Source: Clostridiales bacterium (lineage in GTDB: Bacteria > Bacillota > Clostridia > Oscillospirales > Oscillospiraceae). From it: DNA of 33,359 nt. The number at the start of each line of letters is the position of its first letter. Position 1 is the first letter of the stretch. This document shows, piece by piece, positions 1 to 33,359 of this stretch. The stretch spans positions 1 through 33,359 of the forward strand of contig JAJPXY010000042.1 in NCBI GenBank assembly GCA_021205205.1. The letters run 5' to 3'. The notes under the pieces are model-generated. The model was given only the letters and a program-made list of their open reading frames with translations. It was not told where the DNA came from and made no database searches. The position numbers and the translations under genes were made by a program.

Positions 1-70
1 TGTAGGGGCGGCCCGTGGCCGCCCTGGGTAAGCAGGTGGTTCCTGCGGGCGGCCAAGGGCCGCCCCTACA
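1..70. repeat. Dispersed GC-rich inverted-repeat element, copy 1 (family A)
   Basis: About 70 bp beginning TGTAGGGGCGGCC and ending GGCCGCCCCTACA, so the termini are long near-perfect inverted repeats around a short centre containing GTAAGCAGGTGGTTCCTGC. Four other copies lie in this window, all between genes. The element has no coding capacity and behaves like a MITE or REP-type palindrome. It starts at base 1, which suggests that the sequence was cut or the assembly broke at the repeat. Confidence 0.9.
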
Positions 71-138
71 GGGTGTGCGAATGAGCGGTCATATTCCGAA
101 CAGTCCCCCCACGGCGAACACGGCTGGACTTTCGGCCA

Positions 139-169
139 TTGCACACTGCACATTGCTAATTGCACATTG
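139..169. repeat. Short AT-rich spacer repeat (family C), copy 1
   Basis: Iterated TGCACATTG and GCTAATTGCAC words just downstream of the HD gene stop. The same words occur at 28849-28882 and 29197-29230. The function is unknown; it looks like a small intergenic repeat. Confidence 0.55.
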
Positions 170-171
170 TC

Positions 172-633
172 TTAAGTACGCGCTCTGCGGAAATAATCCC
201 GCACGGCCACCCAGTCATCCACCAGGTTGACCAGCACCGCCTCCCGGCTGTGGGGCGCGTGGCGGGACACCGGCCACATATGGGAGAGGATGATGTTCTC
301 CTCCTTGGCTGTCAGGTCGGTGATCTGCCGGGCGTTGGCCGCGGCCTCCTCCGGGTGGTTGAGGATGACCCAGCCCCGGTACCCGGCGGGGCGGCAGGTC
401 CTGTCGTGGTAAAAGAGGTCGTGAAGCATGGCGGCCCGAGCGGTGGCGCGTTCGTCCAGGCCCAGCCGCCGAGCGATGCGGTAGGAGAGCAGCGCCACCC
501 GGACGGTGTGGTCGTACCGGTTGACATTCCGGTGATGGGAATAGCGGCTGATCTGCCGCAGCTCCGGCCGGAGGGCCAGGGACCCCACCGCCTGGGTAAA
601 ATCGCTTTGCCAGTTCCAGCGTTTTTGAGCCAT
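172..633 (-). CDS. HD-domain metal-dependent phosphohydrolase-like protein
   Basis: A 153-residue protein with the HD-superfamily signature: DHTV near residues 41-44, then MLHDLFYH around 69-76, with further His residues downstream (LSHMW). HD proteins are metal-dependent phosphohydrolases acting on nucleotides or phosphoesters. The substrate cannot be told here, and the protein is short, essentially a single HD domain. The ATG at 633 has a GAGGTGA ribosome site at good spacing. A perfect 8-bp inverted repeat flanks the -10 box of its promoter (see the 643-675 entry), which suggests that its expression is controlled. It is a stand-alone minus-strand gene downstream of the foldase/gdpP pair. 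The fold assignment is secure, the function is not. Confidence 0.8.
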   Translation of the reverse strand: MAQKRWNWQSDFTQAVGSLALRPELRQISRYSHHRNVNRYDHTVRVALLSYRIARRLGLDERATARAAMLHDLFYHDRTCRPAGYRGWVILNHPEEAAANARQITDLTAKEENIILSHMWPVSRHAPHSREAVLVNLVDDWVAVRDYFRRART

Positions 634-642
634 AAAAAATCA

Positions 643-675
643 CCTCTGGCATTGATTATAACACAACGCCAGAGG
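643..675 (-). promoter_or_regulatory. HD-gene promoter region with flanking 8-bp inverted repeat (putative operator)
   Basis: On the minus strand a TATAAT -10 box lies between perfect arms CCTCTGGC and GCCAGAGG, 17 nt apart. One arm lies upstream of the -10 and the other overlaps the ribosome binding site. Because one arm is upstream of the transcription start, this is more likely a DNA operator than an RNA hairpin. The -35 is weak (CAGACA, 18-nt spacer). Confidence 0.45.
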
Positions 676-718
676 TTTTGTCTGTGGGAAATTCTGAAAA
701 ATTTCTGTTACGAAATCG

Positions 719-1822
719 TTAAGACGCCTCTGCGGAGCTGTCGGCGGCCTCCTGGGCGGTGCTGACCACGGTTTGCAGCTCGGTCAGGTTCTCCAGGAAC
801 GTCTGGGCGTCCAGCTTGTCATAGGCGTTGGCCAGCTCCACCTCGGCCTCGTCGGCCCAGGTGGTCATCTGGGAGTTGAAGTCGGAGCTGATGTAGTCCT
901 CCTTCACGGTGTCCATGTCCACGTCCAGCCGCAGCAGCACGAAGTAGCCGTAGCTGGTCTGGTCGGTCATGCCCAGCTGGCCCACCTCCAGGTCGGCCAC
1001 GGACTCCTTGAAGCCGTCCACCAGGGAGTCGTCGTCGCTGTAGGAGTACTCGTCGGTGTTGCCGTCGGCGTTCTGCTCCTGGTACTCCATGAACTTCTCC
1101 AGCAGCGCGTCGCCCTCCAGCGCGCTCAGCTCGTCGTAAATCTCCTGGGCCTGGGTTTGGGCCTCGGCAACGGCGTCCTCGTCGTCCTCGTCCGCCTGAC
1201 AGAGGATGTAGCGGCAGTTATAGATGCCGTTGTCGGTGATGTAGTCCTGGAGCGTCTCATCGGTGATTTCACGCTCTCCGCCTTCTGCATAGAGCACATC
1301 CTGGAGCTTGGTGGAAAGCTGGTACTGGCGGTAAATCTCCCCCTGCTCCTCGGCGGTGGTGCAGAAGTAGAGCATGGAGTAGGTGTCCTGCAAGTCCATG
1401 TATTCCTGGACGTTGGATTCCTCATCCTCGGTCAGGGTCAGCTCGTATTCCGCTGCCTTCTGGTCCATGGTGGTGTAGCTGACCACCGCCTGATAGGCGT
1501 AGTCCAGCAGGCTGTCGGCAGCGGTGACGCCGTCGCTGACCTCGGCGGTCAGGTCCAGCGTCTCGCCATACATACTGTAATAATAGGCCATCTGGGTCTC
1601 GTAATAGGACAGCCAGTAACACAGGGAGATGGCGGAGACATCCTCGCCGTTGATGGTCATGATGACCGTGTCGTTTTTCAGCTTGCCGTCGGTCAGGTAC
1701 TTGACCTCGTCGTTGGTGGCCTTTGTGATGATCTGCTCGTCGGTCAGCTCGCCGCCGCAGCCGGTCAGCAGGGACATTGCCAGGGCCAGGCAAAGCCCCA
1801 GCGCAAGAATACGTTTTTTCAT
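719..1822 (-). CDS. Lipoprotein, PrsA/SurA-like peptidyl-prolyl isomerase family foldase
   Basis: A 367-residue protein starting MKKRILALG with a classical lipoprotein signal: a hydrophobic core and lipobox LLTGC, lipidated Cys at residue 22. The ORF track starts 24 codons earlier, but the ATG at 1822 has AGGAGGA five bases upstream and gives a proper signal peptide. The mature part is acidic. It has a SurA_N-like segment (MTINGEDVSAIS...YWLSYYE) and a helical middle, followed by a region resembling a degenerate parvulin domain. It is probably an extracytoplasmic folding chaperone on the outer face of the membrane. It lies 76 bp downstream of gdpP on the same strand, so the two may be co-transcribed. 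No clear catalytic parvulin motif was recognised, so isomerase activity is uncertain. Confidence 0.75.
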   Translation of the reverse strand: MKKRILALGLCLALAMSLLTGCGGELTDEQIITKATNDEVKYLTDGKLKNDTVIMTINGEDVSAISLCYWLSYYETQMAYYYSMYGETLDLTAEVSDGVTAADSLLDYAYQAVVSYTTMDQKAAEYELTLTEDEESNVQEYMDLQDTYSMLYFCTTAEEQGEIYRQYQLSTKLQDVLYAEGGEREITDETLQDYITDNGIYNCRYILCQADEDDEDAVAEAQTQAQEIYDELSALEGDALLEKFMEYQEQNADGNTDEYSYSDDDSLVDGFKESVADLEVGQLGMTDQTSYGYFVLLRLDVDMDTVKEDYISSDFNSQMTTWADEAEVELANAYDKLDAQTFLENLTELQTVVSTAQEAADSSAEAS

Positions 1823-1898
1823 TGGAATCCTCCTAAAAATAGATACGCGAAATATGCGAAAGGAAATCAAATCGAGTCTCAGGCAACAAGGCACCGTC

Positions 1899-3890
1899 TC
1901 AATTTTCTTCCGTCTCGTTGAAATAGGCGCTGATGGCGGCGTTCAGCCGCCGCATAGTCTCCTTCACGGTGGTATCCCGCAGCTGTGCCCCCGCCGCGTT
2001 GCCGTTGCCGCCGCCGCCCAGGGTCTCCAAAATCACCTGTACGTTGATTTCGCCGGAGCTGCGGCCGGAGATGTTGACACATTCATCGTCGGCGTAGACC
2101 ACGAAGGAGGCCTCCACCCCCTGGACGTTCAGCAGCTCATCCGCCGCCTGGGCGGCCACGATGCGGTCCACTGACTGCAAACAGGAGGCCACGGCCACCC
2201 CTTTGTGGACGAAGGTGGCGTCCTTGAGGACTTCATAGCGGAGGATGGTGCGGCTCAGGTCGTTTTGGAACAGCTTGCGGACCTCGGTGGTGTCCGCCCC
2301 GCAGCGGCGCAGGAAGGCCGCCGCCTCGAAGGTGCGCCCGCCGGTGCGCAGGGTGAAGTTCTTGGTGTCCAGCTCGATGCCGGCCAGCAGGGCCTCGGCC
2401 TCCACCCGTTTCAGGTCGCTGGGGTCGATGGAGTATTGGATCAGCTCCGTCACCAGCTCCGAGGCGGAGGAGGCATAAGGCTCGTGGTAGTTCAGCACGG
2501 CGTTGGAGATATAGTCCGCCGCCCGGCGGTGGTGGTCGATGACGGCCACCTTCCGGCAGGCGTTCAGCAGCGGCTGGGAGATGACCTGGTCGGGGCGGTT
2601 GGTGTCCACCACCACCAGCAGCGTCTCCTCGTTGACCCGGCCCAGCGCTTCCTCCGGGGAGACAAAGACCGTCTCATACCCCTTTTCTTTTTCCAGCACT
2701 CTGGTCATCACCGTGCCGGGGACGACCTTGTCCTCCTGGACGATATGGACCTCCACTCCCTTTTTCCGGGCGATGGCGGCCACGCCTGCGGCGGCGCCCA
2801 CCGCGTCCAGATCCGCGTGGTGGTGGCCCATTACGTAAATCAGGGGGGAGGACAGGATCAGCTCCTCCAGGGCGTTGGCCATGACCCGGCTCTTGACCTT
2901 GGTGCGGCGCTCCTGCTCCTTGGAACGGCCCCCGTGGAACTCGAAGTCGAAGCGGTTCTTGATGACCACCTGGTCCCCGCCCCGGCTCAGGGCCATCTCC
3001 ATGGCCAGGGCCGCATAGCGGAACATCTCGTCGAAGGAGCCGTCCCGGCCGATGCCGATGGACAGGGAGGCGGAGATGCCGTTGGGGCTGACCACGCTGT
3101 GGACGGTGTCCAGCGCGGAGAAGCGGTTCTGCTTCATCTGGTCCAGATACTGTTCCTCCATCAGGAACAGGTAGCGGTCCCGGTCGTACCGGCACAGGAA
3201 GCCGTTGCAGCCGTCCACCCACAGGTTCAGCTCCCGCTCCACGGCGGCCCGGAGGTTGCTGCGGTCGCTGTCCGGGATGTTGCGGATCAGCTCCTCGTAG
3301 TTGTCGATGATGATGATAAAGACCAGGGGCCTGGTGGCGTAGAACCGCTCCCGGATGTCCGCCAGGTCGGTAATGTCGATCCAGTAGGTGGTGGCCAGGG
3401 CGTCCCGCTCCTCGCTGCTTCGGGTGGCCAGGCTGCCAAAGACCATGTACCGCCGTCCGTGGACGCTGTACTCCACCGGGGACATGGTCTCCCCGTCCAG
3501 CAGCCACTGGGCGTCGAACTCCGGCGCGGCCATGGTGATGCGCACGTCGGCCAGGTGCTCCCGCCGCCCGGTGACCTCCAGAAAGCGGTCGTTGCTCCAG
3601 ATGACCTCGCCGCTCTCCGGCCGAAAGACCACCATGGGAAAGGGGGAGTCCAGCAGGGAGTTCTTCCCCGCCCGGCTCAGGCTCTGGATGGTCTCGGCGA
3701 TGATGGCGTCGGCCCTGTGCTTGCGCCGGTGCCGGGTGACCAGGATAAAGACCAGCAGCAGCGTGGCGGCGACCAGCTCCGCCAGGCCCAGGAAGGGGGA
3801 CACGCAGAGCGTCAGCAGAGAAAACAGGTACAAAAGGGCAAAGGTGACCTTTAGATGTGGCTCAAAAAGTTTATTCAGCGAATCGGACAA
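1899..3890 (-). CDS. gdpP: GdpP-type cyclic-di-AMP phosphodiesterase (PAS/degenerate GGDEF/DHH-DHHA1)
   Basis: A 663-residue protein with the GdpP/YybT architecture: two N-terminal membrane segments (about 15-33 and 36-52), a PAS-like region (about 80-180), a degenerate GGDEF domain (about 188-310), then DHH and DHHA1 domains. DHH metal motifs are visible: GHHHADLDAVG (355-365), DTNRPD (429-434) and DHHRRA (452-457). Family members hydrolyse c-di-AMP to pApA and so affect osmotic and cell-wall homeostasis. The DHHA1 glycine motif reads GGGGNGNAAGAQ, with Asn where His is usual. The start is TTG at 3890 behind a GGGGGCGGAG purine run, and no ATG occurs near it. A good promoter lies about 70 bp upstream. 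The foldase lipoprotein follows and may share the transcript. Confidence 0.93.
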   Translation of the reverse strand: MSDSLNKLFEPHLKVTFALLYLFSLLTLCVSPFLGLAELVAATLLLVFILVTRHRRKHRADAIIAETIQSLSRAGKNSLLDSPFPMVVFRPESGEVIWSNDRFLEVTGRREHLADVRITMAAPEFDAQWLLDGETMSPVEYSVHGRRYMVFGSLATRSSEERDALATTYWIDITDLADIRERFYATRPLVFIIIIDNYEELIRNIPDSDRSNLRAAVERELNLWVDGCNGFLCRYDRDRYLFLMEEQYLDQMKQNRFSALDTVHSVVSPNGISASLSIGIGRDGSFDEMFRYAALAMEMALSRGGDQVVIKNRFDFEFHGGRSKEQERRTKVKSRVMANALEELILSSPLIYVMGHHHADLDAVGAAAGVAAIARKKGVEVHIVQEDKVVPGTVMTRVLEKEKGYETVFVSPEEALGRVNEETLLVVVDTNRPDQVISQPLLNACRKVAVIDHHRRAADYISNAVLNYHEPYASSASELVTELIQYSIDPSDLKRVEAEALLAGIELDTKNFTLRTGGRTFEAAAFLRRCGADTTEVRKLFQNDLSRTILRYEVLKDATFVHKGVAVASCLQSVDRIVAAQAADELLNVQGVEASFVVYADDECVNISGRSSGEINVQVILETLGGGGNGNAAGAQLRDTTVKETMRRLNAAISAYFNETEEN

Positions 3891-3956
3891 GCACTCCGCC
3901 CCCTTTCGCGGGAAAAATCAGGCTGCAACACAAATGGTGTTTGAAGGTCAAAGGCC

Positions 3957-3985
3957 ATTATAGCAAATCGGCGGACAAAACACAA
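3957..3985 (-). promoter_or_regulatory. Predicted sigma-A promoter of gdpP
   Basis: On the minus strand: -35 TTGTGT, 17-nt spacer, -10 TATAAT, placed about 70 bp upstream of the TTG start codon. Confidence 0.65.
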
Positions 3986-4139
3986 CCGAAAACCGGTTTT
4001 TTTCCAAGTTTACTGGCAGAGGAAGGGGGAAGCCGTGAAATAATTCCTGCGTTTTGCGAAAAAACGCCTCATTTCCTGCAAAACTGCGTGCAAAAGGGGA
4101 GAACTCCCGCCGCCGGTGGAAAAAAAGAAGGGGATACCC

Positions 4140-4168
4140 TTGCGAACCGGTGGGAAATCCGTTACAAT
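4140..4168 (+). promoter_or_regulatory. Predicted sigma-A promoter of the diaminopimelate decarboxylase gene
   Basis: -35 TTGCGA, 17-nt spacer, -10 TACAAT. The transcript would have a short leader of about 55 nt before the ATG at 4230, with no room for a lysine riboswitch. Confidence 0.65.
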
Positions 4169-4229
4169 AGAAACTGATATTCGTTCTCGGATAGAATCAT
4201 CTGATCTGCAACAGCTAGGAGAGAGAGAA

Positions 4230-5486
4230 ATGAAAACACCCTTTGTCACCAGGGACCAGCTGGAGGCCATCTGCCAGACCTACCCCACCCCCTTCCACAT
4301 CTATGACGAGGCGGGCATCCGTGCCACCGCCCGGGCGGTGAACAAAGCCTTCGCGTGGAACGAGGGCTTCCGGGAATACTTCGCCGTAAAGGCCACCCCC
4401 ACCCCCCAGATCTTGAAGATTTTGCGGGAGGAGGGCTGCGGTGTGGACTGCTCCTCCCTGACCGAGCTGATGATGAGCGAGCGGTGCGGCTTCCAGGGGG
4501 AGGAGATCATGTTCTCCTCCAACGAGACCCCCGCCGAGGAATTCGTCAAGGCTAACGAGCTGGGGGCCATCATCAACCTGGACGACTTCACCCACATCGA
4601 CTTCCTCAAGGACACCATCGGGTATATCCCGGAGACCATTTCCTGCCGCTACAACCCCGGCGGAGTGTTCCAGCTGGGGGAGAGCAAAGAGGGCTTCCAG
4701 GTGATGGACAACCCCGGCGACGCCAAGTACGGCATGACCAAGCCCCAGCTCTTTGAGGCGTTCCGGAAATTGCAGGGCATGGGGGCCAAGCACTTCGGCA
4801 TCCACGCCTTCCTGGCCTCCAACACCATCTCCAACGACTACTACCCCGCCCTGGCGGGCCAGCTCTTCCAGCTGGCGGTGGAGCTGAAGGAGGCCACCGG
4901 AGCCGACATCCGCTTCATCAACCTGTCCGGCGGCGTGGGTGTCCCCTACCGCCCGGAGCATCCCGCCAACGACATCGCCGTCATCGGGGAGGGCGTCCAC
5001 AAGAAGTTCGACGAGATTTTGGTCCCTGCCGGCATGGGCAGCGTCCGCCTCTGCACCGAAATGGGCCGGTTCATGCTGTCCCCCAACGGCCACCTGGTCA
5101 CCCGGGCCATCCACGAGAAGCACACTTATAAGGAGTATATCGGCGTGGACGCCTGCGCCGCCAACCTGATGCGCCCCGCCATCTACGGGGCCTATCACCA
5201 CATCACCGTCATGGGTAAGGAAAACGCCCCCTGCGACCACAAGTACGACGTGGTGGGTAGTCTGTGCGAGAACAACGACAAGTTCGCCGTGGACCGGATG
5301 CTGCCCAAAATCGACCGGGGCGACCTGTTGGTCATCCACGACACCGGCGCCCACGGCTTCTCCATGGGCTACAACTACAATGGCCGTCTGCGCTCGGCGG
5401 AGCTGCTGCTCCAGGAGGACGGCAGCGTGCGGATGATGCGCCGGGCGGAGACGCCGGAGGACTATTTTGCCACGCTGGTTTGGTAA
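4230..5486 (+). CDS. lysA: Diaminopimelate decarboxylase (PLP alanine-racemase fold), divergent subfamily
   Basis: A 418-residue group IV PLP decarboxylase. The PLP lysine is in EYFAVKATP (Lys54). Further family motifs follow: HAFLASNT, NLSGGVGVPY, EMGRF, VGSLCENNDKF and YNYNGRLRS near the C-terminus. These correspond to the HxGS, GGGxG, EPGR, CES and YN motifs of LysA, but several are diverged (EMGR for EPGR, SLCENND for PICESGD). The expected reaction is meso-diaminopimelate to lysine plus CO2. Because the substrate motifs diverge, another group IV decarboxylase activity is possible. The start is MKTPFV at 4230, preceded by AGGAGAGAG; the track's earlier start would begin before the predicted transcript. 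The gene is monocistronic, with gene-free repeat-rich DNA after it. Confidence 0.83.
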   Translation: MKTPFVTRDQLEAICQTYPTPFHIYDEAGIRATARAVNKAFAWNEGFREYFAVKATPTPQILKILREEGCGVDCSSLTELMMSERCGFQGEEIMFSSNETPAEEFVKANELGAIINLDDFTHIDFLKDTIGYIPETISCRYNPGGVFQLGESKEGFQVMDNPGDAKYGMTKPQLFEAFRKLQGMGAKHFGIHAFLASNTISNDYYPALAGQLFQLAVELKEATGADIRFINLSGGVGVPYRPEHPANDIAVIGEGVHKKFDEILVPAGMGSVRLCTEMGRFMLSPNGHLVTRAIHEKHTYKEYIGVDACAANLMRPAIYGAYHHITVMGKENAPCDHKYDVVGSLCENNDKFAVDRMLPKIDRGDLLVIHDTGAHGFSMGYNYNGRLRSAELLLQEDGSVRMMRRAETPEDYFATLVW

Positions 5487-5599
5487 AGCAGTTTTCGTGG
5501 CTAGTGGTTAGTGAGTAGCGGCTAGTATTTGACATCTGACCAGCACCTTTGCCCAGCATTGCACAAGTTTTCCACAGAGAACTTTCTTTTTACTACTGA

Positions 5600-5790
5600 C
5601 CACCCCTCTTGCCTCCCCTGTGAAGCGCTGGCCGAATGGCCAATTCCTCTTTAGCGCAAATGCAGGGAGCTATGGCCTTTAGGCCACGCGAGTCGCAAAG
5701 GGCCGGGAGGGGCGAAGCCCCGGAAGTGCCGCTTGACGGCGGAGGGGGACCGCCGCCTTTCGGCGGTGGTGGAGGGGTTCCTGCCACATG
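5600..5790. repeat. GC-rich dispersed element (family B), copy 1
   Basis: Contains AGTGCCGCTTGACGGCGG, part of a 25-base string found identically at 29042-29066. It also contains the hairpin-forming block ACCGCCGCCTTTCGGCGGT. No ORF of substance. It is probably a degenerate non-autonomous mobile or palindromic element; the outer limits are approximate. Confidence 0.55.
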
Positions 5791-5832
5791 GTTGAAAAAT
5801 TAGGCTACTCAATCCCATTCCCACCCGGCTCC

Positions 5833-5902
5833 TGTAGGGGCGGCCCTTGGCCGCCCTGGGTAAGCAGGTGGTTCCTGCGGGCGGCCACGGGCCGCCACTA
5901 CA
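5833..5902. repeat. Family A inverted-repeat element, copy 2
   Basis: A 70-bp copy in the same orientation as copies 1 and 4, with one change near the right end (GCCGCCACTACA instead of GCCGCCCCTACA). It lies in the leader region of the PHP gene. Confidence 0.88.
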
Positions 5903-5974
5903 CAAGTTTGGTGTAAATCGGGACAATATGCAGACATTTCCCACAGAAATTCCACCCAAAAGGAGGACACCCCC

Positions 5975-6778
5975 ATGTTTCTAGCGGACACTCATATGCA
6001 CTCCGCCGCCTCCTTTGACAGCACCGCCCCCCGCCGGGAGATGGCGCGGGCGGCGGCGGCGCAGGGGCTGAACCTGATTTGCTTCACCGACCACCATGAC
6101 GTGATCGACGGAAAGAGTCAGCTCTGCCCCACCTTCGACTGGCCCACGGCCCGTGCGGAGCATCAGGCGGCGCTGGCGGAGCATCTGCCCGGCCTGGAGC
6201 TGTGCTATGGGCTGGAGCTGGGCAACGCCTTCGGGGACTGGGACGCCGCGGAAAACTACCTGAAAGAGCCGGGGCTGGATTATGTCATCGGCTCCGTCCA
6301 CAACACCGGCAAAGCCCTGGGGTATCTGGATTACTATTACCAGCACTACACCCCGGAGCTGGCCGCGTCCCATCTGGAGGACTACTTTGCCTCCATGCTG
6401 GAGCTGGTGGAGTGGGGCAAGTTCGACTCCTTGGGCCACATCCCCTATCCCCTCCGCTATATGCGGGACCGGGACGGCTGTGACGTAGGGCTTGGCCCCT
6501 GGTGGGACCAAATCGACGCGATTTTGCGACAAATCGTTTCCTCCGGCATCGCTCTGGAGGTGAACACCAAGGGATTCCGTCAGGCCCGGGGAGACTACGC
6601 CGCCCTGCTGGAGCGCTACCGGGAGCTGGGGGGCGAGATGGTCACCTGCGGCGGAGACGCCCACCGCCCCGCGGAGGTGGGGGTCGCCATTCGAGAGGGA
6701 TACGAACTGATCCGGGAGAAAGGGTTCCGCTATGTGACCGTTTTCCGGCGCAGGAAGCCGGACTTGATCCCGTTGTAG
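5975..6778 (+). CDS. PHP-domain phosphoesterase, HisJ-like histidinol-phosphatase family
   Basis: A 267-residue PHP-domain protein. Metal-binding motifs are visible in order: ADTHMHS (residues 4-10), CFTDHHD, a Glu in YGLELG, IGSVHNT, LGHIPYP and CGGDAHRP near residue 230. This is the polymerase-and-histidinol-phosphatase fold, and its length fits HisJ-type histidinol-phosphatases, which release phosphate from histidinol phosphate. There are no other his genes here, so the physiological substrate could differ. The ATG at 5975 has AGGAGGAC upstream. The gene ends 12 bp before the fumarase subunit gene, so the two are probably co-transcribed. Confidence 0.85.
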   Translation: MFLADTHMHSAASFDSTAPRREMARAAAAQGLNLICFTDHHDVIDGKSQLCPTFDWPTARAEHQAALAEHLPGLELCYGLELGNAFGDWDAAENYLKEPGLDYVIGSVHNTGKALGYLDYYYQHYTPELAASHLEDYFASMLELVEWGKFDSLGHIPYPLRYMRDRDGCDVGLGPWWDQIDAILRQIVSSGIALEVNTKGFRQARGDYAALLERYRELGGEMVTCGGDAHRPAEVGVAIREGYELIREKGFRYVTVFRRRKPDLIPL

Positions 6779-6790
6779 GAGGAATACGGT

Positions 6791-7633
6791 ATGAGAGAAG
6801 TACAGTACACAGAAATCGTCTCCGCCGTCCGGGACCTGTGCATCGAGGCCAACTGCAACCTCCCCGCCGACGTGCGGGAGCGCATCTGCGCCGCCTGCCA
6901 GGCGGAGGAGTCCCCGGTGGGGCAGTCCATCCTCAGCGACCTGGTGGAGAACTTCACCTTCGCCGGGGAGAAGCGGCTGCCCATCTGTCAGGACACGGGC
7001 ATGGCCATCGTGTTCATCGACCTGGGCCAGGAGGTCCACATCACCGGCGGCCTGCTGACCGACGCGGTGAACGAGGGCGTGAGCAAGGGCTATACCGAGG
7101 GCTTTTTGCGTAAAAGCGTGGTGGGAGACCCCCTCCGCCGGGTGAACACCGACGACAACACCCCCGCCGTGCTGCACCTGCGGCTGGTGGAGGGCGACAG
7201 GGTGGACATCACCGTGGCCCCCAAGGGGGCGGGCAGCGAGAACATGACCTCTCTGAAAATGCTCAAGCCCTCCTGCACCCAGGAGCAGGTGGAGGACGCC
7301 ATTGTCCAGGCGGTGTCCGACGCCGGTTCCAACCCCTGCCCGCCGGTGGTGGTTGGGGTCGGTCTGGGCGGCAACGCGGAGCAGGCCGCCATCGCGGCGA
7401 AGCGGGCGCTGCTGCGGCCCCTGGATGAGCAAAACGGCGACCCCCTCTATGCCGAGATGGAGCAGCGCATTTTGGAACGGGTGAACCGGCTGGGCATCGG
7501 CCCCCAGGGGCTGGGCGGCACCACCACTGCTCTGGCGGTGTCCATCATTCCCCAGCCCACCCATATCGCGCAAATGCCCTGCTGCGTGAATCTGTGCTGC
7601 CATGTGTGCAGACACGCGCGGCGGGTGCTTTGA
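6791..7633 (+). CDS. Class I (4Fe-4S) fumarate hydratase, alpha subunit, without an adjacent beta subunit
   Basis: A 280-residue protein covering the whole alpha (N-terminal) half of two-subunit class I fumarase/tartrate dehydratase. Cluster cysteines expected for the family are Cys66 in PICQDTGM, Cys183 in NPCPPVVVGVG and Cys270 in LCCHVCRH. The segment GIGPQGLGGTTTALAV is also typical. The enzyme interconverts fumarate and malate but needs the beta subunit. In most clostridia that gene follows within a few bases. Here the alpha gene ends normally (RHARRVL) and the next gene, 10 bp later, is a DpnI-like endonuclease. No beta gene is present in the window. The ATG has GGAGGAATACGGT upstream, and the gene is coupled to the PHP gene. 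Activity depends on a beta subunit encoded elsewhere. Confidence 0.9.
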   Translation: MREVQYTEIVSAVRDLCIEANCNLPADVRERICAACQAEESPVGQSILSDLVENFTFAGEKRLPICQDTGMAIVFIDLGQEVHITGGLLTDAVNEGVSKGYTEGFLRKSVVGDPLRRVNTDDNTPAVLHLRLVEGDRVDITVAPKGAGSENMTSLKMLKPSCTQEQVEDAIVQAVSDAGSNPCPPVVVGVGLGGNAEQAAIAAKRALLRPLDEQNGDPLYAEMEQRILERVNRLGIGPQGLGGTTTALAVSIIPQPTHIAQMPCCVNLCCHVCRHARRVL

Positions 7634-7643
7634 GGATAAGGAC

Positions 7644-8414
7644 ATGGATACATCTCTTGATTTCAGTTTAGCGAACGGATATAAGAGTAAAGCGCAGATT
7701 GCACGGGTCTTAACTGAGACTTGGACAGCGGAACATATGTACTGTCCTGTGTGTGGGTGGCCTTCCATCATCAAATTCCCTAACAATCGAGCAGTTGCAG
7801 ATTTTTACTGCCCAAATTGTAAAAACCAATTTGAGCAAAAAAGCAAGAACGGGCCATTTGGAGCCAAAATCGCAGACGGTGCTTATACCACCTTCATTCA
7901 AAGAATCAGCAGCAATGACAACCCTGACTTTCTATTGATGAGTTACTCTCTGGAGAAAATGACGGTTGAAAGCATGGTTTTTGTACCCAAATTTTTCTTT
8001 GTTCCAGAACTGTTAGAAAAAAGAAAACCCCTGTCGGAAATCGCACGTCGGGCTGGTTGGGTCGGATGTAATATTCTGTTTGAAAAAATACCATCTCAGG
8101 GGAGGATTCCAATTGTTGAAAATCAAACCCCACTCAATAAGGATGATGTCCTGCACCGAGTCAGCCAGGCCCAAAAATTCAGAACAAATGATATTTCAAC
8201 ACGAGGATGGTTATTGGATACACTGAATTGTATTAACTCTATCGAATCCAATGTCTTTACGTTGGAAATGGTTTACCAATTTGAAGGGGACTTGGCGATA
8301 AAACACCCCAGCAACCATAATATACGTGCAAAACTCAGGCAGCAACTCCAGCAGCTTCGTGACCGCGGAGTAATTGCTTTTTTAGGAAACGGGCGTTATC
8401 GCAAGAACCTCTAA
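7644..8414 (+). CDS. DpnI-like methyl-directed (Gm6ATC) type II restriction endonuclease
   Basis: A 256-residue protein closely resembling R.DpnI (254 aa) along its whole length. The catalytic PD-(D/E)xK residues fall at DpnI numbering: Asp53 in RAVADFYC, and Glu64-Gln65-Lys66 in QFEQKSK. Zinc-ligand cysteines are 34 and 37 (YCPVC) and 56 and 59 (YCPNC). The block RRAGWVGCNI and the C-terminal winged helix (about 185-256, ending NGRYRKNL) also match. DpnI cuts GATC only when the adenine is methylated, destroying Dam-methylated incoming DNA; the host must lack Dam-type methylation. The likely start is ATG 7644 (MDTSLDF) with GAGG eight bases upstream; the track start at 7602 lies inside fumarase. 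The gene is clearly more AT-rich than its neighbours, indicating transfer. It occupies the position expected for the fumarase beta gene. Confidence 0.93.
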   Translation: MDTSLDFSLANGYKSKAQIARVLTETWTAEHMYCPVCGWPSIIKFPNNRAVADFYCPNCKNQFEQKSKNGPFGAKIADGAYTTFIQRISSNDNPDFLLMSYSLEKMTVESMVFVPKFFFVPELLEKRKPLSEIARRAGWVGCNILFEKIPSQGRIPIVENQTPLNKDDVLHRVSQAQKFRTNDISTRGWLLDTLNCINSIESNVFTLEMVYQFEGDLAIKHPSNHNIRAKLRQQLQQLRDRGVIAFLGNGRYRKNL

Positions 8415-8422
8415 AATTATAA

Positions 8423-8626
8423 TGCAGATGTATTTTATCTCACCGTATTTTTAACAAGGTGCTGCGGTTCTACTTTCGCTGCGGTGTTATGCCGTCAAAG
8501 AATGAGGTCGTTGCTATTATGAATGAATTTAGTGTATATCGGGTGCAGAGTGACGTAACGTTTGAACGACGTGCTTCGACAATCAAAGGCTGGATAAACT
8601 GGATTGTTTCGCTTATCAACGAGTAG
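8423..8626 (+). pseudogene. Remnant ORF, possibly the C-terminal tail of a winged-helix restriction or defence protein
   Basis: This frame is open from after a TAA at 8420-8422 to a TAG at 8624-8626 and is AT-rich like the DpnI gene. Its only ATG (8489) would give 45 residues ending in FERRASTIKGWINWIV. That pattern resembles the closing segment of DNA-binding domains found in some restriction endonuclease-associated proteins, recognised from memory only. There is no ribosome binding site and no complete domain. It is best read as debris of a second gene that came in with DpnI. Confidence 0.35.
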
Positions 8627-8670
8627 CAACAAGAAAAACAGCTTATAACAATATTGAGAAAACGCAAACT

Positions 8671-8716
8671 CCCCATCCGAACACGGGCTCCCACCTGCGT
8701 CCGGACGGGGATTTTT
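8671..8716. terminator. Bidirectional terminator between the DpnI locus and the lexA cassette
   Basis: A stem formed by CCCCATCC and GGACGGGG around a long loop, followed on the plus strand by ATTTTTC. The single imperfect pair is A-C on the plus strand and a G-U wobble on the minus strand. It lies between converging transcription units. Confidence 0.6.
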
Positions 8717-8726
8717 CACATTCTTT

Positions 8727-9005
8727 TTACATCATCAGCACCGCAAAGAACCCAACGATCCACACCGCCGCCATCAGCGGGATACCGATGGTAAACTTCT
8801 TCTTGCGGGTCTTATGCCGCCAGGTGTACATACTCAGCAGCGACCCCAGCCAGCCCCCCAGCAGGGACACCGTCAGCAGCACCGACTCCGGCACCCGCCG
8901 CCGGTGGTGGATGGCCAGCGTTTTGTCCAGCCAGAACAGCCCCCAGGCCAGGATGTTCACCAGCGTCATATAGGCGCTGCCGTACTGCCACACCAGCTCT
9001 CTCAT
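8727..9005 (-). CDS. DUF1294 family small membrane protein
   Basis: A 92-residue protein with hydrophobic segments near residues 5-23, 38-56 and 72-90, and a basic loop (WRHKTRKKKF) in between, matching the DUF1294 family pattern. Its biochemical role is unknown. The ATG at 9005 overlaps the ArsC-like stop codon in the pattern ATGA, which fixes this start over the track's earlier one. It is the last gene of the lexA cassette, so it is probably translated by coupling and may be SOS-influenced. Confidence 0.83.
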   Translation of the reverse strand: MRELVWQYGSAYMTLVNILAWGLFWLDKTLAIHHRRRVPESVLLTVSLLGGWLGSLLSMYTWRHKTRKKKFTIGIPLMAAVWIVGFFAVLMM

Positions 9006-9346
9006 TTCTCCGCCGCCTCCCACTGCTTCCAGACCTCCGGCTGATAGCCTACCGTGGCCTGTCGGCCGTTGCGGACGATGGGGGTCTTGAGCAGCCGAGG
9101 CTCCTCCAGCAGGTGGGCCAGCTTCTGCTCGTCGTAGGCCAGATAGGCCAGCCCCGCCGCGCCGGGCTGCTTGGGGTCAATGACCGCGTCCATGCCCACC
9201 GCCCGGATGACGCTGGTCAGTTCCCCCTTACTCATGCCGTATTTGAGAATGTCCACGTTCTGCACCTTGATGCGGCGCTCCTTGAAGTAGCGCTGGGCCT
9301 TTTTGGTGTCGAAGCATTTGGACTTGCCGAAGATTTGAATGTTCAT
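9002..9346 (-). CDS. ArsC/Spx-family thioredoxin-fold protein
   Basis: A 114-residue ArsC-like protein: FGKSKCFDTKKAQRYFKE at the N-terminus with a single cysteine (Cys11) rather than CxxC, then PRLLKTPIVRNG, the family's cis-Pro region. Relatives include glutaredoxin-type arsenate reductases, YffB and Spx. With no arsenic genes nearby, a general thiol or redox role is as likely as arsenate reduction. The start at 9346 is set by AGGA seven bases upstream and by a 4-bp ATGA overlap with the alkyltransferase stop. The longer track ORF runs back into the upstream gene. Confidence 0.85.
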   Translation of the reverse strand: MNIQIFGKSKCFDTKKAQRYFKERRIKVQNVDILKYGMSKGELTSVIRAVGMDAVIDPKQPGAAGLAYLAYDEQKLAHLLEEPRLLKTPIVRNGRQATVGYQPEVWKQWEAAEK

Positions 9347-9825
9347 GGTGTTTCCTCGCTTGTCTGTTCCAGCCAGAGCAAATATTCCTTGGCGGCGATG
9401 CCACCGGCGGCGCTGAACCCGGTCAGGGCGCCGTTCTTCCCCACCACCCGGTGGCAAGGGACCAGCAACAGGATCTTGTTCCACTTGCAGGCAGACCCCA
9501 CTGCCTGGCTGGCTCTGGGGTTATTCAGGGCGGTGGCGATTTCGCCGTAGGTGCGGGTCTCCCCGTAGGGGATCTGCCGCAGCTGTTCCCAGACCTGCCG
9601 CTGGAAGGGCGTCCCCTCCAGACACACCGGCAGGTCAAAGACCCGCCGCGTCCCGCAAAAGTATTCCTCCAGTTCCTCTTCCAGCCGGTCCAGCAGGGCC
9701 TCCTCCTCCGGGGTTGGCGGATGCCTTGATGGCGGCATTGCGCCGGAAATCAGCCAAACCACCGCTCCCTTGTCTGCCGCAGCGGTCAGGAGGCCGATGG
9801 GGGTCATGATCGCCCGGCAGGTCAA
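9343..9825 (-). CDS. ogt: Methylated-DNA-[protein]-cysteine S-methyltransferase (Ogt/MGMT)
   Basis: A 160-residue suicide alkyltransferase that moves O6-alkyl groups from guanine to its own cysteine. The active-site motif is VPCHRVVG; upstream lie the helix-turn-helix region IPYGETRTYGEIA and ASQAVGSACKWN (usually ...NPI). The best start is TTG at 9825: it has GGAGGT just upstream, overlaps the lexA stop as TTGA, and supplies the expected N-terminal strand running into MTPIGLLTAA. The ATG at 9807 has no ribosome site. Placement directly after lexA makes DNA-damage induction likely. The motif NKILLLVPCHRV lacks the usual Pro after Asn, a small divergence. Confidence 0.9.
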   Translation of the reverse strand: MTCRAIMTPIGLLTAAADKGAVVWLISGAMPPSRHPPTPEEEALLDRLEEELEEYFCGTRRVFDLPVCLEGTPFQRQVWEQLRQIPYGETRTYGEIATALNNPRASQAVGSACKWNKILLLVPCHRVVGKNGALTGFSAAGGIAAKEYLLWLEQTSEETP

Positions 9826-10433
9826 CTGTACCTCCGAATGACGGCCACCACCTTGCCCAGTAGCTGGCAGTCGCTGCCGTCGATGGGGTCGTAGTTGTCG
9901 TTCTCCGGCAGCAGCCAAATCTTCCCGTTCCGCTTGCTCAGCCGTTTGCAGGTGGCCTCCTCCCCCAGCAGGGCCACCACGATCTCGCCGTTTTGGGCCA
10001 CGGGCTGGCGGTGGACCACCACGTAGTCGTCGGGGAGAATGCCCGCGTCGATCATGGAGTCCCCCCGGATGCGCAGAGCGAAATGCTCCCCGGACTGGCC
10101 CCCGGTGTCAAAGACCAGATAGTCCTCCACGCACTCCTGGGCCAAAATCGGCGCGCCCGCCGCCACGCTGCCCAGCACGGGGACTTGATTTGGACGGGGG
10201 GACGATTCCTCCGGGATGGCGCTGTGTACGGCGGTGATGGCGCGGGTCTTGCCGCTGTCCCGGTTGATGGCCCCGGCCTCCTCCAGCGCTTTCAGGTGGA
10301 AGTGGACGGTGGAGGGGCTTTTCAGCCCAACAGCGGCGGCAATTTCCCGCACAGAGGGGGGATAGCCGTTCTCGGCGGTGAATTTCAGCAGGTAGTCGTA
10401 AATCACCTGCTGCTTTGGGGTCAGTTCCTTCAT
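9822..10433 (-). CDS. lexA: LexA, SOS-response repressor and autoprotease
   Basis: A 203-residue LexA. The N-terminal winged helix contains YPPSVREIAAAVGLKSPSTV (about 24-43). The self-cleavage site is SVAAGAPI (Ala92-Gly93), the catalytic Ser126 lies in GDSMIDAG, and the Lys163 partner lies in ATCKRL. It represses DNA-damage genes until RecA filaments trigger self-cleavage. The ATG at 10433 has GGAGGGATAAAT upstream; the track's longer start is unsupported. Its promoter carries a LexA box overlapping the -35, so it is probably autoregulated. It heads a four-gene unit with ogt, the ArsC-like gene and DUF1294, all overlapping by 4 bp. Confidence 0.96.
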   Translation of the reverse strand: MKELTPKQQVIYDYLLKFTAENGYPPSVREIAAAVGLKSPSTVHFHLKALEEAGAINRDSGKTRAITAVHSAIPEESSPRPNQVPVLGSVAAGAPILAQECVEDYLVFDTGGQSGEHFALRIRGDSMIDAGILPDDYVVVHRQPVAQNGEIVVALLGEEATCKRLSKRNGKIWLLPENDNYDPIDGSDCQLLGKVVAVIRRYS

Positions 10434-10597
10434 ATTTATCCCTCCATAGCCCGCAGAGTGGGCGGGCCAGGTTTGTTTGCTCTTGGTATCTCTTTTATTC
10501 GGCTCAGCGCTTTTGGTTTGCAGCACTGGGCTAACGGCTAATAGCTAACACCTCATCAATGTAACCAATACAATGGGATACCCAATTATCTAATTCC

Positions 10598-10637
10598 AGT
10601 GTACCACACCCTCAACAAAAATGCAAACATTTGTTCC
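10598..10637 (-). promoter_or_regulatory. lexA promoter with overlapping LexA (Cheo-type) box
   Basis: Minus strand: -35 TTGCAT (10621-10626), 17-nt spacer, extended -10 TGGTACACT with hexamer TACACT at 10598-10603. The word GAACAAATGTTT (10625-10636) matches the Firmicutes LexA box GAAC-N4-GTTC at seven of eight positions and covers the -35, the usual layout for autorepression. Confidence 0.75.
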
Positions 10638-10674
10638 AATTTTTTAGAGGGGCGAAAAATTCCCAAAGGAACCG

Positions 10675-10703
10675 TTGCGGGCTTTGGCCCGGCGTGATAT
10701 AAT
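10675..10703 (+). promoter_or_regulatory. Predicted sigma-A promoter of asnA
   Basis: -35 TTGCGG, 17-nt spacer, extended -10 with TG one base before TATAAT (10698-10703). It diverges from the lexA promoter about 40 bp away, and the LexA box lies upstream of it. Confidence 0.75.
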
Positions 10704-10762
10704 AAAAGCCGGTTTTGCCACGCGACCCGTCCAAACCAAGAAAGCGAGGTAGTTTCACATCC

Positions 10763-11776
10763 ATGAACTCTGTTACCATTCCCGAGGGCTACGCCCCCGT
10801 ATTGACCTCTTACGAGACCCAGCAGGCCATCTCCATGACCAAGCGCATCTTTGCCGACAGCCTCTGCGGCGCGCTGAACCTGCGCCGGGTCTCCGCCCCC
10901 CTGTTCCTGGAGGCGTCCACCGGCCTGAACGACGACCTGAACGGCGTGGAGCGCAAGGTCAGCTTCTCCATCAAGGCCACCGGCACCGAGGCCCAGGTGG
11001 TCCAATCCCTGGCCAAGTGGAAGCGCCAGGCCCTGAGCAACTACTGCTTTATGCCTGGCACCGGCCTCTACACCGACATGAACGCCATCCGCCGGGACGA
11101 GGACCTGGACAACCTGCACTCCATCTACGTGGACCAGTGGGACTGGGAGAAGGTCATCACCAACGCCGACCGGACCGTCACCTATTTGCAGGACACGGTG
11201 CGGAAAATCGTGGGCTGCGTCTGCTATACGGAGAAAATCATCCGCAATATGTTCCCCGCCCTGAATACCCACCCGGTCACCGAGCCGGAGATTACCTTCA
11301 TCACCACCCAGGAGCTGGAGGACCTGTATCCCGACCTGACCCCCAAGCAGCGGGAGAACGCCTTTGTGGAAAAGCACCCCACCACCTTCCTGATGCAGAT
11401 CGGCGGCAAGCTGAACAGCGGCATCAAGCACGACGGTCGCGCCCCCGACTACGACGACTGGACGCTGAACGGCGACCTGCTGTTCTGGAACTACACTCTG
11501 CACCAGGCTTACGAGTTGTCCTCCATGGGCATCCGGGTGGACGCCGAGGCCATGGACCGCCAGCTGACCGAGGCGGGCTGCGATGACCGGCGGGCGCTGC
11601 CCTTCCACCAGGGCGTACTCAGCGGGGAGCTGCCCCTCTCCATCGGCGGCGGCATCGGCCAGAGCCGCCTGTGTATGCTGCTGATGGGCAGCGCCCACAT
11701 CGGCGAGGTGCAGGTGACGGTCTGGGACGACGAGACCCGGAGGGCCTGCGAGGAGGCAGGCATCCCGCTGCTGTAA
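10763..11776 (+). CDS. asnA: Aspartate-ammonia ligase (ammonia-dependent asparagine synthetase A)
   Basis: A 337-residue class II aminoacyl-tRNA-synthetase-like enzyme that makes asparagine from aspartate, ammonia and ATP via an aspartyl-adenylate. Family blocks are visible: VSAPLFLEASTGLNDDLNG, VERKVSFSIKA, KWKRQALSNY, the central YVDQWDWEK and the C-terminal SIGGGIGQSRLCMLL (motif 3-like ATP site). The length fits AsnA. The start at 10763 (MNSVTIPEG) lies just downstream of the predicted promoter; GAGGT is present but rather far (12 nt). The track start 16 codons earlier would lie only about 12 bases after the -10. The gene is monocistronic with its own terminator. Confidence 0.95.
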   Translation: MNSVTIPEGYAPVLTSYETQQAISMTKRIFADSLCGALNLRRVSAPLFLEASTGLNDDLNGVERKVSFSIKATGTEAQVVQSLAKWKRQALSNYCFMPGTGLYTDMNAIRRDEDLDNLHSIYVDQWDWEKVITNADRTVTYLQDTVRKIVGCVCYTEKIIRNMFPALNTHPVTEPEITFITTQELEDLYPDLTPKQRENAFVEKHPTTFLMQIGGKLNSGIKHDGRAPDYDDWTLNGDLLFWNYTLHQAYELSSMGIRVDAEAMDRQLTEAGCDDRRALPFHQGVLSGELPLSIGGGIGQSRLCMLLMGSAHIGEVQVTVWDDETRRACEEAGIPLL

Positions 11777-11809
11777 CAGCGCATATCATATCGTTTTCAT
11801 ACAACGCGA

Positions 11810-11856
11810 AACAACGGCGTTTCGTGGCGGTTTGTCACGGAATGCCGTTGTTTTAT
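11810..11856 (+). terminator. asnA intrinsic terminator
   Basis: A perfect 9-bp stem AACAACGGC/GCCGTTGTT, with an inner partial pairing (TTCGTG/CACGGAA), followed by TTATAT. Confidence 0.8.
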
Positions 11857-11974
11857 ATCATTTAGGGTCAAATATGGGCAAAGCCGAAACAGGCACCGGA
11901 GTGGGTTCCGGCGCCTTTTCCATTGGATTTTTGGGCAATCCCTTTGAACCCGCCATATTGATGATTCCAGTGGG

Positions 11975-12011
11975 AAACCCCTCCACCATGCTTCGCATGG
12001 TGGAGGGGTTT
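11975..12011. terminator. Long perfect hairpin between asnA and parE
   Basis: A 17-bp perfect stem (AAACCCCTCCACCATGC and its complement) with a TTC triloop, 29 bp beyond the parE stop. It is probably the parE terminator, although the following T tract is short. A weaker GC hairpin lies at about 11892-11915. Confidence 0.65.
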
Positions 12012-12039
12012 CGCGTCGAAACGAAGGGAAAGGATTTCC

Positions 12040-14025
12040 TCACGAAATATCCGCCAAATCCAGATACTTATACCCATTCTCCGAGATGTGGTCCTTCCGG
12101 CCCTGGAGGTTGTCCCCCAGCAGCAGGTCGAACACCGTGGCCGTCCGCTCCACGTCCTCCGGCATGACCTTAATGAGCCGCCGGGTGGCGGGGTTCATGG
12201 TGGTCAGCCACATCATGTCCGGCTCGTTCTCGCCCAGGCCCTTGGAGCGCTGGATGGAACACTTTTTTCCGCTCAGCTCCCCGGCCAGCAGGTCGGACTT
12301 CTCCTTGTCGGAGTAGGCGAACCAGGTCTTGTCCTTCCAGGTGATTTCATACAGGGGGGACTCCGCGATATAGACGTAGCCCTCGGTGATGAGCTTGGGG
12401 GTCAGTCGGTAGAGCATGGTCAAAATCAGCGTGCGGATTTGGTAGCCGTCCACGTCGGCGTCGGTGCAGATGATGATTTTGCTCCAGCGCAGGTTGGCGA
12501 TATCGAAGTCCGCCATATCCTTGGCCTTCTTCACTCCCACCAGGTCCACACCGCAGCCCATGACCTTCACCAGGTCGGTGATAATTTCGCTCTTGAAAAT
12601 GCGGTTGTAGTCGGCTTTCAGGCAGTTCAAAATCTTGCCCCGGACGGGCATAATGCCCTGAAACTCTGCGTCCCGACTGAGCTTGCACGCGCCCAGCGCG
12701 GAGTCGCCCTCCACGATATACAGTTCCCGGCGGCTCAGGTCCTTGGTGCGGCAGTCCACGAACTTCTGCACCCGGTTGGCCAAATCCACGTTGCCGGAGA
12801 GCTTCTTTTTCAGGTTCAGCCGGGCCTTTTCCGCCGTCTCACGGCTGCGCTTGTTCACCAATACCTGCCCGGCGATTTTTTCCGCCTCGATGGGGTTCTC
12901 GATGAAATAGACCTCCAGCTGGCTGCGCAGGAAGTCCTGCATGGCCTCCTGAATGAAGCGGTTGTTGATGGCCTTTTTGGTCTGGTTCTCGTAGCTGGTC
13001 TGGGTGGAGAAGTTGTTGGAGACGAGGATGAGGCAGTCCTGAATGTCGTTCCAGGTGATTTTGCTCTCGTTTTTGTTGTATTTGTTCTGCTTTTTCAGAT
13101 AGGCGTCGATGCCCGCCACAAAGGCCAGCCGCATGGCTTTCTCCGGGCTGCCCCCGTGCTCCAGCCAGCTGGAGTTGTGGTAGTGCTCGATGCGGGTCTC
13201 CGTGTTGGAGAAGCAGAAGGCCACCGACAGCTTGACCTTGTAGTCCTCCCGGTCGGCCCGGTCCCGGCCTACCCGCTCGGTCTGGTAAAAGACCGGGGCG
13301 GTCGGGGGGTTCTCCCCTGCCAGTTCCGTCACGTAGTCCAGGATGCCGTTCTGGTAGCAGAACTCCGTCACCTCGAACTTGTTCCCCACCTGGTTGCGGA
13401 ACCGGAACGTGACCCCGGCGTTGACCACCGCCTGCCGCTTCATCACGTCCAGGTAGTAGTCCACGGGGATGTCGATTTCGGTAAAGACCTCCAGGTCGGG
13501 CTTCCAGCGGAATTTGGAGCCGGATTTGTGCTTCATGGGCTTTTTGTGCAGGCCGCCCACGTTCTCCCCCTTCTCGAAGTGGAGGGTGTACTGGTAGCCG
13601 TCCCGGTAGATGGTGGCGTCGAAGTATTCGGAGGCGTACTGGGTAGCGCAGCTGCCCAGGCCGTTGAGACCCAGGGCGTATTCGTAGTTTTCCGCCCCGG
13701 CGGTGTACTTGCCGCCGGCGTAAAGCTCGCAGAACACCAGCTCCCAGTTGTACCGGCCCTCGGCCTTGTTCCAGTCCACCGGGCAGCCCCGGCCAAAGTC
13801 CTCCACCTCCACCGACTGGTCGGCGTAGCGGGTGACGATGATGACGTTGCCGTGGCCCTCCTTGGCCTCGTCGATGGCGTTGGAGAGGATCTCAAACACG
13901 GCGTGTTCGCAGCCCTCCAGCGAATCGGAGCCGAAGATGACTCCGGGGCGCTTGCGGACCCGGTCCGCCCCCTTCAGGGAGGCGATGGATTCGTTGTCAT
14001 AGGTTCTGGCCGTTTTTCTTGCCAT
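12040..14025 (-). CDS. Type IIA DNA topoisomerase B subunit (ParE/GyrB-like), no A subunit adjacent
   Basis: A 661-residue GHKL ATPase plus TOPRIM protein. The ATP site includes EILSNAIDEA (about 46-55), DFGRGCPVD and the QTK lysine loop (348-350). TOPRIM motifs are VEGDSALG (438-445) and DADVDG (522-527). A B subunit supplies ATPase and metal-binding parts of gyrase or topoisomerase IV; strand cutting needs an A subunit. In clostridia such accessory parE-like genes are usually followed by a gyrA-like partner, but here a hairpin and then convergent asnA follow. The start ATG 14025 (MARKTARTYD) fits the family N-terminus, though its ribosome site is weak. GTG at 14037 or 14049 (track) are alternatives. 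Confidence 0.87.
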   Translation of the reverse strand: MARKTARTYDNESIASLKGADRVRKRPGVIFGSDSLEGCEHAVFEILSNAIDEAKEGHGNVIIVTRYADQSVEVEDFGRGCPVDWNKAEGRYNWELVFCELYAGGKYTAGAENYEYALGLNGLGSCATQYASEYFDATIYRDGYQYTLHFEKGENVGGLHKKPMKHKSGSKFRWKPDLEVFTEIDIPVDYYLDVMKRQAVVNAGVTFRFRNQVGNKFEVTEFCYQNGILDYVTELAGENPPTAPVFYQTERVGRDRADREDYKVKLSVAFCFSNTETRIEHYHNSSWLEHGGSPEKAMRLAFVAGIDAYLKKQNKYNKNESKITWNDIQDCLILVSNNFSTQTSYENQTKKAINNRFIQEAMQDFLRSQLEVYFIENPIEAEKIAGQVLVNKRSRETAEKARLNLKKKLSGNVDLANRVQKFVDCRTKDLSRRELYIVEGDSALGACKLSRDAEFQGIMPVRGKILNCLKADYNRIFKSEIITDLVKVMGCGVDLVGVKKAKDMADFDIANLRWSKIIICTDADVDGYQIRTLILTMLYRLTPKLITEGYVYIAESPLYEITWKDKTWFAYSDKEKSDLLAGELSGKKCSIQRSKGLGENEPDMMWLTTMNPATRRLIKVMPEDVERTATVFDLLLGDNLQGRKDHISENGYKYLDLADIS

Positions 14026-14049
14026 AAGCTGCTTCACATATCCTTTCAC

Positions 14050-14406
14050 GGCGGCACAATGCCGCGCAGGTTTGCAAAAATAATGTTATCCCTTTGCATC
14101 TGCTTTTTGTTGCGCTGTTAGCGATTGGCTTATTTTATTGAACCGAACAAAAGGGACAGTCAAATCATTTTAACAGGGACAGCCAAATTATTTTAACGGT
14201 TTTAGCCTCCTCTGTCAAGGAAAGGGGCAAAACCGAAATAGTTGCGATACGAACAAATAGACAAAACCGATGGAAATAAATAAAAATTATATTAAATCCT
14301 AAAAATAGAACCAAAATGGCTAAAAATCATATTTTTCTAACGATTTTTTCGTGAAAAAGGGAAAATTTCCGGCAAAACAGACTTTGTTAAATGCTTCACA
14401 GACTGT
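14050..14406. other. AT-rich intergenic region upstream of parE and the flavin reductase gene
   Basis: No coding frame was recognised. It contains two tandem 23-bp units (14152-14197) and ends in the reductase promoter. It is notably A+T-rich compared with the flanking genes. No clear parE promoter was identified. Confidence 0.6.
14152..14197. repeat. Two tandem 23-bp units
   Basis: The unit AGGGACAG(T/C)CAAAT(C/T)ATTTTAAC occurs twice head to tail, differing at two positions. It could be a double protein-binding site or a remnant end of a REP-type/IS element. Confidence 0.7.
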
Positions 14407-14435
14407 TTGCATAAAATTTTTCTCAATAGTATAAT
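14407..14435 (+). promoter_or_regulatory. Predicted sigma-A promoter of the flavin reductase gene
   Basis: -35 TTGCAT, 17-nt AT-rich spacer, perfect -10 TATAAT. About 65 nt of leader follow before the ATG at 14509. Confidence 0.75.
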
Positions 14436-14508
14436 AACCTCATCTTTAGGCACAGTTTGCTTATTTTATTTATCATTCAATTTCATTGGTTTTGGAGGAA
14501 GGACCCCT

Positions 14509-16518
14509 ATGAAAACGGATTACAAGCACATTTTCAGCCCCTTGACCATCAAACGCACCACCATCCGCAACCGCATCGCCATGACCCCCATGGGTACCAA
14601 CTACGGCGAGACCAGCGGCGAGATGATCCCCCGCCACATCAACTACTACGTGGAGCGGGCCAAGGGCGGCGTCGGCCTGATCATCCTGGAGAACGCCAAC
14701 GTGGACTACCCCGTCGGCTCCAACGGCACCAGCCAGATCCGCATCGACCACGACAGCTTTATGCCCCGGTACTACCAGCTGGTGGAGACTCTGCACAAGC
14801 ACGGCGCGACGGTGGCCATCCAGATCAACCACGCCGGCGCCTCCGCCTCCTCCGCCCGGACCGGCGTCCCCACCATCTCCTCCTCTAACATCCCCACCAA
14901 GGCCGGCGGCGAGATCCCCCGCCCCATGACCAAGGAGGAGATCCTCCACACCGTCAAAAAGTACGGCGACGCCGCCAAGCGCGTCCAGGACATCGGCTTT
15001 GACGCGGTGGAGATCCACATGGGCCACTCCTATCTGCTCAGCCAGTTCATCTCCCCCGTCTACAACAAGCGGGAGGACGAGTTCGGCGGCTCCGTGGAGA
15101 ACCGTCTGCGCTTCCCCCGGATGGTGCTGGAGGAGGTCCGCAAGCGCGTCGGCCCCTTCTTCCCCATCATCGTCCGTATTTCCGCCGACGAGAAGGTCCC
15201 CGGCGGCAACACTCTGGAGGACGCCCTGGAGTATTTGCAGTATGTGGACGAGTTCGTGGATATGTACGACGTGTCCTGCGGCCTGAATCCCTCCCTCCAG
15301 TACCAGATCGACTCCAACTATCTGCCCGATGGCTGGCGCTCCTATATGTCCCGGGCCGTCAAAGACAAGTACAATAAGCCCGTCATGAACATGGGCAACT
15401 ACCGGGACCCCAAGGTGGTGGAGGAGACCCTGGCCCGGGGTGACGCCGATCTCATCGGCATGGGCCGCGGCCTCATCGCCGACCCCCAGTGGGTCAACAA
15501 GGTGGCCAACGGCGAGGAGGATATGCTCCGCAAGTGCATCTCCTGCAACGTGGGCTGCGCCGGCAACCGCATCGGCGTCAACCGCCCCATCCGCTGCACC
15601 GTCAACCCCGCCGTGCCGGAGGGCGACGCCTATAAGAAGAAGCACGTCAAAAAGCCCTGCAACGTGGTGGTCGTCAGCGGCGGCACCGCCGGTCTGGAAG
15701 CGGCCTGCACCGCCGCAGAGGTGGGCTGCACCACCTTCCTGCTGGAGAAAGAGGACCACCTGGGCGGCCTGTCCGCTTTCATCTCCCAGCTGCCGGACAA
15801 GCAGCGGATGAAGGACTTCCCCAAGTACCTCATCAACCGGGCCAGCAAGCTCCACAACCTGTTCGTGTTCCTGAACACCGAGGCCACTGTGGACAAGATC
15901 AAGGCCCTGAACCCCGACCTGATCGTCAACTCCACCGGCTCCGTCCCGCTGCTGCCCCCCATCAAGGGCCTGCATGAGAATCTGGAGGCGGGCAACGTCA
16001 GCTCCATCTTCAACATGATCAACGACGTGGTGGCCGGGAAGTACCCGGAGGAAGCCTGCCAGGGCAAGAAGGTGGTTGTCATCGGCGGCGGCGCCGTGGG
16101 CCTGGACGTGGTGGAATACTTCGCGCCCCGTGGCGCCCAGTGCTCCATCGTGGATATGCTGCCCGTCATCGGCGGCCAGTCCGACCCCATCACCAAGTGC
16201 TCCACCGCCGAGCTGTTCGAGAAGTACAACGTCCAGCAGTACACCTCCACCGCTCTGGAGGAGGTCAAGTCTGACCGCTTCGTGGTCAAGCGCAGCGGCG
16301 TCGTAGAGGACCTGGTCTTTGACTATGGCTTCATGTGCCTGGGTATGCGCTCCAACAATCCCCTGCTGCCCGCCTTGCAGGAGGCGTTCGCGGACACCAA
16401 CGTGGAGATCTACACCATCGGTGACTCCGTCCGCGCCCGCCGCATCATCGAAGGCACCGCCGAGGGCCGCGCCGTGCTGCAAATGCTGGAGCACAAGGGC
16501 TTCATCGACCTGGATTAA
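14509..16518 (+). CDS. NADH:flavin oxidoreductase / 2,4-dienoyl-CoA reductase-type enzyme (OYE + 4Fe-4S + FAD)
   Basis: A 669-residue three-part reductase. Residues 1-340 form an Old Yellow Enzyme FMN barrel (MTPMGTNYG, INHAGASAS, VEIHMGHSYLLSQFISP, FGGSVENRLRFP, MGRGLIADP). A 4Fe-4S motif follows, CISCNVGC with a later Cys (343, 346, 350, 363). The C-terminal part carries two Rossmann motifs for FAD and NAD(P) (VVVVSGGTAGLEAA, VVVIGGGAVGLDVVEY). Relatives are FadH, enoate reductases and the bile-acid enzymes BaiCD/BaiH, which reduce activated C=C bonds. The substrate cannot be read from the sequence. The ATG at 14509 has GGAGGAAGG upstream; the track start lies upstream of the predicted transcription start. 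The gene stands alone with its own promoter and terminator, without a regulator beside it. Confidence 0.9.
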   Translation: MKTDYKHIFSPLTIKRTTIRNRIAMTPMGTNYGETSGEMIPRHINYYVERAKGGVGLIILENANVDYPVGSNGTSQIRIDHDSFMPRYYQLVETLHKHGATVAIQINHAGASASSARTGVPTISSSNIPTKAGGEIPRPMTKEEILHTVKKYGDAAKRVQDIGFDAVEIHMGHSYLLSQFISPVYNKREDEFGGSVENRLRFPRMVLEEVRKRVGPFFPIIVRISADEKVPGGNTLEDALEYLQYVDEFVDMYDVSCGLNPSLQYQIDSNYLPDGWRSYMSRAVKDKYNKPVMNMGNYRDPKVVEETLARGDADLIGMGRGLIADPQWVNKVANGEEDMLRKCISCNVGCAGNRIGVNRPIRCTVNPAVPEGDAYKKKHVKKPCNVVVVSGGTAGLEAACTAAEVGCTTFLLEKEDHLGGLSAFISQLPDKQRMKDFPKYLINRASKLHNLFVFLNTEATVDKIKALNPDLIVNSTGSVPLLPPIKGLHENLEAGNVSSIFNMINDVVAGKYPEEACQGKKVVVIGGGAVGLDVVEYFAPRGAQCSIVDMLPVIGGQSDPITKCSTAELFEKYNVQQYTSTALEEVKSDRFVVKRSGVVEDLVFDYGFMCLGMRSNNPLLPALQEAFADTNVEIYTIGDSVRARRIIEGTAEGRAVLQMLEHKGFIDLD

Positions 16519-16534
16519 ACAGCAAAACTTTGTA

Positions 16535-16570
16535 ATTGGGGCCATGCAAACGCCTGGCCCCAATCGTTTG
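16535..16570 (+). terminator. Terminator of the flavin reductase gene
   Basis: A perfect 10-bp stem ATTGGGGCCA/TGGCCCCAAT with a 10-nt loop, then CGTTTGTC, starting 17 bp past the stop codon. Confidence 0.75.
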
Positions 16571-16618
16571 TCTGTGAGCGAGAACCATTTTGCGCACGAC
16601 TCTGTTTTTCATCGTGCG

Positions 16619-16686
16619 TGTAGGGGCGGCCCGTGGCCGCCCGCATCCAGAAAGCGGTTTTCGGGCGGCCACGGGCCGCCCCTACA
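16619..16686. repeat. Family A inverted-repeat element, copy 3 (variant centre)
   Basis: A 68-bp copy with intact inverted termini but a different centre (CATCCAGAAAGCGGTTTTC in place of the GTAAGCAGG core). This shows that the termini are conserved more strongly than the middle. Confidence 0.88.
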
Positions 16687-16759
16687 GGTATATGGAGATC
16701 ATTCCCGCAAAGGTACAAGGGATTGCCCAAAAGTTTTTAAAATTTATTTCAAAAAGTGC

Positions 16760-16788
16760 TTGACAATTTTCCTCCGCCGTGGTATAGT
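16760..16788 (+). promoter_or_regulatory. Strong consensus promoter without an obvious protein gene
   Basis: -35 TTGACA (perfect), 17-nt spacer, -10 TATAGT. The next clear signal downstream on this strand is the terminator at 17026-17073. Confidence 0.75.
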
Positions 16789-16794
16789 AAGTTC

Positions 16795-17073
16795 ATCCAA
16801 AAGAAAGGCCAAAATCAAAACCGAACAACAGCCTTCACCCATTCGTGGAGGTCCGGCAGCTGACCCGTTACCTCAGCCTTCCCCCTATTCTGCATCCGCA
16901 GGACATTCGGATGATGACGATATTGAGATTGGCGTTTCCCCAATGCGTGGACAAGGAGGTCCCGCAGCAAAATTCAGACGAAAGCGAGGGATAAGCGGTA
17001 TGCGTTTAGATTTCAAAATAGAACAGAAGTGACCTGGTCCAGAGGTTGAATGGACCGGGTCACTTCTTTTTTT
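16795..17073 (+). ncRNA. Candidate untranslated transcript between an orphan promoter and terminator
   Basis: About 280 nt bounded by a near-consensus promoter and a strong terminator. One frame is open throughout, but it has no start codon with a ribosome site near its 5' end. A 10-codon ORF (MRLDFKIEQK, 17000-17032) with GAGGG upstream ends inside the terminator stem. Two related blocks occur, CCCATTCGTGGAGGTCCGGC and, about 90 nt later, one with CGTGGACAAGGAGGTCCCGC. It was not recognised as 6S RNA, tmRNA, RNase P RNA, SRP RNA or a T-box. It may be a small RNA or a leader-peptide unit. Confidence 0.4.
17026..17073 (+). terminator. Strong intrinsic terminator of the orphan unit
   Basis: A long stem, GAAGTGACC plus GGTCCA pairing with TGGACC plus GGTCACTTC, followed directly by seven T. 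On the opposite strand no T run follows, so it serves plus-strand transcription. Confidence 0.88.
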
Positions 17074-17087
17074 GCCCGCAAACGGGG

Positions 17088-17264
17088 TCACACGAACTGG
17101 TTGCGCTCCGGGCTGTATTCGTAGTTGATGAGGGACAGCTTCTGGCGGAGCTGGCCTTCGTCCACGCAGTTGGCCTTGCAGAACTCCGTCAGGGAGCTGT
17201 AGTTGTCCCGCAGCTGGGTGTTGAGATAGCTCAGCAAAATCACCGGATCGTTGGGAATGTTCAT
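17088..17264 (-). CDS. DUF4250 domain-containing small protein
   Basis: A 58-residue protein matching DUF4250: MNIPNDPVILLSYLNTQLRD at the start, and a helix-turn-helix-like FCKANCVDEGQLRQKL followed by NYEYSPERNQF at the end. The function is unknown; the compact helical pattern suggests DNA or protein binding. ATG 17264 has GGAGG eight bases upstream, a better distance than the in-frame ATG at 17270. It is a single gene, divergent from the LacI regulator. Confidence 0.85.
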   Translation of the reverse strand: MNIPNDPVILLSYLNTQLRDNYSSLTEFCKANCVDEGQLRQKLSLINYEYSPERNQFV

Positions 17265-17376
17265 GATCATCACCTCCCGCTCATCATAGCACAGCGCGGG
17301 GGAATTGTCGAGGCGCAAATCTGCCGGGAAAAAGCGAAAATCTCCCGCTCACAGACGTCGAAACGCCGTATTATCT

Positions 17377-17405
17377 TTGACAGGGAAACAACGATGTGAT
17401 ATACT
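17377..17405 (+). promoter_or_regulatory. Predicted sigma-A promoter of the LacI-type regulator gene
   Basis: -35 TTGACA, 17-nt spacer, -10 TATACT, about 50 bp upstream of the start codon. Confidence 0.8.
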
Positions 17406-17439
17406 AACAAATATATTCCTAAAAGATATAGCGCCAACT

Positions 17440-17449
17440 GGGGGGGGGG
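17440..17449 (+). promoter_or_regulatory. G10 homopolymer in the LacI-family gene leader, acting as ribosome-binding region
   Basis: Ten consecutive G, ending six bases before the ATG at 17456 (GATCGCT-ATG context). It is the only purine-rich ribosome-site candidate. Tracts of this length can slip during replication, which would shift spacing and alter translation. Confidence 0.6.
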
Positions 17450-17455
17450 ATCGCT

Positions 17456-18502
17456 ATGGTGACCATCCGAGACATCGCACAGGCGTGCGGTGTGTCCATC
17501 GCCACTGTGTCCAACGTGCTGAACGAGAAGAAAAACGTCTCTGACGAAATGCGCACGCGGGTCATGGAAAAGGTGCGGGAGATGAACTACGCCCCGAACT
17601 CTGTCGCCAAGAACCTGAAGACCAAAAAGACCCGCACCCTGGGCATCATCGTGGAGGACATCACCATCTTCTCTGTCCCCGACCTGGTGGACGGCATCAC
17701 CGAGTGCTGCGAGGTGAACAACTACCGGGTCATGCTCATCAACCTGCGCCTGTTCAAGAAGTTCGACGACGAATACTATCATGTGGAAGGCTATCGGGCG
17801 CAGTTGCAGGAGGTGCTGCGGCTGCTGCTAGCCGACCAGGTGGAGGCGGTCATCTATATCGCCGCCCACGAGCGGACCATCCGCTGTCTGCCGGAGGATT
17901 TCCCCATCCCTCTGGTCATGTGCTATGCCTACAGCGCGACGCCCGGCGTGCCCTCCCTCCTGGTGGACGAGGAAACGCCGACGGAGGAGCTGATCCAGTC
18001 CGCCATCGACCAGGGCCACCGGCGCATCGGCGTTATCAGCGGCAAACGGGACAGCGCCCACTCCCAGCAGCGCATGATGGCCTACCGGCGGACGCTGCTC
18101 CGCAACGGCATCCCCTTTGACCCCGGTCTGCTCTGTGTGGGGGACTGGACCCGAGAGAGCGGCATCCGCCGCACCGACCGGCTGCTGGAGCATGGGGCCA
18201 CGGTGATTTTCTGCATGAACGACCTGATGGCCGGAGGCGTCTACGCCCGGCTGGGAGAGCTGGGGCTGACGGTGGGCAAGGATGTCAGCGTCATGGGCTA
18301 CGACAACCGGCTGATGAGCCAGTATCTGAACCCGCCCCTGACCACGGTGGACCTGCCCCTCCACGACCTGGGCTGCCGGGCCGGGGAGATCGCCCTGGCG
18401 GCCCTCTCGCAGGAGAGCGACCCGCCCCCACAGCGTACCTATGTGGCGGGAAAGGTGATTTTGCGTGGCTCGGTGCAAACACTCGGTCCATCTCCGGCGT
18501 GA
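17456..18502 (+). CDS. LacI/GalR-family transcriptional regulator
   Basis: A 348-residue regulator. The N-terminal LacI helix-turn-helix is TIRDIAQACGVSIATVSNVL (3-22), with a hinge-like YAPNSVAKNL. A periplasmic-binding-protein-like effector domain follows, with FCMNDLMAGGVYARLGELGL and VMGYDNRLMSQYLNPPLTTV as typical late blocks. Such proteins usually sense a sugar or related metabolite and repress transport or catabolic genes. No sugar gene is adjacent, so the regulon is elsewhere; the nearest downstream features are a family A repeat and convergent metY. The ATG follows a G10 tract that serves as ribosome site. Own promoter. Confidence 0.93.
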   Translation: MVTIRDIAQACGVSIATVSNVLNEKKNVSDEMRTRVMEKVREMNYAPNSVAKNLKTKKTRTLGIIVEDITIFSVPDLVDGITECCEVNNYRVMLINLRLFKKFDDEYYHVEGYRAQLQEVLRLLLADQVEAVIYIAAHERTIRCLPEDFPIPLVMCYAYSATPGVPSLLVDEETPTEELIQSAIDQGHRRIGVISGKRDSAHSQQRMMAYRRTLLRNGIPFDPGLLCVGDWTRESGIRRTDRLLEHGATVIFCMNDLMAGGVYARLGELGLTVGKDVSVMGYDNRLMSQYLNPPLTTVDLPLHDLGCRAGEIALAALSQESDPPPQRTYVAGKVILRGSVQTLGPSPA

Positions 18503-18534
18503 GAAAAACTGGTTGTCCCTTTTACAGCCGTGTT

Positions 18535-18604
18535 TGTAGGGGCGGCCCTTGGCCGCCCTGGGTAAGCAGGTGGTTCCTGCGGGCGGCCAAGGGCCGCCCC
18601 TACA
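18535..18604. repeat. Family A inverted-repeat element, copy 4
   Basis: A 70-bp copy, virtually identical to copy 1, 33 bp after the LacI gene stop. The long stem could also act as a transcription stop. Confidence 0.9.
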
Positions 18605-18681
18605 GGCTTGTGGAACTCATTCTGAGTAAAATAACTGGGGGCAATTCAAAGGAATCATAAATGAGAAAAAACTGCAAATGG

Positions 18682-18726
18682 AAACGCGCCTGCCCCGGTT
18701 TGACAGCCGGGTGCAGGCGCGTTTTG
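18682..18726. terminator. Terminator between the LacI gene and metY (bidirectional)
   Basis: A 12-bp stem AAACGCGCCTGC/GCAGGCGCGTTT with a second inner CCCGG/CCGGG stem. It lies 18 bp beyond the metY stop; T-rich flanks are modest on both strands. Confidence 0.75.
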
Positions 18727-18743
18727 CGCTGTTTTGGCAGTTA

Positions 18744-20088
<1,345 letters not shown>

Positions 20089-20170
20089 TCATTATCCGGT
20101 ACACATTCGCCCAAAGCGGAAGTTGTGCCGCAGCAGCCGGGGGAAGGAAACGGTCATGGGGAAAACTCCT

Positions 20171-21103
20171 TTACTCGTCTTGGAACAGGGGGGTGGAGAG
20201 GTAGCGGTCGCCAGTGTCGGGCAACAGCACCACGATGACCTTGCCCTTGTTTTCGGGACGCTGGGCCAGCTGGGTAGCAGCCCACACCGCCGCGCCGGAG
20301 GAAATGCCCACCAACACGCCCTCGGTCTTGGCCACGGCGTTGCCGGTGTGGAAAGCGTCCTCGTTGGAGACGGGGATGATCTCGTCATAGATGGAGGTAT
20401 CCAGCGTGTCGGGGACGAAGCCCGCGCCAATGCCCTGGATTTTGTGGCTGCCGCTCTTGCCTTGGGACAGGACGGGAGAACTCAGCGGCTCCACGGCGAC
20501 GATTTTCACGTTGGGGTTCTGCTCCTTCAGGTAAGCGCCTACGCCGGTGACGGTGCCGCCGGTGCCAACACCGGCCACGAAGATGTCCACCTTGCCCTCG
20601 GTGTCGGCCCAGATCTCCGGGCCGGTGGTAGCCTTGTGGGCGGCGGGGTTGGCGGGGTTGACGAACTGGCCAGGAATGAAGGAGTTGGGGATCTCCTGCG
20701 CCAGCTCGTCGGCCTTGGCGATGGCCCCCTTCATGCCCTTGGCCCCCTCGGTCAGAACCAGCTCCGCGCCGTAGGCTTTCATCAGGTTCCGCCGCTCGAT
20801 GCTCATGGTTTCCGGCATGACGATGATGATGCGGTAGCCCTTGGCGGTGGCGACGGCGGCCAGACCGATGCCGGTGTTGCCGGAGGTGGGCTCGATGATG
20901 ACGGAGTCGGGGGTCAGCAGGCCCTTGGCCTCCGCGTCCTCGATCATGGCCTTGGCGATGCGGTCCTTGACGGACCCGGCGGGGTTGAAATACTCCAGCT
21001 TGGCCAGCAGGGTGGCCTGGAGGTGGTTTTTGGCCTCGTAGTTGGTCAGCTCCAGCAGGGGGGTGTTGCCCACCAAATCGGTGACAGAGTGATAAATTGC
21101 CAT
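20171..21103 (-). CDS. cysK: Cysteine synthase A (O-acetylserine sulfhydrylase)
   Basis: A 310-residue fold-type II PLP enzyme. The PLP lysine is Lys46 in [10 protein letters not shown]; the substrate loop is [12 protein letters not shown], the phosphate-binding loop GTGGTVTGV, and late motifs are GISSGAA and [14 protein letters not shown]. It forms cysteine from O-acetylserine and sulfide. The ATG at 21103 has AAAGGAG eight bases upstream. metY follows 130 bp downstream on the same strand, making a sulfide-assimilation pair. A good promoter about 150 bp upstream overlaps a possible cysteine-regulator site. Confidence 0.96.
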
Positions 21104-21254
21104 AAGAAATGCTCCTTTCAGAGGAAAAACACGAGATGATTCAATATTTTTGCCGGAATTTTATCGTCACGCCCGACATCGGGAAAGGGAAAAGCGCCGC
21201 ATGATAACACATTCTTTCTGCAAGATAGAGGTTCTCTGGGAACCGGATGAGGGT

Positions 21255-21283
21255 ATCTTAGCACAATATTCCCACCAAGTCAA
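21255..21283 (-). promoter_or_regulatory. cysK promoter, with possible Rrf2/CymR-type operator
   Basis: Minus strand: -35 TTGACT, 17-nt spacer, -10 TAAGAT. The spacer and -35 contain ACCTATTGACTTGGT and GGTGGGAATA, reminiscent of sites for Rrf2-type cysteine regulators, recognised only by eye. Confidence 0.6.
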
Positions 21284-21335
21284 TAGGTAAATAGGGTAAA
21301 ATAAAATTTTCTTTGCGATGCCCCCACTGCCGCAA

Positions 21336-21369
21336 AAAACGGCTCCCTCCCTGTGGAGAGAGCCGTTTT
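21336..21369 (-). terminator. Terminator of the two-component/DUF3783 unit
   Basis: A perfect 10-bp stem, AAAACGGCTC/GAGCCGTTTT. On the minus strand it is followed by TTTTTTG, beginning about 40 bp past the DUF3783 stop. Confidence 0.85.
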
Positions 21370-21407
21370 CCGACAAATATGCTTTTATTGGGACAAAAGA
21401 CGTGATT

Positions 21408-21791
21408 TTACCGCTTTCTTGCCCGCTGTTCAAACTTCCGGTGTTCCTTCACCAGCTCACGGGACAGCATGGCCGCGCTCCAGTACTGGTTAGCGGGGGT
21501 CAGGACGGCTTTCAGCGCGCCGGTACACAGCCCCGCGCCCCGCAGGGCGTCCAGTGCCCGGTCCACAGTCGCCTCCGGCACGCCGCAGAACACCAGCACC
21601 GGCGCGGCCAACGTTACCGCGCCGCCCTTTTTCACCGGCGGCAGCGGCCCGTCCCCGGCCAGCAGGCCGATGGGCTGGCCGTACCTGGCCCGCTCCGGCG
21701 TGCGCACCTCCATCCCCAGGGGGGACAGGACGTTCTGCACCATGGGACCTTCCAGCGCCTTTGCGCCGAAGAATAAGACACAGGATTTCAT
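21408..21791 (-). CDS. DUF3783-like small protein
   Basis: A 127-residue protein whose C-terminal half (LVFCGVPEATVDRALDALRGAG, then KAVLTPANQYWSAAMLSRELVKEH) resembles DUF3783, a family of unknown function. The N-terminal half is a short alpha/beta segment with no motif recognised. ATG 21791 has GAGG eight bases upstream; the GTG at 21797 would be too close to it. It starts 11 bp after the histidine kinase stop, so it is the third gene of the two-component operon and may be connected to that signalling system. It is followed by a strong terminator. Confidence 0.7.
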   Translation of the reverse strand: MKSCVLFFGAKALEGPMVQNVLSPLGMEVRTPERARYGQPIGLLAGDGPLPPVKKGGAVTLAAPVLVFCGVPEATVDRALDALRGAGLCTGALKAVLTPANQYWSAAMLSRELVKEHRKFEQRARKR

Positions 21792-21801
21792 CTTCACCGC
21801 C

Positions 21802-23238
21802 TCATTCCGCCAGAGTCAGGGTGAATTTGAACTCCGTGACTCCGTTTTCGCTGGTGACGGTGATGGACTCCTTGTGGTTGTTCAAAATCGTCTTGACGAT
21901 ATAGAGGCCCAGGCCCACGCCCTCTTTGTCCAGGCTGCGGGAGCGGTCGCTCTTGTGGAACCGGTCAAACACCATGCCCAGTTCCTCCGGCGGGATGGTC
22001 TCGCCGGTGTTGCGCACCGAGATCCACGCCTTGTTCCCCCGGGGGAAGATGGAAACTCCGATGGCGGTGCCCGGGGTGGCGAACTTGATGGCGTTGTCCA
22101 TCAGGTTGTAGCACACCTGGGTGATGGAGTCCGGGTCGCCCCAGACCATCACGTCCTGGTCGGGGAAGTTCACGTCCACGTCCAGCCCCCGGCTGGTGAT
22201 TTTCCGCTCCAGGCTGATGAGCACCTGGGCGAAGGTTTCCACCACGTTAAACTGGGACTGGCAGATGTCCCCCTGCCCCTTGGCGGAGAGCCGGCTCATG
22301 TCCAACATTCGCCGCACCAGGCGGCTCAATCGGCGGGTCTCGTCCGAGATGACCTGGAGGGACTCCCGCTGCTTCTCTGGGGGGATGGTGCCGTCCAGAA
22401 TACCGTCGCTGAATCCCGCGATAGTGGTCATGGGGGTCTTTAGCTCGTGGGAGATGTTGGCGACGAACTCCTGCCGCCGCTCCTCGGCGCTGGCGATGGA
22501 GTCCGCCATGGTGTTGAAGGCCGTGGCCAGCTGGCCGATCTCGTCTCTGCGGTGGTAATCCTTCACCCGCAGGTCATATTCCCCCATGCCGAAGCGGTTG
22601 ACCACGTCGGTCATCTCCTGCAAGGGGCGGGACTGCCGCCTGGTGGTGAAGAAGCTGGAGAAAAACGCCAGCAGCAGCACCACCGCCGCGGCGATGATAT
22701 ACAGAATACCGAAGGTCCGCCACAGGGAGGTCAGGTTTTCCGTGCTGGAGGTGACGAACACATACCCGGCCAGCTGGTCCTGAACCACCACCGGCGCGCC
22801 CACGGCGAACTTAGAGGCACTGTACACCCCCAGGTCGCTCATGCCCTGGTACCCGCTGTCGCCTCCCAGGGTCTCCTCCAGGACGCTCTGACTGACGGTG
22901 TCGCTTTTCAGCTCGTCTCCGCTCTGGTCGCCGTCGTAGCTGTAGATCACGATGCCGCTGGACTGGCAGACCAGCACGTCCACGTCCGGCACGGAGGTCA
23001 CATAGACCAGATTTTCCGTCAGCTGCTGGTCCCCCAGGTCCCTGCCGTCCTCCAGGAAGATGCCGACAATGTTGGCAATGTAGGTGGCGCTGCTGTTCAT
23101 GGAGTCCTTTTTCTCCCCGATGGCGTAGCGGTAGGTCAGCACCATAAAGGAGGCCCCCAGCATGGCGAAGGCCAGCAGGATCATCCCCGCCGTCAGGAAA
23201 AAGTGCTGCTGATAAATGGAAGCGATCCGCTTGTTCAT
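21802..23238 (-). CDS. Membrane sensor histidine kinase (PhoR/ResE type)
   Basis: A 478-residue kinase. TM1 lies at about 13-37 and TM2 at about 174-196, enclosing an extracytoplasmic sensor domain of about 135 residues. A HAMP domain follows (about 197-250), then the dimerisation/phosphoacceptor box FVANISHELKTPM with His264. The ATPase domain has N box YNLMDNAIKFA and G boxes ending DKEGVGLGLYIVK. It autophosphorylates and passes phosphate to the adjacent response regulator, 13 bp upstream in the operon. The ATG at 23238 has GGAGGCAAGCC upstream. The signal is unknown; the sensor domain is acidic and polar. Confidence 0.95.
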   Translation of the reverse strand: MNKRIASIYQQHFFLTAGMILLAFAMLGASFMVLTYRYAIGEKKDSMNSSATYIANIVGIFLEDGRDLGDQQLTENLVYVTSVPDVDVLVCQSSGIVIYSYDGDQSGDELKSDTVSQSVLEETLGGDSGYQGMSDLGVYSASKFAVGAPVVVQDQLAGYVFVTSSTENLTSLWRTFGILYIIAAAVVLLLAFFSSFFTTRRQSRPLQEMTDVVNRFGMGEYDLRVKDYHRRDEIGQLATAFNTMADSIASAEERRQEFVANISHELKTPMTTIAGFSDGILDGTIPPEKQRESLQVISDETRRLSRLVRRMLDMSRLSAKGQGDICQSQFNVVETFAQVLISLERKITSRGLDVDVNFPDQDVMVWGDPDSITQVCYNLMDNAIKFATPGTAIGVSIFPRGNKAWISVRNTGETIPPEELGMVFDRFHKSDRSRSLDKEGVGLGLYIVKTILNNHKESITVTSENGVTEFKFTLTLAE

Positions 23239-23251
23239 GGCTTGCCTCCGG

Positions 23252-23935
23252 TCAGGTCTCCAGCTCGAACTTGTAGCCCACGCCCCAGACGGTTTTCAGG
23301 CTCCACTTGGGGGAGACGCCCTCCAGCTTTTCCCGCAGGCGCTTGATGTGGACGTCCACGGTACGGCTGTCGCCAAAGTAGTCGAAGCCCCAGACCTCGT
23401 CCAGCAGCTGGTTCCGGGTGAACACCCGGTTAGGGGAGGACGCCAGGTGGAACAGCAGCTCCATCTCCTTGGGGGGCGTGTCCACCCGCTTGCCGTCCAC
23501 CAGCAGCTCGTAGGAGTCCATGTTGATGACCAGCTTGTCGAAGGTCAGCTTCTTCTCGGCGGTCTCCTTGGAGCCGTAGCGGCGCAGCACCGCGTGGATG
23601 CGGGCCTGCACCTCCTTCATCTCAAAGGGCTTGACGATGTAGTCATCCGCGCCCATCTCCAAACCGTTGACCTTGTCCACGGTCTCGCCCTTGGCGGTCA
23701 TCATGATTATGGGCACCTTGGAGGTCTCCCGAATCTTCTTGCAGACGGTCCACCCATCCAGGCCGGGGAGCATGATGTCCAGCAGCACCAGGTCGGGGCT
23801 GCTCTCGTGGAACAGGTTCAGGCCCTTGCTGCCGTCCTCCGCCACCTGGGTCTCGAAGCCCTCCTTCTCCAGGTACAGCTGGAGCAGTTGGGCGATATTG
23901 CTGTCGTCCTCTACGATCAAAACTTTCAGTGCCAT
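23252..23935 (-). CDS. OmpR/PhoB-family response regulator
   Basis: A 227-residue regulator. The receiver domain has acidic pocket VEDD (9-11), phosphoacceptor Asp53 in LVLLDIMLPG, the Thr of IIMMTAKG and the Lys of IVKPFEM. The C-terminal winged helix has DSRTVDVHIKRLREKL and the closing VWGVGYKFE. It pairs with the kinase just downstream and probably activates or represses envelope or phosphate-type genes. The start is ATG 23935 with GAGG eight bases upstream; the track adds 25 leader codons without support. Confidence 0.96.
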   Translation of the reverse strand: MALKVLIVEDDSNIAQLLQLYLEKEGFETQVAEDGSKGLNLFHESSPDLVLLDIMLPGLDGWTVCKKIRETSKVPIIMMTAKGETVDKVNGLEMGADDYIVKPFEMKEVQARIHAVLRRYGSKETAEKKLTFDKLVINMDSYELLVDGKRVDTPPKEMELLFHLASSPNRVFTRNQLLDEVWGFDYFGDSRTVDVHIKRLREKLEGVSPKWSLKTVWGVGYKFELET

Positions 23936-24067
23936 AGGTATAACCTCACTCTCCCCTTGCTCGGGTCTGTTTTGGGAGTTTCCGGGCAGCCACAGGCCGC
24001 CCGACGTCATTTTTAGTATAAGGTATTTTGATTCGCTTTGAGTGAATTTTTTGTAAAAGGCGGGGAT

Positions 24068-24763
24068 CTACTGCGTCCGGCGATGGTCCGCCGCCAAGAC
24101 CTGCCCCAGTCCGGCGCGCAGCGCCGCCTGACAGTGCCGGTTCAGCGGTGTCGGCAGAGGCTGGGGACCGACGGCCCAAATCTCCCGGGCCAGCGCCAGC
24201 AGATACCCCGCCATGCGCCGCCCAGTCCCCTCCCGGGGGAGCTGGGCCAGTGTCCACAGCAGCTGCCGCCGCTCCGCTGTCCAGTCCAGCGCCGGGTTCG
24301 CACGAGGCTCCAGCGCGGCCAGCCGCCGGGCGGTGTACCGCACCAGCCAGCCGGGGTTTGCGGCGTCCTGCCGGGCCGCCAGCGCCGGGTCGGGGGCCGT
24401 CCCCCGGAGGGCCTGCCAGAAGGCCCAGTCCACCGGGTGGATGGCGGCGGGAAAATCCACATCCAGAGTTGGCAAAGCCGTCTCCGGCCCCGCCGCGGGC
24501 AATCTCTCCACGGCGGCGCTGTACCACGCCGGGGCGGGAAAAAAGTTCAGATAGCCGCCCTCTGCTTCCACCGCCTGGAACCAGCTGCCCGCCAGGTCGA
24601 TGCGCCCGGCCAGCGCCGTTCCATCCAGCCCCAGGGCCTGGGGCGCGGCGTTGGCCACCGTCCCCCGCTGGGAGGGGCGGCTTTTCACCGGGCAGCTGCC
24701 GCCCAGGGCGGCGCGAGTCAGCCCGTCCGCCTGGGCGACGGCCTCGGCCAGCAGGGGGTTCAC
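24068..24763 (-). CDS. ArgS-related protein lacking the catalytic core (NrtL-type, DALR-like C-terminus)
   Basis: A 231-residue protein that reads like arginyl-tRNA synthetase with its middle removed. Residues about 1-95 resemble the ArgS N-terminal additional domain (VANAAPQALGLDGTALAGRI..., GGYLNFF where ArgS has GPGFINF). Residues about 150-231 resemble the DALR anticodon-binding domain (RRQLLWTLAQLP, MAGYLLALAREIW). HIGH and KMSKS motifs are absent, so it cannot charge tRNA. It may bind tRNA or another RNA. The start GTG 24763 overlaps the DUF1934 stop as GTGA. In Bacillus subtilis the DUF1934 gene ywiB sits beside argS, so this pairing looks like a relic or functional link. Confidence 0.65.
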   Translation of the reverse strand: MNPLLAEAVAQADGLTRAALGGSCPVKSRPSQRGTVANAAPQALGLDGTALAGRIDLAGSWFQAVEAEGGYLNFFPAPAWYSAAVERLPAAGPETALPTLDVDFPAAIHPVDWAFWQALRGTAPDPALAARQDAANPGWLVRYTARRLAALEPRANPALDWTAERRQLLWTLAQLPREGTGRRMAGYLLALAREIWAVGPQPLPTPLNRHCQAALRAGLGQVLAADHRRTQ

Positions 24764-25206
24764 TGGGTCACCTTGGCCTCCCGCACCTTCAGGGAGAAGG
24801 AGTTCTCCCCGGCCAGCCGGTGGTCGATGTCGATGGAATAGTTGACCTCCAGCTCGCCGCCCTGGTCGCCGATGGTGGAGCGGATTTTCCGGGCGGCCAC
24901 CCCCACCTCCAGGCTGCCATAGGGGGTGTTGTAGAGGGAGAGGTGCCGGACGCCCTGCTCAAAGACCATTTCCGAGCAGACCTGCCACGTCCGGGTCAGC
25001 ACCACGGAGTGGGGAAAGATTTCAATGTTGGTCTGGGTCCCCTCCATGCCGGTCATGGCGCTCTCCTGATAGCTAAGGTGGTAGCCCTGCGCCGTCCGGG
25101 TCAGCTTACCGGCGGTAGTCAGCTCCACGCTGTCCCCGTCGGTCCCCTCGTAGTCCTGGAGGCCCAGGATGGAGATAAATACGTCCTTTGTCTGTTTTTC
25201 TGTCAT
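24760..25206 (-). CDS. DUF1934 family (YwiB-like) beta-barrel protein
   Basis: A 148-residue protein with the DUF1934 pattern: TKDVFISILGLQDYEG at the start, alternating beta strands (YHLSYQES, TNIEIFPHSVVLTR), the conserved YNTPYGSLEVGV, and a last strand LEVNYSIDIDH. The fold is lipocalin-like in known members and the function is unknown. The ATG at 25206 has AAAGGG upstream. It overlaps the ArgS-like gene by 4 bp and lies 29 bp after a hypothetical gene, in an apparent operon starting at murI. Confidence 0.88.
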   Translation of the reverse strand: MTEKQTKDVFISILGLQDYEGTDGDSVELTTAGKLTRTAQGYHLSYQESAMTGMEGTQTNIEIFPHSVVLTRTWQVCSEMVFEQGVRHLSLYNTPYGSLEVGVAARKIRSTIGDQGGELEVNYSIDIDHRLAGENSFSLKVREAKVTQ

Positions 25207-25235
25207 AGATGGATGCCCTTTCCGGTTTTGCTCCG

Positions 25236-25640
25236 TTAAAAGTATTGTTTCAGTTCCCTGGGGTATTCATATACCTTGGCATAGCCCTGAATCGTTGCGA
25301 CACGGTACCCGCCCGTGCAGTAAACAGCGTGGATGGTCCCGCTTTGCTCCTGCACCAGATACAGGTCGTGCCAGGAATCGTACTCCCGGTCCCCGGAGTC
25401 GAAGGTGGGCATATCCTTGCAGAGACGAACCACCTTTGGATACTGCCCGCCGGTATACACCAGCACATCGCATTTGTCGTATTTGTATTCTCCGGTCTGG
25501 TATTGCGCATAGGGCTTTTGCAGCGTGCCGGTCTTGTAGGTTTCCAGCGCTTCCTCGGTCACGTTGAGCGTCTTTTCGGAAAAGAGAAATCCTTTGCCAA
25601 AATCCCGTTCAACGGATTTGTCAACTGTCCTTTTAAACAT
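25236..25640 (-). CDS. Hypothetical protein of 134 residues
   Basis: Not recognised. A soluble protein rich in Tyr, Lys and acidic residues, without signal peptide or membrane segment. It has several predicted beta strands (DVLVYTGGQYPKVV, DLYLVQEQSG, IHAVYCTGGYRV). The ATG at 25640 has a very good GGAGGAAGCGGT. It is less GC-rich than its neighbours and sits between murI and DUF1934 in the same direction, perhaps a later insertion into the operon. No function is offered. Confidence 0.75.
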   Translation of the reverse strand: MFKRTVDKSVERDFGKGFLFSEKTLNVTEEALETYKTGTLQKPYAQYQTGEYKYDKCDVLVYTGGQYPKVVRLCKDMPTFDSGDREYDSWHDLYLVQEQSGTIHAVYCTGGYRVATIQGYAKVYEYPRELKQYF

Positions 25641-25684
25641 ACCGCTTCCTCCTTACATTCTGTTCAGGTCGCAGGTGAACGATG

Positions 25685-26500
25685 TCAATAATCCTCGATG
25701 CTGATCTGCTCCACCGGCTCCGTCACCGGTCGGCCCAGGAACAGGGAGGCCAGGCTCTGGAACCCCTCGGTGGAGTCGCTGACGTACCAGCGGCAGCGGC
25801 CCTCCCGGCCCGGGTCGGCCTCCTGGCCGCTGGCGCTGAGCCGCTCGGCCACCTGGCGGACCACCTCTGCGCCGGAGTCCAGCAGCGTCACCTCCGGCCC
25901 CATGAAAGCGCCGATGACGTCTTTCAGCAGCGGGTAGTGGGTACACCCCAGCACCAGGGTGTCGATGCCCTTTTCCTTCAAAGGGGTCAGGTATTCCCGC
26001 ACCACCGTCTCGATGACGATGTCCCCCGGCTGGGTGCGCCCGTTTTCCACCAGCGGCACAAACAGCGGGCAGGCCAGGGAGGTGATTTCCGCCATGGGGT
26101 TGGCGTGGCGCATGATGCGCTCATAGGCCCCGGTGCGGACGGTGGCGGCGGTGGCGATGAGTCCGATTTTGTTGTTGCGGGTGACCTGGGCCGCCCTGAG
26201 GGCGGTGGGGCCGACCACGCCGAAGATGGGGATGTCCTGCTCGGCGGAGAGCACCCCCAGCGCCGCGCTGGAGACGGTGCCGCAGGCGATGACCACGGCC
26301 TTCAGGTCAAAGGTGCGCAGGAAGGCCACGTCCTGCCGGGCGTAGCGCACGATGGTCTCCTGGGGGCGGCCCCCATAGGGGACCCGCCCCGTGTCGCCAA
26401 AATAGACGATGTCTTCCGCCGGCAGCTGCTTGGCCAGGGCGCGGACGGTGGTCAGCCCGCCCATGCCGGAGTCGAACACGCCGATGGGTCGGTTGTCCAT
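25685..26500 (-). CDS. murI: Glutamate racemase
   Basis: A 271-residue Asp/Glu racemase-fold enzyme converting L- to D-glutamate for peptidoglycan. The motifs are GVFDSGMGGLTTV (7-19), YFGDTGRVPYG, first catalytic Cys73 in VIACGTVSS, and second Cys186 in LGCTHYPLL. The first site reads CGT where many MurI proteins have CNT. The ATG at 26500 has AAAGGAGG upstream. It is probably the first gene of the murI, hypothetical, DUF1934, ArgS-like operon. Confidence 0.94.
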   Translation of the reverse strand: MDNRPIGVFDSGMGGLTTVRALAKQLPAEDIVYFGDTGRVPYGGRPQETIVRYARQDVAFLRTFDLKAVVIACGTVSSAALGVLSAEQDIPIFGVVGPTALRAAQVTRNNKIGLIATAATVRTGAYERIMRHANPMAEITSLACPLFVPLVENGRTQPGDIVIETVVREYLTPLKEKGIDTLVLGCTHYPLLKDVIGAFMGPEVTLLDSGAEVVRQVAERLSASGQEADPGREGRCRWYVSDSTEGFQSLASLFLGRPVTEPVEQISIEDY

Positions 26501-26641
26501 AGCGGCGGCCTCCTTTCACAGTTTCAAGATAGAAGAATGGGTTTATCCTCTGTTCCTGTAATCATATAATACACGGGAGGTAAAAACAAGAGAAATTTCT
26601 CACAACTTTATTTCTGTCCCACGCCTGGCGCAAGAATCCAT

Positions 26642-26669
26642 TTGACAACGGCGGGATTTTGCATATACT
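26642..26669 (+). promoter_or_regulatory. Predicted sigma-A promoter of the 26773 gene
   Basis: -35 TTGACA, 16-nt spacer, -10 TATACT, about 100 bp upstream of the ATG. Confidence 0.7.
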
Positions 26670-26772
26670 ATATGCTTAAAGGCGGTATTATGCGCCCGCC
26701 GGGCGCGGCCTGCCGCCGGACACGCTTCCTGTGTAAGGATTTGCTGCATCTCACGGAAAGGACGGAATCGTT

Positions 26773-27186
26773 ATGCAGATTGAATTGACCCCCAAACAGT
26801 ATCGCCGTCTTCTGGATATGGCCTATATCGGCAACTGGGTGTTGAACTCCGCCCGGGGCGCGGACCGCTTCACCGATTACGACGAGGTGGAGTCGCTCCT
26901 GTTCTCCAAGGCGCCCTCCCTGGGCATGAACGACCTGAGCCAGCGCTGGGCCGGTCATGTAATCCCCAGCCAGGCGTTTGTCAACGGCGGCATCCACGAG
27001 GCCATCGCCGATTACGAGGACTCGGTGTTCTTCGACATCCTGGCCGAGGAACTGGCCCGCCGGGACATGGACGACGCTCCCATCGACGAGAGCAACTACG
27101 ACGAACTGAACCGCCGCATCGACGAGTATATGGCGGAGTTCGAGCTCCACGGCACCGACAACGTGCAGGTGGAGCGGGACGTGTGA
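26773..27186 (+). CDS. Conserved-looking hypothetical protein of 137 residues
   Basis: Not recognised. An acidic soluble protein beginning MQIELTPKQYRRLLDMAYIGNW, with a strongly acidic C-terminal half (ISYED-like helices, DDAPIDESNYDELNRRIDEY). No membrane or signal segment. The ATG has AAAGGACGG upstream, and the gene has its own promoter and a downstream hairpin. Codon use matches the high-GC neighbours, so it looks native. No function is offered. Confidence 0.8.
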   Translation: MQIELTPKQYRRLLDMAYIGNWVLNSARGADRFTDYDEVESLLFSKAPSLGMNDLSQRWAGHVIPSQAFVNGGIHEAIADYEDSVFFDILAEELARRDMDDAPIDESNYDELNRRIDEYMAEFELHGTDNVQVERDV

Positions 27187-27190
27187 AGTG

Positions 27191-27236
27191 AGCAGGCCCT
27201 GCCCCGGCGTGGGAAACCACCGGAGCAGGGCCTGAC
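27191..27236 (+). terminator. Hairpin terminator after the 26773 gene
   Basis: AGCAGGCCCTGC...GCAGGGCCTGA forms a long GC stem just past the stop codon. The T tract that follows is weak (GATTCTTCC). Confidence 0.6.
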
Positions 27237-27401
27237 TGATTCTTCCGCAAAAAGAGGGAAATCCTCCTGAAAAAGGGGCTTTTCCCGCCAAAAAAGACAG
27301 TCGTGCGCTGAGAGCGCACAGGGAATTGTAAATTTGTCGAAAGGCAAGAATTTGGCCCGTGAATAATTTCGATTTTTGTCGTATTTTTTTCGGGAAAAGG
27401 G

Positions 27402-27431
27402 TTGCATTTTGGGCCTAATTGGTGTTAAAGT
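27402..27431 (+). promoter_or_regulatory. Promoter of a candidate small RNA
   Basis: -35 TTGCAT, extended -10 TGTTAAAGT (hexamer TAAAGT, 18-nt spacer). There is no ORF downstream before the terminator at 27506-27535. Confidence 0.55.
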
Positions 27432-27437
27432 AACCAC

Positions 27438-27545
27438 AGTGAGACTGACCGTTGGCCGGGCTTTGCAAGAGCGTTGCCAGAAAGCGAGCGTGTTAGTCTT
27501 ATTCCAAAGCGCCTGAGCCGCCGCTCAGACGCTTTGTTACTTTTC
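27438..27545 (+). ncRNA. Candidate structured small RNA of about 105 nt
   Basis: A promoter precedes and a terminator closes this interval. In between, AGACTGAC (27442-27449) can pair over all 8 positions (one G-U) with GTTAGTCT (27492-27499). An inner hairpin GCTTTGCAA/TTGC...AAAGC fits within it. No protein frame, and no known riboswitch or housekeeping RNA consensus, was recognised. The gene downstream is on the other strand, so this would be a trans-acting RNA or an antisense partner. Confidence 0.4.
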
Positions 27546-27548
27546 CGG
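27506..27548. terminator. Terminator of the candidate small RNA
   Basis: Stem AAAGCG plus CTGAGC pairing with GCTCAG plus CGCTTT, one C-A mismatch between the two blocks, loop CGCC, followed by GTTACTTTTCC on the plus strand. It may also stop the convergent 27579 gene. Confidence 0.75.
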
Positions 27549-27578
27549 GGCCGTTGCCGCCCTTTTCCCGAATGAATC

Positions 27579-27836
27579 TCAGAATAGCAGCAGCACCGCC
27601 GCCAGCGCGCTGACGGTCAGGGCCAGCGAGGCCGCCAGGTCCAGCGCGTCCCCCGCCCGCTGGAGCAGGGGGCGGCGCTCCTGCCGGGGCTGCTCCTGGC
27701 TCAGCTCGGGCGTTTCCTCCGGCACGTCGTAGGCGGGCAGGTCGCCCCGCTCCATTTTGCGCTTGTAATCCTGAAAATCAATGACGTTTCCCTGGGTTTT
27801 GACAAACCGGCGGGTGGTAAGATATGTGGTCTCCAT
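27579..27836 (-). CDS. Small C-terminally anchored membrane protein under double LexA-box control
   Basis: An 85-residue protein not recognised as a known family. The N-terminal 60 residues are polar and basic (TTRRFVKTQGNVIDFQDYKRKME), followed by a Pro/Glu/Gln-rich stretch. A single transmembrane helix lies at about 64-85 and ends the protein (SALAAVLLLF). The start ATG 27836 has AAAGGAGG eight bases upstream; the track start 18 codons earlier is unsupported. Its promoter contains two perfect GAAC-N4-GTTC LexA boxes. Small SOS-induced membrane proteins in other bacteria (YneA, SidA, TisB) block division or depolarise membranes, so a DNA-damage checkpoint role is a reasonable inference. It has no LysM domain and the anchor is at the opposite end from YneA's. 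Confidence 0.85.
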   Translation of the reverse strand: METTYLTTRRFVKTQGNVIDFQDYKRKMERGDLPAYDVPEETPELSQEQPRQERRPLLQRAGDALDLAASLALTVSALAAVLLLF

Positions 27837-27890
27837 CACAGACGCCTCCTTTGGGCAGCGCCGCCGGGGAATTGCTGCGGCGGCCTTCAT

Positions 27891-27934
27891 CGAACTTCTG
27901 TTCTAATTATGAACGGATGTTCGATAAATGTCAA
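27891..27934 (-). promoter_or_regulatory. SOS promoter with two perfect LexA boxes
   Basis: Minus strand: -35 TTGACA (27929-27934), 17-nt spacer, -10 CATAAT (27906-27911). Box 1, GAAC-TTCT-GTTC at 27892-27903, covers the transcription start. Box 2, GAAC-GGAT-GTTC at 27911-27922, lies in the -35/-10 spacer. Both match the Firmicutes LexA consensus in all eight fixed positions. Confidence 0.88.
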
Positions 27935-28002
27935 GAGAAATTTTGCGGGGAGCGTCCCATAAAACGGACTATGCGGGGAGAAAAAATTTTTTCGTCAATG
28001 CG

Positions 28003-28031
28003 CTGACAACGGCGGAGAAATGCGTTAAAAT
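28003..28031 (+). promoter_or_regulatory. Predicted promoter of the 28080 membrane protein
   Basis: -35 CTGACA, 17-nt spacer, -10 TAAAAT, about 50 bp upstream of the ATG and divergent from the SOS promoter 70 bp away. Confidence 0.6.
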
Positions 28032-28079
28032 AATATCCACTGATTCAACCGCTTCGTTTCAGAAAATGAGGGTGCGCCT

Positions 28080-28844
28080 ATGAGAACTTACCTTTACCCC
28101 TGTCTCGGCCTGCTCCTGGGGGGAGCGGGCTGCGCCCTGCGCCGGTGGCAGCTGGCCACCTGCTTCGATGAAAACGGCCTACCGGTGCCCGGCGGGGCCG
28201 CGGACCTGCTCATCGCCCTGACGGTGTGCGGGTTGGTGTGCTTCCTGCTGCTGGCGCTGACCCGGCGGGCGGGAAACCGGGACTGGGCTGGGGCCTTGGG
28301 GCCGGGGCCGCGCCCGGAGCTGGCGCTGGGCGGCGCGCTCTATCTGGCTGCTGGGGCCGCCTATGTCCTCTGGACCAGACAGGCCGACCCGGCCAGTTCT
28401 GTCTTTCAGGCCATCAACGTGGTGCTGCCGGTGCTGCTGGGGGCGACGCTGTTCTGCGCTGGCGTCGGCGTCTTTCTGATGGCCCGGCGGGGGGCGGTGG
28501 AGCCGCTGGCGGCCATGGTCCCGGGGTTTTGCAGCTGCTTCTGGCTGATTCAAATCTACCACTCCAACGCCAATAACCCGGTGGTGCAGGCGTTTGTCTG
28601 GCAGATGCTGGCGGCGGTGGCTTCGGTCGCCGCCTGGTACTACCTGGCGGGGTTCTCCCTGGGCCGCGGCAAGGGACGGTCCGCCCTGTTCTGGTCGCTG
28701 GCGGCGGTGATGCTGTCCTTCACCGCGCTGGCGGACGAAGGCGCCCTCTTTACCCGGCTGCTGCTGCTGGCGCAGGTGCTGTGTCTGACGCCACTGCTGA
28801 CCCGGCTGGTCGCCGGGATGGAACGGGCTGGGCGGAAAACGTAA
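28080..28844 (+). CDS. Polytopic membrane protein of unknown function
   Basis: A 254-residue protein with about seven hydrophobic helices (near 5-20, 42-61, 78-95, 107-132, 140-155, 168-191 and 203-240), rich in Leu, Ala and Gly. No transporter, protease or kinase motif was recognised. Basic residues between helices (TRRAGNR, MARRGA) mark likely cytoplasmic loops. The ATG at 28080 has GAGG eight bases upstream. It has its own promoter, diverges from the SOS gene, and ends at a strong terminator after a family C repeat. Confidence 0.82.
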   Translation: MRTYLYPCLGLLLGGAGCALRRWQLATCFDENGLPVPGGAADLLIALTVCGLVCFLLLALTRRAGNRDWAGALGPGPRPELALGGALYLAAGAAYVLWTRQADPASSVFQAINVVLPVLLGATLFCAGVGVFLMARRGAVEPLAAMVPGFCSCFWLIQIYHSNANNPVVQAFVWQMLAAVASVAAWYYLAGFSLGRGKGRSALFWSLAAVMLSFTALADEGALFTRLLLLAQVLCLTPLLTRLVAGMERAGRKT

Positions 28845-28848
28845 GTAA

Positions 28849-28882
28849 AATGTGCAATTAGCAATGTGCAATGTGCAATTAA
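28849..28882. repeat. Family C AT-rich spacer repeat, copy 2
   Basis: Iterated AATGTGCAATTAGCAATGTG words, the complement of copy 1 at 139-169, placed immediately after a stop codon. Confidence 0.6.
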
Positions 28883-28888
28883 CGTGAA

Positions 28889-28932
28889 AAAGGCGTCCTG
28901 TGGAAAGCTCCACGGGACGCCTTTGTTGTTTC
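28889..28932 (+). terminator. Terminator of the 28080 membrane protein gene
   Basis: A near-perfect 16-bp stem, AAAGGCGTCCTGTGGA pairing with TCCACGGGACGCCTTT (one T-G wobble), short loop, then GTTGTTTC. Confidence 0.88.
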
Positions 28933-28977
28933 TACTTATTTGGCAAACTAGTTATCCCTTTGAATCGGCTTTGTGCC

Positions 28978-29080
28978 AGAAACCCCTCCGCCACCGCCTA
29001 AAGGCGGCGGCCCTCCTCCCCTTTCAGGGCATGGAGCGCAGCGGAAGTGCCGCTTGACGGCGGAGGCAAGGGGGGAATAG
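28978..29080. repeat. Family B GC-rich element, copy 2
   Basis: Shares a 25-base identical string (containing AGTGCCGCTTGACGGCGG, 29042-29066) with the 5600-5790 element, along with the CCGCCACCGCC...GGCGGCGG hairpin arms. The limits are approximate. The 28845-29232 interval has no credible gene; besides repeats B and C it holds a stretch (CTAGCCACGAACCATTAAC) that is a partial complement of one after lysA. Confidence 0.55.
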
Positions 29081-29196
29081 TGCTTATCATCTGATGTCAG
29101 TTTTACTCCAAAGAAGTGGAATTTTCAGCAGAGAACCCCTCTCTCTAGCCACGAACCATTAACTCTAAAAAGCAGTTGATTCGCAGGGGCAACCAT

Positions 29197-29230
29197 AATT
29201 GCTAATTGCACATTGCAAATTGCTAATTAA
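29197..29230. repeat. Family C AT-rich spacer repeat, copy 3
   Basis: AATTGCTAATTGCACATTGC words again, abutting the stop codon of the cytidylate-kinase-like gene. Confidence 0.6.
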
Positions 29231-29232
29231 AC

Positions 29233-29814
29233 TCAGTACAGGCTGGAGATCAGCTCCACGCACCGCTCGATGCCCAGCTCGCCGCTGTCCAGGGCGATGT
29301 GGTAGTTCCGGGCCACGCCCCACTCGGTGTCGGTGTAGTACTGGTAATAGGCCCGGCGGCGCTGGTCCTTGTCCTTCAGCCGCTTCTCCGGGGACTCCTC
29401 CCGCTGGCCGTAGACCTGGACGATGCGGGCGGCCCGCTTGCCCATGCTGGCGTGGATGAACACCCGCAGGCAGTCCGCCGACCCCCGCAGGATGTAGTCC
29501 GCGCAGCGGCCCACGATGACGCAGGGGCCTTCCTCCGCCAGCTCCAAAATCACGTCCCGCTGGTGGTTCCACAGGTAGTCCTGGGTGGACTTGCCGGTGG
29601 AGTCCCGCCCGGCGAAGGCGTTGATGAACCAGTTGCCGTGGACGGTGTACTCGCCCCGGTCCTGGATATACTCCCTGGTGAAGCCGGACTTCTCCTCGAT
29701 TTTCTCCAGCAGCTCCTGGTCGTAGCAGGGGATGCCCAGCTTCTCAGCGGTCAGCTTGCCCACGGTGCGGCCGCCGCTGCCGAACTCCCGGCTGATGGTG
29801 ATGATCCTGTTCAT
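29233..29814 (-). CDS. Cytidylate kinase-like family P-loop protein
   Basis: A 193-residue P-loop kinase: ITISREFGSGGRTVGKLTAEKLG (6-27) carries the nucleotide-binding loop, followed by the family's YDQELLEKIEEKSG, CVIVGRCADYILRG and a basic lid region (RLKDKDQRRRAYYQYY). It belongs to the cytidylate_kin2-type group common in Firmicutes. The true phosphoacceptor in this group is not established, and essential Cmk is usually a separate gene. The ATG at 29814 has AAAGGAGG upstream. A promoter overlaps the 3' end of the MATE gene, so it can be transcribed alone. Confidence 0.88.
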   Translation of the reverse strand: MNRIITISREFGSGGRTVGKLTAEKLGIPCYDQELLEKIEEKSGFTREYIQDRGEYTVHGNWFINAFAGRDSTGKSTQDYLWNHQRDVILELAEEGPCVIVGRCADYILRGSADCLRVFIHASMGKRAARIVQVYGQREESPEKRLKDKDQRRRAYYQYYTDTEWGVARNYHIALDSGELGIERCVELISSLY

Positions 29815-29854
29815 AGTTTTGCCTCCTTTGTTTGATGTGGGTATCGGTATTTTT

Positions 29855-29883
29855 ATTATACACGAAAATCAGTCGGTACTCAA
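29855..29883 (-). promoter_or_regulatory. Predicted promoter of the cytidylate kinase-like gene
   Basis: Minus strand: -35 TTGAGT (inside the last MATE codons), 17-nt spacer, -10 TATAAT. Confidence 0.7.
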
Positions 29884-31263
29884 CTCCCGATAAGTCCTGC
29901 GGATGACCACCGCCGCGATGAGGAAGGTCAAAATGTCCGCCGCCGGGAAGGAGTACAGCAGGCCGTCCAACCCGAAGAACATGGGCAGCAGCAGGGCGAA
30001 GCCCACGCCGAACACGATTTCACGCACAAGGGAGATAACGGTGGAGGCCAGCGCCTTGCCGATGGATTGCAGGTAGATGAAGGTGCCTTTGTTCACCGTG
30101 GCCAGCACCATCATGCACAGGTAGGTGCGGAAGCACTTGATGGCGAAGGTGGTGTAGTACTCGCTCTCGTTGGCCGCGCCGAAGATGCCGATGAGCTGCC
30201 GGGGGAACAGCTCCACAATGAGCAGCGCCACGAAGCCCACGATGGCCTCCAGCGCCAGCAGGTGGGTGAAGAAGCTCTTGGCCCGGTCCTTGCGTCCCGC
30301 GCCGATGTTGTAGCCCACCACGGGGATACACCCGGCGGAGAGGCCCACGGAGATGGAGATGACGATTTGGAAGAACTTCATGACGATGCCCAGCACCGCC
30401 AGGGGGATCTGGGCGTACTCCTCCTGTCCAAAGACCGGGTCCAGTGCGCCGTATTTGGTACACATATTCTGCACCGCCGCCATGGAGATCACCAGCGAGA
30501 TCTGAGACAGGAAGCTGGTGATGCCCAGAGGCAGGAAGCGCTTCATCAGGCCGGGGAACAGGCCGAAGCTGCTCCGCTCCAGCTTCACCGCCTTCATGTG
30601 GAACAGATACCACACGGACAGGATGGCGGTGATAATCTGGCCGGTGATGGTAGCCACAGCCGCGCCCATCATGCCCCACTTGAAAACATAGATGCAGATG
30701 GGGTCAAAGACGATGTTGAACGCCGCGCCCACCAGAGTGGAGGCCATGGCGAAGGTGGGGCTGCCGTCGGACCGGATGATGGGGTTCATGGCCTGACCGA
30801 ACATATAAAACGGCACGCCCAGGGTGATCCAGAAGAAGTATTCCTTGGACAGGGCAAAGGTGTTGTCGTTGACCCGGCCGCCGAACAGGGTCAAAATCGG
30901 CTCCTGGAACACCAGATACGCCGCGGTCAGAATAATGCTGACCAGGACGCACAGCACCACGGCGTTGCCGATGCTCTTGTGGGCGTTCTGCTTGTTGTTG
31001 GAACCCAGGCTGATGCTGACGAAGGCACAGCAGCCGTCGCCGATCATCACGGCCAGGGACAGGGCCACCACCGTCAGCGGGAACACCACCGTGTTGGCGG
31101 CGTTGCCGTAAGAGCCGAGGTAGCTGGCGTTGGCGATGAAGATCTGGTCCACGATGTTGTACAGCGCGGCCACCAGCAGAGAGATGATACAGGGGACGGA
31201 GTATTTCCGTATCAGGGTGCCGACCTTTTCCGTCTCCAGAAAAGCGTTGGATTTTTGCTCCAT
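29869..31263 (-). CDS. MATE-family multidrug/cation antiporter
   Basis: A 464-residue membrane protein of about twelve transmembrane helices in two homologous halves. Typical MATE features include an N-terminal ALYNIVDQIFIAN, GDGCCAFVSISLG and, in the second half, LSAGCIPVVGYNIGAG. It exports cationic or amphipathic compounds using a Na+ or H+ gradient; the substrate is unknown. The start ATG 31263 (MEQKSNAF) has AGGAGG nine bases upstream. The leader of about 210 nt between promoter and start contains two related terminator-like hairpins, suggesting control by transcription attenuation. Confidence 0.94.
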   Translation of the reverse strand: MEQKSNAFLETEKVGTLIRKYSVPCIISLLVAALYNIVDQIFIANASYLGSYGNAANTVVFPLTVVALSLAVMIGDGCCAFVSISLGSNNKQNAHKSIGNAVVLCVLVSIILTAAYLVFQEPILTLFGGRVNDNTFALSKEYFFWITLGVPFYMFGQAMNPIIRSDGSPTFAMASTLVGAAFNIVFDPICIYVFKWGMMGAAVATITGQIITAILSVWYLFHMKAVKLERSSFGLFPGLMKRFLPLGITSFLSQISLVISMAAVQNMCTKYGALDPVFGQEEYAQIPLAVLGIVMKFFQIVISISVGLSAGCIPVVGYNIGAGRKDRAKSFFTHLLALEAIVGFVALLIVELFPRQLIGIFGAANESEYYTTFAIKCFRTYLCMMVLATVNKGTFIYLQSIGKALASTVISLVREIVFGVGFALLLPMFFGLDGLLYSFPAADILTFLIAAVVIRRTYRELSTD

Positions 31264-31473
31264 TTTGACGTTCCTCCTCAAAAAATAAAATGCGCCCACG
31301 CAAAGCCGGACTTACGCTTTACGCAACACGCATGAAGATACCTCGCCGGAAAAACCGCCCGGCGAAGCGGGTATAAAATTGTCCGCCTGTTTTCCCTTTG
31401 GAGGAAAACCAGACCATAAAAAGAACAGCGTGTAACGCACAACCGGATTTACGAGCTGAACACTACACGCTGC
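31264..31473 (-). promoter_or_regulatory. Structured MATE leader with two related terminator-like hairpins (candidate attenuator/riboswitch)
   Basis: Hairpin 1 (31426-31472) starts at the predicted RNA 5' end: stem CAGCGTGTA/TACACGCTG, then TTCTTTTT. Hairpin 2 (31290-31333): outer stem ATGCG/CGCAT, inner GCGTAAAGC/GCTTTGCGT, then TTTTATTTTTT, ending 12 nt before the ribosome site. The two share GCGTGT, an apical GTAA(A/G)TCCG and TGCGT. The helices closing the loop differ but both pair (CAGC/GTTG and AAGC/GCTT). Two more hairpins lie between them. It was not matched to a known riboswitch. Confidence 0.55.
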
Positions 31474-31479
31474 ATTGTT

Positions 31480-31508
31480 ATTGTAGCAAGACCGCCGGAA
31501 TTTGTCAA
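31480..31508 (-). promoter_or_regulatory. Predicted sigma-A promoter of the MATE gene
   Basis: Minus strand: perfect -35 TTGACA, 17-nt spacer, -10 TACAAT, placing the RNA start near 31473. Confidence 0.82.
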
Positions 31509-31567
31509 ACGCATTTTTGCCGATTTTTCTCCCGGAAAAATCCGGCTGCTTTAGCGATTTTGGGGAC

Positions 31568-32848
31568 TTATCCCTCCCCATACACCCACAGGCTGGAGGC
31601 GTCGTCGAGGTAATCGTCCCCCAGGGCGACGACCTGGTATTTTGTGCGGCCTGTCCCCGCCTCGTCGGTGTAGGCGGTGGTCTCCGCGTCCAGCGCCGCC
31701 AACGTTTCACCGCTGCCGTCGGTGACTTCGTAACCGGTGGCCCCTTCCGCCGGCGTCCAGGTCAGGGCCTGGCCGTTCTCCTCCGCCTGGACGGTCAAAG
31801 TGGGCTGCTCCAGTGCCGGGGCGGTTTCGCCCTGCTGGGTGATGGCGTAGGGGGTCTGTTCGGAATCCGCCACGCATTGGCGCAGCAGCGGCAGGTGCAG
31901 GGTGGAGAGGGTGGTCCGGGACTTGGACGAGACAGACGTATCCAGCTGGTCCACCCCGGACAAATCCATGCCGCAGCCAGAGGCCACGCTCATGGCCGCC
32001 AGGTAGCGGCCTAAGTCGTAAGAGAGGTGCTTGCCGTCCCGGTCCAGGGTGTCCCCCAGGTAGCTTGTGCGGGCGTTCTGGATGGCGGTGCCGGTGGCGA
32101 TGATGAAGTCTGCCGTGCCGATGTCCTCCACCTGGGTCTGGACGGCGGCGCAGATTTTTTCATAGAGGTCCAGCTCCCCGGTGAACCGCTTCACGTAGTA
32201 CCGCTCAGTACACTCCCGCAGGGACCAGGTCATCTGCCAGCCGATTTTGACCGCCCCGTTGGAGCAGTGCGCCCGGGCGAAGTCCGCCAGCAGGGTCACA
32301 TAGCTGGTCTCGTCGTTGTGGTAAGAGGAGGCCACCCCCGCCATATAGCTCTGCTGCTGGAACAGGATGATGTCCCAGTCCTCGTCCTCCAGGGCCTGGG
32401 CCATGATGGCGCTCTTGTCTGCCACGATGTCCCAGCTTCCGGCACTGTTTTTACGGTAGGTGTACACAGCATCGCTGTTTCGGGCGTAACGCCAATGGTC
32501 GGCCAGCGTGGTGCTGCTGCGGTTCAGGTTGGCAATCAGCACCTGATACCCGGCGTCTGTGGCTACTTCATAGAGGAACTCGGAGGAGTCCACGCTGAAG
32601 CTGTTGCCCACCACCAGAATTTTCAGCAGGGTATCCGGGTCGGCGGCAGAGAGGCGATAGAGGCTCCCCTCGTCCGGTTCCTCCTCCGGCTCCGGTTCCT
32701 CAGCGGCGGAGGAGTCGTCCGCAAAAGCCGCCGACTGGGCGGAGCTTTCACTGCTGCTGTCTGTGGACGCGGAGGAATCGGCCTGTCCCCCGGCGCAGCC
32801 AGTCAGCAACAGGGCAAGGAGCAGCAGCAGAGAAAGGGTGCGTTTCAT
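31568..32848 (-). CDS. Lipoprotein with DUF4886 (SGNH hydrolase-like) domain and C-terminal Fn3-like domain
   Basis: A 426-residue lipoprotein: MKRTLSLLLLLALLLTGC gives a signal with lipobox Cys18, then a Ser/Glu-rich linker (to about 65). The DUF4886 domain begins LKILVVGNSFSVDSS (76-89), where the GNSFS serine is the SGNH nucleophile candidate, and ends at DRDGKHLSYDLGRYLAA with the Asp/His pair. The C-terminal 85 residues look like a fibronectin-type III module (LTWTPAEGATGYEV). It is probably a surface esterase or deacetylase acting on a polysaccharide. The start ATG 32848 has GGAGG seven bases upstream, 2 bp past the stop of the small membrane gene, so the two are coupled. The track's 573-aa start runs through that gene in another frame. 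Confidence 0.87.
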   Translation of the reverse strand: MKRTLSLLLLLALLLTGCAGGQADSSASTDSSSESSAQSAAFADDSSAAEEPEPEEEPDEGSLYRLSAADPDTLLKILVVGNSFSVDSSEFLYEVATDAGYQVLIANLNRSSTTLADHWRYARNSDAVYTYRKNSAGSWDIVADKSAIMAQALEDEDWDIILFQQQSYMAGVASSYHNDETSYVTLLADFARAHCSNGAVKIGWQMTWSLRECTERYYVKRFTGELDLYEKICAAVQTQVEDIGTADFIIATGTAIQNARTSYLGDTLDRDGKHLSYDLGRYLAAMSVASGCGMDLSGVDQLDTSVSSKSRTTLSTLHLPLLRQCVADSEQTPYAITQQGETAPALEQPTLTVQAEENGQALTWTPAEGATGYEVTDGSGETLAALDAETTAYTDEAGTGRTKYQVVALGDDYLDDASSLWVYGEG

Positions 32849-32850
32849 GG

Positions 32851-33132
32851 CTACACCTCCCGACGGAGACCGCAGAGGACGGCGTTGAGCAAAATCGTCA
32901 CCAGCAGCAGCACCGCCACGCCGAAGATGGTGACGTCGATGGTGTCCAGCAGCCCCGCGATGTCGTTCGCACTCAGCCGCAGCCGGACCTCGAAGAACTG
33001 AGCCAGCACAGCGAGAGAGCGGGCGGTCAGGCTGGCCCCCGCCGCGAGGCCCCGCGAGCGGAGCTTGCCCGCAACGCCCAGCCCGGCGATGGCCCAGGCC
33101 AGCAGGCCGAAAAGTAACGAAAAGAGCAGCAT
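32851..33132 (-). CDS. Small membrane protein with two transmembrane helices
   Basis: A 93-residue protein not recognised as a named family. Hydrophobic helices at about 2-22 and 67-88 enclose a polar amphipathic middle (LRSRGLAAG..., FEVRLRLSANDIAGLL). The ATG at 33132 has AGGAGGCGCTT upstream, and the gene ends 2 bp before the DUF4886 lipoprotein start. The tight coupling suggests that the two act together at the membrane, for instance as anchor or helper. Confidence 0.8.
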   Translation of the reverse strand: MLLFSLLFGLLAWAIAGLGVAGKLRSRGLAAGASLTARSLAVLAQFFEVRLRLSANDIAGLLDTIDVTIFGVAVLLLVTILLNAVLCGLRREV

Positions 33133-33198
33133 AAGCGCCTCCTGACGGTGATTTTTGTACTTGATTATCTCTTTGAATAAGTTTTAATCGTTCCTTCC

Positions 33199-33268
33199 TG
33201 TAGGGGCGGCCCGTGGCCGCCCGCAGAAACCACCTGTTTACCCAGGGCGGCCACGGGCCGCCCCTACA
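33199..33268. repeat. Family A inverted-repeat element, copy 5 (reverse orientation)
   Basis: A 70-bp copy with the central core inverted relative to copies 1, 2 and 4 (CAGAAACCACCTGTTTACCC). It lies upstream of the small membrane protein gene. Confidence 0.9.
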
Positions 33269-33359
33269 GATATGCGGGAATATTTTCAAATAAGGTTGAT
33301 GGGGTTCTGATATAGTCCCCTTAGAGTAGACACTCGAAAAGCAAAAATTCGAGGCTACA
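33269..33359. other. Window end, possible start of an IS element
   Basis: No ORF. The words ATATAGTCCCCTTAGAGTAG and ACACTCG resemble the outer end of some IS3-type elements, but this is by memory only and the sequence stops here. Confidence 0.2.

Follow-up and report, generated by a model that had tools for sequence, protein, structure and literature searches.

The window, i.e., the whole stretch of 33,359 nt that was analysed, carries on its minus strand a previously unannotated gene for an 85-aa tail-anchored membrane protein (METTYLTTRRFVKTQGNVIDFQDYKRKM...LDLAASLALTVSALAAVLLLF), located at 27579..27836 and supported by its open reading frame, the predicted helix, dN/dS and a structure model. 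The frame runs from an ATG at 27836 to a stop codon at 27579 and is preceded, 8 nt before the ATG, by the ribosome-binding site AAAGGAGG (27845..27852, minus strand), which is invariant in six aligned promoters. A longer ORF of 103 aa that begins at 27890 probably does not represent the gene; in several close relatives this frame is closed by stop codons shortly 5′ of the 85-aa start, which makes the latter the likelier one. The membrane helix comprises residues 57–84 of 85. Thus, the initial annotation was right in describing a good ribosome site and a protein with one C-terminal transmembrane helix. Comparison of the window gene with four relatives yielded dN/dS values of 0.16–0.29 (0.14–0.29 within the clade); because of the latter values we consider the ORF to represent a real protein, which by this measure is under purifying selection. 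An AlphaFold model computed from two input sequences (mean pLDDT 64, low confidence outside the helix) suggests a short hairpin, a short helix and a disordered linker, followed by the long terminal helix.

No neighbourhood common to all genera was found, and the tail-anchored gene stands alone. On the plus strand, a divergent gene (28080–28844) encodes a multi-pass membrane protein of 254 aa for which no Pfam match exceeded the cut-off; it adjoins the tail-anchored gene also in a close relative (L031). On the other side, a hairpin terminator (27506..27535) is shared with a convergent RNA gene, a candidate for an unannotated RNA of ~110 nt (27437–27545, plus strand) with the promoter TTGCAT-17-TTAAAG and a terminator. 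This RNA is conserved across its genus, and 7 of 30 predicted pairs show two-sided changes when two clades are compared; Rfam returned no match for it or for the region.

Promoter P1 of the tail-anchored gene consists of the −35 element TTGACA (27929..27934) and the −10 element CATAAT (27906..27911), both on the minus strand and 17 bp apart, as the initial annotation had it. Its two exact GAAC-N4-GTTC sites, the Gram-positive type of LexA box, were likewise located where they had been described, over the spacer and the start point: the distal box GAACATCCGTTC (27911..27922) lies within the −35/−10 spacer and the proximal box GAACAGAAGTTC (27892..27903) over the expected transcription start. 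There are no other exact sites in the window, for which 0.42 would be expected, and at least two occurred anywhere in 5 of 100 shuffles. The 2.16-Mb genome contains 33 exact sites, the single ones mostly inside genes, and the promoter studied here holds the sole pair, 19 bp apart. Such a promoter pair is far less frequent than two sites anywhere: as a background value, 2 of 879 segments of 400 nt from other loci contained a pair. A possible leader hairpin 5′ of the ribosome site folds no better than shuffled sequences (z 0.73), though the sequence is conserved in the clade.

The predicted repressor is encoded in the same window, at about 9825..10433 on the minus strand; both the LexA_DNA_bind and the Peptidase_S24 domains were detected, in agreement with the lexA gene previously noted 17 kb away. 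It has a box of its own, GAACAAATGTTT (10625..10636, minus strand), with one mismatch to the palindrome. A site of this kind, GAAC-N4-GTTT, was present upstream of lexA in all 30 genomes inspected (14 genera), 69–175 nt before the coding domain of the 30 lexA genes. This constant association of lexA with a GAAC-N4-GTT box supports the identification of the box as a LexA site. Two hallmarks of a LexA regulon were found here, a Gram-positive LexA box in the promoter that is kept in orthologues, and a lexA gene of the same bacteria with the same type of box, indicative of autoregulation.

A protein search in 201 genomes of the same bacterial family identified 14 further homologues with 30–50% identity, plus two close public loci. 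Before 12 of these 14, a box pair was present in which one or both boxes are exact, and allowing up to one mismatch per box raised the count to 13, against the background of 2/879 segments. The check suggested earlier, whether paired boxes recur upstream of homologues, thus came out positive, and the refutation proposed with it, homologues lacking the boxes, fails. Across genera, protein identity is only about 20–45%, yet the LexA boxes are conserved. A profile search in 394 genomes of the order gave convincing matches confined to the same family; the weak matches L073–L076 and L092–L095 belong to other, larger proteins and were rejected.

In a promoter-first search, the paired-box pattern was applied without protein information to 401 genomes of the family and matched 58 distinct sites in 58 genomes from 20 genera, as a rule one per genome; the reversed pattern, used as control, gave fewer matches, several of them clustered within single genomes. 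Downstream of the 58 sites we found 44 genes with the same tail-anchored architecture (two of them shortened or frameshifted), four cases of a 41-aa membrane peptide in one genus (one cut by a contig end), three radical-SAM DNA-repair genes (TIGR03916) and seven other or chance cases. The P1 layout, with the distal box in the spacer, the −10 directly after it and the proximal box downstream, is present in 42 of 51 members; as the promoter-first set was chosen by promoter, its box statistics are circular, and the protein-first homologues constitute the independent set. Together, these results characterise a fast-evolving family that occurs, as far as the genomes show, in many genera of one bacterial family. 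At the sequence level, the conservation of the boxes across genera and the same box type before lexA lend good support to the earlier proposal of an SOS effector. LexA regulation of the family is thus strongly supported by comparative genomics, and LexA would be expected to bind the boxes in the window and to render the gene inducible by DNA damage.

All 51 members share the same architecture. The single helix ends 0–7 residues from the C-terminus, its core contains no or one charged residue, and basic residues precede it in nearly all members. By the positive-inside rule, these basic residues predict that the protein is a tail anchor with the N-terminus inside. Two N-terminal sequence types exist, METxYFTTRxFVR... 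and M[ED]TxYxxLxARR..., both followed by a motif of the type V-[DN]-[FL]-x-x-[YC]-R and then by a variable linker. Searches of Pfam, NCBIfam and PDB sequences with the window protein and 38 family members produced no convincing match, including none to any division inhibitor; isolated weak matches to SepX/GlpR (E=0.0023), DUF6264 and DotU, each in one or two members, were judged to be chance. None of the 38 members matched LysM, and no relative was found in the phages and plasmids searched. With a C-terminal helix in 51/51 members, the topology is opposite to that of YneA, as had been stated together with the lack of LysM. The protein has no N-terminal helix, no LysM and no match to a curated family model, and is not a member of the YneA family; it belongs among the small membrane effectors of the SOS response, outside that family.

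Upstream of P1, a second operator was recognised that the initial annotation had not noted, the dyad GTCCGTTTTATGGGAC (27954..27969, minus strand), a predicted site for a WYL activator similar to DriD or PafBC. It represents the element GTCC-N8-GGAC (consensus GTCCGNTTTATGGGAC), usually followed after 11 bp by TAnnnT. In most genera this element sits between the LexA boxes and the gene, at a fixed distance from a −10, and is shared by damage genes and the regulator gene. No −10 lies at the usual distance from the dyad in the window clade, where the dyad is centred at about −62 from the expected P1 start, a common position for an upstream activator; in the relatives its first base lies a fixed 47 bp from that of the distal box. 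The full element occurs in 23 of the 51 members, and 36 have at least 7 of the 8 dyad bases together with part of the −10, counts that include three members of one genus (e.g. L017) in which the full element is that of the adjacent upstream 40-aa gene. A motif search in 13 genomes returned 32 matches vs 5 for the reversed control. The matches precede the tail-anchored gene, recA, a WYL-domain regulator and, in 11 of the 13 genomes, a soluble protein of ~40 aa.

This conserved soluble protein (~40–50 aa; RWVRGHVEVYDxxGRFRFSADSExEALEELEEDAA) was recorded at the loci L156, L157, L160–L164, L167, L168, L174 and L180. It had no NCBIfam match, and the one member scanned had no Pfam match. In genome G135 (L017/L161) its gene lies directly upstream of the tail-anchored gene.

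A gene for a WYL regulator was present in all 16 genomes inspected, including the source genome (G000:C21). The regulator has a WCX domain, as is typical of class A among Gram-positives. The element precedes its gene in full in 5 of the 16 genomes and nearly so in two more; it is absent from the WYL paralogues. No element is visible before the WYL gene of the window clade, which, together with the dyad lacking a −10, makes WYL control less certain there. Based on this genomic association, the WYL protein may bind GTCC-N8-GGAC and respond to single-stranded DNA.

The full GTCC-N8-GGAC element was also found upstream of recA in 10 of 29 genomes (L175, L206–L234), with a few more close to it, and a LexA-like box in none of the 29. 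From these two observations, recA seems no longer to belong to the LexA regulon in this family of bacteria. In the source genome, recA lies at a contig end and its promoter is unreadable there. In C. difficile, recA has a LexA box (PMC4234289).

Taken together, the anatomy of the protein and its two regulatory inputs are best read as those of a division checkpoint protein: we consider it somewhat more probable than the converse (roughly 55%) that it is a DNA-damage checkpoint effector, most likely a septation inhibitor, with inputs from LexA and a WYL regulator. In healthy cells, LexA dimers on the two boxes, in the −35/−10 spacer and at the start site, would block P1, which would fire once LexA is cleaved after damage. 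A WYL-domain activator sensing single-stranded DNA could act on GTCC-N8-GGAC to activate expression independently of LexA, through a promoter P2 of its own in most genera and, in the window clade, at P1 from a site further upstream. The product would insert by its C-terminal helix and leave about 60 residues, including the V-[DN]-[FL]-x-x-[YC]-R type motif, in the cytoplasm. Its target is most likely a membrane protein of the divisome, for example FtsW, FtsI or FtsL, contacted helix to helix; the cytoplasmic part would serve to inhibit or to localise, and septation would be delayed until repair is complete.

Comparable systems have been described in other bacteria. In Caulobacter crescentus, SidA (controlled by LexA) and DidA (controlled by the WYL activator DriD) are damage-induced small membrane proteins that block the FtsW/FtsI/FtsN complex (PMC4211646). 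DriD, a 327-aa protein whose site overlaps the −35 at a constant short distance from the −10, drives didA, the septation inhibitor with sidA as its SOS counterpart (PMC12340889, PMC4211646). The family described here is known from its sequences, by which it resembles SidA and DidA as a small, damage-regulated, single-pass membrane protein; it differs in that one gene appears to carry both inputs, in belonging to another phylum and in showing no sequence similarity. The presumed regulator resembles DriD as a WYL damage regulator with a site at a fixed short distance from the −10, and the geometry of the second element matches that of DriD promoters. This likeness strengthens the division-inhibitor reading, which we still put forward conditionally. 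The mycobacterial WYL damage regulator PafBC acts through the promoter motif RecA-NDp (PMC12340889, PMC6789036); that motif is not palindromic, whereas GTCC-N8-GGAC, to which WYL binding is predicted, is.

Among Gram-positives, YneA of Bacillus and the YneA-like ChiZ are SOS-controlled, small, single-pass division inhibitors, and Bacillus LexA uses GAAC-N4-GTTC (PMC6051672, PMC13396833, PMC4234289). The window family shares size, single membrane passage and this operator; its helix is C-terminal and LysM is lacking, whereas in YneA the helix is N-terminal and a LysM domain lies outside the cell. The YneA helix binds TM7 of FtsW, and the same is predicted for other SOS inhibitors (PMC13396833). 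The helix alone binds FtsW and does not inhibit (PMC13396833), so a helix would be insufficient for inhibition. SosA of Staphylococcus aureus, described as an SOS-induced division inhibitor (PMC6851548), likewise has a membrane helix and no LysM; its extended post-helix region is critical for toxicity (PMC13396833), whereas almost nothing follows the helix in the window family.

Among the other explanations, boxes arising by chance before a spurious ORF might be suspected from the 33 single exact sites of the genome. This has a vanishingly small probability and is refuted by the cross-genus conservation of pair and protein, with spacing and promoter conserved as well and within-clade dN/dS as low as given above. 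The second dyad could be the operator of another, non-WYL regulator, which would leave LexA as the sole damage input. This would account for WYL genes that lack the motif, as in the window clade and about half of the genomes tested; the presence of the motif before recA and before the WYL gene itself, its DriD-type geometry and its lack on WYL paralogues speak against it, and we regard it as doubtful.

The division-inhibitor reading itself has to be weighed against other roles of SOS-induced small membrane proteins, as exemplified by TisB. TisB-type SOS toxins are LexA-controlled small membrane proteins, and the helix of TisB is amphipathic. A TisB-like or type I-toxin-like peptide, inserting into the membrane after damage to lower the proton motive force and induce dormancy, would also be SOS-controlled and small with one helix, and the toxin-like size of the 41-aa peptide behind the promoter of one genus and the structured RNA that converges on the gene in members of the window clade would fit. 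We nevertheless consider it quite improbable: the helix has an apolar core and reaches the C-terminus, unlike the TisB helix, and a cytoplasmic part of ~60 residues under purifying selection would be superfluous for a pore. The convergent RNA overlaps the terminator only, not the coding region, and was not seen at that place in other genera; the antisense RNA over the toxin message that marks a type I toxin–antitoxin system is thus lacking here. It is somewhat unlikely that the protein, induced by damage, serves as a membrane anchor or adaptor for a target outside the divisome, e.g. a protease adaptor, a chromosome–membrane tether or a sporulation checkpoint. A conserved cytoplasmic motif, flexible linker and tail anchor form a common adaptor layout, and homology to known division inhibitors is absent; in the bacteria studied so far, however, a small membrane protein that stands alone under LexA or DriD control is often a septation inhibitor.

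In its widest form, in which two independent damage sensors (LexA and a DriD-like WYL protein) are wired family-wide to a new tail-anchored division inhibitor while recA is off LexA and WYL-run in many species, the proposal is tentative and falls just short of an even chance. If true, this would be the first description from Firmicutes of a WYL damage regulon, of which the literature searched contained no example, and SOS division inhibitors would gain a new topology. Such inhibitors are non-homologous between phyla and missed by annotation. The present family is a family-wide candidate for gut-type anaerobes, for which the literature searched described none. That literature contained no paper on Oscillospiraceae together with LexA and the SOS response, and neither it nor the family models described the tail-anchored protein. 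The word division is absent from the paper on the LexA regulon of C. difficile (PMC4234289), and a gut SOS meta-regulon study worked with COGs (PMC3998124), an approach that small unassigned ORFs would escape. The promoter evidence makes it testable how these bacteria halt division after DNA damage, and whether Gram-positive anaerobes possess a WYL-run, LexA-independent damage response with recA as a target.

Additionally, two variations were observed downstream of the paired boxes. In genus g77 (L126, L127, L129, L130), both promoters drive the 41-aa membrane peptide (e.g. MKTIKAIWRSRKPLSPQATQVLYGVSILATFLVAGRFSALV; in L130 the contig ends before the gene), which is perhaps a reduced or replaced effector. 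At L131, L132 and L133, the paired LexA boxes precede the TIGR03916 radical-SAM DNA repair/modification gene, likely a further SOS target.
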